A stretch of DNA of 64,000 bases from Lutimaribacter saemankumensis. GTDB taxonomy: Bacteria > Pseudomonadota > Alphaproteobacteria > Rhodobacterales > Rhodobacteraceae. The stretch lies in contig NZ_FNEB01000006.1 of NCBI RefSeq assembly GCF_900100005.1, positions 1 to 64,000 on the forward strand, written 5' to 3'. Below, piece after piece: positions 1 through 64,000 of this stretch (positions are counted from its first letter, which is position 1; every line of letters starts with the position of its first letter). A model generated the notes under the pieces. The model saw nothing but the letters and a program-made list of their open reading frames with translations. It was not told the origin of the DNA and did no database searches. Position numbers and translations under genes: made by a program.

Positions 1-39
1 CGAGACAATCTCTTCGGGCTTGGGTCGCCTGTTTGCCAT
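1..39 (-). CDS. IS3-family transposase OrfA, N-terminal 13 residues only
   Basis: The minus strand from 39 downward encodes MANRRPKPEEIVS. This is the typical beginning of IS3-family OrfA proteins, whose N-terminal helix-turn-helix starts with a K/R-P-E-E-I-V-S-K-L-R pattern. A GGAGG ribosome site lies just upstream in the minus orientation. OrfA binds the IS ends and is normally fused to OrfB by programmed frameshifting to make the active transposase. The gene runs off the left edge, so whether it is intact cannot be judged. Confidence 0.65.
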   Translation of the reverse strand, partial: MANRRPKPEEIVS

Positions 40-81
40 TCTCGGTCCTCCGTTTCCTAAACATAGTGGTGGACCAGTTCA
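1..81 (-). mobile_element. End of an IS3-family insertion sequence (rest lies outside the window)
   Basis: Read on the minus strand, the element begins at position 81 with TGAACTGGTCCACC. It therefore starts with the TG dinucleotide usual for IS3-family ends. An AT-richer leader, a GGAGG-type ribosome site and the start of OrfA follow. To the right of 81 the sequence becomes an open autotransporter reading frame at once, which places the boundary at 81/82. The other end and the target duplication are not in the window. The family call rests on the OrfA N-terminus and the terminal sequence. Confidence 0.7.
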
Positions 82-918
82 GTTGGGGAGGCTCACACCT
101 ATGCATTCGTTTCGCTGGGTGCATCCAAGGCCGAATTCGACAGAACCCTCAACAACATCGGCTATGACGTGGAAACCAAAACCGGTCTTGCGGGTATCGA
201 AAAGCGGCTGGACAGTACGCGTTCGGTCGGTGTGATCGCAGGGTACTCCGACGCAACCGCCGATATCGACTCCACCCGTGGTGAGGTCGATGGCTCCGGC
301 TTCTTTCTCGCCGCGTTCGGGCGCACGGCATTTGGCGAGGGCGGCGCCGCACAAGCGATGATCGGCTTTCAGGATCTTTCATTCGACACGACCCGCAACG
401 TGATGGGCCAGACTGCGCTTGGCAGCACCGATGGGTCGCAGCTCTTTGCGCTGGTCGAAGGTGAATACATGTTCGACAAGGGCGGCTTCCGTTTCGGTCC
501 GACCGGTTCGTTCGAAATGTACGACATGTCCATCGACGCGTTCGACGAAACCGGCGCGGGCGCCTGGAACCTGTCTGTCGGGGATCAGGATGCCAGCTTC
601 ATCGTGATGTCGCTTGGCATGCGCGGTGAATACAAGCTTGCCGATGGCGATCGTGCGCCGCTGCTCAGCGGGGCGGTCAGCTACAACCGTTCGTCCGGCA
701 GCGACCGCCTGGCATCCACCGGCTTCGTCGGGTTGCCGTTCGGTGGAACGCCTGTTGACGGCATGGATATGGACTGGGTCTCGCTGGAGCTCGGAGTCAG
801 CGCGCATATCGGCCGCCCCGGCGGCAAGGAAACGCGCGTCAACGCAGGCTATGTCGGGAATTTCGGCAGCGACTACGAAGGTCACGCGGTTCAGCTTTCG
901 CTGAGCATACAGTTCTGA
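82..918 (+). pseudogene. Autotransporter beta-barrel domain, 5' end removed by IS insertion
   Basis: The plus frame is open from the IS boundary at 82 to the stop at 916-918, about 278 codons. The translation has alternating hydrophobic and polar strands with repeated Gly/Tyr/Phe turns (for example GVIAGYSDATADI), and the last residue is Phe (LSLSIQF). This is the usual ending of an outer-membrane barrel handled by the BAM complex. The open frame continues upstream of the first in-frame ATG (169) into plausible barrel sequence (HTYAFVSLGASKAEF), so ATG 169 is not a natural start. The passenger and N-terminal signal peptide are lost from this copy or lie beyond the IS. I infer a type V secretion barrel inactivated by transposition. 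Confidence 0.7.
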
Positions 919-945
919 TCTTTTCAGCAGTCCCCGAACCAAGAA

Positions 946-976
946 AGCGGCGTCCCCTTGGGGCGCCGCATTTTTC
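946..976 (+). terminator. Rho-independent terminator of the autotransporter gene
   Basis: GCGGCGTCCCC and GGGGCGCCGC form a strong stem with a TT loop, followed by ATTTTTCTT. It lies 28 bp after the stop and matches transcription from the left. Confidence 0.8.
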
Positions 977-1021
977 TTGCGCCGTACCGGGCGTCTGGAT
1001 CGGCAAGCATGGACGTGGCCT

Positions 1022-1939
1022 TCAGGGTGCAATCGGCTCTTTCAAAGCGTCCAGCCGATCCCTCAGCAGCGCACAAAACGCCTGGGTCAATTGCGATGCA
1101 GGGCGGTGCGCGGGCATCAAAACGGCAATGTCGGCTTCGATTGCCGGGTCGAACTCACGAAAAACCAAACCCTGCGATGGATAGGTCGCAGCGGTGATGC
1201 GGTCCACGATCGCGATGCAAAGCCCGTTCGCCACCAGCCGCATGGACGGGAGAAATGTCCTGAGCGTGAACCGCCGCACCAGCTTTGCGCCTTGACGGTT
1301 GAACGCATCGCGCGTTGCCCGGCTGAGCGGGTGTTCGTCGAACAGCATGGCCAGCGGGTGCCCTGAAAGCTCGGCGGGCGTCAGCCTTTCATACCGTGCA
1401 AGTGGCGAAGCCTCCGGCAAAGCGACGACACAGCGCAGCGCAAATTGCTCGATCTCGATTGACGGGCGCTCAGGTGGCGTTTCGGCCAAGCCGACATCGT
1501 ATTCCTGCGATGCGATCAGGTCTTCGACCACCTGCGACGTGCGCATCATCAGATCCGCGTGAATCTTGGGTTTGTCCTTCAGGAATTCGGCCAGGATGTT
1601 GGGCAGAAAATACCCCGACGCCGCCGGGTGCACGGCGATCCTCAAGCTGCCCCGGTCGAGCGTCGAAAACTCGCGCATCACGCGCTGGGCACGGTCCAGG
1701 CGTTCCAGAACCTGCTCGGCTTCTTCCAGAAAGTAATGCGCTTCGGGGCAGGGGCTGACCCGGCCGTGTTCGCGCAGGAACAGCGGAAAGCCGAGTTCGC
1801 TTTCGATATTTGCGATCATCGACGAAATCGCCGGCTGCGTGCGCCCCAGCACCCGGCTCGCCTCGGAGAAAGAGCCTGTACGCATGACTTCGCGAAATGT
1901 CTGCAGCTGGCGGACGGTCAGGTTTGGAAGCATGTCCAT
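1022..1939 (-). CDS. LysR-family transcriptional regulator
   Basis: The protein has 305 residues, the normal LysR size. Residues about 4-63 are the winged helix-turn-helix (LTVRQLQTFREVMRTGSF, then ASRVLGRTQPAISSMI). The rest is the two-lobed effector domain, beginning near GSLRIAVHPA. I chose the ATG at 1939; a second ATG two codons in (1933) is equally possible. The gene diverges from the TRAP transporter genes with only 42 bp between the assigned starts, and a LysR-type dyad lies in that gap. I infer that it controls the TRAP/dehydrogenase cluster in response to the transported substrate. The ligand is unknown. Confidence 0.9.
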   Translation of the reverse strand: MDMLPNLTVRQLQTFREVMRTGSFSEASRVLGRTQPAISSMIANIESELGFPLFLREHGRVSPCPEAHYFLEEAEQVLERLDRAQRVMREFSTLDRGSLRIAVHPAASGYFLPNILAEFLKDKPKIHADLMMRTSQVVEDLIASQEYDVGLAETPPERPSIEIEQFALRCVVALPEASPLARYERLTPAELSGHPLAMLFDEHPLSRATRDAFNRQGAKLVRRFTLRTFLPSMRLVANGLCIAIVDRITAATYPSQGLVFREFDPAIEADIAVLMPAHRPASQLTQAFCALLRDRLDALKEPIAP

Positions 1940-1956
1940 AATCCGAATTGATGGAT

Positions 1957-1977
1957 TCAAAAATATTAAAAATTTGA
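1957..1977. promoter_or_regulatory. Candidate LysR operator, TCAAA-N11-TTTGA dyad
   Basis: TCAAA (1957-1961) and its reverse complement TTTGA (1973-1977) are separated by 11 bp of A/T-rich sequence. This is the T-N11-A arrangement typical of LysR-type binding sites. It sits in the divergent promoter region. TTGACC at 1974-1979 overlaps it and could serve as a -35 element for the transporter genes. If so, translation of the first TRAP gene probably starts at the downstream ATG (2030). Confidence 0.55.
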
Positions 1978-1981
1978 CCTT

Positions 1982-2500
1982 ATGTCCAGTCAGGCTGATG
2001 CTGAGCCGATCAATTCCGAAAGTGGGGCCATGGACCGTTTCGCAGCCATCCTTCTGACCGCTCTTATCTGCATCGTCGCGCTGGGCCAGTTCGTGCAGGT
2101 GATCACGCGCTATGTGTTGCAGGTGCCCGTGATGGGGCTGGAGGAAACGATGCTCTATCCGACCCTGTGGCTTTACATTCTCGGCTCGGTCAATGCGTCG
2201 CGCGAAAATACGCATATCCGCGCGAACGTTCTGGAAATCTTCATCAAGACCGAACGCGGCCACACGATACTGGCAATCGTCGGAGAGCTTATCAGTCTGA
2301 CCGTCGGCCTGTGGCTGCTCAGCTGGGCGTGGGACTATACGCAATACGCCTGGCGTGTCTGGCGCGAAAGCCCGACGCTGTACATTCCGACCTTCTATTC
2401 CGACGTGGCGCTGGTGGCGGGGCTTGCCCTGATGATGGTCTACACCGCCTATCACCTGTTGCGCCATGTCCGCAGCCTCAGCACCGGGGGTGCGCAATGA
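1982..2500 (+). CDS. TRAP transporter small membrane subunit (DctQ type)
   Basis: The protein has 172 residues with about four hydrophobic helices (first near FAAILLTALICIVALGQF). The segment VMGLEETMLYPTLWLYILGS is the conserved membrane region of DctQ proteins. It couples the periplasmic binding protein to the large permease subunit in sodium-driven uptake of organic acids or related solutes. The start is uncertain. ATG 1982 has no ribosome site and lies 5 bp from a probable LysR operator, whereas ATG 2030 would give a 156-residue protein starting right before the first helix. The stop overlaps the next start by 4 bp (ATGA). Confidence 0.9.
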   Translation: MSSQADAEPINSESGAMDRFAAILLTALICIVALGQFVQVITRYVLQVPVMGLEETMLYPTLWLYILGSVNASRENTHIRANVLEIFIKTERGHTILAIVGELISLTVGLWLLSWAWDYTQYAWRVWRESPTLYIPTFYSDVALVAGLALMMVYTAYHLLRHVRSLSTGGAQ

Positions 2501-3795
2501 TCGAGATCGCCCTTATCGCCATCGCCCTGCTTGTCATCACTCTGACACTGGGCGTTCCGCTGCCCTACTGTTTCGGCTCGGCGCTGATGGTGATGTATTT
2601 CCTCGGTGATGTGACCATGAAGGGCATGATGCTCTGGGGGTTCCAGCAACTGGGCAACCCCGTTCTTCTGGCCATCCCGCTTTTCGTGCTGGCCGGCACG
2701 ATCATGTCCGAATCCGGCATCGCGGCCTCGCTATTGCGTTTCGTCAACGCGTTCATCGGGCATGTGCGCGGCGGGCTGGGCGTCGTGGCGGCGGTCAGCT
2801 GCGCGATCATCGGTGCGATCTCGGGCTCGGGTCTGACCGGCATCGCCGCGATCGGGCCGCTGCTGATCCCCGAGATGGAAAAGCGCGGCTACCCGCGCGA
2901 ATACGCCACCGCGCTGATCGCGAACTCGTCGATCCTGGGCCTGCTCATTCCGCCATCGGTCACGATGATCGTCTATGGCTGGGTCACCGATACCTCGATC
3001 CTCGCCTGTTTCCTGGCAACGCTGGGCCCGGGCCTGCTGATCATGACCAGCTTTGCGCTGATGAACCTGTGGATGAGCCGCAAGTTCAACCTCGTGCTGG
3101 ACGAAAAGCCGACATTCGATGAACTCACCCGCGAGGTCACAAAGCGTGGCATCCATGCGTTCCCGGCGCTGTTGATGCCGGTAATCATCCTCGGCGGCAT
3201 CTACGGCGGCATCATGACCCCGACCGAGGCGGCGGCCGTCGCGGTGATCTATGCCGTGCCGGTGGGTTTCCTGATCTACAAGGGGCTGAAGCTGCCGAAC
3301 TTCATCGCCGCCGGCAAAGAGGCCGCAACCGCCGTCGGCGCGATCATGATGATGATCCTGTTTTCGATGATCCTCAGCCAGATGTTCGTCTTCGAAAGCA
3401 TCCCGCAACAGCTGGTGCAGGGCATCTTCTCGATCACCGAGAACAAGGTTCTGCTGCTGATCTTCATCAATATCCTGCTGTTCTTTGTCGGCATGGTCGT
3501 CAACGACGTGACCGCCATCATCCTGATCGCACCGCTGCTTCTGCCGCTGATGAACGCAATCGGCGTCAGCCCCGTGCAGTTCGCCGCGATCATGGGGGTC
3601 AACACGGCCATGGGCGGCGTCACGCCGCCCTATGCCTCGATCCTCTATCTCGGGGCGCGCATCGGCAACGTGAAGGTCACCAAGGTGATCCCGCCGGCGA
3701 TGTTCCTGATCGTGACGGGCTACGTGCCGGTGGTGTTCCTCACCTCGTTCTGGCCCGATCTCTCGCTCTTCCTGCCAAGGCTGTTCGGATACTGA
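2497..3795 (+). CDS. TRAP transporter large permease subunit (DctM type)
   Basis: The protein has 432 residues and is hydrophobic throughout, with about 11-12 membrane helices, as in DctM proteins. Conserved stretches include GSALMVMYF near the N-terminus, GSGLTGIAAIGPLLIPEM, NSSILGLLIPPSVTMI and GGVTPPYASILYLGARI. It forms the transport channel that carries solute inward with sodium ions. The start at 2497 is set by a 4-bp ATGA overlap with the small subunit, indicating translational coupling. Confidence 0.95.
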   Translation: MIEIALIAIALLVITLTLGVPLPYCFGSALMVMYFLGDVTMKGMMLWGFQQLGNPVLLAIPLFVLAGTIMSESGIAASLLRFVNAFIGHVRGGLGVVAAVSCAIIGAISGSGLTGIAAIGPLLIPEMEKRGYPREYATALIANSSILGLLIPPSVTMIVYGWVTDTSILACFLATLGPGLLIMTSFALMNLWMSRKFNLVLDEKPTFDELTREVTKRGIHAFPALLMPVIILGGIYGGIMTPTEAAAVAVIYAVPVGFLIYKGLKLPNFIAAGKEAATAVGAIMMMILFSMILSQMFVFESIPQQLVQGIFSITENKVLLLIFINILLFFVGMVVNDVTAIILIAPLLLPLMNAIGVSPVQFAAIMGVNTAMGGVTPPYASILYLGARIGNVKVTKVIPPAMFLIVTGYVPVVFLTSFWPDLSLFLPRLFGY

Positions 3796-3847
3796 GCTGC
3801 CAAGGCGCCACCACCACTCACCAAATATCCAACTGGAGGATTGTGAA

Positions 3848-4843
3848 ATGAAGACGAAACTGCTTGCCACCGCGCTGGCCACACTGATGGCGGTCAGCCC
3901 GGCCGTGGCCGAAACCCTGAAGATGAGCCATGTGCGTCCGCAGGATGCGACGATCGACGTCGAACTGCGCGCCTTTGCCAAGGACGTGGCCGAGGCCACC
4001 GGCGGCGATGTCGAAATCCAGATCTTCCCGGCGTCGGCGTTGGGCGATTACACCAACGTGCAGGAACGTATCAGCGTGGGTGCCATCGACATGGCAACCC
4101 AACCCGCAGCCACCGCAGCCGACCGCCGGATGCAGATCAGCTCCTTCCCCTACGTTGCGGAAAACTGGGCGCAGGCGCGGGCGATCTATGGCCCCGGCGG
4201 CGCGATCCGCGAAGTAATGGCCGACCTCTATGCCAAGCAGGACATCACCATGCTGGCGGCCTATCCTGTCTACTTCGGGGGCATTTCGCTGAACGTCGAT
4301 GCCGTCAATCCCGGCAGCACCGAGCCGAAGGGCGTGAAAGTGCGCGTACCCGGCATCAAGAGCTTTCAGCTGACCGGCGAGGCACTGGGTTACATCCCGT
4401 CGCCCATTCCCTTTTCCGAGGCATTCACCGCGGTTCAGACTGGTGTCGTCGACGGCGTGATCGGGTCCGGTGCCGAAGGCTACTATGCCTCGTTCCGCGA
4501 CGTGACCAAGACCTACATCCCCGCCAACACCCATTTCGAGGTGTGGTACATGATCATCTCCAACCAGTCCCTCATGGCGCTTTCGGACGAAGATCAGGCC
4601 GCGCTCAAGGCTCAGGCCGAAGCGTTCGAAGCGACACGCTGGACCGTTGCCGAGGCCGACCAGGGCCGCAACGAACAGAAGCTTGCGGATGAACTGGGCA
4701 CGACCATCGTATCGCTGTCGGCCGAGGAACTGGCCGGTATGTCCGCCAAGGTGCGCGCCGATGTCTGGCCCGCTGTGCTCGAGGATGTGGGCGCGGAATG
4801 GGGTCAGTCGATCCTCGACAAGGTTTCGGCCGCGTCGAACTGA
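3848..4843 (+). CDS. TRAP transporter periplasmic substrate-binding protein (DctP family)
   Basis: The protein has 331 residues, with a cleavable signal peptide (MKTKLLATALATLMAVSPAVA, probable cleavage before ETLKM). The conserved binding region GVKVRVPG with PIPFSEAFTAVQTGVVDG is present; the Arg in this motif normally pairs with a carboxylate on the ligand. The substrate is therefore probably a carboxylate-containing compound. The gene follows the permease by 52 bp, with an AACTGGAGGATTGTGAA ribosome site. The downstream dehydrogenase suggests an amino- or imino-acid ligand, which is inference only. Confidence 0.92.
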   Translation: MKTKLLATALATLMAVSPAVAETLKMSHVRPQDATIDVELRAFAKDVAEATGGDVEIQIFPASALGDYTNVQERISVGAIDMATQPAATAADRRMQISSFPYVAENWAQARAIYGPGGAIREVMADLYAKQDITMLAAYPVYFGGISLNVDAVNPGSTEPKGVKVRVPGIKSFQLTGEALGYIPSPIPFSEAFTAVQTGVVDGVIGSGAEGYYASFRDVTKTYIPANTHFEVWYMIISNQSLMALSDEDQAALKAQAEAFEATRWTVAEADQGRNEQKLADELGTTIVSLSAEELAGMSAKVRADVWPAVLEDVGAEWGQSILDKVSAASN

Positions 4844-4901
4844 TCGGATGAATAGGGGTGGCGCGCATTTGCGCCACCCTGCGCCCCACGGGAGAACGAT
4901 C

Positions 4902-5996
4902 ATGGATTCAGATTATGCCATCATCGGCGGCGGCGTCGTCGGGCTGTCGGTGGCGTGGGGCCTGCTGAAACGCGGGCTGCGCGTGACCGTGCTGGATGGC
5001 GATGACGGATCCTTTCGGGCAAGCCGTGGGAACTTCGGCCTGGTCTGGGTCCAATCAAAGGGCATGAACCAGCCCCGCTATGCGCAATGGTCGCAAAGTT
5101 CGGCCGCGGCCTGGGCGGATTTCTCGGACGAATTGACGGATGCGACCGGGCATGCCGTCGGGCTCGAACAGAAGGGCGGCTACGACCTTCATTTCTCTGA
5201 AGAAAGCCTCGAGGCGACGGTCGCGAAATATGAAACGCTCAAGGCCAGGCTGGGCGGCGATTATCCGTACGAGGTGCTTGGCCACAACGCGCTGCGCAAG
5301 GAAGAGCCGGAAATCGGCCCAAAGGTCGTCGGCGCGATCCTTCATCACCAGGACGGGCATGCAAACCCTCTCAAGCTTTTGCGCGCGCTTTCGGACGACG
5401 TGCGGCGGCTTGGCGGGATCATCCTAAACGGCAAACATGTCGTCGACGTCAAAAAGCGTGACCTGTTCCACGTCCAGTGTGCGGATGGCAGCGAAATCCG
5501 CGCGCGCAAGACGATCCTTTCGGCCGGGCTCGGCGCAATGGAACTGGGCCCCAAACTGGGTTTCAAGGCCCCGATCCGGCCGCAGCGCGGGCAGGTTCTG
5601 ATCACCGAAAAGATGCCCAAGATCATCAATCGCCCGTCGTTGATCGCGCGTCAGGTGGATGAAGGCGGCATTCAGATCGGCGCCACCAACGAAGAGGTCG
5701 GACTGGACGACCGGGTGACGCAACCCGGTTTGTCGGGGCTCGCCGCCGAAGCGATCGCCGCTTACCCCATCCTTGGCCGGGCGCAGCTTGTACGCAGTTG
5801 GGGGGCGCTGCGCATCCTGTCGCCCGATGGCTTGCCGATCTACCAGGAAAGCCCGGAGATGCCCGGCGCTTATCTGGTCACGTGCCACAGCGGCATCACG
5901 CTTGCCGCGGCGCATGCTCGATTTTTGCCCGACTGGCTGGAAGGCACCGCCGCCGCGCCGGACCTGGAGGTGTTCAGTGAAGCACGCTTTTCATAG
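4902..5996 (+). CDS. FAD-dependent amine/imino-acid dehydrogenase catalytic subunit (DadA/HcnC-like)
   Basis: The protein has 364 residues and starts with a dinucleotide-binding motif (YAIIGGGVVGLSVAWGL), as in the DAO superfamily. The C-terminal region GALRILSPDGLPIYQES...GITLAAAHARFLPDWL is the second FAD-contacting part. The size and the two genes behind it match the beta subunit of D-hydroxyproline dehydrogenase, opine oxidase subunit B and HcnC. Expected chemistry is oxidation of a C-N bond to an imine with electrons passed to FAD. The start at 4902 follows a GGGAGAACGATC ribosome site. The true substrate cannot be read from sequence; a plain D-amino acid dehydrogenase would not need the two partner genes. 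Confidence 0.85.
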   Translation: MDSDYAIIGGGVVGLSVAWGLLKRGLRVTVLDGDDGSFRASRGNFGLVWVQSKGMNQPRYAQWSQSSAAAWADFSDELTDATGHAVGLEQKGGYDLHFSEESLEATVAKYETLKARLGGDYPYEVLGHNALRKEEPEIGPKVVGAILHHQDGHANPLKLLRALSDDVRRLGGIILNGKHVVDVKKRDLFHVQCADGSEIRARKTILSAGLGAMELGPKLGFKAPIRPQRGQVLITEKMPKIINRPSLIARQVDEGGIQIGATNEEVGLDDRVTQPGLSGLAAEAIAAYPILGRAQLVRSWGALRILSPDGLPIYQESPEMPGAYLVTCHSGITLAAAHARFLPDWLEGTAAAPDLEVFSEARFS

Positions 5997-6282
5997 GCTC
6001 GACGCCCCGGCCGATCTGGTGCGCGTGACATTTCGCGGACAGGTGGTCGATCTGCCTGCCGGCGAAAACCTTGCGGCGGCCTTGCTTGCCGCGGGGGTGA
6101 CGGTGTTCCGTAACACGCCCGTCAGCGGCGCGCCCCGGGCACCGTTTTGCATGATGGGCGCCTGTTATGATTGCCTGGTGGAAATCGACGGGACCACCCG
6201 GCAAGCCTGCATGCTCGAAGTTTCGGAGGGAATGGTCATCGAGCCAGCCCACGGCAAGGGAGCGGACAATGCGCTCGGCTGA
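5977..6282 (+). CDS. Small [2Fe-2S] ferredoxin-like subunit of the dehydrogenase (HcnA-like)
   Basis: The protein has 101 residues starting at GTG 5977, six bases after TGGAGG. This start makes it overlap the preceding gene by 20 bp. It carries the plant-type ferredoxin cluster pattern CMMGACYDC followed by a fourth Cys 12 residues on (QAC). In HcnABC-like and opine-oxidase-like enzymes this small subunit relays electrons between flavins. The tight overlaps on both sides imply a coupled operon and a stable three-subunit complex. Confidence 0.87.
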   Translation: MKHAFHRLDAPADLVRVTFRGQVVDLPAGENLAAALLAAGVTVFRNTPVSGAPRAPFCMMGACYDCLVEIDGTTRQACMLEVSEGMVIEPAHGKGADNALG

Positions 6283-7660
6283 CCTCATCATCGTCGGTGC
6301 CGGTCCTGCCGGCATGGCTGCGGCCGCGTGCGCCGCGGGTAAGGGGCTGTCGGTTCTCCTTCTCGATGAACAACCGCGCGCGGGTGGGCAGATATATCGC
6401 GATGTCGCGCGGGCTTGGCCAAAGCGCGGCGGTTTGCTGGGAAAGGACTACGCCGCTGGGCTGCCGCTGGTGCAGGCGCTGGATCATCCCGGCATCACGC
6501 ATATCACCGGCGCGACCGTGTGGCAGATCGAGGATGGCCCACTGGTGACCTTCACCGTCAACGGCGCGGCGCAACAGGCACAGGGCAAACGGTTGCTGAT
6601 CGCCACTGGCGCGTTGGAGCGGCCAATGCCGCTTCCCGGCTGGACGTTGCCGGGCGTCATGACTGCCGGTGCCGGGCAAATCCTGCTGAAACAATCCGGG
6701 ATGGTCAGCGACCGTGCCGTGCTCGTGGGGTGTGGGCCGCTTCTTTATCTGATCGGCGCGCAGATGGTGCGGGCGGGAACGCCGCCGCTCGCGCTGGTGG
6801 AAACGCAGGGGCGTGGCGATCTGCTGGCGGCCATGCGTCATGTCGGTGGGGCGCTGCGCGGCTGGCGTTACATGCTCAAGGGTCTGGGCATGCTGGCGGA
6901 ACTGCGCCGCGCCGGTGTGGCGCGGCACGTCGCGGCGACGGATATCGAGATCGCGGGTGCAAACCGCGCGGAATCCGTCCGATTCCGCGCGGCCGGGCAG
7001 CAGCACGAGATCGGTTGCGACACGGTGCTTCTTCATCATGGCGTGGTGCCCAACACGCAGGCCGCCCGGTCGATCGACATTCCCCATGAATGGGACAGCC
7101 GCCAGCGGGCCTTCGTTCCGCAAAGGGATGCATGGGGGCGCAGCGCGCGGGCGGATGTGTTCATCGCGGGCGACGGTGCCGGCATCGGCGGGGCTAAGGC
7201 TGCCGCGATTGCGGGTGAACTGGCGGCCTTGGCCATCGCGCACGACCTCGGCGCGCTTGCCCAAGGTGACCGCGACCTCGAAGCGCGGCAATTGCGCTGG
7301 CGGCTTTCCGCGGAACTTGCGGCCCGGCCCTTCATCGACCGCGCCTATCCACCCTTTGCCCCTGCGCTGGCCCCCGCGGACAAAACGATCATCTGCCGCT
7401 GCGAAGAAGTGACGGCAGGCGATATCCGGCGATATGCGGCCATGGGATGCCTTGGGCCCAACCAGGCCAAGGCATTCGGACGGGCGGGCATGGGACCGTG
7501 CCAAGGCCGGTATTGCGGGCTGAGCGTGACGGAAATCCTGTCGGCTGCACATGGACAGGCGCCGGACAGGACGGGGTATTACCGCATTCGCCCGCCGCTC
7601 AAACCAGTGACACTGGCCGAGCTGGCCGCGATGGCCGACACGCCGGATGCGGCCGAGTGA
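6269..7660 (+). CDS. FAD/NAD(P)-binding subunit with C-terminal [2Fe-2S] domain (HcnB/opine oxidase A-like)
   Basis: The protein has 463 residues. The N-terminal Rossmann motif LIIVGAGPAGMAAAACAAGKG binds FAD. A second nucleotide-binding stretch (RAVLVGCGPLLYLIGAQMV) lies near residue 150. The C-terminus has a BFD-like cluster site with the pattern CRCEE...GPCQGRYCG. This is the alpha-subunit layout of D-hydroxyproline dehydrogenase, OoxA and HcnB. The gene overlaps the ferredoxin gene by 14 bp and ends 3 bp from the convergent alkB stop. It is likely the electron-exit subunit toward the quinone pool. Confidence 0.87.
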   Translation: MRSADLIIVGAGPAGMAAAACAAGKGLSVLLLDEQPRAGGQIYRDVARAWPKRGGLLGKDYAAGLPLVQALDHPGITHITGATVWQIEDGPLVTFTVNGAAQQAQGKRLLIATGALERPMPLPGWTLPGVMTAGAGQILLKQSGMVSDRAVLVGCGPLLYLIGAQMVRAGTPPLALVETQGRGDLLAAMRHVGGALRGWRYMLKGLGMLAELRRAGVARHVAATDIEIAGANRAESVRFRAAGQQHEIGCDTVLLHHGVVPNTQAARSIDIPHEWDSRQRAFVPQRDAWGRSARADVFIAGDGAGIGGAKAAAIAGELAALAIAHDLGALAQGDRDLEARQLRWRLSAELAARPFIDRAYPPFAPALAPADKTIICRCEEVTAGDIRRYAAMGCLGPNQAKAFGRAGMGPCQGRYCGLSVTEILSAAHGQAPDRTGYYRIRPPLKPVTLAELAAMADTPDAAE

Positions 7661-7663
7661 GGA

Positions 7664-8821
7664 TCACCGGGGCAGCGGTGTGCGCGCCTTGTTGTAATCC
7701 TTCCAGTCCGTGATTTCGGGATAATACATCTCGCGCCATTTTCGCACCCGCGGGTTCATGTACCGCCGCCAGACCGGAGGCACCATCGCGGCCATGGTCA
7801 TGACCGGATAGCCATAGGGCAGTTGCGGGGCGTCGGCCTGGGTGTAGTTCTGCAGCAGCGGGAAACGGCGGTCCGGCTTGTAGTGGTGGTCAGAATGGCG
7901 CTGCAGGTTGATCAAAAGCCAGTTTGACGCCTTGTGCGCCGCGTTCCAGCTGTGATGCGGTTTGACATGTTCGTACTTGCCGTCGCCCAGATGTTTGCGG
8001 GTCAGGCCGTAATGTTCGACATAGTTGACCAGTTCCAGCTGCCAGATCGCAACGAAGGCCTGCCAGACGAACAGCAACAGCCCCTCCCATCCGCCGACGA
8101 TCAACGCCAGCGCCAGCATCAGGCCCTGAAGCGCCCAGTAGCGCCAGAACGGGTTTTTCGGGCTTGTCCACGGCTCGTCCCGGCGGGCCAGCATGTCCTT
8201 TTCGGCCTTGAAGGACGACAGCAGGGATTCCTTGAGAACGCGCGGAAAGAACCGGTGGAAGCCCTCGTTGTAGCGCGCGGTCACCGGGTCGCGTGGTGTG
8301 CCGACATGGATGTGATGCACCCGCAGGTGTTCGGACCGGAAATGCGAATACAGCACCATGGCCAGCAGGATATCGCCCAGCCAGCGTTCGGTGTCGTTTT
8401 TCTGGTGCATCAACTCGTGGCTGTAATTGATGCCGACAGTGCCGGTAATCACACCCATGCCGAAGAACAGCACGATGGTTTCGAGAGCGTTCAGATCCGC
8501 ATCCCCCGGCCCTGTGACGTACCAGATGATGCCAAACAGGGTGACGAACTGGGCAAAGGGCCAGATCAACGTGATCGCACGATACCACGTCAGCCGCGCG
8601 TCATCGGTTTCAGGATCGGCGTTGTCCAGGTTCAGCCCGAGGATCGCGTCCAGGATCGAAAAGAAATACCAGGTCATCACCGGCAACAGCACCACAGCCC
8701 AGCCGCCCTTGATCGCGCCAAACCATGCCACCGGTATCAACAGAAGGCTCATCCAGAACGGCAGGGCATCGCGCAGTTGCGCCGCCCGGTCTGAGGGTAT
8801 TTGTATGTAACGTTCAGCCAT
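7664..8821 (-). CDS. alkB: Alkane 1-monooxygenase (AlkB)
   Basis: The protein has 385 residues and is an integral-membrane non-haem di-iron hydroxylase. The histidine boxes are HELMH (about 135-139), HFRSEHLRVHH (about 160-170) and LQRHSDHH near residue 315. The AlkB signature NYVEHYG is also present. The family hydroxylates medium-chain n-alkanes at the terminal carbon with electrons from rubredoxin; no rubredoxin gene is seen nearby. The start at 8821 overlaps the mutY 3' end by 8 bp, so the two genes are probably cotranscribed. The actual chain-length range is unknown. Confidence 0.93.
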   Translation of the reverse strand: MAERYIQIPSDRAAQLRDALPFWMSLLLIPVAWFGAIKGGWAVVLLPVMTWYFFSILDAILGLNLDNADPETDDARLTWYRAITLIWPFAQFVTLFGIIWYVTGPGDADLNALETIVLFFGMGVITGTVGINYSHELMHQKNDTERWLGDILLAMVLYSHFRSEHLRVHHIHVGTPRDPVTARYNEGFHRFFPRVLKESLLSSFKAEKDMLARRDEPWTSPKNPFWRYWALQGLMLALALIVGGWEGLLLFVWQAFVAIWQLELVNYVEHYGLTRKHLGDGKYEHVKPHHSWNAAHKASNWLLINLQRHSDHHYKPDRRFPLLQNYTQADAPQLPYGYPVMTMAAMVPPVWRRYMNPRVRKWREMYYPEITDWKDYNKARTPLPR

Positions 8822-9908
8822 GGCCGGTGTCCTCGACGGTGCCTGCATCTTCTGCCGCAAATCCGCTGCGGGCAAGATCGAACACCTTGCGCATCGCGGT
8901 GGGCAGATCAGCGGGGCGAAACTCGTGACGGGGCACGAAATGCCCGCGATCCGGTTTTGCGTCAATCGGCAGCTCTGCGATCAGGACTTTTAGCCGCAAA
9001 TGGAAATGCGTGAAGGTGTGCCGCGCCTCTTCCCCCAGCATTTGCCAATCGGCGGGCAAGGGTTGATTGCGGTCTGGCTGGACCTCGGACCATTCGCTGC
9101 CCGGCCAGCCCAGCATTCCACCCAGAAGGCCACTGTCGGGCCGCCGTTCCAGCAGCCAGGCGCCGTCCGCGCGGCGTCCGACATAGGCGTAGCCGACGCG
9201 AACCGGCTTGGCCTTTTTCGGCAGTTTGCGTGGCAGATCGGGTGCGGTGCCAGCGGCGCGTGCCTGACAAGGGGCGCGCCAAGGGCAGATGCCGCAGGCG
9301 GGGTTGCGCGGGGTGCAGATCGTCGCCCCGAGATCCATGACCGCCTGTGCATAGTCGCCGGGGCGGTCTTGTGGTGTCAGGGCCTCGGCCAGTTGGGTAA
9401 GTTCGCGTTTCGCGGTGGGCAAGGGGGTGACCACATCGAACAGCCGCGCCATCACGCGTTCCACGTTTCCATCGACCACGGTCGCAGGACGGTCGAACGC
9501 GATCGCCGCGATCGCCGCGGCGGTGTAGGGGCCTATTCCGGGCAGATCGGCCAGCTTGTCGGCGGAATCGGGAAACCGGCCGCCGTAATCGGCCACGACC
9601 GTGCGCGCGCATTTCAGCAGGTTGCGGGCGCGGGCGTAGTATCCAAGCCCTGCCCATTCGGCCATGACCTGGGTGTCCTCGGCGGCGGCAAGGTCGGACA
9701 CGGTGGGCCAGCGCAGGGTGAACCGGTGAAAGTAACCGCGCACTGCGGCGACGGTTGTCTGCTGCAGCATCACCTCGGACAGCCAGACGGCATAGGGATC
9801 GGGCCGCTTGCCCGCCCGCCGATCGGCGGGCGACACGCGCCATGGCATGTCGCGGGCGTGCCGGTCATACCATGCCAGGATGTCTTTGGACTGCGGCATG
9901 TCACGCAA
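8814..9908 (-). CDS. mutY: Adenine DNA glycosylase MutY
   Basis: The protein has 364 residues. Glu45 in LSEVMLQQT and Asp146 in VVDGN are the catalytic pair. The helix-hairpin-helix is LPGIGPYTAA (122-131). The [4Fe-4S] ligands are C198-x6-C205-x2-C208-x5-C214. The C-terminal half (from about 230) is the NUDIX-like 8-oxoguanine recognition domain. It removes adenine mispaired with 8-oxoguanine. The start is taken as TTG at 9908, because GGAGG lies 8 bases before it and is too far from the next ATG. Confidence 0.95.
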   Translation of the reverse strand: MRDMPQSKDILAWYDRHARDMPWRVSPADRRAGKRPDPYAVWLSEVMLQQTTVAAVRGYFHRFTLRWPTVSDLAAAEDTQVMAEWAGLGYYARARNLLKCARTVVADYGGRFPDSADKLADLPGIGPYTAAAIAAIAFDRPATVVDGNVERVMARLFDVVTPLPTAKRELTQLAEALTPQDRPGDYAQAVMDLGATICTPRNPACGICPWRAPCQARAAGTAPDLPRKLPKKAKPVRVGYAYVGRRADGAWLLERRPDSGLLGGMLGWPGSEWSEVQPDRNQPLPADWQMLGEEARHTFTHFHLRLKVLIAELPIDAKPDRGHFVPRHEFRPADLPTAMRKVFDLARSGFAAEDAGTVEDTGHG

Positions 9909-9990
9909 TGTTTATTCCTCCGTGTCGCCGGTTTCGCTGGCACGAGCCGTACCAATCCCTAGAATAGTTCGGAACGCAAGGATGCAAGCG

Positions 9991-10512
9991 ATGTCACAGC
10001 GCACAGGCAGCACGTATGGATTTGCCCGCACCTCGAGCCTTTTGCAGAAACGAATCAGGAAGGCCAGCGAGGGGCGCGGCTTTGCCGTGACGCGGTTGCT
10101 GACGCATTGGGATGAGGTCGTGGGTGAGGATATCGCCCGCATCGCCCGGCCGGTCGATGTGAAATACGGCCGTCAGGGAATGGGTGCGACGCTTACCGTC
10201 CTGACCACGGGGGCGCAGGCCCCGATGCTGGAAATGCAAAAGGAAAAGCTGCGCGAAAAGGTGAATGCCGTCTACGGTTACAACGCGATCGCCCGGCTGC
10301 GCATCACGCAGACCGCGCCGACAGGTTTCGCCGAAGGTCAGGCCGTGTTCCAGCCGGCGCCCAAGGCCGCGACGGCCGCCCCTGATCCGCAATTGACGCA
10401 GGCCGCCGCCCAGGTGGCCGGGGACGTTCGGGATGTCGGATTGCGCGATGCGCTTGAAGTTCTGGCACGCAACGTTCTATCCAAGGCCAAGCAAACGAAA
10501 GGGGACCACTAG
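9991..10512 (+). CDS. DUF721/DciA-like protein
   Basis: The protein has 173 residues. The region LLTHWDEVVGEDIARIARPVDVKYG is the DUF721 signature; this family includes DciA, a loader of the replicative helicase in bacteria without DnaC. The alphaproteobacterial members are longer and I cannot tell whether this one has that role. I chose ATG 9991 because AAGGA sits 8 bases upstream; ATG 9982 in the same frame is an alternative. The gene diverges from mutY and its stop touches the start of the DsbA-like gene. Confidence 0.8.
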   Translation: MSQRTGSTYGFARTSSLLQKRIRKASEGRGFAVTRLLTHWDEVVGEDIARIARPVDVKYGRQGMGATLTVLTTGAQAPMLEMQKEKLREKVNAVYGYNAIARLRITQTAPTGFAEGQAVFQPAPKAATAAPDPQLTQAAAQVAGDVRDVGLRDALEVLARNVLSKAKQTKGDH

Positions 10513-11178
10513 ATGGACCGCAGGACTGTGATTATCGGGGCCGGGGCGCTTGTTCTGGCCGCAGGGGCGGGGCTGTTTTCATTCGGCGGAAGCCGGGGCA
10601 GCCTGCCTGACCTTGGCGCGGCGAATGCCCAGCAGGCCGCCGATGTCGACACCTCCAGCGTCGTTGAAATGGCGATGGGATCCGAGGACGCGCCGGTCAC
10701 GCTGATCGAATACGCGTCGTTTACCTGCCCGCATTGCGCGTCGTTTCATGTCGGGCCCGGGGCGCGGCTCAAGTCCGAGTATGTGGATACTGGCAAGGTC
10801 CGGTTCATCTATCGCGACGTCTATTTCGACCGCCCTGGCCTGTGGGCGTCTATGGTGGCGCGCTGCAGCCCCGAACGGTTCTTCGGAATTGCCGACATGC
10901 TCTACAAGCAGCAGCGTGAATGGATCGGTGGTGGTCAACCCGCCGAGATCGCCGAAAACCTGCGCAAGATCGGCCGTGTGGCGGGGCTGTCGGATGAGCA
11001 GCTCGATACCTGCCTGAGCGATGCCGAAAAGGCGCAAACGCTTGTCGCCTGGTTCCAGCAGAACGCCGAGGCGGATCAGATCAATTCCACCCCGTCGCTG
11101 GTCATCAATGGCGAAAAGTATTCCAACATGTCGTGGGACGATCTCAAGGCGATCATCGACGAAAAGCTGGGTGAGTGA
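10513..11178 (+). CDS. DsbA-family thiol:disulfide oxidoreductase
   Basis: The protein has 221 residues. An N-terminal signal segment begins MDRRTVIIGAGALVLAAGAG, and its twin arginines could make it a Tat substrate. The thioredoxin-fold active site is CPHC at 72-75 (SFTCPHCASFH), with a cis-Pro loop near STPSLVINGE. It probably introduces or isomerises disulfides in the periplasm. The start directly abuts the stop of the DUF721 gene, and the stop overlaps the next start by one base. Confidence 0.92.
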   Translation: MDRRTVIIGAGALVLAAGAGLFSFGGSRGSLPDLGAANAQQAADVDTSSVVEMAMGSEDAPVTLIEYASFTCPHCASFHVGPGARLKSEYVDTGKVRFIYRDVYFDRPGLWASMVARCSPERFFGIADMLYKQQREWIGGGQPAEIAENLRKIGRVAGLSDEQLDTCLSDAEKAQTLVAWFQQNAEADQINSTPSLVINGEKYSNMSWDDLKAIIDEKLGE

Positions 11179-12290
11179 TGGCAGCGCCGCTTGAAGGTCT
11201 GAAAGTCGTCGAACTGGCGCGTATCCTGGCCGGCCCCTGGGCCGGTCAGACGCTGTCTGATCTGGGTGCCGAGGTCATCAAGGTCGAGGCGCTGAACGGG
11301 GATGACACGCGCCAGTGGGGCCCGCCATTCATCGAGCGCGGCAACGACAAGACGGCGGCCTATTTCCACAGCTGCAACCGCGGCAAGAAGTCCGTCGCCG
11401 TCGATTTCCGCACCCCCGAAGGGCAGGAGCGTGTGCGCGAACTGGTGCGCGATGCCGATATTCTGATCGAGAACTTCAAGGTCGGCGGCCTTGCGAAATA
11501 CGGCCTGGATTACGAAAGCCTTGCGGAAATCAATCCGGGGCTGATCTATTGCTCGATCACGGGGTTCGGCCAGACCGGCCCTTATGCCCACCGCGCCGGG
11601 TACGATTACATCATCCAGGGGATGTCCGGGTTCATGTCGATCACCGGCGACCCGGACGGCCAGCCGCAGCGCGCCGGTGTGGCGATCACCGACCTGTTTA
11701 CCGGGCTGTATTCGGTCACCGGTATCCTTGCGGCGCTGCATCAGCGGAAAAGCACCGGCAAGGGGCAGCATATCGACATGGCGCTACTGGATTGCGCGGT
11801 GTCGGCCATGGCGAACCAGGCGATGAACTACCTTGCGACGGGCACACCGCCGGGACGGACAGGAAATTACCATCCCAACCTGACGCCCTATCAGGTGTTC
11901 GATTGTGCTGACGGGTTCATCATTATCGCGACCGGCAACGACGGGCAGTATCAGCGCCTCTGCAAGTTGCTTGGCCTCGACTGGATGACCGAAGATCCGA
12001 AGTTCCTGAAGAACGCAGACCGTGTGGCGAACCGCCCCGAGATGATCGATCTGCTGATGGCGGAAACCCGCAAGTGGTCTAAGGCTGAACTGCTGGCAGG
12101 CTGCGAGGATCAGGGTATTCCCGCCGGACCCATCAACGACATGTCCGAGGTGTTTGCCGATCCGCATGTACAGGCGCGCGGCATGCAGATCGAACTGGAT
12201 GGCGTTCCGGGTGTGCGGTCGCCCTTCCGGTTTTCCGGGGCGGATCTGGCGTTGGACCGGCCGTCGCCGAAGCTGAACGAAGACGGCTGA
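11178..12290 (+). CDS. CaiB/BaiF family (class III) CoA-transferase
   Basis: The protein has 370 residues. The N-terminus LEGLKVVELARILAGPWAGQTLSDLGAEVIKVE and the segment GVAITDLFTGLYSVTGILAAL, which holds the likely catalytic Asp (about residue 173), are diagnostic of class III CoA-transferases. They move CoA between acids, often oxalate/formate, carnitine or succinate partners. The acyl substrate cannot be deduced here. The gene is the third in a tight operon with the DUF721 and DsbA-like genes. The stop codon abuts, with no gap, that of the convergent peroxidase. Confidence 0.92.
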   Translation: MAAPLEGLKVVELARILAGPWAGQTLSDLGAEVIKVEALNGDDTRQWGPPFIERGNDKTAAYFHSCNRGKKSVAVDFRTPEGQERVRELVRDADILIENFKVGGLAKYGLDYESLAEINPGLIYCSITGFGQTGPYAHRAGYDYIIQGMSGFMSITGDPDGQPQRAGVAITDLFTGLYSVTGILAALHQRKSTGKGQHIDMALLDCAVSAMANQAMNYLATGTPPGRTGNYHPNLTPYQVFDCADGFIIIATGNDGQYQRLCKLLGLDWMTEDPKFLKNADRVANRPEMIDLLMAETRKWSKAELLAGCEDQGIPAGPINDMSEVFADPHVQARGMQIELDGVPGVRSPFRFSGADLALDRPSPKLNEDG

Positions 12291-12848
12291 TCAGCTTTTC
12301 GGCAAAAGCCCCTCGATACGGCTGACCACCTTGCCCGAGGTCGGACGCACCGGCGAGCCCCAGGTTTCAAGGACCGTCCCGTCCGGCCCGATCAGGATCT
12401 TGTTGAAGTTCCATCCCGGCGTGAACCCGGCCGTGTCCTGCACCCATCTGTAGAACGGGTGCGCTTCGGCCCCTTTGACATGGGTGATCGTGGTCATGGG
12501 CAGGGTCAGGTCAAAATTCACGTCGCAGAACTCTTTCACCTCTTCCTCGCTGGACAGTTCCTGCCGGAAATCGTTCGACGGAACGGCCAGCACCAGCAGG
12601 CCCCTGGACCCGTAGCGGTCATGCAGCTCCTGCAGCGCGTCGTATTGCGGCGTGAACCCGCAGCGCGAGGCGGTGTTCACCACCAGCACCGGTTTGCCGC
12701 GCCAGTCGGCGAGATCGATCTTGCCGCCGTCGATCGAGTCAAAGCTGAAGTCCGCCGCGCGCGCCATCGGGGCCAGGACGAAAAGCGCTGCAAGCGCAAG
12801 ACAGGCCAACATCAGCGGGGCGTAGGATTTTCTAAGAGCAGAGATCAC
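12291..12848 (-). CDS. Glutathione peroxidase-family protein, exported
   Basis: The protein has 185 residues from GTG 12848, which has AAAGGACC 9 bases upstream. The N-terminus (LMLACLALAALFVLAPMARA) is a signal peptide, so the enzyme is probably periplasmic. NTASRCGFTPQY holds the peroxidatic Cys, and WNFNKILIGPDG is the conserved Trp/Asn segment of the family. It is a Cys-type enzyme that probably uses thioredoxin or another thiol rather than glutathione. Starting at the internal ATG (12812) would shorten the signal peptide. Confidence 0.9.
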   Translation of the reverse strand: MISALRKSYAPLMLACLALAALFVLAPMARAADFSFDSIDGGKIDLADWRGKPVLVVNTASRCGFTPQYDALQELHDRYGSRGLLVLAVPSNDFRQELSSEEEVKEFCDVNFDLTLPMTTITHVKGAEAHPFYRWVQDTAGFTPGWNFNKILIGPDGTVLETWGSPVRPTSGKVVSRIEGLLPKS

Positions 12849-12986
12849 GGCAATCGGTCCTTTTGAAAGTGGTCTTTCGAGTATTCGTTTCACGTAACCC
12901 GCCGGATCACCAATTCCACCCGGCTGCGACACTCTTGCCAAGCCCGCGCCCGCGCGTAACGATGCCCCGCGACAGGGGAGGACGGC

Positions 12987-14396
12987 ATGATCGACAAACT
13001 GCAGGCCATCGTTGGCGACGCCAACGTGATGACAGGTGCAGACCGGGCAAGATGGATGAAGGAGTGGACGGGCTATTTCCCGTCCGATCCCATCGCTGTG
13101 GTGCGCCCGGGCAGCACCGAAGAGGTCGCCGCCATCGTCAAGCTGGCGAATGAAACGGGTACGCCCGTCGTTCCGGTCTCCGGTAATACCGGGCTTGCGG
13201 GCGGCACGCAGGCCAACGGGGCGATTGCCCTGTCGCTGGACAGGATGAACCGTATCCGTGAAATCCGACCCGCCGCGCGCACGGCAATCGTCGAGGCCGG
13301 CGTTATCCTGTCCGATCTGCACGCCGCCGCCGAGGCGCAGGGATTGATCTTTCCGCTGACGTTCGGGGCCAAGGGGTCGGCCATGATCGGCGGGGCCCTG
13401 TCCACAAATGCCGGGGGATCGAACGTGCTGCGCTATGGCAATACGCGCGATCTTGTTCTGGGGGTCGAGGCGGTCTTGCCGACTGGCGAAATCGTCAACC
13501 TGATGAGCGAGCTGCACAAGGACAACTCGGGCTATAACCTCAAGCACCTTCTGATCGGGGCCGAGGGGACGCTTGGGATAATCACCGGCGCGGTGCTCAA
13601 GCTGGCACCGAAGCCGCAAGCTTACGCCACGGCGATGGTTGCCGTGCCGAGCCTGGATCAGGCGTTGGTTTTGCTGAACCGGTTGCAAGAGGCCACCGGC
13701 GGCGCGGTCGAGGCGTTCGAATACATGCCGCGCAATTACGTCGAGGCGCATATGGGGCTGAACCCTGCGAACCGGGCGCCGTTCGACGCGATGCACGACA
13801 TCAACATCATGGTCGAAGTCGGCGCCACCGCAGCCCGCGATGTCGAACCGGGCCCGGATGGCACGGTTCCGATCGCGGCGCATCTGGAACAGACGCTGGC
13901 CGACATGTTCGAAGAGGGTTTGCTGCTGGACGCGGTGGTTGCTCAAAACCAGGCGCAACGCCAGGCGATGTGGGAACGGCGCGAGGCCGCGGCCGAGGTC
14001 GTTCTGGGTGCGGGCAAGCCGGTATCGAACAACGACATCGCCGTTCCGCTGGACAAGGTCAGCGTGTTTCTCGACCGCATGGGCGCGCGCCTGCAATCGC
14101 TGGACCCGGAGGCCGAGCCGATCCTCGTGGCGCATCTGGGGGATGGCAACGTGCATTACGCAGTGTGGCTGAGCAAGGAAGATCCCGCGCTAAAGGACGC
14201 CGTGACCGAGGCGGTCGAAGACGAGGTGCTGCGCCTTGGCGGATCGTTCTCGGCCGAGCATGGGATTGGCCAGGGCAAGCTGTCTTCGATGGCGCGGCGC
14301 AAGGACAAGGTGGCTCTGGCCGCGATGCGCGCGATCAAGCAGGCGCTGGATCCAAAGGGTATCCTGAACCCCGGCAAGGTGCTGCCGCCGGCTTGA
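12987..14396 (+). CDS. FAD-linked D-2-hydroxyacid (D-lactate/D-2-hydroxyglutarate-type) dehydrogenase
   Basis: The protein has 469 residues with an N-terminal FAD-binding domain of the VAO/PCMH type (PVVPVSGNTGLAGG, GGALSTNAGGSNVLRYGNTRD). The C-terminal FAD-oxidase domain contains HLGDGNVHY and SAEHGIGQGK, which supply metal and substrate-binding histidines in this family. It oxidises a D-2-hydroxy acid to the 2-oxo acid. D-lactate, D-2-hydroxyglutarate and glycolate enzymes share this layout, so the substrate is open. The ribosome site GGGGAGGACGGC precedes ATG 12987. Confidence 0.88.
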   Translation: MIDKLQAIVGDANVMTGADRARWMKEWTGYFPSDPIAVVRPGSTEEVAAIVKLANETGTPVVPVSGNTGLAGGTQANGAIALSLDRMNRIREIRPAARTAIVEAGVILSDLHAAAEAQGLIFPLTFGAKGSAMIGGALSTNAGGSNVLRYGNTRDLVLGVEAVLPTGEIVNLMSELHKDNSGYNLKHLLIGAEGTLGIITGAVLKLAPKPQAYATAMVAVPSLDQALVLLNRLQEATGGAVEAFEYMPRNYVEAHMGLNPANRAPFDAMHDINIMVEVGATAARDVEPGPDGTVPIAAHLEQTLADMFEEGLLLDAVVAQNQAQRQAMWERREAAAEVVLGAGKPVSNNDIAVPLDKVSVFLDRMGARLQSLDPEAEPILVAHLGDGNVHYAVWLSKEDPALKDAVTEAVEDEVLRLGGSFSAEHGIGQGKLSSMARRKDKVALAAMRAIKQALDPKGILNPGKVLPPA

Positions 14397-14415
14397 AACG
14401 GAAAGGAACCCCGCG

Positions 14416-15501
14416 ATGACCAAGCCGCGCGCCCGCGCGCTGGGCCTGCCCTTTCCCGGAACGCCGGGGCCGTTGAACGCGATCACGGATGTGGCGGGCG
14501 TGCATGTCGGCTTTGCCACTCTGACCGATCCGGCACGCGACATGCGCACGGGGGTGACGGCGATCCTGCCACGCGCAGACGCGGATCAGCCGATGCCGGT
14601 CTGGGCCGGGCAGTACAGCCTCAACGGCAATGGCGAGATGACCGGCACGCATTGGATACATGACGGTGGCTATTTCGTGGGGCCGGTGTGCATCACGAAT
14701 ACCCATGCGGTCGGTGCGGTGCATGATGGCGTGACGCGTTGGATGCTAGGGCGATACGCCGATTTCTATCGTGACAATCACGCCTGGATCATGCCGGTGG
14801 TTGCCGAAACCTATGACGGTGTGCTGAACGATATCACCGCGATGCATGTCACCGCGCAACATGCCATCGATGCGCTGGACGCGGCCGCGCCGGGGCCGGT
14901 CGCCGAAGGATCGGTGGGAGGCGGCAACGGCATGATCGCCTATGACTTCAAGGGCGGGACAGGAACGTCATCCCGTGTCGTCGACATCGGCGGAGAGACA
15001 TTCACGATCGGCGCGCTGGTCCAGGCCAACCATGGCCGGCGACCTTGGCTTAGCGTTCTGGGCCAGCCTGTCGGACAGTTGATGCCGGACGAGCAACTGT
15101 TCGAAACCGAGTTCGGCTCCATCATCGTTGTTTTGGGAACGGATGCGCCGCTGTCGCCGGTTTCGCTGCGGCACCTTGCGCGGCGCGCGGCCATCGGCAT
15201 CGGGCGGGGCGGGACACCGGGCGGCAACAGTTCGGGCGATATCTTCCTGGCCTTCTCGGTCGCCGACCCGCAGCCGATGCCGCAACTGGCTGGGGTCGTC
15301 CGCACACGGCGCGAACTGAACCCCGAGCATCTCGACCCGCTTTACCTGGCCGCGGTCGCAGCGGTGGAAGAGGCCGTCGTGAACGCGCTTGTCGCCGGGG
15401 AAGACGTGCCAATGGTAAAGCCGCGCGGACAGGTTTGCCGCGCGATAGACACTGCGGCCCTAGCGGCGCTTTTCAGTGGATCAGGCCGCCAGCCCCTTTG
15501 A
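14416..15501 (+). CDS. DmpA-type aminopeptidase (peptidase family S58/P1)
   Basis: The protein has 361 residues. [19 protein letters not shown] around residue 265 contains the Gly-Asn-Ser segment where these N-terminal-nucleophile enzymes cut themselves and expose the catalytic Ser. The N-terminus ([16 protein letters not shown]) is also typical. Relatives include L-aminopeptidase D-Ala-esterase/amidase and beta-peptidyl aminopeptidases. The gene follows the FAD dehydrogenase by 19 bp. Its 3' end overlaps the convergent accA gene by 21 bp. Confidence 0.9.
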
Positions 15502-16443
15502 ACCCATGTCGAGGAACTTGCGGCGGCGGTCGGCGATCAGCTTGTCGCGCGACTGGCCCGACAATTCGGCCAGCATGGCGCGGACGGCCTCGCCCACGGC
15601 ATTGATCGTGGCGTCGGTGTCGCGATGCGCACCACCAAGCGGTTCGGGAATGATCCGGTCGGTCACGCCCAGTTTCTTCAGATCCTGCGCCGTCAGGCGC
15701 AGTGCCTCGGCGGCTTCGCGCATCTTTTCGGCGTCCTTCCAAAGGATCGATGCGCAGCCTTCGGGGCTGATCACCGAATAGACCGAATGTTCCAGCATGG
15801 CGACGCGGTTAGCCGTGGCAAAGGCCACCGCACCACCCGATCCGCCCTCGCCGATCACTACGCTTATCAGCGGCGTGCCGATCGCCAGGCATTTCTCGGT
15901 TGATCGCGCGATGGCCTCGGATTGGCCGCGCTCTTCCGCGCCCTTGCCGGGATAGGCGCCGGGCGTGTCGACCAGCGTGATCACCGGCAGGCCGAAGCGG
16001 TCGGCGATGTCCATCAGGCGCACGGCCTTGCGATACCCTTCGGGGCGGGCCATGCCGAAATTGCGTTCTATGCGCGACTTGGTGTCGTTGCCCTTTTCAT
16101 GGCCGATCACCATAACCGGATGTCCGTCGAACCGGGCAAGGCCGCCCATGACGGCATGATCGTCGGCAAAGTTCCGGTCGCCTGCCAGCGGGGTGTATTC
16201 AGTGAACAACGCCTCGATATAGTCGCGGCAATGCGGACGGTCGGGATGGCGCGCGACCTGGCATTTGCGCCAGGGCGTCAGCGCCTTGTAAAGATCCTGC
16301 AGCATCGCGGCGGCCTTGCGGTCCAGCGCGGCTGCCTCGTCTTCGATGTCCATTTCCTCGTTCTGACGCGCCATGGCGCGCAGTTCTTCGGCCTTGCCTT
16401 CGATTTCGGCGAGGGGTTTTTCGAAGTCGAGGTAATTTGTCAT
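15481..16443 (-). CDS. accA: Acetyl-CoA carboxylase carboxyltransferase subunit alpha
   Basis: The protein has 320 residues, full length for AccA. It begins [22 protein letters not shown]. The crotonase-fold core includes [24 protein letters not shown] and [13 protein letters not shown], which form the oxyanion and biotin-carbonyl sites. With AccD (encoded at 30252-31205) it transfers carboxylate from biotin to acetyl-CoA, the first step of fatty-acid synthesis. The last 21 bp overlap the convergent DmpA-like gene. Confidence 0.97.
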
Positions 16444-16504
16444 ACCGCCTGCTCCCGCTGCGTTTCTGGCTATATGGCGCTGTGCGGCGGGAATTGCAAT
16501 CACG

Positions 16505-16534
16505 ACGGGCGGCAGAGGGTGGACTGCCGCCCGT
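16505..16534 (-). terminator. Strong hairpin after the Spy-like gene
   Basis: ACGGGCGGCAG (16505-16515) pairs perfectly with CTGCCGCCCGT (16524-16534) around an 8-nt loop, 15 bp past the Spy-like stop. The minus-strand tail is not a clean T-run, so termination efficiency is uncertain. Confidence 0.6.
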
Positions 16535-16549
16535 GTTTTCCAAGTATGT

Positions 16550-16960
16550 TTACTGCGCCTGGTAGAGTGCGACCATCTGTGCGAACTGCTCTTCGCTCAG
16601 CACCTCGCGCCAGTGATCGGCGCAGGCCGAGCGCATGAGAACCAGCCTGGTTTCCATTTGTCCGACCTTCTGCGCAAGGGCCTCTCGTTCGGTTTGCGGG
16701 GCACCGTCGACAATCGCCTGACGCAGGGCTGCGCGTGCCTGGCGGGCCTCTTCTTCGATGGCCTTGCGCTTGGCCGGCATCGTCGATGTCCATTGCTTGA
16801 GGTCGGCGCGCTGGGCCTCGGTCAGGTTCAGGGCATCGGCGTTCTTAACGATGACAGGGGTGAATGCGACAATCGGAGCGGACAATTCACGCGGCCCCTC
16901 GGCCATGGCGGTGGTGGCGACAAGGGCGGCGGTGAAGGCGGCAACGGCGAAAGTTTTCAC
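16550..16960 (-). CDS. Spy/CpxP-like periplasmic LTxxQ protein
   Basis: The protein has 136 residues with a signal peptide ([20 protein letters not shown]). The mature part is almost all helical and charged, with an LTEAQR motif near residue 47 and a second, LSEEQF, near the C-terminus. These are the LTxxQ repeats of Spy/CpxP chaperones and metal-resistance proteins. One Cys (RSACADH) is present. A periplasmic stress or metal-binding role is inferred from the family. It stands alone between accA and the racemase-like gene, with its own hairpin. Confidence 0.75.
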
Positions 16961-17039
16961 TGGTCTCTCCTTTGAAACGGTTGTGGTGTTCAGGAGATAT
17001 GTTCCAAGTTTGGAATGTGATCATTGACCCAAATCAATA

Positions 17040-17660
17040 TCAGCGAGTCATATTTGCCACTGCTGCTTCGAGAGCCAGCACAGGAGAGGTCAGCACAGGC
17101 CGCCCGAGGCTTTCCAATTGCGCCGCGGCACCCGCCATGGAAACCTGGGCAAGCACGATCACGTTGGCCGGATCAGCCTGATGGGCGTCGCGCACGGCAG
17201 CCGCGATGCACGCGGCAAAGGCCGTGACCTCGCCTGCGATGAACAAGGGCCAGTATTCGGTCAGATTCAACGGCACGATCGACGCTGACTTGCCGGATTT
17301 CACGATCTCCTGTTGCAGGAGTTCCGTGCTCGGAGCGAGCGTGCTGTCCAGCGCATAGGCCAGCAGAATGCGCCCGCCGGATTGTGCGGCCCTTGCCATC
17401 ATGGGACGGTCGATGCGGATCGCGCCCGAGTCTTCGGCGACGGTTCCGATGGTCGAGCAGGTGCAGACCACGACAGAGTCGGCATCTGCAATGGCCTGCG
17501 CGATCTCGGACGCAAGATGTGGATCGCCGCCGGCCTGGGCGCGGGTCAGCCAATCCGGGCGCACGACATGTTCGATGGCAATTCCCGGCGCATGCCGGGA
17601 TGCCAGGGTATCGAACGTCGCGCGATGGACCTCGGCGGTATGCAGAAAGGTCAGCGGCAT
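17040..17660 (-). CDS. Asp/Glu racemase-superfamily protein with one catalytic Cys
   Basis: The protein has 206 residues. VVVCTCSTIGTVAE near residue 84 is the first active-site Cys loop of the Asp/Glu/hydantoin racemase fold. The matching second loop reads VIVLAQVSMAGAA and has no Cys. A two-base racemase needs both, so the protein may catalyse a one-sided reaction (decarboxylation or isomerisation) or be a divergent racemase. It lies 1 bp from the LysE gene and is probably translated with it. Substrate unknown. Confidence 0.7.
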   Translation of the reverse strand: MPLTFLHTAEVHRATFDTLASRHAPGIAIEHVVRPDWLTRAQAGGDPHLASEIAQAIADADSVVVCTCSTIGTVAEDSGAIRIDRPMMARAAQSGGRILLAYALDSTLAPSTELLQQEIVKSGKSASIVPLNLTEYWPLFIAGEVTAFAACIAAAVRDAHQADPANVIVLAQVSMAGAAAQLESLGRPVLTSPVLALEAAVANMTR

Positions 17661-17661
17661 C

Positions 17662-18258
17662 CTAATGCGGATAAAGAACCGGGATCAGCGACGCCAGCAA
17701 TAGTGCCGCCATCGACCAGTTGAAAGCCTGCAAGCGGCGGCGGCTGGAAAGGATGCGCCGCAACTGCTGGCCCAGAACAGTCCAGGTGCTGACCGACGGC
17801 AGGTTGATCACGCCGAAGAAAACCGCCACGAGTGCAATGGCCTGCCACGACCGGTCCGGTGCATAGAGCGTGATCGCGGTCAGCCCCATTTGCCAGGCCT
17901 TCGGATTGACCCACTGGAACAGGGCTGCCTGGAAAAACGTCATCGGCCGGCCATTGCCGCCTTCGGTCGTCGGCATGTCGGCATGGGCGATCTTCCATGC
18001 CAGCCAGACAAGGTAGCCAACGCCCACCACCGTCAGAATGTCATGCAGAACGGGCAAGGCGTCGAACAACTGCATCAGGCCAAGGCCCACCAGCACGATC
18101 ATGACGGTAAAGCCGACGCCGATGCCCAGCATGTGCGGGATCGTCCGGCGGAATCCGAAATTCGCGCCCGAGGCCATCAGCATCATGTTGTTCGGCCCCG
18201 GCGTGATCGACGAAACGAAAGCGAAAAGCGCGAGACCGGAAAGCAGGGTCTGATCCAT
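17662..18258 (-). CDS. LysE-family amino-acid exporter
   Basis: The protein has 198 residues and about six hydrophobic segments. The N-terminal FVSSITPGPNNMMLMASGANFGFRRT is the LysE/RhtB signature, and WVNPKAWQMGL near residue 120 is also conserved. I chose ATG 18258 because the family motif starts just behind it. These proteins export amino acids such as lysine, threonine or homoserine lactones. The pairing with a racemase-like protein hints at amino-acid handling, but no substrate can be assigned. Confidence 0.93.
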   Translation of the reverse strand: MDQTLLSGLALFAFVSSITPGPNNMMLMASGANFGFRRTIPHMLGIGVGFTVMIVLVGLGLMQLFDALPVLHDILTVVGVGYLVWLAWKIAHADMPTTEGGNGRPMTFFQAALFQWVNPKAWQMGLTAITLYAPDRSWQAIALVAVFFGVINLPSVSTWTVLGQQLRRILSSRRRLQAFNWSMAALLLASLIPVLYPH

Positions 18259-18367
18259 GATGCTGGTATTGCACGCCTTGCGGTTGGCTGGAATAGGCTG
18301 CCGCACCGCATGCTTGAACAAGTGAATGACGCCAGCTTAGGCTACCTCCAACAAAAGGAGCCCGATC

Positions 18368-19165
18368 ATGCCACATCCGCTGCTGACCCAGGACATGATA
18401 GAAACCTATCAGCGCGACGGCGTGGTGCTGATCCGTGGCCTATTCTCCGACTGGGTCGAAGAACTGCGCGCCGGCGTGGAACGCAACATGGACGATCCCG
18501 GGCCCTACGCGTCGGAGAACGAGAAAGAGGGCGAAACAGGCCGGTTCTTCGACGATTACTGCAACTGGCAGCGCATCCCGGAATTCGTGCAGGTCATTCA
18601 CCAAAGCCCTGCGGCGCAGGTGGCCGCCGAATTGATGGGGTCGCAAGAGGTGCAGGTGTTCCACGATCACGTGCTGGTCAAGGAACCGGGGACGTCGATG
18701 GCGACCCCTTGGCATTCGGATGGGCCGTATTATTTCGTCGAGGGCCGACAGACCGTCAGCTTCTGGTCGCCGCTCGACCCGGTGGACGAGGCGACGTTGC
18801 GCATGGTGCCTGGGTCGCACTGCTGGGAAAAGCCGGTCCTGCCGATGCGTTGGGTTCAGGACGAGGCGTATTTCCCGAATATCGAGGATTACATGCCCGT
18901 GCCCGACCCCGAGGCGGAAGGCATGGAAATCGTGGAATGGGCGATGCAGCCGGGCGATGCCGTGGCGTTCAACTATCACGTTTTGCATGGCACGCGGGGC
19001 AACCGGTCCACCACGCGCAGGCGGGCGTTTTCGCTGCGGCTTGTGGGCGATGATGCGCGGTATGTCGAAAGACCGGGCCGCACCTCACCGCCTTTTCCGG
19101 GGCACGGGATGGTGCCGGGACAGCGCCTACGCGAAGACTGGTTTCCGGTGATCTGGCCCACGTGA
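18368..19165 (+). CDS. Phytanoyl-CoA dioxygenase (PhyH) family oxygenase
   Basis: The protein has 265 residues. The iron site is H116-x-D118 (TPWHSDGPYY) with the distal His at 204 or 207 (FNYHVLHGTRGN). An Arg-containing strand (RAFSLRLVGDD) would bind 2-oxoglutarate. It is an Fe(II)/2-oxoglutarate hydroxylase for a small molecule of unknown identity. Closest functional relatives hydroxylate CoA esters, ectoine or phosphonates. The ribosome site AAAAGGAGCCCGATC precedes the ATG. The gene diverges from the LysE gene. Confidence 0.9.
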   Translation: MPHPLLTQDMIETYQRDGVVLIRGLFSDWVEELRAGVERNMDDPGPYASENEKEGETGRFFDDYCNWQRIPEFVQVIHQSPAAQVAAELMGSQEVQVFHDHVLVKEPGTSMATPWHSDGPYYFVEGRQTVSFWSPLDPVDEATLRMVPGSHCWEKPVLPMRWVQDEAYFPNIEDYMPVPDPEAEGMEIVEWAMQPGDAVAFNYHVLHGTRGNRSTTRRRAFSLRLVGDDARYVERPGRTSPPFPGHGMVPGQRLREDWFPVIWPT

Positions 19166-19214
19166 CCCGGCTTTGGGTGTCAAAGGCGACGCCGCGGCAG
19201 TCATTCGATCAGAA

Positions 19215-19859
19215 TCAATGTGCGAGGCTGACAAGGCCGCGGGATGTTGCCGCCTCACGGCCGATCTGCATGACGGGTGCGCCCTGTGTCATCAGCGCAT
19301 CGACAAAAGCCTGCGCCAGCGCACCGTCCCCGACGACACGGATCTGCTGCCCCAGCCACCACCGTTTGGCCGCCGCCAGATCGGCCCCGACAAGATGCGA
19401 CAGCGCCATATCCGGCCGGGCGAACAGTGCTGCGGTCAGCCGTTCGGGGCGTGTCATCACCTCGTCCATCGCGGCCTGATCCAGGTGCCCTTCGGCACCG
19501 AGTTGCCGGGCGAGGGCCGGGGTCAGCGTGCCAAGCGTGCTGATCGCCTCGCCGGCGCTGACATGGGTCCAGTGGGCGCTGTCCGGCAACAGGACAAGGA
19601 CGATGCCGTCCCAGTTCAGGCTGTCGGCAACCGCGCCAAGCGTCATAAGCCGCGCACGCGCCGGCAGGTGGCCTTGCGGGGATGTCTGATGCAGCGGGGC
19701 GGAGCCTTTCAGGTCGCAGGGAAAGGTTTGCGCCGCCGTTGCATCGCTGATCGTCACGTCGGGTTGCCCGTTGGCGACACGCATGGCGTCATCGCCTGCG
19801 ACCTGCCAGAGTTCGGTGCCGTCCGGGGTTTCGATCGCTGCGTGCCATGTCTGTGCCAT
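19215..19859 (-). CDS. Short 2-dehydro-3-deoxygalactonokinase (DgoK)-like protein
   Basis: The protein has 214 residues, whereas DgoK has about 290-310. The C-terminal third (LSHLVGADLAAAKRWW, IRVVGDGALAQAFVDALMTQGA) and the segment SAHWTHVSAGEAISTLGTLTP resemble the second half of DgoK. The N-terminal ATP-binding DWGT-type motif of the kinase is not present. It is either a degenerate kinase or a family with another job. It follows the SulP gene by 9 bp and is probably cotranscribed. Family assignment is by eye and moderate. Confidence 0.5.
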   Translation of the reverse strand: MAQTWHAAIETPDGTELWQVAGDDAMRVANGQPDVTISDATAAQTFPCDLKGSAPLHQTSPQGHLPARARLMTLGAVADSLNWDGIVLVLLPDSAHWTHVSAGEAISTLGTLTPALARQLGAEGHLDQAAMDEVMTRPERLTAALFARPDMALSHLVGADLAAAKRWWLGQQIRVVGDGALAQAFVDALMTQGAPVMQIGREAATSRGLVSLAH

Positions 19860-19868
19860 GGCGGCGGT

Positions 19869-21632
19869 TTACTCACCCGCCTCGCGCGTGTCCACCGGCC
19901 GCGGCCCTGTCAGGGTGCGGTAGGCATCGTATTGCGACAGGAAAACCTGTCCCGTCAGCTCGTCCAGGAAATGACTGCGCTTCAGCCGGTCCATCACCGG
20001 GCCCTTTACCTCGGACATGTGCAGCGTGATCCCAAGATCGCTGAGCCGGTGGTTGATCGCCTCAAGGCTTTCCAGCGCGCTCATATCGATCTCGTTCACT
20101 GCCGAACACATAAGAACCACGTGTTTGATCGGTTCGTCGCAGGCAATGCGGTTGTAGATGTAATCTTCGAGAAAGCGGGCATTCGCGAAATAGAGGCTTT
20201 CGTCGATCCGCAGCGTCACCATCTCGGGATGGGTTTCGACCCTGTGACGCCGGATGTTGCGGAAATGCTGGGTGCCGGGCACCAGGCCAACCTCGGCCAC
20301 ATGCGGGCGCGACGTTTTGTACAGAAACAGCCCGATGGACAGGACGACCCCCGCCGACACGCCCATTTCGACACCGAATCCGAGCGTCAGGAAAATCGTC
20401 GCCGCAACGGCGGCAAAGTCGATTTTCGAATAGCCCCATGTGCGGGTCAGGATCGAAAAATCCACCAGGCTCAAAACCGCGACGATGATCGTGGCGGCAA
20501 GCGTCGCCTTGGGCAGGAAATACAGCAGCGGCGTCAGCAGAAGCGCGGCGAGCAGGATGCCGATCGCGGTGAACGCGCCCGCGGCGGGTGTCTCGGCGCC
20601 GGCGTCGAAATTGACGACAGAGCGCGCAAACCCGCCTGTCACCGGATAGCCTCCGGTGATCGAGGCGGCGATGTTCGAGGCGCCCAGCCCCACCAGTTCC
20701 TGGTCGGGCACGATCCGCTGGCGTTTCTTTGCGGCCAACGTCTGCGCGACGGAAACGGATTCAACAAAACCGATGATCGAGATCAGCAGCGCCGACACAA
20801 ACAGCTGCCCCCAGAGATCGGGATTGAGCGAGGGCAGGGTAAGCGGCGGCAGCCCCATCGGCACTTCGCCGACGATGGCCACGCCCTTTTCATGCAGGCC
20901 AAAGGCCCAGGTCGCGAGTGTCGTTGCGGCGACCGCTCCAACCGGCCCTGCCTTGGCAAGAATATCCGCAACGCGCGGTTTCATCCCCGTCGACAGGAGC
21001 AGCGGTTTCAGCCCCTTGCGGACCCAGAAAAGGAACGCGACGGTCGTCAGGCCGATAAACAGTGTGATCGGGTTGGTCAGGTGCTGGTTTTCGAGAAGGG
21101 AGCCAACCAATTCCGGCAGGGCATGGCCATGCGCGCCGATACCGAAGATATGCTTCATCTGGCTTGTTGCGATCAGAACGCCCGACGCGGTGATGAAACC
21201 CGCGATAACCGGGTGCGACAGGAAATTCGCCAGGAACCCGAGGCGAAAGACGCCCATCACGGTAAGGATAAGCCCCGAGATGAAGGCCAGCGTGATCGCG
21301 GCCGCGGCATATTCGGCCGGTGAGCTGAGCCCCAGGTTTCCGACGGCTGCCGCCGTCATCAGCGAAACGACTGCGACAGGCCCGACCGCAAGCGCCCGGC
21401 TGGTGCCAAAGACGGCATAGGCCACAAGCGGCAGGATCGAGGCATAAAGCCCCATTTCCGGCGGAAGCCCCGCCAGCAGCGCGTAGGCCAGCGATTGCGG
21501 GATCAGCATGATCGTGACGATCACGGCAGCAACCGTGTCCGAAGTCAGCGTTTCGCGATCATAGGTCTTGGACCATTCGAGAATGGGCAAGTACCGCTTG
21601 ATTGCGGTCAGTGTAATCTTGGGCGGGGTCAT
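19869..21632 (-). CDS. SulP-family anion permease with STAS domain
   Basis: The protein has 587 residues. The N-terminal part carries AAVIVTIMLIPQSLAYALLAGLPPEMGLYAS and the core GFVESVSVAQTLAAKKRQ region of SulP transporters, with 10-14 helices. The last 130 residues (from about HPEMVTLRIDESLYFANARF) form a cytoplasmic STAS domain. Family members carry sulfate, bicarbonate or dicarboxylates. Nearby SQR makes sulfur anions plausible, but bicarbonate is as likely. ATG 21632 follows AGGACGCGCC. Confidence 0.93.
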   Translation of the reverse strand: MTPPKITLTAIKRYLPILEWSKTYDRETLTSDTVAAVIVTIMLIPQSLAYALLAGLPPEMGLYASILPLVAYAVFGTSRALAVGPVAVVSLMTAAAVGNLGLSSPAEYAAAAITLAFISGLILTVMGVFRLGFLANFLSHPVIAGFITASGVLIATSQMKHIFGIGAHGHALPELVGSLLENQHLTNPITLFIGLTTVAFLFWVRKGLKPLLLSTGMKPRVADILAKAGPVGAVAATTLATWAFGLHEKGVAIVGEVPMGLPPLTLPSLNPDLWGQLFVSALLISIIGFVESVSVAQTLAAKKRQRIVPDQELVGLGASNIAASITGGYPVTGGFARSVVNFDAGAETPAAGAFTAIGILLAALLLTPLLYFLPKATLAATIIVAVLSLVDFSILTRTWGYSKIDFAAVAATIFLTLGFGVEMGVSAGVVLSIGLFLYKTSRPHVAEVGLVPGTQHFRNIRRHRVETHPEMVTLRIDESLYFANARFLEDYIYNRIACDEPIKHVVLMCSAVNEIDMSALESLEAINHRLSDLGITLHMSEVKGPVMDRLKRSHFLDELTGQVFLSQYDAYRTLTGPRPVDTREAGE

Positions 21633-21824
21633 GGCGCGTCCTGTTCGGCCGTTTGAGTTGGATATATTCAAAACGTCGAATGGATTAAAGGGGTGAATCG
21701 TCGCGGTGTGTGTTCCGGCGTGTCGGCGGATGATGATTTTCGCGGCACGGCCGCCGCTTGACAGTTGCAAATGCGCGGGCGTTGCTTGGTCCTGTAAGAT
21801 GCCGTGCCGCCTATGGAGCAAGCC

Positions 21825-22283
21825 ATGAAATACGTCAAAGCCGTTACTTTTGTACTGTGCTCGTCGCTATACGCAACCGTTGCGATGGCCGACCCGGTGC
21901 AGACCATCCTGAACGATGCCAGGACATTCTGCGCGTCCTACGAAAACGGGGTTTTCGATGCGGGCGACGCCGTTCAATCCGTCGACCTGGACGCAGATGG
22001 AACACCCGACAGCATCGTGGACGAAAGCAGGTTTTCGTGTTCGTCCATGGCCTCCGCCTATTGTGGCAGCGGCGGCTGCATGGTTCACGCGGTCATCGGC
22101 GACCGGTCCTGGGACTTTCAGTCCGAAGGGTGGCGCATGATGGATTGGAACGGCCGCCCCATCCTGCTGATCGCCCGCGACGGCGGATGGTGCGGCGGGG
22201 CTGGATCGCAACTCTGTTTCGAGGCTGTGACCTGGAGTTCCGGGGAAATGCTGACTGTCATGCCGCCGGCTGACAGCCAGTAA
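21825..22283 (+). CDS. Secreted six-cysteine protein of unknown function
   Basis: The protein has 152 residues with a signal peptide ending near TVAMA-DPVQT. The mature chain holds six Cys residues (FCASY, SCSSM, YCGSGGCMV, WCGG, LCFEAV), suggesting disulfides in the periplasm. An acidic loop, DLDADGTPDSIVDE, has the spacing of a calcium-binding EF-hand-like loop. I do not recognise a named family. ATG 21825 has GGAG 7 bases upstream. The gene is isolated between the SulP and SQR genes, both on the other strand. Confidence 0.75.
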   Translation: MKYVKAVTFVLCSSLYATVAMADPVQTILNDARTFCASYENGVFDAGDAVQSVDLDADGTPDSIVDESRFSCSSMASAYCGSGGCMVHAVIGDRSWDFQSEGWRMMDWNGRPILLIARDGGWCGGAGSQLCFEAVTWSSGEMLTVMPPADSQ

Positions 22284-22308
22284 TCCCAAGGGGAACGTGG
22301 CCCGGCCC

Positions 22309-23982
22309 TTAACCGGCAGTCACCTTTTCGGGTTTCGCCAGCCATTCCTTGCCGCGCAGCATCGCCTTCCAATAGACCGGTGGCAGGATCTGTTCTTTCA
22401 GGATCCAGGCTGCGCGCGTGGGTTTGGTGCCGTCGATGATCCATTTCGGAAAGCTGGGCATCAGCGCGCCGCCATACCCGAACTCGGCCAGGACGATCTT
22501 GCCCTTTTCCACTGTCAGTGGACATGAGCCATAGCCGTTGTACATTGCCCGCGGGGCGCCGCCGCGAATGTCGGCAACCAGGTTTTCCGCAACGATCGGC
22601 GCCTGCATGCGCGCGGCTGCTGCGGTCTTGGCGTTGGGTGCGTTCATCACGTCGCCAAGGCTCCAGATGTTTTCGTATTCCTTGTGGCGCAGGGTGTTCT
22701 GATCGACATCCACCCAACCGGCTGCATCGGCCAGCGGTGAAACGCGGATGAAATCGGGCGCTGTCTGCGGCGGGCAGACATGCATCATGTCGAACTCGAC
22801 CGTTACATCGCGCGCGTCCTTGTCGGGTTCCGACACCCGGAAAGTGGCCTTTTTGGCTGCACCGTCGACCGCGATCAGGTTGTTCCAGAAATTCAGCGTG
22901 GCGTCATATTTCCTGACGTATTCCATAAGGGCCGGGACGTAGTCCTTGACCCCGAAAAGCACGCCGCCCGCATTCATGAACTGGACGTCGATGTCCTTCA
23001 GGCGGTTGGTGCGGAACCAGTGGTCCGCCGACAGGTACATCGCCTTTTGCGGTGCGCCTGCGCATTTGATTGGCATGGGGGGCTGGGTGAACAGCGCGCG
23101 GCCTTCGCGCAGGCCCTTGACCAGTTCCCAGGTATAGGGCGCAAGGTCATAGCGGTAGTTCGACGTGACGCCGTTCTTGCCCAGCGTTTCGACCAGCCCT
23201 TCAACCGCGTGCCAATCGAGCTTGAGCCCCGGACACACGACAAGGCGGTCGTATTTCACCACGCGGCATCCATCCAGAATGACGGCGTTGTCCTTCGGTT
23301 CGAACGCGGCAACGGCCGATTTGATCCAGTGAACGCCGTTGGGGATCAGGCTGCCCATGGTCCGCGCCGTCGTTTTCGCGTCGAAGACGCCCGCGCCGAC
23401 CATCGTCCAGCCGGGTTGGTAATAGTGGATGTCGGCCGGGTCGAGGATTGCGATGCTCAGCCCCGGTTTGCGTTCCTTGATGCTGGCGGCAACGGCGATG
23501 CCTGCCGCCCCGCCGCCCACGATCACAACGTCGAATTTCGCGTCGCCCGTATCCGTGGGCGTCTTGCCGCCATTCACGATGCGCCGCACTACGCCGGCCA
23601 TGTCGTATCCCGCGGCCTTCGTCGCAGCGAGGATCGCCGCAGGCTCGCGATGCTTGGCCTGCGACAGCGACCACAGCGTGGCCGAGCGCGTGCCTGTCCG
23701 GCAATAGGCAAGCACCGGACCGGGCAGTTCGATCAGCGCGCGGCCGAAATCCTCGGCGTCCTCGTCGCGGACCTTGCCGGAAACGATCGGCAGGAACCGT
23801 GTCTGCAGGCCCGCGGCCTTTGCGGCCGCCTCGACCTCTTCAAAGGTGGGCTGGTCGGCGGCCTCGCCGTCGGGACGGTTGCAGATGATCGCGCGGAACC
23901 CCTGGGCCGCGACCTCGGCCATCTCTTCGGGCAAAAGCTGGGGCGCGACGCTGACTTCGTCGGTGATCTTCTTGATATCCAT
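22309..23982 (-). CDS. DUF442 (BLH-type) - sulfide:quinone oxidoreductase fusion
   Basis: The protein has 557 residues. Residues 1-110 are a DUF442/TIGR01244 domain with an active Cys loop CRTGTR (94-99), like rhodaneses and phosphatases. From about 150 an FAD-binding oxidoreductase begins (VVIVGGGAAGIA). Two cysteines of type II SQR are kept: Cys307 in MPIKCAGAPQKAMYL and Cys487 in GYGSCPLTV. It should oxidise sulfide to a persulfide and pass electrons to quinone. The N-terminal domain probably handles the sulfane sulfur. It lies 84 bp downstream of the bd-oxidase genes on the same strand. Confidence 0.88.
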   Translation of the reverse strand: MDIKKITDEVSVAPQLLPEEMAEVAAQGFRAIICNRPDGEAADQPTFEEVEAAAKAAGLQTRFLPIVSGKVRDEDAEDFGRALIELPGPVLAYCRTGTRSATLWSLSQAKHREPAAILAATKAAGYDMAGVVRRIVNGGKTPTDTGDAKFDVVIVGGGAAGIAVAASIKERKPGLSIAILDPADIHYYQPGWTMVGAGVFDAKTTARTMGSLIPNGVHWIKSAVAAFEPKDNAVILDGCRVVKYDRLVVCPGLKLDWHAVEGLVETLGKNGVTSNYRYDLAPYTWELVKGLREGRALFTQPPMPIKCAGAPQKAMYLSADHWFRTNRLKDIDVQFMNAGGVLFGVKDYVPALMEYVRKYDATLNFWNNLIAVDGAAKKATFRVSEPDKDARDVTVEFDMMHVCPPQTAPDFIRVSPLADAAGWVDVDQNTLRHKEYENIWSLGDVMNAPNAKTAAAARMQAPIVAENLVADIRGGAPRAMYNGYGSCPLTVEKGKIVLAEFGYGGALMPSFPKWIIDGTKPTRAAWILKEQILPPVYWKAMLRGKEWLAKPEKVTAG

Positions 23983-24066
23983 TCTTGCCTCCGCACGGCT
24001 GGGAATCGTTGTGAGGCTTTTTACATTCCATCTGCCGAATGCGTCAGGTGCCACACTGTCACAGCG

Positions 24067-25077
24067 TCAGTCGTAGCTGAGCGTCACCGCCTTGCCCCGG
24101 AACACGGTGTAGGCCAGCACAGTGTACCCCAGAATCATGGGCAGGACGAAAACCGTTCCGATCAGGATGATGAACAGGCTCTCGGGGGCGCTGGCGGCCT
24201 CGTAGATCGTCAACTGTTCGGGCACGACATAGGGGTAGAAACTGTAGGCCATGCCGAAGAACCCCAGCACGAACAGCGACACCGCGGCCACGAAAGGCAC
24301 CCAGGCAAAGCTGTCGTCCCGCGTGGGCAGCCGACGCAGCACGGCCCACAAGACCGCGATCAAAGCGACCGAAAACAGCGGCAGGGGCGCAAGCAGGAAA
24401 ATCTCGGGCACCGAAAACCACTTTTCGAAGATCCGGGGGCTGACCAGCGGCGAGGCAAGCGACACCGCCCCCAACCCCAGTATCACGCCGAAAATACCGC
24501 CCCGCGCCCATCGCACGGCCTTGGCCTGCAGCAGGTCTTCGGTTTTCAGGATCAGCCAGGCCGCCCCGATAAAGCTGTAGGCGACCGTCAGGAAAACCGC
24601 CGTCAACGCGCCGAAACCAACGGTCATCGGCGTGATCTGCAGCCCCATGATGTAGATGCCCAGCATGTAGCCCTGCGCCAGCGCGGTCATCAGCGAACCG
24701 GCGAAAAACGCGCGGTTCCACGGCTTTTTCCAGCGGGTCGGCGCCTTGACGCGAAATTCGAAGGCCACGCCGCGCAGGATCAGGCCGATCAGCATCACCG
24801 ACACAGGCAGATAGAGCGCGGTCAGGATCGTCCCATGGGCAACGGGAAATGCGACCAGCAACAGCCCGATCGCCAAGACAAGCCAGGTTTCATTCGCGTC
24901 CCAGAACGGGCCGATACTGGCGATCATGCGATCTTTTTCCGCATCTTCGGCAAGCGGAAACAACACCCCGACACCCAGGTCGAACCCGTCGAGAACGACA
25001 TAGATCAGGATGGACAGGCCCATAAGGGTTGCGAAGGTCAGCGGCAGCCAGGTTGCGGGGTCTCCGAAAAGGGTCAT
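24067..25077 (-). CDS. cioB: Cytochrome bd (cyanide-insensitive type) quinol oxidase subunit II
   Basis: The protein has 336 residues with about eight to nine helices. The N-terminal ILIYVVLDGFDLGVGVLFPL and DANETWLVLAIG segments are strongly conserved in CydB/CioB. It is the structural partner of subunit I and shapes the oxygen path. ATG 25077 lies 4 bp downstream of the subunit I stop, an operon arrangement. The Cio name is preferred because of the short subunit I. Confidence 0.93.
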   Translation of the reverse strand: MTLFGDPATWLPLTFATLMGLSILIYVVLDGFDLGVGVLFPLAEDAEKDRMIASIGPFWDANETWLVLAIGLLLVAFPVAHGTILTALYLPVSVMLIGLILRGVAFEFRVKAPTRWKKPWNRAFFAGSLMTALAQGYMLGIYIMGLQITPMTVGFGALTAVFLTVAYSFIGAAWLILKTEDLLQAKAVRWARGGIFGVILGLGAVSLASPLVSPRIFEKWFSVPEIFLLAPLPLFSVALIAVLWAVLRRLPTRDDSFAWVPFVAAVSLFVLGFFGMAYSFYPYVVPEQLTIYEAASAPESLFIILIGTVFVLPMILGYTVLAYTVFRGKAVTLSYD

Positions 25078-25081
25078 GGGG

Positions 25082-26467
25082 TCACTCCGCCGGGGTTTCG
25101 ATTGCGATGGCTTCGCCCGATTGCGGGATGTGGGCTTCGGGCGGCTCTCCCTTGGCTGCCCTGCGCGCGAGGTAGAACAGCACACCGACATAGGCGGCCA
25201 GCAGCGCGGCATAGACCGCAAGGTAGGCGCCGAGCGATGTCGCGACCATCGGTGCGGGCACGTCGGCCACGGCGGCCTCGGTCGTCAGCACGCCCTGCAC
25301 CAGCCACGGCTGGCGACCGATCTCGGTCGTGTACCAGCCCGCCAGCGTTGCGACCCAGCCGGAAAAGGCCATCGGAACCATTGCCAGCAATAGGGGTTTC
25401 GGCAGGCCGTCCACCCCGCCGCGCCGCCACATCAGTGCGACAGCCGCCCAGCTAAGCAGAAGCATCGCCATGCCGGTGCCAACCATGATGCGGAAACTGA
25501 AGAAAACCGGAGCAACCGGCGGGTGCGTGACGGTGCCATCCGCGGCCACGAAATCGTTCAGGCCGGGGACGACGCCATCGGCATGGTGCTTGAGGATGAG
25601 CGACGCGCCGTTGGGGATACCGATTTCCAAGCGGTTCTCGCGCGCTGCTTCGTCGGGGATTGCGAACAGCAGCAACGGGACGTTGCCGCGGGTGTCCCAG
25701 TTGCCTTCCATCGCGGCCACCTTTTGCGGCTGGTGTTCCAGCGTGTTCAGCCCGTGCATGTCGCCGGCCAGAATCTGCACGGGGATAAGCACCGCGCCCA
25801 TCATGATACCGGTGCGCAGCGTGCGGCGTATGCCGGCCGTCCTGTCGCCAAGAAGCGAGCGGAACGCGCTGATCCCGGCGATAAGGAAGGCGACGGTCAG
25901 CCCGCTGGCCAGCAGCATGTGAGCCAGCCTGTAGGGCATCGAGGGGTTGAAGATGATGGCCATCCAGTCGGTCGCATGGGCAACGCCGTCGCGCATCTCG
26001 AAGCCGGCAGGCGTGTGCATCCAGCTGTTCAGGACGAGAATCCAGAAGGCCGACATCGTCGTTCCGAATGCCACGAGAAAGGTCGAAAGCGTATGCAGCC
26101 ATCCGGGCACGCGCGACATGCCGAACAGCATGATGCCCAGGAACACCGCTTCGAGGAAGAATGCCGTCAGAACCTCGTAGGCCAGCAGAGGCCCGGCGAT
26201 GTTGCCGACCGTTTCCATGAATCCGGGCCAGTTGGTGCCGAACTGGAACGACATCGTGATGCCCGAAACAACACCCATCGCAAAGCTGAGCGCGAAAACC
26301 TTGACCCAGAACCGATAGGCTTCAAGCCAGGCTTCGTCGCCCGTGCGGTTGAAGCGCAGACGGAAAAACAGCAGCACCCAACCCAACGCGATGGTGATGG
26401 TCGGGAAAAGGATGTGAAACGATATGTTCGCGCCAAACTGAATACGCGACAAAAGCAGTGCGTCCAT
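25082..26467 (-). CDS. cioA: Cytochrome bd (cyanide-insensitive type) quinol oxidase subunit I
   Basis: The protein has 461 residues. His18 (ISFHILFP) is the axial ligand expected for haem b595, YRLAHMLLASG holds a further haem ligand, and GRQPW is the bd signature near the C-terminus. The Q-loop is short, as in cyanide-insensitive CioA proteins rather than the longer E. coli-type CydA. It oxidises quinol and reduces oxygen without a haem-copper centre. ATG 26467 has GGAGG 5 bases upstream. An upstream in-frame start is rejected for lack of a ribosome site. Confidence 0.93.
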   Translation of the reverse strand: MDALLLSRIQFGANISFHILFPTITIALGWVLLFFRLRFNRTGDEAWLEAYRFWVKVFALSFAMGVVSGITMSFQFGTNWPGFMETVGNIAGPLLAYEVLTAFFLEAVFLGIMLFGMSRVPGWLHTLSTFLVAFGTTMSAFWILVLNSWMHTPAGFEMRDGVAHATDWMAIIFNPSMPYRLAHMLLASGLTVAFLIAGISAFRSLLGDRTAGIRRTLRTGIMMGAVLIPVQILAGDMHGLNTLEHQPQKVAAMEGNWDTRGNVPLLLFAIPDEAARENRLEIGIPNGASLILKHHADGVVPGLNDFVAADGTVTHPPVAPVFFSFRIMVGTGMAMLLLSWAAVALMWRRGGVDGLPKPLLLAMVPMAFSGWVATLAGWYTTEIGRQPWLVQGVLTTEAAVADVPAPMVATSLGAYLAVYAALLAAYVGVLFYLARRAAKGEPPEAHIPQSGEAIAIETPAE

Positions 26468-26581
26468 CAAACCCTCCGTTTCTGACGCATAAGATAGTTT
26501 TGCCATGCAGGTTTTAACCGGGCTGCGACGGCAGGGCGCAGATGCCCTTTTCTTGGGCGGTCCGGCGCGCTATGCGGGGGC

Positions 26582-27643
26582 ATGACGCGTATTCAGGACA
26601 GATATGCCGAACTTGTGCAGGCGGGCGAGCTTCATGCCGATCCCGCGCAAGAGGCCGCGCTGCCTGAATTCGAACGCATCCACCACGCGTTGGAACAGCC
26701 CGTGAAGCGCGGCTGGTTCGCGAAAAAGCCCGAGCCGCCCAAGGGCTTGTATCTGTGGGGGGGCGTCGGCCGCGGCAAATCCATGCTGATGGACCTGTTT
26801 GTCAGCATGGTGAATGCCCCCAAGCGGCGCGTTCATTTCCACGCCTTCATGCAGGAAATCCAGAACGCCCTGCACGAGGCGCGCAAATCCAATGTGGAGG
26901 ACGCGATCGAGCCGGTGGCCAAGGCCGTGTCGGACGAGGTGCGGCTTTTGGCCTTTGACGAGATGCAGATCACCGATATCGCGGATGCGATGATCGTGGG
27001 GCGGCTTTTCGAAAAGCTGTTCGATGCCGGGGTGGTGGTGGTGACAACGTCGAACCGCATTCCCGACGATCTCTACAAGAACGGGTTGAACCGCCAGATA
27101 TTCCTGCCGTTCATCGACCTTCTGAAGGATCAGATGGAAATCCACGAACTGACCAGCCCGCGCGATTACCGGCAGGACAGGTTGCAGGGCGAAAAGGTCT
27201 ATTTCACCCCTGCGAATGCCGATGCGCGGCGGGCCATCGCGTCGATCTGGGACGACCTGACCGATGGCGGGGAAGAGGCGCTGGTTCTTGTGGTGAAGGG
27301 GCGCAAGGTCGAAATCCCACTCTATCACAACGGGGTTGCGCGGGCGTCGTTTCATGACCTGTGCGGCCGGATGCTGGGCGCGGCGGATTACCTTGCCCTG
27401 GCCGAAGTGACGCGGGTTCTGATCCTTGAGAACATCCCGACGCTCGGGCGGTCGAACTTCAACGAAGCCAAGCGGTTCGTGACGCTGATCGACGCGCTAT
27501 ACGAAGCCAAGGTGCGGCTGATCTGTTCGGCGGCGGCTGAGCCGGAAATGCTCTATCTCGAAGGCGAAGGGGTTTTCGAATTCGAACGCACCGCCAGCCG
27601 GCTGCGCGAAATGCAGGCCGAGGACTGGGGTGGCAATCCATGA
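26582..27643 (+). CDS. zapE: ZapE/AFG1-family cell-division ATPase
   Basis: The protein has 353 residues. The Walker A motif is GGVGRGKS (60-67) and Walker B is LLAFDEMQ near residue 120. An Asn/Arg sensor follows (VVTTSNRIPDDLYKNGLNRQ). AFG1/ZapE proteins act at the Z-ring under stress and low oxygen in bacteria, and in mitochondrial protein quality control. The gene diverges from the bd oxidase genes and ends 28 bp before a double hairpin. Confidence 0.92.
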   Translation: MTRIQDRYAELVQAGELHADPAQEAALPEFERIHHALEQPVKRGWFAKKPEPPKGLYLWGGVGRGKSMLMDLFVSMVNAPKRRVHFHAFMQEIQNALHEARKSNVEDAIEPVAKAVSDEVRLLAFDEMQITDIADAMIVGRLFEKLFDAGVVVVTTSNRIPDDLYKNGLNRQIFLPFIDLLKDQMEIHELTSPRDYRQDRLQGEKVYFTPANADARRAIASIWDDLTDGGEEALVLVVKGRKVEIPLYHNGVARASFHDLCGRMLGAADYLALAEVTRVLILENIPTLGRSNFNEAKRFVTLIDALYEAKVRLICSAAAEPEMLYLEGEGVFEFERTASRLREMQAEDWGGNP

Positions 27644-27670
27644 GTTCGGACCGGGGTGATTGAACCGCCG

Positions 27671-27708
27671 AAAACCGCGCGGTTTTGCGCCGATACCGCG
27701 CGGTTTTT
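27671..27708 (+). terminator. Terminator built from two copies of a palindrome
   Basis: AAAACCGCGCGG (27671-27682) pairs with CCGCGCGGTTTT (27696-27707), giving a 12-bp stem followed by T residues. Each arm also lies in a self-complementary block (AAAACCGCGCGGTTTT), so the RNA could fold as one long hairpin or two short ones. Confidence 0.8.
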
Positions 27709-27764
27709 CTGTCGACCTGTGCTGAACGTGCTAATCCGCCATCAGTGAGGATCGGGAGGTCAGT

Positions 27765-28241
27765 ATGGACAGACGTTTCTTTGTCTTGGGATGTGTGGCA
27801 CTTGCAGGGTGTGGCCGCCCGGAACGGCGCCGCGAAAGGATGCGGGCCGGCCAGCCGCGCTATAACGCGCCGCTTTATCCAAACGAAACGCCACAGTTGC
27901 GTGCATTGATCGTCAAGTATGCGAACTTTTACGACGTACCGGTCGAACTGGTGCAGCGGGTGATCGTGCGCGAAAGCCGGCATCGTCCCCAAGCGCGCAA
28001 TGGTCCCTATTACGGGTTGATGCAGATCCTCCCTCAAACGGCCCGCACAATGGGATTTCGTGGTGCCCCCGAGGATTTGCTGGATGCGGAAACCAACCTG
28101 AAATACGCGGTCAAATACCTGCGTGGCGCGTGGCTGGTATCGGATGGCGACCAGGATCGCGCGGTGATGTGGTATGCCCGTGGCTACTACTACGAAGCCA
28201 AGCGGCGGGGAATGCTGCGCGAGACAGGTCTGCGGAGCTGA
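27765..28241 (+). CDS. Lytic transglycosylase (SLT family), lipoprotein
   Basis: The protein has 158 residues. The N-terminus MDRRFFVLGCVALAGC has a lipobox with Cys16 and twin arginines, so it may be a Tat-exported lipoprotein. Residues about 50-140 are the SLT fold: catalytic Glu70 in VIVRESRH, GLMQILPQTARTMGF, and LKYAVKYLRG. It cleaves the glycan strands of murein to anhydromuropeptides. GGGAGGTCAGT precedes the ATG. The protein is short, essentially only the catalytic domain. Confidence 0.9.
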   Translation: MDRRFFVLGCVALAGCGRPERRRERMRAGQPRYNAPLYPNETPQLRALIVKYANFYDVPVELVQRVIVRESRHRPQARNGPYYGLMQILPQTARTMGFRGAPEDLLDAETNLKYAVKYLRGAWLVSDGDQDRAVMWYARGYYYEAKRRGMLRETGLRS

Positions 28242-28246
28242 TCGTC

Positions 28247-28446
28247 AAAAAGAAAGGGGGCCGTTGGTTCGGCCCCTCTTTCCCACCTGCCGTCGAAAGC
28301 TGTCAGAACTGTGAAGGGGTGCGCCGGGCGCGACACGGCCTTGCCGTCGTCTGCGTCACAGCATCACTTTCAGACCTTTGCCGCATGTTCGAAGTTCCCC
28401 AAAATGGCTGCCGTTCGATAACCGGCTGAACGGCGGCCCACGCCCC
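28247..28446 (-). ncRNA. Candidate structured small RNA between slt-like gene and folC
   Basis: On the minus strand a promoter-like pair is followed six bases later by GGGGCG at 28446. The ends of a 131-nt core can pair: GGGGCG (28446-28441) plus GGGC (28439-28436) with GCCC (28329-28326) plus CACCCC (28321-28316). Inside lie three stems: GCCGTTC/GAACGGC (28434-28410), GTCTG/CAGAC (28375-28349) and ACGGC-AAG-GCCGT (28347-28335). A hairpin with a T-rich tail ends near 28247. The gap has no credible gene. It does not match SRP RNA (no GGAAGG loop) or any riboswitch I know. Alternatively it is a folC 3' untranslated region. Confidence 0.4.
28251..28283. terminator. Bidirectional rho-independent terminator
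   Basis: GGGGCCG (28257-28263) and CGGCCCC (28270-28276) form a stem with a 6-nt loop. On the plus strand CTCTTTC follows, serving the transglycosylase gene. On the minus strand CTTTCTTTTTG follows, a better U-tail, which would end a leftward transcript. Confidence 0.75.
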
Positions 28447-28452
28447 TGCCAA

Positions 28453-28482
28453 GATATAGGCGAGCCGCTGCGAATCGGTCAA
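28453..28482 (-). promoter_or_regulatory. Candidate sigma-70 promoter for the small RNA
   Basis: Read on the minus strand, TTGACC (28482-28477) and TATATC (28458-28453) are 18 bp apart and six bases before a G-rich start. The -35 matches five of six consensus positions and the -10 matches four. Confidence 0.4.
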
Positions 28483-28573
28483 TATCGTGTGGCTTCTCGG
28501 CACCGGTGCAGAAAGTGAAGGGGTTGAATTGACTCGAAACTTTTTTCCGCTGGGCTGACGGTCTCGACGCTTT

Positions 28574-29851
28574 CTATTGATTGGCACCAAGGCGCAAGAC
28601 GGCGCCTGCCAGATAGAGAGACCCGCAAATCAGAATGCGCGCTTGCGGTGTATGGGCGTCGATACGGGAAAGGGCCTCTTTCACACCCGGTGCCTTTTCG
28701 GCGCGCAGGCCCACTTGCGTGGCGGCTTCGGCGGTTTGTTCAGCGGTCAGGGTATTCGCCTCGCCCGGGATCGAAACCGCCAGCAAGCCATCGGCAACCT
28801 GCGCCAGAGGTGCAAGATAGCCGGTGACATCCTTCGTGTTCAGCATTCCGCAGATCAGGTATGTCGGCCGTTCCGGCAGCGTTCCGAGATGCGCGGCGAG
28901 GGCTTGCCCCGCTGCAGGATTGTGCCCGCCATCTAGCCAGAGTTCGGCCTTCGGTGCCAAGGCGGGCAGGGGGCCTCCGGTCAGTCGTTGCATGCGCGCG
29001 GGCCAGAACGCGTTGGTCACCGCTGCTTCGGCGGCCATGTCGTCAAAGCCCAGAAACCTGAGCGCGGCAATCGCGGCACCGGCATTCTGGACCTGGTGCG
29101 CGCCAGGCAGGTTGGGCAGCGGCAGGTCGAGCAGGCCGACGTCGTCCTGGAAAAACATCCGCCCGTGTTCCAGCCCCACATGCCAGTGCTGGCCATATGC
29201 AAGAACGGGGGCGCCAAGCCTTTCGGCCCGGGCCTCGATCACCTCCAGGGCCGCGTCTTCCTGCGGGCCTACGACCACGGGCACACCCGGTTTGATGATG
29301 CCTGCCTTTTCGCCTGCGATCTTGGCCAACGTGTCGCCCAGATAGCTTTCGTGGTCCATGGACACGGGCGTGATTATCGTAAGCTCGGGTTTGTCGATCA
29401 CGTTCGTTGCGTCCAGCCGCCCACCCAGGCCGACTTCGAGAAGGGTGTAGTCTGCCGGTGTTCGTGCCATCGCAAGGATCGCCGCGCAGGTCGTGATTTC
29501 GAAATAGGTGATCGGCGTGTCGCCGTTCGCGGCGTAGCATTCGTCCAGAACATCCGACAACGCGGTTTCGGAGATAAGTTCGCCGGCAATGCGTATGCGT
29601 TCATGAAACCGCGCAAGGTGCGGTGACGTGTAGGCGTGCACGCGTTTGCCTGCGCTTTCAAGGCCGGCCCGGATCATGGCCTGTGTGCTGCCCTTGCCGT
29701 TGGTTCCGGCGATATGGATCACCGGCGGCAGATCGTTCTGCGGGTTGCCGAGCGCGTCCAGCAGTTGCCAGACCCGGTCAAGCGTCAGGTCGATGATCTT
29801 GGGGTGCAGCGCCATCATCCGTTCAAGGATGGCGTCGGATCGCTGTGTCAT
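28574..29851 (-). CDS. folC: Bifunctional folylpolyglutamate/dihydrofolate synthase
   Basis: The protein has 425 residues. The ATP loop is GTNGKGS (49-55). Other family marks are YTSPHLARFHERIRI, LLEVGLGGRLDATNVI (the Mg site) and LDGGHNPAAG near residue 310. It adds glutamate to dihydropteroate and to folates in the cytoplasm. It is in the same orientation as accD and a small YdhR-like gene, the common alphaproteobacterial accD-folC pairing. Confidence 0.95.
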   Translation of the reverse strand: MTQRSDAILERMMALHPKIIDLTLDRVWQLLDALGNPQNDLPPVIHIAGTNGKGSTQAMIRAGLESAGKRVHAYTSPHLARFHERIRIAGELISETALSDVLDECYAANGDTPITYFEITTCAAILAMARTPADYTLLEVGLGGRLDATNVIDKPELTIITPVSMDHESYLGDTLAKIAGEKAGIIKPGVPVVVGPQEDAALEVIEARAERLGAPVLAYGQHWHVGLEHGRMFFQDDVGLLDLPLPNLPGAHQVQNAGAAIAALRFLGFDDMAAEAAVTNAFWPARMQRLTGGPLPALAPKAELWLDGGHNPAAGQALAAHLGTLPERPTYLICGMLNTKDVTGYLAPLAQVADGLLAVSIPGEANTLTAEQTAEAATQVGLRAEKAPGVKEALSRIDAHTPQARILICGSLYLAGAVLRLGANQ

Positions 29852-29872
29852 GTCAGCAGTAGGTCCGTGCGG

Positions 29873-30178
29873 TCAGAGAGAGGCGCGGGTGATCGCCGAA
29901 AGATCGTGATTTACTTGGAACAGCTTGGCTTCGATTCCGGTGATGCCGAACCCTTCGAGCCGCTTGCTGTGCTTTTCAAGATACGCCTGCGCCGCTTCCG
30001 TGGTTTCGAAGACATAGATGCCACCACCGCGACCGGTTTCGGCGTTTTCCGTCCAGACCTTCCAGACCAGACCCGCCTCGCCGGCGATGTCATGAGCCAG
30101 ATCGCCGAAGGCGGCGGTCATCTCGTCGCCCCAGGGGCCGGACATCGGAAAGTCGATTTGCAGCAGGGTATGGCTCAT
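29873..30178 (-). CDS. YdhR-like small monooxygenase-fold protein
   Basis: The protein has 101 residues with the dimeric alpha/beta barrel pattern: an N-terminal strand (HTLLQIDFPM), then GRGGGIYVFETTEAAQAYLEKH and a C-terminal KLFQVNHDLS. YdhR proteins resemble small aromatic monooxygenases, but no reaction is proven. It sits between accD and folC, 21 bp from folC. ATG 30178 was chosen because the family N-terminus begins there. A second member lies at 38071-38364. Confidence 0.8.
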   Translation of the reverse strand: MSHTLLQIDFPMSGPWGDEMTAAFGDLAHDIAGEAGLVWKVWTENAETGRGGGIYVFETTEAAQAYLEKHSKRLEGFGITGIEAKLFQVNHDLSAITRASL

Positions 30179-30251
30179 GCTTTGGCGCCTTCTATGAATT
30201 GCCGCGATGTTATCGCGCCGGACGCAGGCGACCAAGCGGATTCGCGGCGTT

Positions 30252-31205
30252 TCAGCCCTTCTTCGCGTCAGCGGCGGGGGTGGAGGCCGCCTTTTCGGCG
30301 GGTGCCGCGTCTTCGCCTTGCGGTTCGGGCGCGGGCAGGTCGCCCTTGATCGCTGGCGGCTGGTTCATCAGCATGCGGGTAATGGTGATCAGCTCGTCCC
30401 GCATCTCGGTGCGTGCGGTCACGCGATCCAGCATGCCGTGATCCAGCAGGTACTCGGCGCGCTGGAACCCTTCGGGCAGCTTTTCGCGGATCGTCTGTTC
30501 GATCACGCGGGGACCGGCGAAACAGATCAACGCATTCGGTTCCGCGATATGCACATCGCCCAGCATCGCGTAGGACGCGGTGACGCCGCCCGTGGTCGGA
30601 TGGGTCAGCACGACGATATAGGGCAGGCCCGCCTCTTTCAGCATCTGGACGGCAACGGTGGTGCGCGGCATTTGCATCAGGCTCAGGATGCCTTCCTGCA
30701 TGCGCGCCCCGCCGGCGGCCGAGAACAGGATCAGCGGGCGCTTGAGCTTTACCGCCTCTTGCGCGGCGGCGATGATGGCGTTGCCGACATACATGCCCAT
30801 CGACCCGGCCATGAAGCTGAAATCCTGCGCCGCCGCCACGATCGGGGTGCGGCCGATTTCGCCCGTGGCGACCAGCATCGCCTCTTTTTCGCCGGTCTGT
30901 TTCTGGGCGGCCTTCATGCGGTCAGGGTATTTTTTCTGGTCGCGGAATTGCAGAGGGTCGGCCAGCGGTTCGGGAACGGAAACCTCGGAAAAGATGCCGC
31001 CGTCGAACAGGGACCGGAACCGCTCGCGCGGAGTGATCGCCATGTGATGCCCGCAATTGGTGCAGACATTCAGGTTGTCGCTGAGTTCGCGGTGGAACAG
31101 CATCGTTCCGCATTCATCGCATTTCGACCAAAGATTCTCGGGCACTTCGCGGCGCGAGAAGATCGAGTTGATGCGGGGGCGGACGTAGTTGGTGATCCAG
31201 TTCAT
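30252..31205 (-). CDS. accD: Acetyl-CoA carboxylase carboxyltransferase subunit beta
   Basis: The protein has 317 residues. The N-terminal zinc ribbon has Cys29, Cys32, Cys48 and Cys51 (CDEC and CTNC). The crotonase core includes [15 protein letters not shown] and [17 protein letters not shown]. It partners AccA (15481-16443). The last 30 residues (from [15 protein letters not shown]) are an Ala/Pro/Glu-rich tail of low complexity not needed for catalysis in relatives. Confidence 0.97.
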
Positions 31206-31263
31206 TCAGGCGTGTCCCGTTGCGGCTTTGGCCTGAAATAAGCCCCGGCGCGGCGAAATGCAA

Positions 31264-32160
31264 TCAACGCCTTAGCGCCACCCGTGCGGCCAGCCACATC
31301 AGCCCGACGCCGGCAAGCTCGGTCAGGAATGGCCCGGACAGGATCGGGCCCGTGGGGACAAGATCGCCGCTCAGGCTGCCTTGTGGGAACAAAAGCAGCG
31401 CCAGGCCGGAATCCGGCGCCGCGAATTCGGCGAAGAAAAGGAAGGCATAGGCGTTGTTGGCAAGGTGGAACCCCAGCGCCGCCCCAAGGTTGCCCGTCCG
31501 CGCAGTCAGGTCCGATGCGGCAAGGCCGAAGAAAAACGCCCAGATCATGTATTGAAGCCCGGAGGTCGAGAAGTCCCCGGGCTCCCAGTGGGCGAGGGCG
31601 AACATGATGTTCGGGACCAGCATCCAGATCAGTGCGCGATCATAGCGCGCGGCGATCTGTTGCTGGATGTATCCGCGATAAAACAGCTCCTCCGCGCCGG
31701 TTTGAATGGCCAGCGCCAACAAGGCCAGCGGCAGTGTCAGCAACCATAACGGCACGCTGCGCACATGGCTTGCGGCTGAAATATCCCAATAGGGCGGCAA
31801 CATTTCGATCATCAGGAACAGGGCCGCGACGGCAATCAGCGCCAGGCGCAAATCGTGCCAGAAAGGCCGCAAGGGACCAGTGAGGCTGATTAGTCCGCGA
31901 TGGTGCAGTCGACGCGCGGCCAGGATGACGCCAAGGGCCAGGAACCCGAAGCTGCCCAGTTGCACCAGCAGTCCGCCGCGCGTGCTGCCATACCAAACCG
32001 CCTGTGCGCTGATGCCCGGCAACCACTGCAACAACGCGTCGAACAGCCAGCGCAGCCCGCTGTTGAACGCCTCGATCAGCGCAACGCCGATGACAAGGCG
32101 CGGCATTTGCGCGGTTGGCCGCGCGGGGGCGGCGAAATTGCGGTGCGGCTGATAGCTCAT
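31264..32160 (-). CDS. CPBP-family intramembrane metalloprotease (copy 1)
   Basis: The protein has 298 residues with about eight helices. The family motifs are present: EELFYRGYIQQQI (motif 1), FALAHWEPG (motif 2) and GFHLANNAYAF (motif 3). Such proteases (Abi/CAAX type) cut membrane-embedded or prenylated targets. Natural substrates in bacteria are mostly unknown. ATG 32160 was chosen. The neighbour on the same strand (32217-33107) is a paralogue with the same ending (WLAARVALRR). Confidence 0.88.
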   Translation of the reverse strand: MSYQPHRNFAAPARPTAQMPRLVIGVALIEAFNSGLRWLFDALLQWLPGISAQAVWYGSTRGGLLVQLGSFGFLALGVILAARRLHHRGLISLTGPLRPFWHDLRLALIAVAALFLMIEMLPPYWDISAASHVRSVPLWLLTLPLALLALAIQTGAEELFYRGYIQQQIAARYDRALIWMLVPNIMFALAHWEPGDFSTSGLQYMIWAFFFGLAASDLTARTGNLGAALGFHLANNAYAFLFFAEFAAPDSGLALLLFPQGSLSGDLVPTGPILSGPFLTELAGVGLMWLAARVALRR

Positions 32161-32216
32161 GTCCTGTCCCGGCCGGTCTCGGCCTGCCAAGACTTAGCTT
32201 ATGGCTTGTCCCTGCG

Positions 32217-33107
32217 CTAGCGACGCAGCGCCACACGCGCGGCGAGCCATCCACATAGAAGCACGCCGGTATCGATCATCATGATGCCGCGCATCTGCGC
32301 GGGGTCGGTCATGTCGACCGGCCAGATCCAGAGCGCGAGATCGCCCAGTTCTTCCTGGCCTGCAATCAACAGGAACGCGCTGGCGTTGTTCACCAGGTGC
32401 AGGGCGATGGCTGGCCCCAACGATCCGCTGCGGGCTGTCAGGTCGCTCGCCGCGATCCCGAACAGTGTCGCGGACGCCATCAGCCAGATCGAGTTGCCGC
32501 CAAGCGCAGGGTCATGGTGCAGCGCGCCGAAAAGGACCGAAGGCGCGACCATCCAGATTGCGGGATGCGTATAGCGCGCGGCCAGTTGTTGCAGGATGTA
32601 GCCGCGAAAGATCACCTCTTCGGTGGAAACCTGCACCAGCACGGCCAGCAGCCCCAGCGGCATCAGGGCGATCCATACCCTTGTATCGAGCCCCGGTTGC
32701 AGGCCGCTTCCATCCCATGGCGGCAGCACCCAAAGCACCAGATAGAGCAGGATCAGCGCCCCGGCCACCCGCCGCGCCTGCCACAAGGCCAGCATCGGAC
32801 GGCCCAACAAGGTCAGCGGCTGGCGTCCGTGCAGGATGTCGACGCACACCAGTGTCGGTATCAGGAAAAAGGAGAAGCCGAACAGCAGGAACAGGATTTC
32901 GCCAGGCCCGGCGGATGTGAGTTCAACATAGGCGGCATAGATCGCCGGCGGCAGCACCGCCCCCATCAGCGCACCGAAGGCGGTGGCCATCGTCAGGGCC
33001 AGCATCACGATCAGCCCGATCCCCGCGCCAAGCCGCCAAAGTTCGGACCGGTCGCGCGCCGGTGCGGCATAGGCCGACAGCGGCGCATATTGTGCGGGCA
33101 GTTTCAC
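32217..33107 (-). CDS. CPBP-family intramembrane metalloprotease (copy 2)
   Basis: The protein has 296 residues with about eight helices. Motifs are EEVIFRGYILQQLAARY, LFGALHHDPALG and ALHLVNNASAF. It shares the order of motifs and the C-terminal WLAARVALRR with copy 1, 56 bp away, so the pair arose by tandem duplication. The middle and N-terminal regions have diverged, suggesting separate substrates. Confidence 0.88.
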   Translation of the reverse strand: MKLPAQYAPLSAYAAPARDRSELWRLGAGIGLIVMLALTMATAFGALMGAVLPPAIYAAYVELTSAGPGEILFLLFGFSFFLIPTLVCVDILHGRQPLTLLGRPMLALWQARRVAGALILLYLVLWVLPPWDGSGLQPGLDTRVWIALMPLGLLAVLVQVSTEEVIFRGYILQQLAARYTHPAIWMVAPSVLFGALHHDPALGGNSIWLMASATLFGIAASDLTARSGSLGPAIALHLVNNASAFLLIAGQEELGDLALWIWPVDMTDPAQMRGIMMIDTGVLLCGWLAARVALRR

Positions 33108-33280
33108 GTGTCAGCCGGCCTTCGCGTGTCGGGAGGGCGCCGCGGCAATGCCGCCTGCGACCCTTGAGGAGCTTTCTTGATCCTTTGCATATCCCGTCCT
33201 GTTCGATGGTCAAGCCGTACACGATCCGGACCGGTACGAAAGCTTGTGACAACTGCCGTTGCGCCGCGCAAACTGTGCCC

Positions 33281-34276
33281 ATGACGAACGATTCCCCTTT
33301 CACCGACAGCCCGCCCGACCTTCCCGAAATGCTGGTTCTGCGTTTTGACGGGTCGGGCGGCATGCAAAGGCTCGACCAACCGGCGGAGCGCACGCCCGCA
33401 AGCGGATTCGACTGGGTTCATCTGCGCCGCGATGCACCGGCCACGCATGGCCGCCTCTTGGCGCTAGGTATCGACGAGGTGGTGATCCACGCACTCACGG
33501 CGCAGGAAACCCGCCCCCGCTGCACGGTGCATGGCAATGGCGTGGTTCTGGTGTTGCGGGGCGTGAACCTCAATCCCGGTGCCGACCCGGAAGACATGAT
33601 CTCGGTCCGGCTGTGGTTGGAGGAACACCGCGTGGTCGGTGTCTGGATGCGCCCACTCTACGCGGTCGGCGATCTTATCGCGGCCGGAGAGCGCGGGCAG
33701 GGGGCGCTGACGCCAGGGGATTTCGTGACCAAGCTGGCCCTTCGGCTGGCCGACAGGGCCGAGCCTGCTGTTGCCGCGCTGAACGAGGTCGTGGACGATC
33801 TGGAAACTGAACTGGATACCGGCGAAGGTGTCCATATGAGGCGCCGTCTGTCGGACACGCGCCGCCAGGCGATCATGCTGCGCCGATACCTGGTGCCGCA
33901 GCGCGATGCGCTGACCACTTTGGAAATCGAGGATCTGCCCTGGCTGGCCCATACCGAACGCATGCGCCTGCGCGAAGCAGCAGAGCGGGTTTCGCGCCTC
34001 GGAGAGGAACTGGATGCCATAAGGGACCGTGCGCAAGTGGTGCAGGACCAGATCATGGACAGGCGGTCGGAAGTGATGAACCGCCAGATGCTGCTGCTGT
34101 CCGTGGTCGCGGCGATATTCCTGCCACTTGGCCTGCTGTCGGGGATGCTGGGAATGAACGTGGGCGGCGTGCCCGGTGCCGACCTGCCGGCGGCGTTCTG
34201 GATCGTCACCGCATTGATGGCGGCCATCGGCGTCGGATTGTGGGGTGTTTTCCGCTGGATGGGCTTTCGCGGCTAG
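33281..34276 (+). CDS. CorA-family (ZntB-like) metal ion transporter
   Basis: The protein has 331 residues. A long cytoplasmic domain with a helical stalk (RLGEELDAIRDRAQVVQDQI) leads to two C-terminal helices. The loop before the second helix holds GMN (LSGMLGMNVGG), the CorA signature. The WVHLRRDAP start resembles the ZntB branch that moves zinc. Mg2+, Zn2+ and Co2+ are all possible. No ribosome site is evident at ATG 33281, though the protein aligns from there. Confidence 0.88.
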   Translation: MTNDSPFTDSPPDLPEMLVLRFDGSGGMQRLDQPAERTPASGFDWVHLRRDAPATHGRLLALGIDEVVIHALTAQETRPRCTVHGNGVVLVLRGVNLNPGADPEDMISVRLWLEEHRVVGVWMRPLYAVGDLIAAGERGQGALTPGDFVTKLALRLADRAEPAVAALNEVVDDLETELDTGEGVHMRRRLSDTRRQAIMLRRYLVPQRDALTTLEIEDLPWLAHTERMRLREAAERVSRLGEELDAIRDRAQVVQDQIMDRRSEVMNRQMLLLSVVAAIFLPLGLLSGMLGMNVGGVPGADLPAAFWIVTALMAAIGVGLWGVFRWMGFRG

Positions 34277-34357
34277 GCCCGGCCGTGCAATTCGCCTTGT
34301 GCCTTTTCGGGGCGTTCATTATTCCCTGAACGCAACATTCTTTCCCGGGAGGACGCC

Positions 34358-36115
34358 ATGACGAAATTCGACAAGTCCAAGCTGCCAAGCCGCTATGTGA
34401 CGGAAGGGCCCGAGCGCGCGCCGCATCGCTCGTATTATTACGCGATGGGCATGACCGAGACCGAAATCCATCAGCCGTTGGTCGGCGTGGCCACCTGCTG
34501 GAACGAGGCGGCGCCCTGTAACATCGCGCTCAGCCGTCAGGCCCAGGCGGTCAAGGGCGGCGTGAAAGAGGCCCATGGCACCCCGCGCGAATTCACCACG
34601 ATCACCGTGACCGATGGTATCGCCATGGGGCATGAAGGGATGCGCAGCTCGCTTGCTTCGCGCGAGGCGATTGCCGACACGGTCGAACTGACGATGCGCG
34701 GGCACTGCTATGACGCGATCGTTGGGCTGGCCGGATGCGACAAGTCGCTGCCGGGGATGATGATGGCGATGGTGCGCCTGAATGTGCCCAGCGTGTTCAT
34801 CTATGGCGGGTCGATCCTGCCGGGCAAGGCGCCTCAGGTCGACGAGATCCCCGAGGATTTCCGCACACGTGACCTGACCGTTCAGGACATGTTCGAAGCG
34901 GTCGGCCGTCACCAGAATCACGAGCTTTCGGACAAGGCGCTCGACATGCTCGAACGCGTGGCCTGCCCGTCGGCCGGTGCCTGCGGCGGTCAGTTCACCG
35001 CAAACACGATGGCATGTGTCTCCGAGGCGATCGGTCTGGCGCTGATGAACAGCTCGGGTATGCCGGCACCCTATGAAAGCCGCGATCAGTATGCCGAGGC
35101 TTCGGGTCGCGCGGTGATGAACCTGCTGGAAAAGAACATCCGCGCCCGTGATATCGTCACCCGCGAGAGCCTGGAAAACGCCGCGCGCGTCGTCGCCTGC
35201 ACCGGCGGGTCGACCAATGCGGGCCTGCACCTTCCTGCCATCGCGCACGAAGCGGGGATCGAGTTCTACCTGGATGATGTTTGCGAGATTTTCCGCGACA
35301 CGCCCTATTTCGTCGATCTCAAGCCGGGCGGCCAGTTCGTCGCCAAGGATCTTTACGATGCCGGCGGCATCCCCGTTGTGATGAAGGAACTGCGCAAGGC
35401 CGGCCTGATCCACCAGGATTGCATGACCGCCACCGGCCGCACGATCGGCGAGGAACTGGACCTGATCGAACGCGAGGCCGATGGCCGCGTGATCTATCCG
35501 ATCGAGCAGCCGATCACCAAGACCGGCGGCGTCGTGGGGCTCAAGGGCAACCTCGCGCCGCAGGGTGCGATCGTGAAGGTTGCCGGGATCGACGCGCAGC
35601 ATCAGCGTTTCGTCGGTCCGGCCCGCGTCTTCGAATGCGAAGAGGACGCGTTCGCCGCGGTCAAGAACCGCGAATACAAGGAAGGCGAAGTGATCGTCAT
35701 CCGCAACGAAGGCCCTGCCGGCGGACCGGGCATGCGCGAGATGCTGGCCACCACCGCCGCTTTGTCTGGCCAGGGCATGGGCAAGAAGGTTGCGCTGATC
35801 ACCGATGGGCGTTTCTCGGGCGCGACGCGCGGGTTCTGCGTGGGCCATGTCGGCCCCGAGGCCGCGCATGGCGGACCGATCGCGCTGATCCAGAATGGCG
35901 ATGTCATCACAATCGACGCAATCAACGGCGAATTGTCGGTCGACCTGTCCGACGAAGAGATGGAAAAGCGCAAGGCCGATTGGGCCGGTCCGCGCAAGAC
36001 GATCTACACCTCGGGTGCGTTGTGGAAATACGCGCAGCTTGTCGGCGAAACCTACAAGGGCGCGGTCACCCATCCGGGCGCCGAGGCCGAGGCGCATGTC
36101 TACATGGATCTTTAA
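34358..36115 (+). CDS. ilvD: Dihydroxy-acid dehydratase
   Basis: The protein has 585 residues. Cluster cysteines are in [22 protein letters not shown] and [16 protein letters not shown]. The C-terminal [22 protein letters not shown] holds the catalytic Ser region. It dehydrates dihydroxy acids to the 2-keto acids of valine, isoleucine and leucine synthesis. The iron-sulfur cluster is needed for the reaction. The last 20 bp also encode the start of the following lipoprotein. Confidence 0.96.
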
Positions 36116-36800
36116 GATCCTGCGGCGGGGCGGTCTGCGCCCCGCCCTTGTGATCTGTGCGAGTGTTTTGCTTTCGGGATGCATAGCCCAGACTGGCGGC
36201 GGGTCCGGTGTGCCTGTGGTGCGCAAGGCCGCGCTTGCGGGCGGGGCCGTCGTGGTCGTTCCGCCCGATGGCTATTGCCTGGACAAATCCAGTATCACCG
36301 ACCGGCCTGGCGGCAGCTTTGCACTGATCGCAAGCTGCGAATCTCTGACAGGACGCCGGGCCGGATCCGGCCCGGAACCCGCGGTTATCACCGTGTCGGT
36401 GACGTCGCCGCGGCAGGGGCGCGAACAACCCGAAGCGGCCCGTCTTGCCGAGGCGCTGGGAAGCGGTGTCGCCCTGAGCGAGGCGAATGGCGACGGGCTG
36501 ATCGTCGTTCAGGTGCAAGGGGCGGGCGCCTTGCCGGGGGATCGGGGCGACACGCGCCACTGGCGCGGGGCGATGGTCGTCAATGACCGGCTGGTCGGTC
36601 TTGCGATCTATGGCGCGGCGGGCAGCGATATTGCCGGCCGAGTTGGAGAACGCCTGCTTGTCGCAACCGCCGAAGCGATCCGCGAAAACAGCCCGTTTCT
36701 GGCGGCTGAGCGCACCGTGCCGCAGGAAACACGAGACGACACCGGGGAGGCTGTGCCAGAATCGGGCTTGCGAACGCTTTTCGGTAATTTGTTTCCTTGA
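36096..36800 (+). CDS. Putative lipoprotein of unknown function
   Basis: The protein has 234 residues. [16 protein letters not shown] is followed by [11 protein letters not shown], a lipobox with Cys29. The body has no motif I recognise; it contains an alternating strand pattern ([29 protein letters not shown]). ATG 36096 lies inside ilvD in another frame, giving a 20-bp overlap, with GAGG 5 bases upstream. Cotranscription with ilvD is likely. The family seems restricted to relatives of this organism, which is inference. Confidence 0.72.
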
Positions 36801-36859
36801 GGCTGTTTATTTATGAGTTCTATTCATACAGTTTCCAAAAGTGAAACGACGGGGCAGGA

Positions 36860-37624
36860 ATGGCAGGACGGCTGATAAGAACCATCATGTACCGCGCGGC
36901 CTTGCGCCGGTGGGCCCAGGCGGCCCGCGCGGCCGACACGGAAAAGCTGTCGCTGTTGCGTGTGCAGCGCGGCCGCGCCCGGCGTCTGCGCTATCACCTG
37001 GATCAGTTGATCTACAAGGCCGAGAACCGGCTGGCCTTGCCGCTTATCGGCTCGACCACCTTTCGCAAGCCCGCGAATGCCGACTGGTCCTGGCGCCCCG
37101 AGATATGGCGCGGACCGCTGCCGGTTCCCGGTATCGCGTCGGCGGCCAACAAGTCGCAGCTTGGCGACGAGGTGACGCTGTTTCATGACTGTGAATTCTC
37201 AGAACTGACACTGCGGCAGTTGCGCAACCAGCGCGAGGCCGACCTTGCGCCTTACGGGCTGCGCATGGATGTCTTCCGCTTTGACGGCTCGTATCTTTCC
37301 CTGGTCGTGTCGCTGCCGCCCGACGCGATCGACGGTTTGAAACGACGCCACCTGATCCGCATGGACACCATCGTCGAGATGGAAAAGCCGCTTGAGATTT
37401 TTGCCCGGCTGAACATCAAGCATGGCCCCAACACCGAACAGATCGTGCGCGAGCTGCCGCTGCACGAAGAAGAGGTGATGGTCGAGTTCGATCTCGCCTA
37501 TACCAAGCTGAACGAGAAAAGGGTGGAGCGCGCCTGGCTCGACCTGATTTTCGAAGGGCCGGAGATGAATCAGGTGACGGTTCGGGATCTGACATTCAGC
37601 CGCCGGCCCCGCGCCGAACTGTAA
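36860..37624 (+). CDS. Conserved hypothetical protein (DUF6478-like)
   Basis: The protein has 254 residues. It is Arg/Lys-rich at the start (RAALRRWAQAARAA) with conserved-looking segments GSTTFRKPANADWSWRPEIWRGP and LDLIFEGPEMNQVTVRDLTF. I believe this is a Rhodobacterales-wide family of unknown function, but the domain name is from memory. It forms a same-strand block with the next gene (13 bp away). No signal peptide or membrane helix. Confidence 0.7.
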   Translation: MAGRLIRTIMYRAALRRWAQAARAADTEKLSLLRVQRGRARRLRYHLDQLIYKAENRLALPLIGSTTFRKPANADWSWRPEIWRGPLPVPGIASAANKSQLGDEVTLFHDCEFSELTLRQLRNQREADLAPYGLRMDVFRFDGSYLSLVVSLPPDAIDGLKRRHLIRMDTIVEMEKPLEIFARLNIKHGPNTEQIVRELPLHEEEVMVEFDLAYTKLNEKRVERAWLDLIFEGPEMNQVTVRDLTFSRRPRAEL

Positions 37625-37637
37625 CAGGAGCGATGCG

Positions 37638-38015
37638 ATGAGCACCATGAACCTGACCAAGACCCGCCTTTTCGAAGGTGTGTGGGAGGGCGTCCTGACC
37701 ATGGCGGATGGCGGAAAAAGCCAGCCGTCGATCCGCGTGACGCATCTGGATCAGCCACTTGACGGCATCGAGGTGGTCGAGGACCGCGCGCAGGCGCATT
37801 GGGTCGTGCGTGTGCCGATCCCGGCCCGTCTTCTGTCGGATGGTGTGCAGACCTTTTTGATCTCGGACCCGGATACCGGCGAAAAGCTGGCCAGTTTTGC
37901 CGTACTGGCCGGGGATGCGCTGGGCGACGACATTCGCGCCGAGATGGATCTATTGCGGGCCGAGCTGGACATGCTCAAGCGGGCCTTCCGCCGGCATTGC
38001 GTCGAAACGATGTGA
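37638..38015 (+). CDS. Conserved hypothetical protein, partner of DUF6478-like gene
   Basis: The protein has 125 residues. It contains two short beta-rich parts (GVWEGVLTMADGGKSQPSIRV) and a charged coiled-coil-like C-terminus (AEMDLLRAELDMLKRAF). No catalytic motif is seen. AGGAG lies 8 bases upstream. Its closeness to the previous gene suggests they act together. I do not recognise a family. Confidence 0.7.
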   Translation: MSTMNLTKTRLFEGVWEGVLTMADGGKSQPSIRVTHLDQPLDGIEVVEDRAQAHWVVRVPIPARLLSDGVQTFLISDPDTGEKLASFAVLAGDALGDDIRAEMDLLRAELDMLKRAFRRHCVETM

Positions 38016-38070
38016 CGGCTTGCCTTGCCCGGCGGTGCCGTTACCCTGACGGCAACCAACGGAGGGGCCC

Positions 38071-38364
38071 ATGATCACCGAAATCGTCCGTTTCACCATC
38101 GCGCCCGGTATCGACCGTGACGAAGTCATCCGCCGGTTCGAAACGACCATGCCCGCCTGGCAGGCGAACGAGAAACTGGTGCGCAAATACTATCTCTTCG
38201 ACGAGGAAACCCGCCAGGGCGGCGGCGTGTATCTGTGGCCGGACAAGGCCGCAGCGCAGGCCGCGCATAACGAGGAATGGTGCGACCGGGCGGAAAAGTT
38301 GTACGGATCGCGCCCGACATTCGAATATTTCGAAACGCCCTGTATCGTCGACAATTCAGGCTGA
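38071..38364 (+). CDS. YdhR-like small monooxygenase-fold protein (second copy)
   Basis: The protein has 97 residues. MITEIVRFTIAPG begins a ferredoxin-like strand, followed by RQGGGVYLWPDKAAAQAAH and an FEYFETP segment. The GGG-[IV]-Y motif and helix match the copy at 29873-30178. It probably binds or oxidises a small hydrophobic ligand; no cofactor site is visible. GGAGGGGCCC lies before the ATG. The fadH gene follows 69 bp later. Confidence 0.75.
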   Translation: MITEIVRFTIAPGIDRDEVIRRFETTMPAWQANEKLVRKYYLFDEETRQGGGVYLWPDKAAAQAAHNEEWCDRAEKLYGSRPTFEYFETPCIVDNSG

Positions 38365-40461
<2,097 letters not shown>

Positions 40462-40556
40462 CGGGATAAACACCGGCGAACTCCAGCGGTGACAAGCCGG
40501 CCTGCGCAGGGTAAACTCACCTCAACCGCCAAAAGAGCGGACAAAGAGGCAGAGCG

Positions 40557-42293
40557 ATGGCACATCCCGACGGTTTCTCGGCGCGGTGGACGCGTTGGAT
40601 GCACCGCGTACATGCGCGGCTCAGTACGCTTGCGCGTCCGGCCACGGGATTCGTCAGCCAACCCGAACCGCGCACCGTGGGCAGTTTTGCCAAGGGCCGT
40701 CAGCTTGTCGCGGGCAACTATCTTTTCGCGGGTTTCCTGATCGAGGGTGGCCAGAACGGCATCTGGGATATCCAGTCGCCAGGGGACGCTTTCGACGAAG
40801 AACTGCACGGTTTCACCTGGCTCGATGATCTGGCGGCGGTGGGTGATGCGTCCGCGCGCGCACGGGCGCAGTCCTGGTTGTGGCAATGGATCGACAGCTT
40901 CGGCGCGGGCCAGGGGCCGGGCTGGACGCCCGACCTGACGGGCCGCCGGGTGATCCGCTGGATTCACCATGCGATATTCGTTTTGCGCGGTCAGGAAAGG
41001 GACGCCTCCGAGGCGTTCTACCGCTCGCTTGCGCAGCAGACGATATTCCTGGCCCGGCGCTGGCCGGCGACGACGCCGGGCCTGCCGCGATTCGAGGCGC
41101 TGACGGGATTGATCTATGCCGGCTTGTCGCTGGAAGGGATGGAAAAGCACGTCACCCCCGCGACGCGCGCGCTGGAACGCGAATGCCGCAGGCAGGTGAA
41201 CGAGCAGGGTGGCATCCCGACCCGAAACCCCGAAGAGCTGCTCGAGGTATTTACCCTTCTGACCTGGGCGGCGGCCGCCCTGGCCGAAAGCGACCGCCCG
41301 GTGCAGCCGGAACTGCGCGCGGCGATCGACCGGATCGCACCCACCTTGCGCACGTTGCGCCATGCAGATGGCGGGCTGGCACGGTTTCATGGCGGGGGGC
41401 GTGGCCTTGACGGGCGGCTGGATGCGGCGCTTGCGGCCTCGGGTGTCAAAAGCCGTGCGCCCGATGGGTTGTCGATGGGGTTTGCCCGGCTCAGTGCGGG
41501 CCGCACCAGCGTGATCATAGATGCTGCGCCACCGCCAAAGGGCGCTGCATCGCGGTCGGCGCATGCGTCGACCCTTGCGTTCGAGCTGACCTCGGGGCGC
41601 AGGCCGGTGGTGGTGAATTGCGGCTCTGGCGCCAGTTTCGGGCAGGAATGGCGGCGCGCCGGGCGCGCAACGGCCAGCCATTCGACCCTGTCGATCTCGG
41701 GCTATTCCAGCGCGCGGCTCGGCACGGGCGGGCAGCGGGGTGACTGGCTGACCGACGCGCCGGGTCATGTGCCGATCGAGATCGGGCAGGAATCCGACGG
41801 CATGATGTTCCAGGGCGGGCATGACGGCTACGTGCGCACACACGGCTTGACCCATGCCCGAACGCTGGAGCTGACTTTCGATGGCCGTGGCATGGCGGGC
41901 GAGGATTTGCTGATCGCCCTGGATGCGCCAGGACGGGATCAGTTCGACAAGGCGCTCGATGCCGCGCAACTGCAGGGAATCCCTTTTGATATCCGGTTTC
42001 ACCTGCACCCCGAGGTCGATGCAACGCTCGACATGGGCGGCGCGGCGATCAGCCTTGCGCTCAAGAGCGGTGAACTTTGGGTGTTTCGCCACGATGGCAA
42101 CGCCGAAATGCAGCTCGAGGCGAGCGTTTACCTTGAAAAAGGCCGTTTGCGGCCACGTGCGACCAAACAAATCGTTTTATCCGCCCGCGCAATCGACTAT
42201 GCGACCCGCATCCGGTGGTCGCTGGCCAAGGCGCAGGACACGCCCATCAGCATTCGTGACACGCACCGGGACGAGTTGGATTTGACCGAATGA
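40557..42293 (+). CDS. Heparinase II/III-family protein
   Basis: The protein has 578 residues. The N-terminal half is an alpha toroid ([25 protein letters not shown]) and the C-terminal half a beta sandwich typical of polysaccharide lyases ([22 protein letters not shown]). It may act on an envelope or extracellular polysaccharide. No signal peptide is apparent, which is odd for a lyase. It stands directly before purH, a common Rhodobacterales arrangement. Substrate unknown. Confidence 0.85.
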
Positions 42294-42309
42294 ACCGGAG
42301 CCTTACCCC

Positions 42310-43902
42310 ATGACGACCGATCTGCACCCCATCCGCCGCGCGCTGCTTTCCGTATCCGACAAGACCGGGCTGATCGAGCTCGCGCAGGCACTGGCGGCGC
42401 GCGGTGTCGAATTGCTGTCGACGGGCGGCACGGCCAAGGCGATGCGCGACGCTGGCCTTGCGGTCAAGGACGTGTCCGAGGTGACGGGCTTTCCCGAAAT
42501 GATGGACGGCCGGGTCAAGACGCTGCACCCGGTGGTGCATGGCGGCCTTCTGGCCCTGCGCGACAACGACGCCCACATGGCCGCCGCCACCGCGCACGGG
42601 ATCAAGGAGATCGACCTGCTGGTGGTCAATCTCTATCCGTTCGAAGAAACCGTGGCGAAGGGTGCCGACTATGACACCTGTATCGAGAATATCGATATCG
42701 GCGGCCCAGCGATGATCCGCGCCGCGGCCAAGAACCACCGTTTCGTCAACGTCGTCGTGGATGTCGAGGATTACGCCCCGCTGCTGGCCGAGCTGGACGC
42801 TAATGACGGCCAGACCTCGTATGCGTTCCGGCAGCGGTTGGCGCAGACGGCTTATGCGCGCACGGGCGCTTATGACGCCGCTGTCAGCAGCTGGATGGCG
42901 GATGCGATCGGGGATGCCGCTCCGCGCCGCCGTGTTGTGGCGGGCAAGCTGGCGCAAACGCTGCGCTATGGGGAAAACCCGCACCAGAAAGCCGCGTTTT
43001 ACACGGATGGCAGTGCGCGCCCCGGTGTGGCAACGGCCCAACAGTTGCAGGGCAAGGAGCTGTCCTACAACAACATCAACGATACCGATGCCGCGTTCGA
43101 ACTGGTCAGTGAATTCCTGCCTGCGGACGGCCCGGCCTGTGCGATCATCAAGCACGCCAATCCCTGTGGCGTGGCCCGTGGCACCTCGCTCAAGGAAGCG
43201 TATATGCGTGCCTTTGATTGCGACAGGACCAGCGCGTTTGGCGGGATCATCGCGCTGAACAACATTCTCGATGCCGAAACCGCCGAAGAGATCGCCAAGA
43301 TTTTCACCGAGGTGGTGATTGCCCCCGGCGCGGACCAGGGCGCGCGCGACATCTTCGCGGCCAAGAAGAACCTGCGTCTTCTGATCACGCCGGGCCTTGC
43401 CAACCCGGCTGCGGGCGGCATGGCCTACAAGCAGGTTTCGGGCGGAATGCTGGTGCAGGACAAGGACAACGGCCGCATCGGAGCGGACGATCTGAAAGTC
43501 GTGACCAGGCGCGCGCCGAGCGATCAGGAACTGGCCGATCTGCTGTTCGCGTGGAAAGTCGCCAAACATGTCAAATCCAACGCCATCGTCTACGTCAAGG
43601 ATGGCGCGACCGTGGGTGTGGGCGCCGGCCAGATGAGCCGGGTGGACAGCTCGACCATCGCCGCGCTGAAAGCGCGCCGGATGGCCGGCGAACTGGGCCT
43701 GCCCGACACGCCGGCCAAAGGGTCCGTCGTGGCGTCCGACGCGTTCTTCCCGTTTGCGGACGGTTTGCTGGCCGCGGCCGAGGCCGGTGCGACGGCGATC
43801 ATTCAGCCCGGCGGTTCGATGCGTGATGACGAGGTTATCGCCGCCGCGGACGAGGCCGGGCTGGCCATGGTATTCACGGGGATGCGTCATTTCCGGCACT
43901 GA
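42310..43902 (+). CDS. purH: Bifunctional AICAR formyltransferase/IMP cyclohydrolase
   Basis: The protein has 530 residues. The N-terminal IMP cyclohydrolase domain opens [17 protein letters not shown], with [15 protein letters not shown]. The C-terminal formyltransferase domain contains the Lys-His pair in IIKHANPCG and the segment [16 protein letters not shown]. It carries out the last two steps of purine synthesis. The gene follows the heparinase-like gene by 16 bp, so a shared transcript is likely. Confidence 0.97.
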
Positions 43903-43974
43903 CCGCCGGGGCGCTTGCCCACAACACGCCAAGCGCCGGCAACGGGCGCGGGCAAAGAGGCAGGAGGACGCGCC

Positions 43975-44457
43975 ATGCGTCTGGTGTTCTGGGTAGGGTT
44001 CTGGACCTTCCTTCTGGATCAGGCGACCAAGTATCTGGTCGTCCACTGGATGAATCTGCGCACATTGCACGAAATCGACGTGTTGCCGCCCTTCCTCAAT
44101 CTGCGGATGGCCTGGAATTACGGGATCAATTTCGGCCTTCTCGGCGATCCGTCTGGCATCACCCGCTGGGTTCTGATCGCGGTGGCGCTGGGCGTGGCCG
44201 GCGGTGTTCTGTGGTGGGTTCGGCGCGATCCGCCGGGTGCAGCGGGCTATGCCGCGGCGGGTCTGATGGTGGGTGGCGCCCTTGGCAATGTCGTGGACCG
44301 CTTGCTTTATGGGGCGGTGGCGGATTTCCTGAACATGTCGTGCTGCGGGTTTGAAAACCCCTATGCGTTCAACGTGGCCGACATCGCGGTTTTCGCGGGC
44401 GCGATGGGGCTGATCTTTTTCACGGGTCACAAGAACGCACCGAAAAACGCCCCGTGA
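43975..44457 (+). CDS. lspA: Lipoprotein signal peptidase
   Basis: The protein has 160 residues and four membrane helices. The aspartates of the active site are in GALGNVVDRLLYGAVADFL and FNVADIAVF. It removes signal peptides from prolipoproteins in the inner membrane. ATG 43975 is chosen because AGGAGG lies just before it; an earlier in-frame ATG is not supported. It is followed 50 bp later by a lipoprotein gene, its probable client. Confidence 0.95.
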   Translation: MRLVFWVGFWTFLLDQATKYLVVHWMNLRTLHEIDVLPPFLNLRMAWNYGINFGLLGDPSGITRWVLIAVALGVAGGVLWWVRRDPPGAAGYAAAGLMVGGALGNVVDRLLYGAVADFLNMSCCGFENPYAFNVADIAVFAGAMGLIFFTGHKNAPKNAP

Positions 44458-44507
44458 CGCCGGGCGCGATATCGGCTATGGCTCGGGTACAAAGACGGAG
44501 AGAGGCG

Positions 44508-45032
44508 ATGCGGATCACGCGCGCGAGCATTGGAATTGTCCTGGTTCTGGCGGTTGCGGCCTGTGCCCGAGGCGATCGCGAGATCGACCTGCGGCAACTC
44601 CGGTCGTCGGATAACGGCCCGGACGAGTTCTCCATTCTCCCGACAAAGCCTCTTCAGACGCCGGATAATTACACGGCTCTGCCGGCACCTACGCCGGGCG
44701 GCCGCAACCTTGTCGATCAGAATCCGCTGGGCGATGCGGTCGCAACGCTGGGTGGGCGGCCGGCCGCGCTCGAGGCAACTGACGTTCCCGCATCCGACGG
44801 CGCCCTGGTGCAGCATGCCAGCCGCAATGGCGTGCCCGGCAATATCCGCGAAACCGTGGCGCAGGAAGACGAGGATTTCCGCCAGCGCCGTGGCCGTTTC
44901 CAGAAGCTGCGGATATTCGTCAAGAACAAGTATAACGACGTCTACAAGGGCCAGAAGCTCGACTCGGTGCAGACGAACCAGGCGTATCGCCGGGTAGGTG
45001 TGCCGACACCATCGGCACCGCCGACGCGCTGA
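44508..45032 (+). CDS. DUF3035 lipoprotein, BamF-like
   Basis: The protein has 174 residues. The signal sequence MRITRASIGIVLVLAVAAC has a lipobox with Cys19. The mature part is Pro-rich and disordered-looking (FSILPTKPLQTPDNYTALPAPTPGG) and ends in a basic helix. The DUF3035 pattern occurs in alphaproteobacteria and has been linked to the outer-membrane assembly machine as BamF. GAGAGGCG precedes ATG 44508. Its position between lspA and M16 peptidase genes supports an envelope role. Confidence 0.78.
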   Translation: MRITRASIGIVLVLAVAACARGDREIDLRQLRSSDNGPDEFSILPTKPLQTPDNYTALPAPTPGGRNLVDQNPLGDAVATLGGRPAALEATDVPASDGALVQHASRNGVPGNIRETVAQEDEDFRQRRGRFQKLRIFVKNKYNDVYKGQKLDSVQTNQAYRRVGVPTPSAPPTR

Positions 45033-45115
45033 CCGGCTCACATCCCCGTCAGCAGTGCTTGCAGCACCGTGGCGACAACGTATGTTATCGCATGAAACCT
45101 TCAGGAGGTCTGCCG

Positions 45116-46447
45116 ATGCTGCGTTTGTTCACGCTCATGTTCGGTCTGGTCGTGCTGGCCAATCCCGCGCTCGCACGAGATGACGTTACCACATTCACAC
45201 TCGACAATGGCATGGACGTGGTCGTGATCGAGGATCACCGCGCGCCGGTCGTTGTGCACATGGTCTGGTATCGGGCCGGTTCCGCGGACGAACCGCCGGG
45301 AAGTTCAGGCGTGGCGCATTTCCTGGAACATCTGCTTTTCAAGGGGACGGACACACTGGCCCCGGGCGAGTTCTCGGCCACGGTGGCGCGGAACGGCGGG
45401 TCCGACAACGCTTTTACAAGCTATGACTACACGGCCTATTTCCAGCGCGTCGCCGCCGACCGTCTTGATCTGATGATGCAGATGGAAGCGGACCGCATGG
45501 TGAACCTCAAATTGTCCGAAGAGGATATCGCCACCGAACGCGACGTGATTATCGAAGAACGCAATCAGCGTGTGGAAAACGATCCTGCGTCGCTTTTCCG
45601 CGAGCAAAAGAATGCAGCACAGTATCTCAATCACCGCTATGGCGTGCCGATCATCGGATGGCGCCACGAAATGGAGGCGCTGGATCAGGCCAAGGCGCGG
45701 GCGTTCTATGATCGCTACTACGCGCCCAATAATGCGATCCTGGTCGTGGCCGGCGATGTGCAGCCCGACGCTGTCCGGGCGCTGGCCGAACAGTATTACG
45801 GCCCGCTTCCCGCCAATCCCGATCTGCCCACGCGCGCCCGCCCGCAAGAGCCGCCCCAGACGTCCGAACGGCGCATGGTGTTCCGCGATGCGCGCGTGGC
45901 CCAGCCCTATGTCAGCCGGTCCTACCTTGCACCCGAACGCGACAGCGGAGCGCAGGAAAAGGCCGCGGCACTGTCGATCCTGTCCGAAATCCTGGGGGGC
46001 GGCACGACAAGCGTCCTGACGGAAAAGCTGCAATTCGATGAAAAGGTCGCCGTTTTCACCGGCGCCTATTACAGCGGCACTTCCCTCGACGACACGACAT
46101 TCGACTTTGTCATCGTGCCCGCACCCGGCGTGACGCTGGAAGACGCCGAGGCTGCGCTCGATCGTGTCATTGGCGAGTTCCTGGAAACCGGCGTCGACCC
46201 CGAGCAGCTGGACCGCATCAAGATGCAGATCCGCGCAAGCCAGATATACGCGCGCGACAGCGTGGATTCGCTTGCCAACCAGTATGGCCGCGCCCTGACC
46301 CAGGGGCTAACGGTCGAAGACGTGCAAGCCTGGCCGGATGTCCTGCAGGCCGTAACGGCCGAAGACGTGATGGCCGCCGCCCGCGACGTCTTCAATCGCA
46401 AGACATCGGTGACCGGCTACCTGATGGGTGAGGAGGTGACGCAATGA
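45116..46447 (+). CDS. M16-family zinc peptidase, catalytic subunit
   Basis: The protein has 443 residues with a signal peptide (FTLMFGLVVLANPALA). The inverted zinc motif is HFLEH (68-72), with the distant Glu in RDVIIEERNQ. The second M16 half follows after residue 220. It degrades or processes peptides in the periplasm. ATG 45116 is fixed by AGGAGG 7 bases upstream; an earlier ATG (45092) is less likely. It overlaps the next M16 gene by 4 bp, so the two subunits are coupled. Confidence 0.92.
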   Translation: MLRLFTLMFGLVVLANPALARDDVTTFTLDNGMDVVVIEDHRAPVVVHMVWYRAGSADEPPGSSGVAHFLEHLLFKGTDTLAPGEFSATVARNGGSDNAFTSYDYTAYFQRVAADRLDLMMQMEADRMVNLKLSEEDIATERDVIIEERNQRVENDPASLFREQKNAAQYLNHRYGVPIIGWRHEMEALDQAKARAFYDRYYAPNNAILVVAGDVQPDAVRALAEQYYGPLPANPDLPTRARPQEPPQTSERRMVFRDARVAQPYVSRSYLAPERDSGAQEKAAALSILSEILGGGTTSVLTEKLQFDEKVAVFTGAYYSGTSLDDTTFDFVIVPAPGVTLEDAEAALDRVIGEFLETGVDPEQLDRIKMQIRASQIYARDSVDSLANQYGRALTQGLTVEDVQAWPDVLQAVTAEDVMAAARDVFNRKTSVTGYLMGEEVTQ

Positions 46448-47757
46448 TCCGTTTCGTCTGGGCCATCGTGCTGTTATGCGCCGCGCTGCCTGCGCGCGCA
46501 GAAGTCACCATTCAGGAAGTCACCTCGCCCGGCGGCATCACCGCCTGGCTGGTCGAGGAACATTCGATCCCCTTCACCGCGCTTGAGATCCGGTTCCGCG
46601 GAGGCGCCGCCCTCGATGCACCGGAAAAGAAGGGCGCCACCAGCCTCATGGTTTCGCTTCTGGAAGAAGGGGCAGGCGATCTGGACGCGCGCGCCTTTGC
46701 CAAGGCAACCGAGTCGCTGGCCGCCTCGTTCCGGTATGACACATCCGACGATGCGGTGCGGATCTCGGCCAAGTTCCTGACGGAAAACCGCGATCAAGCC
46801 GTGGCGCTCTTGCGTGACAGTCTTGTGGCCCCGCGCTTTGACGAAGACGCGGTCGCGCGGGTGCGGTCCCAACTGTTGTCGATCCTGCAGTCGGACGAAA
46901 AAGACCCGCGCGCCATCGCAGGCAAACAGTTCGATGCGATGGTCTATGGCGACCACCCCTATGGCATGCCGCAGGATGGCACGGTCGAAATCGTGGGCGC
47001 CCTGACCCGCGACGACCTGCTGGCCGCGCACGAGGGCGCGCTTGCACGCGACCGCATCTATGTGGGCGCCGTCGGTGACATCACGCCGGAAGAACTCGCA
47101 ATCCTGCTCGACACCCTTCTGGGCGACCTTCCGGCGACAGGCGCGCCGCTTCCCGGCCCGGCCGGGGTGACGCTCGATGGCGGCACCCACGTAGTGCCGT
47201 TTCCCACGCCGCAATCCGTGGCGATCTTCGGCCAGCCGGGAATTGACCGGGATGATCCCGACTTCTTTGCCGCCTTCATCCTCGATCACATCCTGGGCGG
47301 CGGTTCCTTCGAAAGCCGCCTCATGCAGGAAGTGCGCGAAAAACGCGGGCTGACCTATGGCGTCTATTCCTACCTTGTGGACAAGGATCAGGCGCAGCTT
47401 TGGCAAGGCGCTGTTTCTTCGGCCAATGACCGCGTGGCCCAAGCCGTTCGCGTCATCCGCGATGAATGGCAGAAAATGCGCGATAGCGGTGTGACCGCCG
47501 AGGAATTGCAGGACGCAAAAACCTACCTGACCGGTGCTTATCCGCTGCGGTTCGACGGCAATGGCCCGATCGCGAACATCATCGTTGCGATGCAGATGGA
47601 AGGTTTGCCAATCGACTATATCGACACCCGCAACGAAAAGATCGAGGCCGTGTCGCTGGACGATATCAACCGTGTCGCGCAAGAGCTGCTGGATCCCGAC
47701 CGCCTGACATTCGTCGTCGTCGGCCAGCCCGAAGGATTGGAGCCTGCGGCGAACTGA
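46444..47757 (+). CDS. M16-family peptidase-like protein, non-catalytic partner
   Basis: The protein has 437 residues with signal peptide MIRFVWAIVLLCAALPARA. Where the zinc motif should be, it reads SLMVSLLEEGAGD, so HxxEH is absent. The Arg/Tyr-containing segment EVREKRGLTYGVYSY, which contacts substrate in heterodimeric M16 enzymes, is kept. This matches the division of labour in mitochondrial processing peptidase-like pairs. The start overlaps the upstream stop (ATGA). It ends before a cluster of GC palindromes. Confidence 0.9.
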   Translation: MIRFVWAIVLLCAALPARAEVTIQEVTSPGGITAWLVEEHSIPFTALEIRFRGGAALDAPEKKGATSLMVSLLEEGAGDLDARAFAKATESLAASFRYDTSDDAVRISAKFLTENRDQAVALLRDSLVAPRFDEDAVARVRSQLLSILQSDEKDPRAIAGKQFDAMVYGDHPYGMPQDGTVEIVGALTRDDLLAAHEGALARDRIYVGAVGDITPEELAILLDTLLGDLPATGAPLPGPAGVTLDGGTHVVPFPTPQSVAIFGQPGIDRDDPDFFAAFILDHILGGGSFESRLMQEVREKRGLTYGVYSYLVDKDQAQLWQGAVSSANDRVAQAVRVIRDEWQKMRDSGVTAEELQDAKTYLTGAYPLRFDGNGPIANIIVAMQMEGLPIDYIDTRNEKIEAVSLDDINRVAQELLDPDRLTFVVVGQPEGLEPAAN

Positions 47758-47804
47758 ACCGCGCCGGTCCCGGTCTTCCTCTTGCCGGAAATATCCCGGG
47801 GAGC

Positions 47805-47878
47805 CCGAGGGGCAGCGCCCCTCGGCACCGAGGCCCGGAACGGGCCGAGATATCCGGCGCGCGCCTGCAAGGGCGCGC
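47805..47878. repeat. Cluster of GC-rich palindromes between convergent genes
   Basis: Three adjacent hairpins are visible: CCGAGGGGC/GCCCCTCGG (47805-47825), GGCCCG/CGGGCC (47832-47846) and GCGCGCC/GGCGCGC (47859-47878). They lie after the M16 gene and before the end of the synthetase gene. The first resembles the palindrome at 55204-55220. They may act as transcription stops or be a dispersed intergenic repeat. Confidence 0.5.
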
Positions 47879-47896
47879 ACGATAAATCTAATTCGT

Positions 47897-49432
47897 TCAG
47901 ATCTTGCGCCCGGCCTTTTCCCAATAGGGGGCGCGTAGCCGGGGTTTGAAAACCTTTCCGGTGTCCTCGCGCGGCAGGCGGTCGTGAAAGTCGATGATGC
48001 GCGGTTGTTTCATTCGCGCCAGCTTGCCTTCCAGAAAGGCCATCACCTGGGCCTCCTCCGGTGTCCAGCCGGCGGCGGGCTCTATCGCGGCCACCACCTG
48101 TTCCCCGAATTCCGGGTGTGGTGCGCCAAAGACAGCCACGTCACGGATGAACGGCGCACGCATCAGAACGGCTTCGATTTCGGCCGGGAAAATATTGGCG
48201 CCGCCGGAAATGATCATGTCCTTCTTGCGGTCGGTGATGAACAGGTAGCCGTCTTCGTCCACCCAACCCAGGTCGCCCACCGAGAAATGTCCGTGCTTTT
48301 CTGCACTGGCGCGGCTTTCGGGATCGTTGGAATAGTCGAACCCGCCGAATACATCCATCCGGGCGTGGATCTCGCCGACTTCGCCGGGGGGCAGTTCGTT
48401 TCCCTCGGGGTCGAGGATCATCAGCGTCCCGCCCATCTGCATCCGCCCCGCCGTGCCCGGGCGTTCCAGCGCGTCGGCGGACGAGGCCATGGTCATGAAC
48501 CCGATCTCGGTCGCGCCATAGCTTTCCCAGAACACCGGGCCCCACCAATCGATCATCGCGCGCTTCAGGTCGTGCGGCCACGGAGATCCGGTCGATACGG
48601 CGAATTCGACCGAGGACAGATCGTAGCGTGCCTTCACCTCTTCGGGGAGTTTCAGCATGCGGCTCATCATGGTCGGCACCAGGTAGACATGCGTGATGCC
48701 TTCGCGGTCGATCGTCGCAAGGAAATCCTCGGGCTCGAAACGGGGTGCCAGCAGGGTCGATACGCCGGGGCTGACCAGGGCCGCGCTCGTCAGTGTGGAT
48801 GGGGCCGAGTGATATACCGGTGCGGCGGTAAAGAATCTTGCGCCGGGATGCAGGCCCATCATCTCGTCGGCGACCTGCAGCAAAAGGTTGGTGAAATCCT
48901 TGCGCGGGCCGGTGCGGTTGCGCCGCACGCCCTTGGGCCGTCCGGTCGACCCCGAGGTATAGCGCAGAAGCGGGCGCATCATTTCGCGTCCGGGCGCCGG
49001 TTCGGCCGCATCGACAAGCGCAGCCCATTCCGGCGCATCCCCAGCCTGCGCGGCGTCAGCCGATATGCCATAGGCATCGCACAGGGCCGGGCCGGGCGTT
49101 ACGCCGATCACCTGCCGCCCCTCCAGCGCGGGGTCAAGAGCGCCGATCAGGTCGCGGTGCACGATCACATGGCGCGCGCCCGCATCTTCGCAGATTGCGG
49201 CCACCTCTTCCGCCGCGCCGTGCCAGTTCAGTGCGACGATAACCGCGCCTGCATGGGCCGCGGCGCGCATCACCTCGATCTGGGCCAGGTCGTTGCGCAT
49301 AATCACGGCGACGGGCGTGTCGGCAACGATTCCGGCGGCGTTCAGGGCCGCTGCGCCTTTGGCCGCGCGGTGTTCCAGTTCGGTTCTTGAAATGCGGCGG
49401 TCGTAGTCGCCGGCAAACGCGTCATTCGCCAT
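47897..49432 (-). CDS. AMP-dependent acyl-CoA synthetase/ligase
   Basis: The protein has 511 residues. The AMP-binding motif is YTSGSTGRPKGV, then WESYGATEIG and YLFITDRKKDMIISGGANIF. The catalytic Lys is in PREDTGKVFKP near the C-terminus. It activates a carboxylic acid to the acyl-AMP and then the CoA ester. It lies last in the deoC-aldehyde dehydrogenase group, so acetate or a small acid is a reasonable guess. ATG 49432 overlaps the upstream gene by 11 bp. Confidence 0.92.
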   Translation of the reverse strand: MANDAFAGDYDRRISRTELEHRAAKGAAALNAAGIVADTPVAVIMRNDLAQIEVMRAAAHAGAVIVALNWHGAAEEVAAICEDAGARHVIVHRDLIGALDPALEGRQVIGVTPGPALCDAYGISADAAQAGDAPEWAALVDAAEPAPGREMMRPLLRYTSGSTGRPKGVRRNRTGPRKDFTNLLLQVADEMMGLHPGARFFTAAPVYHSAPSTLTSAALVSPGVSTLLAPRFEPEDFLATIDREGITHVYLVPTMMSRMLKLPEEVKARYDLSSVEFAVSTGSPWPHDLKRAMIDWWGPVFWESYGATEIGFMTMASSADALERPGTAGRMQMGGTLMILDPEGNELPPGEVGEIHARMDVFGGFDYSNDPESRASAEKHGHFSVGDLGWVDEDGYLFITDRKKDMIISGGANIFPAEIEAVLMRAPFIRDVAVFGAPHPEFGEQVVAAIEPAAGWTPEEAQVMAFLEGKLARMKQPRIIDFHDRLPREDTGKVFKPRLRAPYWEKAGRKI

Positions 49433-51767
49433 AGGGCACCCAGATGGTTTTGATCTCGGTCGCGGCTTCCAGAAACTCCGCGCCTTCACCGGCGGGGCCC
49501 ATCCAGTCGCGGGCACGGGCATCGTTCACCCATGTCCGTTTGAGGCTGGCCGCGCTGTCCGCCTCGATCCGGGTCGACAGCGGGGTCGAAGAAAACGACC
49601 AGACCGCGTCGATGCCTGCGTGTTGCGCAAGCGTCGGGGCCAGTTCCTCATGGCTGCCCGTCAGGATGTTGACGACACCGCCCGGCACGTCCGAGGTGTC
49701 GAGCACCTGGTAGAGATCCGTTGCTGCCAGCGGATAGGGTTCGGACGCAACCAGAACGCAGCGGTTGCCCATCGCCATGGCCGGCCCCATGACCGAGATC
49801 AGCCCAAGCAAGGGCGCTTCGTCCGGGCATAACGCGCCGATCACGCCGACGGGCGCCCGCATCGCCATGGCGACACCGCGCAGCGGCACGCCCTTGACCC
49901 GGCCATCGAACTTGTCGGCCCAGGCGGCATAGGTGAACAGCCGGCGGATGCTGGCTTCGACCTCGTCCGCGCCTTTGCGCCCGCCGATCATCGCGTCGAT
50001 GCGGTGGGCGAACTCGTCTGCGCGGGCCGACAGGTTCTCGGCAATGTAGTACAGGATCTGTGCGCGGGCGTGGCCGGTGGTTCTGGCCCATCCCGCGGCC
50101 CCGGTTGCCGCCTCGACCGCGTTGCGGATGTCCTTGCGGTTGGCGATCGGCACCTCGCCCAGAACCGCGCGGTTCTTGCCGTAAACCGCGCGGGTGTAGC
50201 CGCCATCGGGCCGTGCCTGCTTGCCCCCGACATAAAGCTTGGCTGTGCGGTCGATGCCTTCCGGGTCGGCCCCGTTTCCGGCGAAGGGCTCGATCCGTGC
50301 CAGGGGTTTCGTCTTGCGGTCGGGCGCGAGGTAGGCGCGCAGACCCTCCCAGCCGCCCTCGCGGCCAAAGCCGCTTTCGCGCATACCGCCAAAGGGCGCG
50401 GCGGCGTCGAACAGGTTCGTGGCGTTCACCCAGATCACACCGGCGACCAGTTTCGGCGCGACATCCAGCGCAAGGTTCAGGTTCTCCGACCAGACGCTGG
50501 CGGCCAGCCCATAGCGTGTGTCATTGGCAAGCTCCACTGCCTCGGCCGGTGTGCGGAAGGTCGTCGAAACAAGGACTGGGCCGAAGATCTCTTCCTGCAT
50601 CAGCGGATCGCTGGGTTCCAGGCCGGTGATCAGCGTGGGCGGGTAGAAACAGCCCTGCGCGGGCAGTTGCGCATTCACCTGATGGACCGTCCCGGCGCGG
50701 CATCCCGCCACCATCTGCGCGATGCGGTCGCGCTGGACCGGGTCAACGATGGCGCCCACGTCGATGGATTTGTCCAGCGGATCGCCGATGCGCAGCTTGT
50801 CCATCCTGGCGCGCAGGCGGGCGTGAAATTCGTCCGCGATGCCTTCCTGCACGATCAGGCGCGAGCCGGCACAGCAGACTTGCCCGCCGTTGAACCAGAT
50901 CGCATCCACCAGCCCTTCGACCGCGCTGTCGAGATCGGCATCGTCGAACACGATATAGGCGGATTTTCCGCCCAGCTCCAGTGTCAGCGGCTTCGCCTGG
51001 CCGGCGGTGACGCGCCGGATCGCGCGGCCCACTTCGGTCGAGCCGGTAAAGGCCACCTTGTCGATACCGTCATGGCCGACGATCATTTCGCCCACCGCGC
51101 CGTCACCGGTGACGATGTTCACGACACCTTTCGGCAGGCCCGCGCGCTGGCAGATATCGGCGAACAGCAACGCGGTGAGCGAGGTGTATTCCGCCGGTTT
51201 CAGCACCACGGTGTTGCCTGCGGCCAGCGCAGGGGCGACCTTCCACGACAGCATCAGAAGCGGAAAGTTCCACGGGATCACCTGCCCGCAGACACCGTGC
51301 GGCACCATGCCGGGCAATTCGCTGTCCATAAGCTGCGCCAGACCGGCGTGATGGTAGAAATGCCGGTGCACCAGCGGCACGTCGATGTCACGGCTTTCGC
51401 GGACCGGCTTGCCATTGTCCATGCTTTCCAGAACCGCGAACAGGCGCGCGTGTTTCTGGATCATCCGTGCCAGCGCATAGAGATGGCGCGCGCGACCATG
51501 CCCGCCCAGCCGCGCCCATTTCGGTTGGGCCTTGCGTGCGGCGGCAACGGCTTCGTCGACATCGGCCTGCGTGGCCTGCGTCAACGTCGCCAGCACCTCG
51601 CCGGTTGCGGGGTTGCGGCTTTCGAACCCGTCACCGGGATCGGTGAACGCGCCGTCGATGAAATGCCCGAAGCGGTCCCCCTGATCGATCAGCCAGGCCA
51701 GCGCTTCGGCCACGCTTTCCGGGGCGGGACCGTAGTCCATGCTGTCGAAGATTTCTTTCACGGTCAT
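49422..51767 (-). CDS. ALDH16-type double-domain aldehyde dehydrogenase
   Basis: The protein has 781 residues. The first domain (to about 480) is a complete aldehyde dehydrogenase with LTLELGGKSA (general-base Glu) and FNGGQVCCAGSRL (nucleophile Cys). The second (from about 500) resembles the fold but lacks the Cys, as in ALDH16 enzymes. ALDH16 members of Rhodobacteraceae are known to be complete and active in the first half. The gene starts 4 bp after the deoC stop, which argues for oxidation of acetaldehyde from deoxyribose-phosphate. Confidence 0.9.
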   Translation of the reverse strand: MTVKEIFDSMDYGPAPESVAEALAWLIDQGDRFGHFIDGAFTDPGDGFESRNPATGEVLATLTQATQADVDEAVAAARKAQPKWARLGGHGRARHLYALARMIQKHARLFAVLESMDNGKPVRESRDIDVPLVHRHFYHHAGLAQLMDSELPGMVPHGVCGQVIPWNFPLLMLSWKVAPALAAGNTVVLKPAEYTSLTALLFADICQRAGLPKGVVNIVTGDGAVGEMIVGHDGIDKVAFTGSTEVGRAIRRVTAGQAKPLTLELGGKSAYIVFDDADLDSAVEGLVDAIWFNGGQVCCAGSRLIVQEGIADEFHARLRARMDKLRIGDPLDKSIDVGAIVDPVQRDRIAQMVAGCRAGTVHQVNAQLPAQGCFYPPTLITGLEPSDPLMQEEIFGPVLVSTTFRTPAEAVELANDTRYGLAASVWSENLNLALDVAPKLVAGVIWVNATNLFDAAAPFGGMRESGFGREGGWEGLRAYLAPDRKTKPLARIEPFAGNGADPEGIDRTAKLYVGGKQARPDGGYTRAVYGKNRAVLGEVPIANRKDIRNAVEAATGAAGWARTTGHARAQILYYIAENLSARADEFAHRIDAMIGGRKGADEVEASIRRLFTYAAWADKFDGRVKGVPLRGVAMAMRAPVGVIGALCPDEAPLLGLISVMGPAMAMGNRCVLVASEPYPLAATDLYQVLDTSDVPGGVVNILTGSHEELAPTLAQHAGIDAVWSFSSTPLSTRIEADSAASLKRTWVNDARARDWMGPAGEGAEFLEAATEIKTIWVPYGE

Positions 51768-51771
51768 ATGC

Positions 51772-52761
51772 TTATCCCATCGGATGCCGCCACTTGGCGG
51801 AATAGGCCCCGGTGACGTGGTGTTCCAGTTGGCGTTCGATATCGCCCAGCAGGCTGGAGGCACCGAAACGGAAGAGGTCGGGGCGCAGCCATCGGTCGCC
51901 CAGCTCTTCCTTGATCAGGGCAAGGTAGGTCAGCGCATCCTTGGCCTTGGAAATCCCGCCCGCGGGCTTGTAGCCGATGCGATAGCCGGTGCGCTGGTGA
52001 AACTCGCGTATTGCCCGGATCATCACCAGGCTGACGGGCAGGGTCGCATTGACGCTTTCCTTGCCGGTCGAGGTCTTGATGAAATCGGCCCCCGCCATCA
52101 TGCAGATCAGCGAGGCACGCGCCACGTTGCGCAGCGACCCAAGCTCGCCCGTCGCCAGGATCGCCTTGACATGCGCCGGCCCGCAGGCCGCGCGGAAAGC
52201 GCGCATTTCGTCATAAAGCGCCTGCCAGTCGCCGGTCAGGACATGGCGGCGCGAGATCACGATGTCGATCTCATCCGCGCCGGCCTTTACGCTGTCCTCG
52301 ATCTCGGCCACGCGCAGGTGAAAGGGCGACAGCCCGGCGGGAAAGCCGGTGGATACGGCCGCGACGGGAATACCGGACCCGGCAAGCGCCTGTTTCGCCG
52401 GGGCGATCATGTCGTGATAGACGCAGACCGCGCCGACGGTCAGCCCCTCCATCCCGAGTGCCTGAAGGATGTCGGCGCGCACGGGTTGACGGGCCTTGGC
52501 GCACAGGCGCGCGACCCGGCCCGATGTGTCATCCCCCGACAGCGTCGTCAGGTCGATGCAGGAAATCGCGCGGCACAGCCAAGCGGCCTGGTAGTCCTTT
52601 TTCACGCTCCGGCGGCCGGGCAAGGTGGCGCAGCGGCGTTCGATCGCCGAGGTGTTGGCGCGGGCCGACATCACCCAGTCCATATCCAGCTCCATGCCCG
52701 GATTGCGCGGTTCCGTTACCTGTGGAAGCTGCGTTTGCGTGATCGTGTCGGATGCCTGCAT
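51772..52761 (-). CDS. deoC: Deoxyribose-phosphate aldolase
   Basis: The protein has 329 residues, longer than E. coli DeoC because of about 60 extra N-terminal residues. Family marks are VKAILATGELG and ADFIKTSTGKESVNATL, with the Schiff-base Lys, and the YKPAGGI phosphate loop. It splits 2-deoxyribose-5-phosphate into glyceraldehyde-3-phosphate and acetaldehyde. GGGAGGGAAGG lies directly before the ATG. It heads an operon with the aldehyde dehydrogenase. Confidence 0.94.
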   Translation of the reverse strand: MQASDTITQTQLPQVTEPRNPGMELDMDWVMSARANTSAIERRCATLPGRRSVKKDYQAAWLCRAISCIDLTTLSGDDTSGRVARLCAKARQPVRADILQALGMEGLTVGAVCVYHDMIAPAKQALAGSGIPVAAVSTGFPAGLSPFHLRVAEIEDSVKAGADEIDIVISRRHVLTGDWQALYDEMRAFRAACGPAHVKAILATGELGSLRNVARASLICMMAGADFIKTSTGKESVNATLPVSLVMIRAIREFHQRTGYRIGYKPAGGISKAKDALTYLALIKEELGDRWLRPDLFRFGASSLLGDIERQLEHHVTGAYSAKWRHPMG

Positions 52762-52850
52762 CCTTCCCTCCCTTTCAGCCCGGAAAGGGTGTCACGCGCC
52801 CAAACGGTTGGCAAGCATGGCCGTGGCGGCAGGCGGTAAGGCTGCAGAAA

Positions 52851-52876
52851 AAAGGGCGCCCGTCGGGGCGCCCTTT
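52851..52876 (-). terminator. Rho-independent terminator after the malyl-CoA lyase gene
   Basis: AAAGGGCGCC and GGCGCCCTTT (52851-52876) form a perfect 10-bp stem. On the minus strand the hairpin ends in TTTTTTCTGC, 21 bp past the lyase stop. It separates mcl1 from deoC, so the two may be transcribed independently. Confidence 0.85.
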
Positions 52877-52896
52877 CGAAACGGGTTTGGCCAGGA

Positions 52897-53853
52897 TCAC
52901 TCGGCGATCATTTCGGCCTGGCGCACGATCACCTCGGCCTGCTTGATCGACGCGATGTCGACCAGCCGGCCCTTGTAAACGGTCGCGCCTTCGCCCTTGG
53001 CCTTGGCCTCTTCCATGGCGGCAAGGATTTCGCGGGCTTCGTTCACGGCTTCTTCCGATGGGGTGAAGACCTCGTTCGACAGGGCGACCTGCTTGGGATG
53101 GATCGCCCATTTGCCGACCATGCCCAGCGTGGCCGAGCGCAGCGCCTGCGCACGGAAACCTTCGTCATCCGAGAAGTCGCCGAACGGGCCGTCGACCGGC
53201 AGAACGCCATGGGTGCGGCATGCGGCGACGATGTTCGCCTGTGCCCAATGCCACGGGTCGGACCAGTATTTCGCGCCTTCATGCAGCATGTAGTAATTGG
53301 CCTGAGTGCCGCCGATGCCGGTGGTGGCCATGCCCATCGAGGCGGCGAAATCCGCGGCGCCCAGGCTCATGGCCTGCAGGCGGGGGCTGCTGGCGGCGAT
53401 TTCCTCGACATGGGCGATGCCGGCGGCGGATTCGATGATGACCTCGAACCCGATTTTCTTGGTGCGGCCCTTTGCGGCCTCGATCGCGGTGACGAGCGCA
53501 TCGACGGCGTAGATGTCAGCGGCACACCCGACCTTTGGGATCATGATCAGGTCGAGCCGTTCCGACGCGTTTTCCAGCAGTTCCACCACGTCGCGGTACC
53601 AATATGGCGTGTCGAGGCCGTTGATCCGAACCGACAGGGTTTTCTTTCCCCAGTCGACCGAGCCGATCGCGTCGATCACGTTCTGGCGGGCGCTGTCCTT
53701 GTCGGACGGCGCGACAGAATCCTCGAGGTCGAGATTGATCACGTCCGCTGCGCTGGCGGCCATCTTTTCGAAGATCGCGGGGCGCGAGCCCGGGCCGAAC
53801 AGCTGGCAGCGATTGGGGCGGGCCACGGGCGCGGGTTGGGTGCGAAAGCTCAT
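52897..53853 (-). CDS. mcl1: L-malyl-CoA/beta-methylmalyl-CoA lyase
   Basis: The protein has 318 residues of the HpcH/HpaI aldolase family. Characteristic stretches are NRCQLFGPGSRPAIFEKMAASAADVINLDLEDSV, GFEVIIESAAGIAHVEEIA (Mg-binding Glu) and GKWAIHPKQV. In Rhodobacter-type bacteria it cleaves beta-methylmalyl-CoA to glyoxylate and propionyl-CoA, and also malyl-CoA, in the ethylmalonyl-CoA pathway for acetate assimilation. AAAGGTGA precedes the ATG. Its promoter region holds a clear inverted repeat. Confidence 0.94.
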   Translation of the reverse strand: MSFRTQPAPVARPNRCQLFGPGSRPAIFEKMAASAADVINLDLEDSVAPSDKDSARQNVIDAIGSVDWGKKTLSVRINGLDTPYWYRDVVELLENASERLDLIMIPKVGCAADIYAVDALVTAIEAAKGRTKKIGFEVIIESAAGIAHVEEIAASSPRLQAMSLGAADFAASMGMATTGIGGTQANYYMLHEGAKYWSDPWHWAQANIVAACRTHGVLPVDGPFGDFSDDEGFRAQALRSATLGMVGKWAIHPKQVALSNEVFTPSEEAVNEAREILAAMEEAKAKGEGATVYKGRLVDIASIKQAEVIVRQAEMIAE

Positions 53854-53908
53854 CTTGTCACCTTTCGGGTAAGGAAATTACGCAATTGTCGGGTAGGGGG
53901 ATATTTAT

Positions 53909-53926
53909 TTGCGCGGTGGCGCGCAA
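53909..53926. promoter_or_regulatory. Candidate operator near mcl1, TTGCGCG-N4-CGCGCAA
   Basis: TTGCGCG (53909-53915) and CGCGCAA (53920-53926) are perfect inverted repeats separated by GTGG. The centre is about 65 bp before the mcl1 start. Symmetric TTGC/GCAA sites suit regulators of acetate-pathway genes in this group, but no regulator is identified here. Confidence 0.45.
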
Positions 53927-54022
53927 GGCGATTCTGCTCTGCAGCATTTTCGCGGCTGTTGCGGGCAGGCAAACCGCGCGGCGATTTCCGGCGCGATCCG
54001 CGGACCAGGCGCTGCCTGTTTT

Positions 54023-54047
54023 TCGTGCAGGATGAAAACTTGCACGA
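54023..54047. promoter_or_regulatory. Candidate operator, TCGTGCA-N11-TGCACGA
   Basis: TCGTGCA (54023-54029) and TGCACGA (54041-54047) form a perfect 7-bp inverted repeat with an 11-bp spacer, one helical turn plus centre. It lies 130 bp before dgcN. It may bind a dimeric repressor or activator of the D-glutamate genes. Confidence 0.45.
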
Positions 54048-54176
54048 TTATTCGGCATTGATGTTTTAAATTCGAAGAATATTCGCTGCACGGGCGCGCG
54101 GACGCGCAGAAACGAAGCAATTTGCCCGGCGAATCCGCGAAACTGTTGTTAACATGCGAACTGAAGGGGGATTGCC

Positions 54177-55181
54177 ATGATTGAAACGCCGTATCTTCTG
54201 TTTCTGGGCGATGCGCCCGACCAACTTGCTGCCAAGGTGGCGCAGGGCATCAAGGACTGGCGGCCCGAAAACGCTGTCGGGCAGTTCCGTATGGAAGGCT
54301 GCAAGGCCGATATGGGCCTGACCGACATGACCCTGGCCGAAGCCAAGGCAGCCGGGGCAAAGACGCTTGTGATCGGTGTCGCGAACCGTGGCGGCATCAT
54401 CAGCCAGGCCTGGAAAAAGATCCTTGTCACCGCACTCGAGGAAGGGTTCGACCTGGCCTCGGGGCTTCACAACCTGCTGCGCGACGAACCCGACCTGGTC
54501 GCCGTTGCCGAGGCTACCGGCCGCAAGCTGCACGATGTGCGCATCCCGTCGGTGAAATACCCAATCGCCAACGGCATCAAACGGCGCGGCAAGCGCTGCC
54601 TGGCGGTGGGCACCGATTGTTCGGTGGGCAAGATGTACACCGCCTTGTCGATGGATGCCGAGATGCGCGAGCGTGGCATGAAATCGACCTTCCGCGCGAC
54701 CGGGCAGACCGGCATCCTGATCACCGGGGACGGTGTGCCGCTGGACGCCGTGATCGCGGATTTTATGGCGGGTTCGATCGAATGGCTGACGCCTGACAAC
54801 GACGACGATCACTGGGATCTGATCGAAGGGCAGGGCAGCCTGTTCCACGTGTCCTATTCTGGCGTCACGATGGCCCTGGTGCATGGCGGCCAGCCGGATG
54901 CCCTGATCGTCTGTCACGAACCGACGCGCGAACATATGCGCGGGTTGCCGGGCTACCAATTGCCCAGCCTCGAGGCGGTGCGCGACATGGCGACGACGCT
55001 GGCGCGGGTGGCCAACCCCGCCGCCGAGGTCGTCGGCTATTCCATCAACACCCAGCACATGGCCGAGGACGAGGCGCGCGCCTACCTGGCCGATATCGAA
55101 ACGCGGCTGGGCCTTCCGGCAACCGATCCGTTCCGGTTCGGCGCCGGCAAGCTGGTCGATGCGCTCATGACGATGAGCTGA
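54177..55181 (+). CDS. dgcN: DUF1611-family protein, DgcN-type D-glutamate N-acetyltransferase
   Basis: The protein has 334 residues. A P-loop-like segment GTDCSVGKMYTALSM lies near residue 143. The N-terminal domain has VIGVANRGGIISQAW. In marine Proteobacteria DgcN acetylates D-glutamate using acetyl-CoA, and the DgcA epimerase-like enzyme acts next. The dgcA-like gene follows 88 bp downstream, which supports the assignment. GGGGG lies 7 bases before the ATG. Other DUF1611 members have unknown roles. Confidence 0.8.
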   Translation: MIETPYLLFLGDAPDQLAAKVAQGIKDWRPENAVGQFRMEGCKADMGLTDMTLAEAKAAGAKTLVIGVANRGGIISQAWKKILVTALEEGFDLASGLHNLLRDEPDLVAVAEATGRKLHDVRIPSVKYPIANGIKRRGKRCLAVGTDCSVGKMYTALSMDAEMRERGMKSTFRATGQTGILITGDGVPLDAVIADFMAGSIEWLTPDNDDDHWDLIEGQGSLFHVSYSGVTMALVHGGQPDALIVCHEPTREHMRGLPGYQLPSLEAVRDMATTLARVANPAAEVVGYSINTQHMAEDEARAYLADIETRLGLPATDPFRFGAGKLVDALMTMS

Positions 55182-55203
55182 GCGCGCAACCGGCCCGCAG
55201 GCT

Positions 55204-55220
55204 CGGGGGCTTGCCCCCCG
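55204..55220. repeat. GC palindrome between dgcN and dgcA
   Basis: CGGGGGC and GCCCCCCG pair around a TT loop with one bulged C. A similar GGGGC-loop-GCCCC hairpin ends the M16 region at 47805-47825. Such palindromes occur between genes in Rhodobacterales and may be partial terminators. Confidence 0.45.
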
Positions 55221-55269
55221 GCGCCCGGCGGTGGCCGGAATGACAGACGCAAGACAGAGGGGCAATGCG

Positions 55270-56235
55270 ATGCAGGTTGAGGTCACGAGGGATGTCTTTC
55301 GGCTGGCGCAGGTGTTCACCATCAGCCGGGGATCGCGGACCGAGGCCAAGGTTCTGACCGTGCGCATCAGCGACGGTGGCGTGACTGGTTGGGGCGAGTG
55401 CGTGCCCTACGCGCGCTACGACGAAACGCTTGAAAGCGTCGAGGCGGAAATCGCAGGCCTGCCCGGACGGTTCGACCGTCAGTCGCTTTACGACCTGCTG
55501 CCCGCCGGTGCGGCCCGCAACGCGGTGGATTGCGCGCTCTGGGATCTGGAGGCCAAGCGCGCGAACAAACGGGTCTGGGAAATGGCCGGCCTGCCCGAGC
55601 CTGGGCCGGAAATCACCGCCTATACCCTGTCGCTGGCGGAACCCGCCGAAATGGAAGCGCAAGCTGCCAAGAATGCGCATCGTCCGCTGCTGAAGATCAA
55701 GCTGGGCACACCGGACGACATGCCGCGTCTCGAAGCCGTGCGGCGCGGCGCGCCCAACGCCCGGATCATCGTCGATGCCAACGAGGGGTGGTCGGCTGAG
55801 GTCTATGCCGACCTTGCGCCGCATCTGGTACGGCTGGGCGTTGCACTTGTCGAACAACCCCTGCCCGCGGGCGAGGACGAGGCGCTGATCGGCATGGAGC
55901 GTCCAGTGCCCGTCTGCGCCGACGAAAGCGCCCATGACCGTGCAAGCCTGCCGGCGCTGAAGGGCAAGTACGATGTGGTGAACATTAAGCTCGACAAGAC
56001 CGGGGGCCTGACCGAAGCGCTGGCGCTGAAGCAGGCGGCACTGGCCGAAGGGTACGACATCATGGTGGGTTGCATGGTCGGATCGAGCCTGGCAATGGCG
56101 CCCGCGACGCTGGTTGCACAAGGTGCGATGGTAACGGACCTTGACGGGCCGCTCCTTCTGGCCGAAGACCGCGACGCACCGCTTTTGTTCGATGATGCCG
56201 GCGTGCACCCGCCGAGTGCCGCCCTCTGGGGATAA
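55270..56235 (+). CDS. dgcA: Enolase-superfamily epimerase, DgcA-type N-acetyl-D-glutamate racemase
   Basis: The protein has 321 residues. The second Lys pair is LLKIKLG near residue 150, and the metal ligands lie in IIVDANEGW, LVEQPL and CADES. The last Lys is in VNIKLDKTGG. These are marks of the dipeptide-epimerase/muconate-cycloisomerase branch. The dgcN neighbour points to racemisation of N-acetyl-D-glutamate to the L form. Without that neighbour it would be called a dipeptide epimerase. The start was set at ATG 55270 by the AGAGGGG upstream. Confidence 0.83.
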   Translation: MQVEVTRDVFRLAQVFTISRGSRTEAKVLTVRISDGGVTGWGECVPYARYDETLESVEAEIAGLPGRFDRQSLYDLLPAGAARNAVDCALWDLEAKRANKRVWEMAGLPEPGPEITAYTLSLAEPAEMEAQAAKNAHRPLLKIKLGTPDDMPRLEAVRRGAPNARIIVDANEGWSAEVYADLAPHLVRLGVALVEQPLPAGEDEALIGMERPVPVCADESAHDRASLPALKGKYDVVNIKLDKTGGLTEALALKQAALAEGYDIMVGCMVGSSLAMAPATLVAQGAMVTDLDGPLLLAEDRDAPLLFDDAGVHPPSAALWG

Positions 56236-56246
56236 GGAGACAACCC

Positions 56247-57110
56247 ATGACCCGCACAGTTTACGTAAACGGCGAATACCTGCCCGAAACCGAAGCCAAG
56301 GTCTCGATCTTCGACCGGGGCTTTCTCATGGCTGACGGCGTTTACGAAGTGACCAGCGTGCTGGATGGCAAGCTGATCGATTTCGACGGTCACCTGGCGC
56401 GTCTTGAACGGTCGCTGACCGAGCTGGACATGGACAAGCCCGACCAGTTCGACGACCTGCTGGAAATCCACCGTGAGCTGGTGCGCCTGAACGGCATCGA
56501 AGAGGGCATGATCTATCTTCAGGTCACGCGCGGCGCGCCGGGCGATCGCGACTTTGCCTTCCCCGATGCCGAAACCACGCGGCCGACGCTGGTTCTGTTC
56601 ACCCAGAACAAGCCGGGCCTGGCCGACAGCCCGGCGGCGAAGACCGGGATCAAGGTGATCTCGATCGACGATATCCGCTGGGGCCGGCGCGACATCAAGA
56701 CGGTGCAACTTTTGTATCCGTCGATGGGCAAGATGATGGCTAAGAAGGCCGGCTGTGACGACGCCTGGATGGTCGAGGACGGCTTTGTGACCGAAGGCAC
56801 CAGCAACAACGCCTACATCGTCAAGGGCGGCAAGATCATCACGCGGCAATTGTCGAACGACATCCTGCACGGCATTACCCGTGCCGCCGTCCTGCGCTTT
56901 GCCCGCGAGGCGCAGATGGAGGTCGAGGAACGCCCCTTCACCATCGAAGAAGCTCAGGGCGCGGACGAGGCGTTCATCACCTCGGCCTCGACCTTTGTCT
57001 TTCCGGTGATCGAAATCGACGGCGCCAAGCTGGGTGAAGGCACGCCCGGGCCGGCCGCGAAACGGCTGCGCGAAATTTACCTGGACGAAAGCCGCAAGGC
57101 CGCAATCTGA
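56247..57110 (+). CDS. D-amino acid aminotransferase (class IV)
   Basis: The protein has 287 residues of the PLP fold IV family. IFDRGFLMADGVYEVTSV begins it; the likely PLP Lys is in RRDIKTVQLLYPSM near residue 152, and EGTSNNAYIV follows. It moves the amino group between D-alanine, D-glutamate and their keto acids. Coupled with DgcN/DgcA (11 bp upstream) it can feed D-alanine nitrogen into D-glutamate. Branched-chain aminotransferase is the other fold IV option, but the context favours D-amino acids. Confidence 0.88.
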   Translation: MTRTVYVNGEYLPETEAKVSIFDRGFLMADGVYEVTSVLDGKLIDFDGHLARLERSLTELDMDKPDQFDDLLEIHRELVRLNGIEEGMIYLQVTRGAPGDRDFAFPDAETTRPTLVLFTQNKPGLADSPAAKTGIKVISIDDIRWGRRDIKTVQLLYPSMGKMMAKKAGCDDAWMVEDGFVTEGTSNNAYIVKGGKIITRQLSNDILHGITRAAVLRFAREAQMEVEERPFTIEEAQGADEAFITSASTFVFPVIEIDGAKLGEGTPGPAAKRLREIYLDESRKAAI

Positions 57111-57129
57111 TACGCTTGCTATGAAGTGA

Positions 57130-57157
57130 AAAAGGGCGGTCCCTCGGGCCGCCCTTT
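57130..57157 (+). terminator. Terminator between convergent aminotransferase and GST genes
   Basis: AAAGGGCGG and CCGCCCTTT pair around a short GC loop. It lies 20 bp after the aminotransferase stop and 23 bp past the GST stop, so it can serve both strands. Confidence 0.75.
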
Positions 57158-57179
57158 GTGTTTGCGATGAAGGGCCGGG

Positions 57180-57878
57180 TCAGTCCCGAGGCGGGATGTT
57201 GAGGCCGCGCTGGACGGCGGGGCGGTCCAGGAAACGATCCAGATACGCCACGCAGCGCGGGTGATCGGCCCAGCCCACCACGTCGCGCGCGCCGTAGAAA
57301 TCCAGCGCGCGCAGCCAGGGGGCAAGCGCGATGTCGGCGATGGAATAGTCGCCGGCGATCCAGTCGCGGCCTTCAAGTGCGGTTTCAACGACGTTCAGCA
57401 GGCGGCGCGCCTCGTTGATATACCGCTCACGCGGGCGGGGGTCTTCGATCTCGGATCCGGCGAACTTGTAGAAGAACCCAAGCTGTCCGAACAACGGCCC
57501 GACGCCACCCATCTGGAACATCAGCCATTGTATCGCCTGATACCGCGCCGCCGGGTCGGTCGGCAAAAGCTGGCCGGTTTTTTCCCCAAGGTAGATCAGG
57601 ATCGCGCCGCTTTCGAACAGTGCCAGAGGTTGCCCGCCGGGGCCGTCCGGGTCGATGATCGCCGGGATCTTGTTGTTGGGGTTGAGCGAAAGGAACTCGG
57701 CGCTTTTGACGTCCGCGTCCGACAGGGTGATCTTGTGCGCCTCGTAAGGCAGGCCGGTTTCTTCCAGCATGATCGAGGCCTTGACCCCGTTCGGTGTCGG
57801 AAAGGAATACAATTGCAGACGGTCGGGATGCTGCGGCGGCCAGCGATGCGTGATCGGGAAATCGTCGGGAAAAGTCAT
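57180..57878 (-). CDS. Glutathione S-transferase family protein (YfcG/YghU-like)
   Basis: The protein has 232 residues. The thioredoxin-like N-domain begins LQLYSFPTPNGVKASIMLEETGLPYE, with the NPNNKIPAI loop and FESGAILIYLGE for glutathione binding. The C-terminal helical domain starts after residue 100. YfcG-type relatives reduce disulfides rather than conjugate substrates. An Asn (TPNG) takes the place of the usual catalytic Tyr/Ser/Cys. No strong link to the neighbours. Confidence 0.9.
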   Translation of the reverse strand: MTFPDDFPITHRWPPQHPDRLQLYSFPTPNGVKASIMLEETGLPYEAHKITLSDADVKSAEFLSLNPNNKIPAIIDPDGPGGQPLALFESGAILIYLGEKTGQLLPTDPAARYQAIQWLMFQMGGVGPLFGQLGFFYKFAGSEIEDPRPRERYINEARRLLNVVETALEGRDWIAGDYSIADIALAPWLRALDFYGARDVVGWADHPRCVAYLDRFLDRPAVQRGLNIPPRD

Positions 57879-58027
57879 TCATGCCTCGCTTTCATTTGCG
57901 GGGAACGTAGGGGGAAATTCCCCTGACAAAAAGCAGGTATTTTTTTCAGAAATCCCGTTAAGGTTAATTCAGGGGCGCAAATGGTCCCTCAAGACAGGTG
58001 CAAAAACGTACAAAGGGACTAGGACAC

Positions 58028-58459
58028 ATGTTTCAAGAGTTCAGGGACTTCATCGCCAAAGGCAATGTCATGGACATGGCCGTGGGTATCATCATCGGTG
58101 CGGCCTTTACGGCCATCGTCACGTCGCTGGTGGGCGACCTGATCAACCCGATTATCGGCCTGTTTACCGGCGGACTTGATTTCACCAACAATTACGTCGT
58201 GCTGGCAGGCCAGGTACCCGACGGCGCCAGCCTAGAGGCCGCGCGCGAGGCCGGGGCAGCCGTCTTTGCATACGGCGCATTCCTGATGGCGGTCATCAAC
58301 TTCCTGATCATCGCCTTCGTGGTGTTCATGCTGGTGCGCTACGTCAACAAGGTGAAAGACGCGGCAACCAAGAAGGAAGAGGCCCCGGCAGAAGAGGCGC
58401 CCGCCGGGCCGAGCGAGCTGGATATCCTCATGGAAATTCGTGACGCGCTGAAAAAGTAG
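58028..58459 (+). CDS. mscL: Large-conductance mechanosensitive channel
   Basis: The protein has 143 residues with two membrane helices. The [40 protein letters not shown] start is the N-helix and pore-lining TM1. TM2 is [21 protein letters not shown], and the C-terminus is a charged bundle helix ([13 protein letters not shown]). It opens under membrane tension to release solutes after hypo-osmotic shock. The start at 58028 is supported by the family N-terminus. Confidence 0.96.
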
Positions 58460-58480
58460 GTCGACCGAACTGAACAAGGG

Positions 58481-58506
58481 AAAGGCCCGCCATCGTGCGG
58501 GCCTTT
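58481..58506 (+). terminator. Rho-independent terminator after mscL
   Basis: AAAGGCCCGC pairs with GCGGGCCTTT around a short loop and is followed by TTTGCTT. It separates mscL from the mscS gene. Confidence 0.85.
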
Positions 58507-58567
58507 TGCTTGCGGTTCATGGCTGCCTCTGGCAGTCGCAGAAGGGACGTGAACAGGAGGTATTGTT

Positions 58568-59374
58568 ATGCAGGACATCATAGAACAGCTTGGCGCCTAC
58601 ACACCGCTTGTTATCGCGGCGGGCAAGGCGCTTGTCGTACTCGTGGTCGGCTGGACGATCGCGGGTATGGTCAGTGGCATGGTCCGCCGGCGTGTGAACG
58701 CTACGCCGCGCATCGACCCGACCCTTGGAAATTTCGCGGCGTCGATCATCAAATGGGTGATCCTGCTGATGGTCCTGGTGGCGGTGCTCGGACTGTTCGG
58801 TATCCAGGCGACGTCGCTTGTCGCGGTTCTCGGCGCGGCGACGCTGGCCATCGGCCTTGCACTTCAGGGGACGCTCAGCGATCTGGCGGCGGGGTTCATG
58901 CTGATCTTGTTCCGCCCCTACAAGCTGGGCGATTTCGTCGATATCGGTGGAACGTCGGGGACGGTAAGGGATCTCAATCTTTTCGTGACCGAACTGGTCA
59001 CCCCGGACAATGTCCAGATCATCGTGCCGAACGGGCAGGCTTGGGGTGCGATCATCACCAATTTCTCGGCGCACAAGACACGGCGCGTCGACCTGGTCTT
59101 TGGCATCGACTATGGCGACAACGCCGATACGGCGATGGACATCATCCTTGAACTGGCAAAGGCCGATGCGCGCGTGCACGACGATCCCGCACCGTGGGTG
59201 CGGGTGACGAACCTTGGTGACAGCAGCGTCGATCTGACAACGCGACTGTGGGTGAATGCGGCCGACTACTGGGAGGTCAAGTTCGCCATGACCAAGGCCG
59301 TGAAAGAGGCGTTCGATGCCCGCGGCATCAGCATCCCGTATCCGCATTCGGTCGAGATTCAGAAAGCGGGCTGA
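58568..59374 (+). CDS. Small-conductance mechanosensitive channel (MscS family)
   Basis: The protein has 268 residues. Three N-terminal helices end in the pore helix GAATLAIGLALQGTLSDLAAGFMLILFRPYKLGDFV. The cytoplasmic vestibule contains VIVPNGQAWGAIITNFSAHKTRRVD. It is the E. coli MscS length. It stands 108 bp from mscL behind a terminator, so the two are probably regulated separately. The 3' end overlaps a convergent gene by 16 bp. Confidence 0.94.
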   Translation: MQDIIEQLGAYTPLVIAAGKALVVLVVGWTIAGMVSGMVRRRVNATPRIDPTLGNFAASIIKWVILLMVLVAVLGLFGIQATSLVAVLGAATLAIGLALQGTLSDLAAGFMLILFRPYKLGDFVDIGGTSGTVRDLNLFVTELVTPDNVQIIVPNGQAWGAIITNFSAHKTRRVDLVFGIDYGDNADTAMDIILELAKADARVHDDPAPWVRVTNLGDSSVDLTTRLWVNAADYWEVKFAMTKAVKEAFDARGISIPYPHSVEIQKAG

Positions 59375-60090
59375 TCATGCCTTGGGATGCGCTGGTCGGA
59401 CATGATCCTTTCGGCCAGCGCGTCCGCCCAAAGGCCATAGATCTTAGGGCCGGGGTGAAACCCGTCATCGGCCATCATGTCGACATCCAGGGGCAGGTCG
59501 AACGGAACGTGATGCAGGTCAGGCTGTGCTGCGGCAAGGTCCGACAAGGCTGCGTCGAACCGGCGCGCCTCGTGGCCCATTACCCATTTCAGGCTCCGCG
59601 GCAGCAGGGGAAACTGACCCATTGGCGGCAGGCCCGAGGCATAGATCGCCCTGACACCGAATTTCACGCGCAACAGGTCGTGCAGTGCCTGTTGCCGCCG
59701 CAGCCATACACGGCAGGGCAGGCCGGTTGTCACGTCGTTCACGCCAAGGGCCAGAACCGCGACGTCGAACCGCGCGGGTGGCAAGGCTTGCAGGCGGGTG
59801 TTGCAGGCGCGTGTCGTATCGCCTGTGCGTGCCTCAAGCCGCCATGTGACGCGCGCCCGCAGCGCGAGGCGGGTGATGAGCTGACCGCTCAGCGCCAGCG
59901 ACTGGTGCGGCGCCCCCACACCCGCGGCGGAACTGTCGCCTGCGATCAGCACAGACAGGGCGGGCCCTTTGCCCTCTGATCCGTGGCGTGGGCCGGGCGG
60001 CTCGGGCAGGCGCAACGCGCGCCTGCGCAGAGCAAGGCCCTGGGCGGCCAGCATCGGCGCAATCGCGTATTTCACATAGCGTGCTGCCAT
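59359..60090 (-). CDS. SGNH/GDSL-family hydrolase
   Basis: The protein has 243 residues. The catalytic Ser is in LIAGDSSAAGVGAP near residue 53, the Asn block in LALGVNDVTTG, and the His in DDGFHPG near the C-terminus. It is an esterase or lipase of broad class. The N-terminus is a short hydrophobic or basic segment without a clear signal. Substrate unknown. It lies convergent to mscS and on the same strand as ald, 62 bp downstream of it. Confidence 0.9.
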   Translation of the reverse strand: MAARYVKYAIAPMLAAQGLALRRRALRLPEPPGPRHGSEGKGPALSVLIAGDSSAAGVGAPHQSLALSGQLITRLALRARVTWRLEARTGDTTRACNTRLQALPPARFDVAVLALGVNDVTTGLPCRVWLRRQQALHDLLRVKFGVRAIYASGLPPMGQFPLLPRSLKWVMGHEARRFDAALSDLAAAQPDLHHVPFDLPLDVDMMADDGFHPGPKIYGLWADALAERIMSDQRIPRHDQPAF

Positions 60091-60152
60091 CGGCCCTTTC
60101 CGCTATCAGGCAGGGCCGATGATAAGCCGGGCGCGGCGCCCGGCAAGCCCGG

Positions 60153-61271
60153 TCAGCCCTTTACGACCAGCTGGGGCGAGGTCACGTCGATGCCAAGCGC
60201 CTTGCCGACGGCGTAATAGGTCAGCTTGCCCGCATGGACATTCAATCCGTTCAGAAGGTGCGGGTCGTCGGCGCAGGCCTGTTTCCAGCCCTTGTCCGCC
60301 AGCGCCAGCATGAATGGCATGGTCGCATTGCCAAGCGCGATGGTCGAGGTCCGCGCCACCGCGCCGGGCATGTTCGCCACGCAGTAATGCATGATGCCGT
60401 CGACCTCGTAGATCGGGTTCTCGTGGGTGGTGGCTTTGGATGTCTCGAAGCAGCCGCCCTGGTCGATGGCCACGTCCACAAGGACCGCGCCGGGTTTCAT
60501 GGTCGACAGTTGTTCGCGGCTGATCAGTTTGGGTGCCGCCGCACCGGGGATCAGCACCGCTCCGACCACCATGTCGGCATGGGCGATCAGATCGGCGGTG
60601 TTGCCCTTGGAGGCGTAGGCGGTCTTGAACTCGCCACGCATCGTGTCATCGAGATAGCGCAGCCGCGGCAGCGACATGTCCAGAACGGTCACGTCCGCCC
60701 CCATGCCGGCCGCAACGCGTGCGGCGTGTGTGCCGACAACCCCGCCGCCGATCACGACAACCTTTGCCGGGCCCACGCCGGGCACGCCGCCCATCAGCAC
60801 GCCACGCCCGCCATTGGCCTTTTGCAGCGTCCAGCTGCCGACCTGCGGCGCCAGCTTGCCCGCGACCTCGGACATAGGCGCCAGCAGGGGCAGGCCACCC
60901 CGGTCGTCGGTAACGGTTTCATAGGCGATCGCGGTGCAGCCGGATTCCAGCAGGTCATGCGTCTGGTCGGGGTCCGGGGCCAGATGCAGATAGGTGAACA
61001 GCAGCTGGCCTTCGCGCAGCATCTTGCGCTCGGGCGCCTGGGGTTCCTTGACCTTTACGATCATGTCGGCGGTGGCGAACACCTCTTGCGCGGTGTCGAC
61101 GATGCGCGCGCCGGCATCGGTATAATCCGTGTCCTCGAAGCCCGCGCCGCGCCCGGCGCCGGTTTCGATCAGAACCTCGTGGCCGTGTGCCACCGCCTCA
61201 CGGGCGGCGTTGGGCGTCATGCCGACGCGAAATTCCTGCGGCTTGATCTCTTTCGGGCAACCGATTTTCAT
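60153..61271 (-). CDS. ald: Alanine dehydrogenase
   Basis: The protein has 372 residues. The N-terminal [20 protein letters not shown] binds substrate, VKVKEPQ is a catalytic loop, and [28 protein letters not shown] is the NAD Rossmann fold. It converts L-alanine to pyruvate and ammonia. AAGGAGG lies 5 bases before ATG 61271. It diverges from an Lrp-type regulator, the usual control arrangement for ald in alphaproteobacteria. Confidence 0.96.
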
Positions 61272-61323
61272 TGGGGCCTCCTTTGCTGGACTTGTGTATT
61301 TTGGACAGAATGTCGCAGTTGGC

Positions 61324-61366
61324 GCGCAATTGGTTTGAAATTTGGGTCGCACTACGGTGCAATTTG
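61324..61366. promoter_or_regulatory. Candidate Lrp-type binding sites, two direct repeats 33 bp apart
   Basis: GCGCAATTGG (61324-61333) and GTGCAATTTG (61357-61366) match in eight of ten bases and start 33 bp apart, three helical turns. They lie in the 143-bp gap between ald and the Lrp-family gene, so both sites face one side of the DNA. This fits Lrp/AsnC proteins, which bind as phased octamers. Confidence 0.5.
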
Positions 61367-61414
61367 TGAATAATCTTCGATCAAAGGCGGCCAAGATCGA
61401 AGGAATCTGCGAAA

Positions 61415-61873
61415 ATGACGCTGGACCCGACAGATCGGCGAATTCTATCCGTCCTGCAGAAACGGGGACGCATTTCGAACGCCGAACTGTCCGAGGCGGT
61501 CAACCTGTCGCCATCGGCATGCCACAGGCGGGTGCAGCGGCTCGAATCCGATGGGTATATCCGCGATTACGTGGCGCTGCTGAACGCACGAAAAATGGGT
61601 GTCGCCAGTATCGTCTATGTCGAAATCACCTTGCGCGGGCAGACCGATGATATCCTCGATGCGTTCGAAAAGGCCGTGGCGCGCATCCCGAACGTGCAGG
61701 AATGTCACCTGATGGCAGGCACCGCGGATTACATCCTGAAAGTGGTTGCCGAGAACACCGACGATTTCGCGCGCATCCACCGCCAACACCTGTCGCGCCT
61801 GCCCGGCGTGACGCAGATGCAGTCGAGTTTCGCGCTTCGCACCGTGATCAGCACGACGGCCTTGCCGGTGTAG
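61415..61873 (+). CDS. Lrp/AsnC-family transcriptional regulator (AldR-like)
   Basis: The protein has 152 residues. The N-terminal helix-turn-helix is RRILSVLQKRGRISNAELSEAVNLSPSACHRRVQRLE. The C-terminal RAM domain senses amino acids (VVAENTDDFARIHRQHL). It is divergent from alanine dehydrogenase and so is probably the alanine-responsive activator of ald. ATG 61415 begins the conserved DPTDRRIL pattern. Confidence 0.93.
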   Translation: MTLDPTDRRILSVLQKRGRISNAELSEAVNLSPSACHRRVQRLESDGYIRDYVALLNARKMGVASIVYVEITLRGQTDDILDAFEKAVARIPNVQECHLMAGTADYILKVVAENTDDFARIHRQHLSRLPGVTQMQSSFALRTVISTTALPV

Positions 61874-61958
61874 GCCACAATTTTCGGTATTTTCCCGGCG
61901 CGAATTTGCGCGATGTTAAACGCGGCAGCGTTCGATCCACCGCCGAGGGGTGTGGATC

Positions 61959-62927
61959 ATGGCATTCAGCATTTTTGCGGCGGATAACGAATTCGCGGTT
62001 TCGACCGGGTCGAACGTCAACAGTGGCGGCGACAGGTCGGATTTCGATTATCCGCCGACATCTTCCATCAACCTCGTCGTCACGACGAATGACGGCGACA
62101 CCGATCCCCGTCTGTTCGAAATCGGCGATACCTATGATCTGAGTTTCGGGGGCGCGGGCGGTTCCCAGACGATCGAGGATGCCACAGTGTTGCGGTCCGA
62201 CATGGCCGAAGCCGGCGGCGGCATCATCGTGTTCGAAGGGCTGGATCAGTCCGGGAACCTCACGCAGGTCGTATGGACGCCCGGTTTCGATCTTCAAAGC
62301 TGGTATTTCAACAACTTCACCGGAGGCATTCCGCCACAGTTTTTCACAACGGATCAGAATGCGGCATATGTGCATGAATTCGTCTGCTTCGCGGCGGAAA
62401 CGCGTATAGCAACGCCGCTGGGCGCGCGCAGGGTTGACGATATCCAGCCGGGCGACGCGGTGATAACGCTCGATCGCGGGGCCCGGCCCGTCGTGTGGGT
62501 GGGGCGCCGACGCGTCAAGGGATATGGCGCAAATGCCCCCGTCGAAATCGCCACTGGGGTTCTGGGCAACATGGGACCGCTGCGCCTTTCGCAGCAACAC
62601 ATGGTGCTGTGGAATTCGGTTCTGTCGGAATTGCTGTTCGCGGCGCAGGAGGTGCTGATCCCGGTCCGCGCGCTTGTCGACGGTCGGAATGTCCGGCTCC
62701 GCCCCTGTGCCGACATCACGTATGTGCACCTGATGCTGGACCGGCACGAGCTGCTGATTGCCGAGGGCGCGGTCTGCGAAAGCCTGTTGCGCGTGCCGTC
62801 ATGGATTGGCGACGACGGGCCCGACCCCGGCCATCGCACCGTGAGGCCGGTCCTGACATATCAGGAGGCGCGGATCGTGACAGGTGTGGCAGCGCGTCAG
62901 AGCACGCGCGCCCCGGCGTTGCTCTAG
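61959..62927 (+). CDS. Hint (hedgehog/intein)-domain protein
   Basis: The protein has 322 residues. The first 140 residues are an uncharacterised Asn/Asp/Gly-rich part. From Cys143 (VCFAAETRIATPLGARRVDDIQPGDAVITLDRG) it is a Hint_2-type domain, with a conserved LSQQHMVLW His and HELLIAEGAVCES at the end. Rhodobacterales often carry such proteins with secretion or adhesin roles. Hint folds cleave themselves at the Cys. GTG 61950 is an alternative start. No signal peptide is seen. Confidence 0.82.
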   Translation: MAFSIFAADNEFAVSTGSNVNSGGDRSDFDYPPTSSINLVVTTNDGDTDPRLFEIGDTYDLSFGGAGGSQTIEDATVLRSDMAEAGGGIIVFEGLDQSGNLTQVVWTPGFDLQSWYFNNFTGGIPPQFFTTDQNAAYVHEFVCFAAETRIATPLGARRVDDIQPGDAVITLDRGARPVVWVGRRRVKGYGANAPVEIATGVLGNMGPLRLSQQHMVLWNSVLSELLFAAQEVLIPVRALVDGRNVRLRPCADITYVHLMLDRHELLIAEGAVCESLLRVPSWIGDDGPDPGHRTVRPVLTYQEARIVTGVAARQSTRAPALL

Positions 62928-62979
62928 ATTGCACTCATCCGCGCTTTCGCCCAGATTGCGGCAAGCAAGGGGGACGCGG

Positions 62980-64000
62980 ATGGAACACGACTACATCATT
63001 GTTGGCGCCGGCAGCGCGGGCTGTGTGCTTGCCAAGCGGTTGTCCGAGGCGGGGCATTCGGTCTTGCTGCTCGAGGCAGGGGGTAAGGACAACTATCATT
63101 GGGTGCATATCCCGATGGGGTATCTTTACTGCATCGGCAATCCGCGCACCGACTGGTGTTTCCGCACCGCCGAAGAACCGGGCCTGAACGGGCGGTCGCT
63201 GCTGTATCCGCGCGGCAAGGTGCTGGGCGGGTGTTCGTCGATCAACGGCATGCTCTATCTGCGTGGCCAGGCGGCCGACTACGACGGCTGGCGGCAAATG
63301 GGCAATGCAGGCTGGGGCTGGGACGACGTGCTGCCCTATTTCAAACGATCCGAGGATTATGTCGACGGACCCAGCGATCTGCATGGCGCGGGTGGCGAAT
63401 GGCGGGTCGAGAACCAGCGCCTGCATTGGGATCTTCTCGATGACTGGAAGGCCGCCGCCGCGGCATGGGGGTTGCCCGAGGTCAACGACTTCAATACCGG
63501 CAACAACGAGGGCGTGGGGTATTTCCGCGTCAATCAGCGTTCGGGCTGGCGGATGAACACGGCCAAGGCGTTTCTGCGCACCGCTGAAACCGACAAGCTG
63601 CGTGTCGTGACCAAGGCCCATACCCGCCGCGTGATCCTGCGCGACGGCCGCGCCGTGGGGGTCGAGTTCGAAAAGGGGGGAACCGTGCAGCGTGCCAATG
63701 CGCGCGCCGAGGTGATCCTGAGCGCGGGCGCCATCGGCAGCCCGCAGATCCTGCAATTGTCGGGCATCGGGCCGGGTGGCCTGCTGCAGCGCCACGGGAT
63801 CGAGGTGCGGCACGATGTGGCCGCAATCGGTGCCAACCTGCAGGATCATCTGCAATTGCGCTGCGCGTGGCGGCTGGCGCATGGCAAGTCGCTGAACACC
63901 CTTGCCAACAGCCTGTGGGGCAAGGCGATGATCGGTCTGGAATACGCGCTGAAACGGTCGGGGCCGATGTCGATGTCACCCAGTCAGTTGGGGGCCTTCA
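62980..64000 (+). CDS. GMC-family oxidoreductase (choline dehydrogenase-like), truncated by window end
   Basis: The visible part is 340 residues. The FAD motif is YIIVGAGSAGCVLAKRLSEAG, then YPRGKVLGGCSSINGMLYLRG and GAIGSPQILQLSGIGP of GMC flavoproteins. The C-terminal His-His/Asn catalytic region lies outside. The family oxidises choline, alcohols or sugars. ATG 62980 follows AAGGGGGACGCG. The frame is open to the edge with no stop. Substrate cannot be assigned. Confidence 0.93.
   Translation, partial: MEHDYIIVGAGSAGCVLAKRLSEAGHSVLLLEAGGKDNYHWVHIPMGYLYCIGNPRTDWCFRTAEEPGLNGRSLLYPRGKVLGGCSSINGMLYLRGQAADYDGWRQMGNAGWGWDDVLPYFKRSEDYVDGPSDLHGAGGEWRVENQRLHWDLLDDWKAAAAAWGLPEVNDFNTGNNEGVGYFRVNQRSGWRMNTAKAFLRTAETDKLRVVTKAHTRRVILRDGRAVGVEFEKGGTVQRANARAEVILSAGAIGSPQILQLSGIGPGGLLQRHGIEVRHDVAAIGANLQDHLQLRCAWRLAHGKSLNTLANSLWGKAMIGLEYALKRSGPMSMSPSQLGAF

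Follow-up and report, generated by a model that had tools for sequence, protein, structure and literature searches.

A small RNA gene of its own probably occupies the minus strand downstream of folC in Lutimaribacter saemankumensis, at positions 28482-28247 of the window (the whole 64-kb stretch of DNA that was analysed, from a genome of 3.77 Mb). As read from the sequence, it would have its own promoter and terminator and give a predicted transcript of about 200 nucleotides (Table 1). This reading is the most likely one because the promoter and the 3' tail are kept and the body between them is not; it is conservation, not folding, that raises the feature above chance. A putative promoter and a putative rho-independent terminator of its own lie together in the gap, the arrangement that defines an intrinsically terminated small RNA gene. 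The working part is probably the 3' module, GGCAGG with the terminator: GGCAGG would act in trans, by base-pairing or as a protein-binding site, and the body would be mostly spacer. The locus recurs across the Rhodobacteraceae, yet no Rfam family covers it. If the transcript is real, these bacteria offer a natural series, running from a gene through a gene with a conserved tail to the RNA alone and finally to nothing, in which one can ask how messenger RNAs become small RNAs and if methylation of the DNA sets the timing of such an RNA.

Table 1. Features of the folC-downstream gap and its flanking genes, in window positions
Feature	Position	Strand	Basis or remark
SLT-domain gene	27765..28241	+	convergent neighbour; ORF and Pfam
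Intrinsic terminator (putative)	28247..28276	-	hairpin 28276-28257 and T-rich tail
Predicted transcript, about 200 nt	28247..28446	-	from promoter and terminator; start from spacing
GGCAGG motif	28286..28291	-	just upstream of terminator
Variable body	28292..28446	-	no conserved structure in genus; not alignable with relatives
Promoter (putative)	28453..28482	-	-35 TTGACC 28482-28477, 18-nt spacer, -10 TATATC 28458-28453
GATTC (GANTC site)	28472..28476	-	directly after -35; sequence
folC	28574..29851	-	same-strand upstream neighbour; ORF and Pfam Mur ligase domains

The gap (28242-28573) lies between two convergent genes, the SLT-domain gene, which is preceded by an AFG1-type ATPase gene (+), and folC, which has an accD-like gene upstream; the names folC and accD are family-based assignments. 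The FolC of the window is closest to that of Lutimaribacter (85% to the L. pacificus FolC).

The -35/-10 pair, the GGGG and the T-tailed hairpin proposed in the sequence-only reading have held up. TTGACC and TATATC belong to a promoter that is kept in relatives, GGGG begins on the minus strand at 28446, downstream of TATATC, and the hairpin GGGGCCGAACCAACGGCCCC is followed by the tail CTTTCTTTTT (28276-28247, minus strand). Three islands align with L. pacificus: the promoter stretch 28482-28446 (86% identical), the terminator region 28295-28248 (97.9%) and, upstream of the promoter, a 21-nt island at 28543-28523 (95%) with a further GANTC site (GAGTC, 28531). The pattern TTGAC-N18..20-TATA occurs once in the 64 kb (both strands scanned), at the 28482 promoter, and TTGACYGATTCN{11,15}TATA has one match in the whole genome. 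A generic promoter scan gave no sigma-70 sites at its threshold, and a terminator scan gave two terminator-like sites versus 2.0 in shuffles.

Across the family, 34 of 295 genomes contain TTGACYGATTCN{13}TANA, versus 6 control hits. folC lies upstream on the same strand at 21 of the 29 fetched loci other than the window's own, a count that leaves out G232 and G215; at the remaining eight a FolC match is absent from the fetched stretch. Matches in G252 and G142, outside the 29, are also at folC.

Four Lutimaribacter copies were compared: the window, L045, L046 and G002. The promoter and the GGCAGGTGG-AAAG-hairpin are kept in all four, as is GGCAGG upstream of the terminator, and the terminator stem of G002 has one compensated pair; body length and sequence differ. 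Neither the predicted internal stems of the window nor the pairing of its ends is common to L045, L046 and G002, and the body up to the terminator folds with z = +0.86, so that the three internal stems and complementary ends described earlier are not supported. For the whole 236 nt, z is -0.80, and 45 of 200 shuffles fold equally well. Of the proposed orphan structured small RNA, the comparison supports a gene of its own with conserved ends, and the earlier reading was right about the promoter-terminator unit; a structured RNA is not supported in this genome. The best perfect 5' stems in the four bodies measure 7, 5, 7 and 6 bp; 22, 272, 13 and 80 of 300 shuffles, respectively, were as good, and 5' hairpins are not claimed for these bodies. 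A search of three Lutimaribacter genomes with CCACCTGCCGTC gave 4 matches (versus 6 control hits), three being the RNA itself and the fourth another site in G001.

In a hand-picked set of 23 elements, 17 carry GGCAGG at most 30 nt ahead of the terminator, where 0.7 would be expected. L006 and L007 had entered this set through tail similarity, and L169, L170 and L188 through motif or model; without these last three the motif is in 14 of 20. A search for GGCAGG together with this type of hairpin had 15 hits, spread over 13 of 198 genomes, versus 2 control hits. Seven genomes have the tail at this locus (G000, G011, G118, G054, G112, G138 and G195) and six have it elsewhere in the genome. For the first three of the seven, folC lies in the fetched stretch; in the other four the promoter, which shares contig and strand with the tail, lies 1.6-1.7 kb upstream of it, and what precedes the tail looks by eye like the end of a LysM-like protein. 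Since tail matches fall at RNA units and after coding ends, the tail occurs both alone and as the end of a coding unit.

GANTC is the CcrM site, at which GcrA acts, and GcrA is encoded. Three of the four Lutimaribacter copies have GATTC next to the -35; L045, the nearest relative, is without it. A GANTC site is present in the promoter spacer of 22 of the 23 elements, most of which were found with patterns requiring GANTC, and in that of 10 of the 11 RNA loci recovered with the 12-nt RNA motif alone (by-eye count); 2.1% of 25-nt stretches of the window contain one. GATTC beside the -35 may couple transcription to CcrM methylation and GcrA, and by this tie the gene may be linked to the cell cycle.

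The distribution of the unit was followed at 104 unique folC loci that were not promoter-selected, a sample skewed to close FolC relatives from which three short loci were dropped. The label 'RNA' was assigned by eye to loci with a promoter-like site and no gene before the hairpin. Eighteen loci are 'RNA', 27 have rhodanese or LysM-type matches (names taken from the Pfam hits of three proteins chosen as examples) and 59 have neither; L017, L071 and L075 in the 'RNA' set also carry rhodanese genes. On a quick FolC tree the label needs 8 changes; shuffled labels need 16.8, and none of 500 shuffles gets down to 8. The label covers, among others, a four-row Lutimaribacter clade and a six-row Shimia-Thalassovita group. 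L059, titled uncultured Lutimaribacter, is placed elsewhere on the tree and has the gene. The folC-AFG1 interval (L045-L124, L017-L044) is a hot spot in which rhodanese-like and LysM-type genes come and go.

A compact version of about 100 nt is found in the Shimia-containing genus to which G252 belongs; the elements there are identical to those of the Shimia loci L063, L079 and L110. The strict promoter is present in 13 of 25 genomes of the genus, after folC in all 13; in five further genomes the RNA is also at folC and its -35 context differs, for a total of 18 of 25. The compact RNA comprises an 8-bp covarying 5' hairpin, ACAGGCAGG (outside both model helices) and a GC hairpin without a long T tail. 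The window shares with it the folC-downstream TTGAC(Y)GATTC promoter and GGCAGG before a GC hairpin; it differs in its longer variable body, in having no covarying 5' hairpin and in not matching the covariance model R1 at E up to 10 (nor does its genome, G000, at E up to 0.1). At E up to 0.1, R1 has matches in 8 of 295 genomes; for three of these E is below 1e-4, and those three matches lie at folC. Eight of the 13 rows of the genus were used for the model, and L155, L160, L162, L164 and L167 were left out and later served as held-out rows.

Over the 8 rows, four of the eight hairpin pairs change on both sides, a count reached by 17 of 500 shuffles, and covariation is 0.278 versus 0.187 (0 of 500 shuffles). 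With 22 rows, all eight pairs change (0.470 versus 0.160; 0 of 500), as they do with 13 rows outside model building (0.505 versus 0.164; 0 of 500), both alignments having been fitted to the structure and the larger one (A3) including a row, L172, that lies away from folC and may have matched by chance. When all 13 RNAs of the genus were aligned by sequence only, no 5' helix emerged. Covarying structure is seen only in the compact version of this other genus and in two further genomes, with no shared internal stems in Lutimaribacter. The CTGCCTGCCTGT motif has 42 matches in 24 of the 25 genomes of the Shimia-containing genus, versus 4 control hits; of 30 loci inspected, 11 represent the RNA itself, and among the other 19, at different places, no common target was recognised by eye.

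Several results speak against a small RNA gene: the 59 folC loci with neither RNA nor gene, a body that folds like shuffles, the absence of an R1 match in the window, a mean unpaired probability of only 0.37 for GGCAGG in the predicted window RNA, the lack of a recognised target, and the missing GATTC in L045. The main rival, which we regard as unlikely, is that the unit is a relic, namely the promoter, leader and terminator of a lost rhodanese-like or LysM gene, transcribed but idle. Consistent with this, rhodanese-like genes of other species stand behind a promoter of this type, and some such units share the tail; the TTGGGGGAC leader, found before rhodanese genes in L152, L020 and L071, persists in the L045 and G002 bodies; and the bodies show neither conservation nor folding above chance. 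A relic is harder to reconcile with a promoter and 3' module conserved across four Lutimaribacter genomes, with the co-occurrence of RNA unit and rhodanese gene at L017, L071 and L075 (the last two being near-copies), or with a compact version that covaries, and tblastn detected no convincing coding remnant in the window body (weak matches only; rhodanese best E 0.32, LysM none). It is possible, though we put it forward only tentatively, that all of these are states of one locus that switches between messenger and small RNA. Such a locus would be a rhodanese-like/LysM unit, with GATTC promoter and GGCAGG-terminator tail, in some lineages; elsewhere the coding part would be gone and promoter and tail left alone, with a selected 5' hairpin in the Shimia lineage and timing through CcrM and GcrA.

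Because folC is upstream on the same strand, the gap is also the 3' flank of folC, and the only minus-strand terminator-like site in 27600-29200 is the one discussed here; both points would suit a long 3' untranslated end of folC that shares this terminator, with no separate transcript. Such an arrangement is improbable given that the gap contains a genome-unique promoter pattern, which other members of the family have at this place too. In G002, moreover, the RNA unit is intact behind an inserted rhodanese-like gene and a gene of partial LysM similarity, away from folC, which supports a gene of its own. A short protein encoded in the body was suggested by a Shine-Dalgarno-like stretch and ATG (a 27-codon frame behind GGGGAA, by eye), and is very improbable, as L045, L046 and G002 have no such frame by eye; the two longer open frames across the gap have no Pfam match.

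The small RNA gene was also set against known RNAs. Rfam 15 covariance models, 6S included, gave no matches at the gathering score in the window and none in 16 related loci, the best low-score match of the region being to an archaeal-type snoRNA model (E 0.064). 6S RNA, SRP RNA and riboswitches were accordingly rejected, in agreement with the earlier view of the latter two. The only 6S match of the genome (G000:C38:222002-222158, L001; 43.3 bits versus a cut-off of 46.4) is on another contig and is a probable 6S RNA; the window unit resembles 6S RNA (RF00013) in its length near 200 nt and differs in giving no match to that model. The next gene differs between species (by eye), which makes a cis-acting leader unlikely. 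To speak of a new RNA class, as had been suggested, is too strong, because the unit is assembled from the usual components of a bacterial small RNA gene.

StsR (formerly RSs0827), one of the stand-alone stress small RNAs of Rhodobacter sphaeroides, likewise comes from this order and has a promoter of its own. It is given as 72 nt long and under RpoHI/RpoHII, compared with about 200 nt predicted for the window unit and about 100 nt for the compact version (PMC8307010). UdsC of R. sphaeroides (PMC9779115) is similar in its conserved 3' end with terminator; the GGCAGG tail here also ends protein-coding units in four genomes, and the window has no coding sequence between promoter and tail. No report of this folC-downstream RNA was met in the open-licence papers searched, and folC is absent from the main text of PMC4809877 and PMC5107571.

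Two minor observations concern neighbouring sequences. In most members of the Shimia-containing genus (L156-L167) the perfect palindrome TGATTCGAATCA, which we take to resemble an FNR-type site, overlaps the promoter spacer. In the window, cytochrome bd oxidase subunit genes lie at 24067-26506 on the minus strand, and the long plus-strand ORF that overlaps them (22780-25455) is probably spurious.
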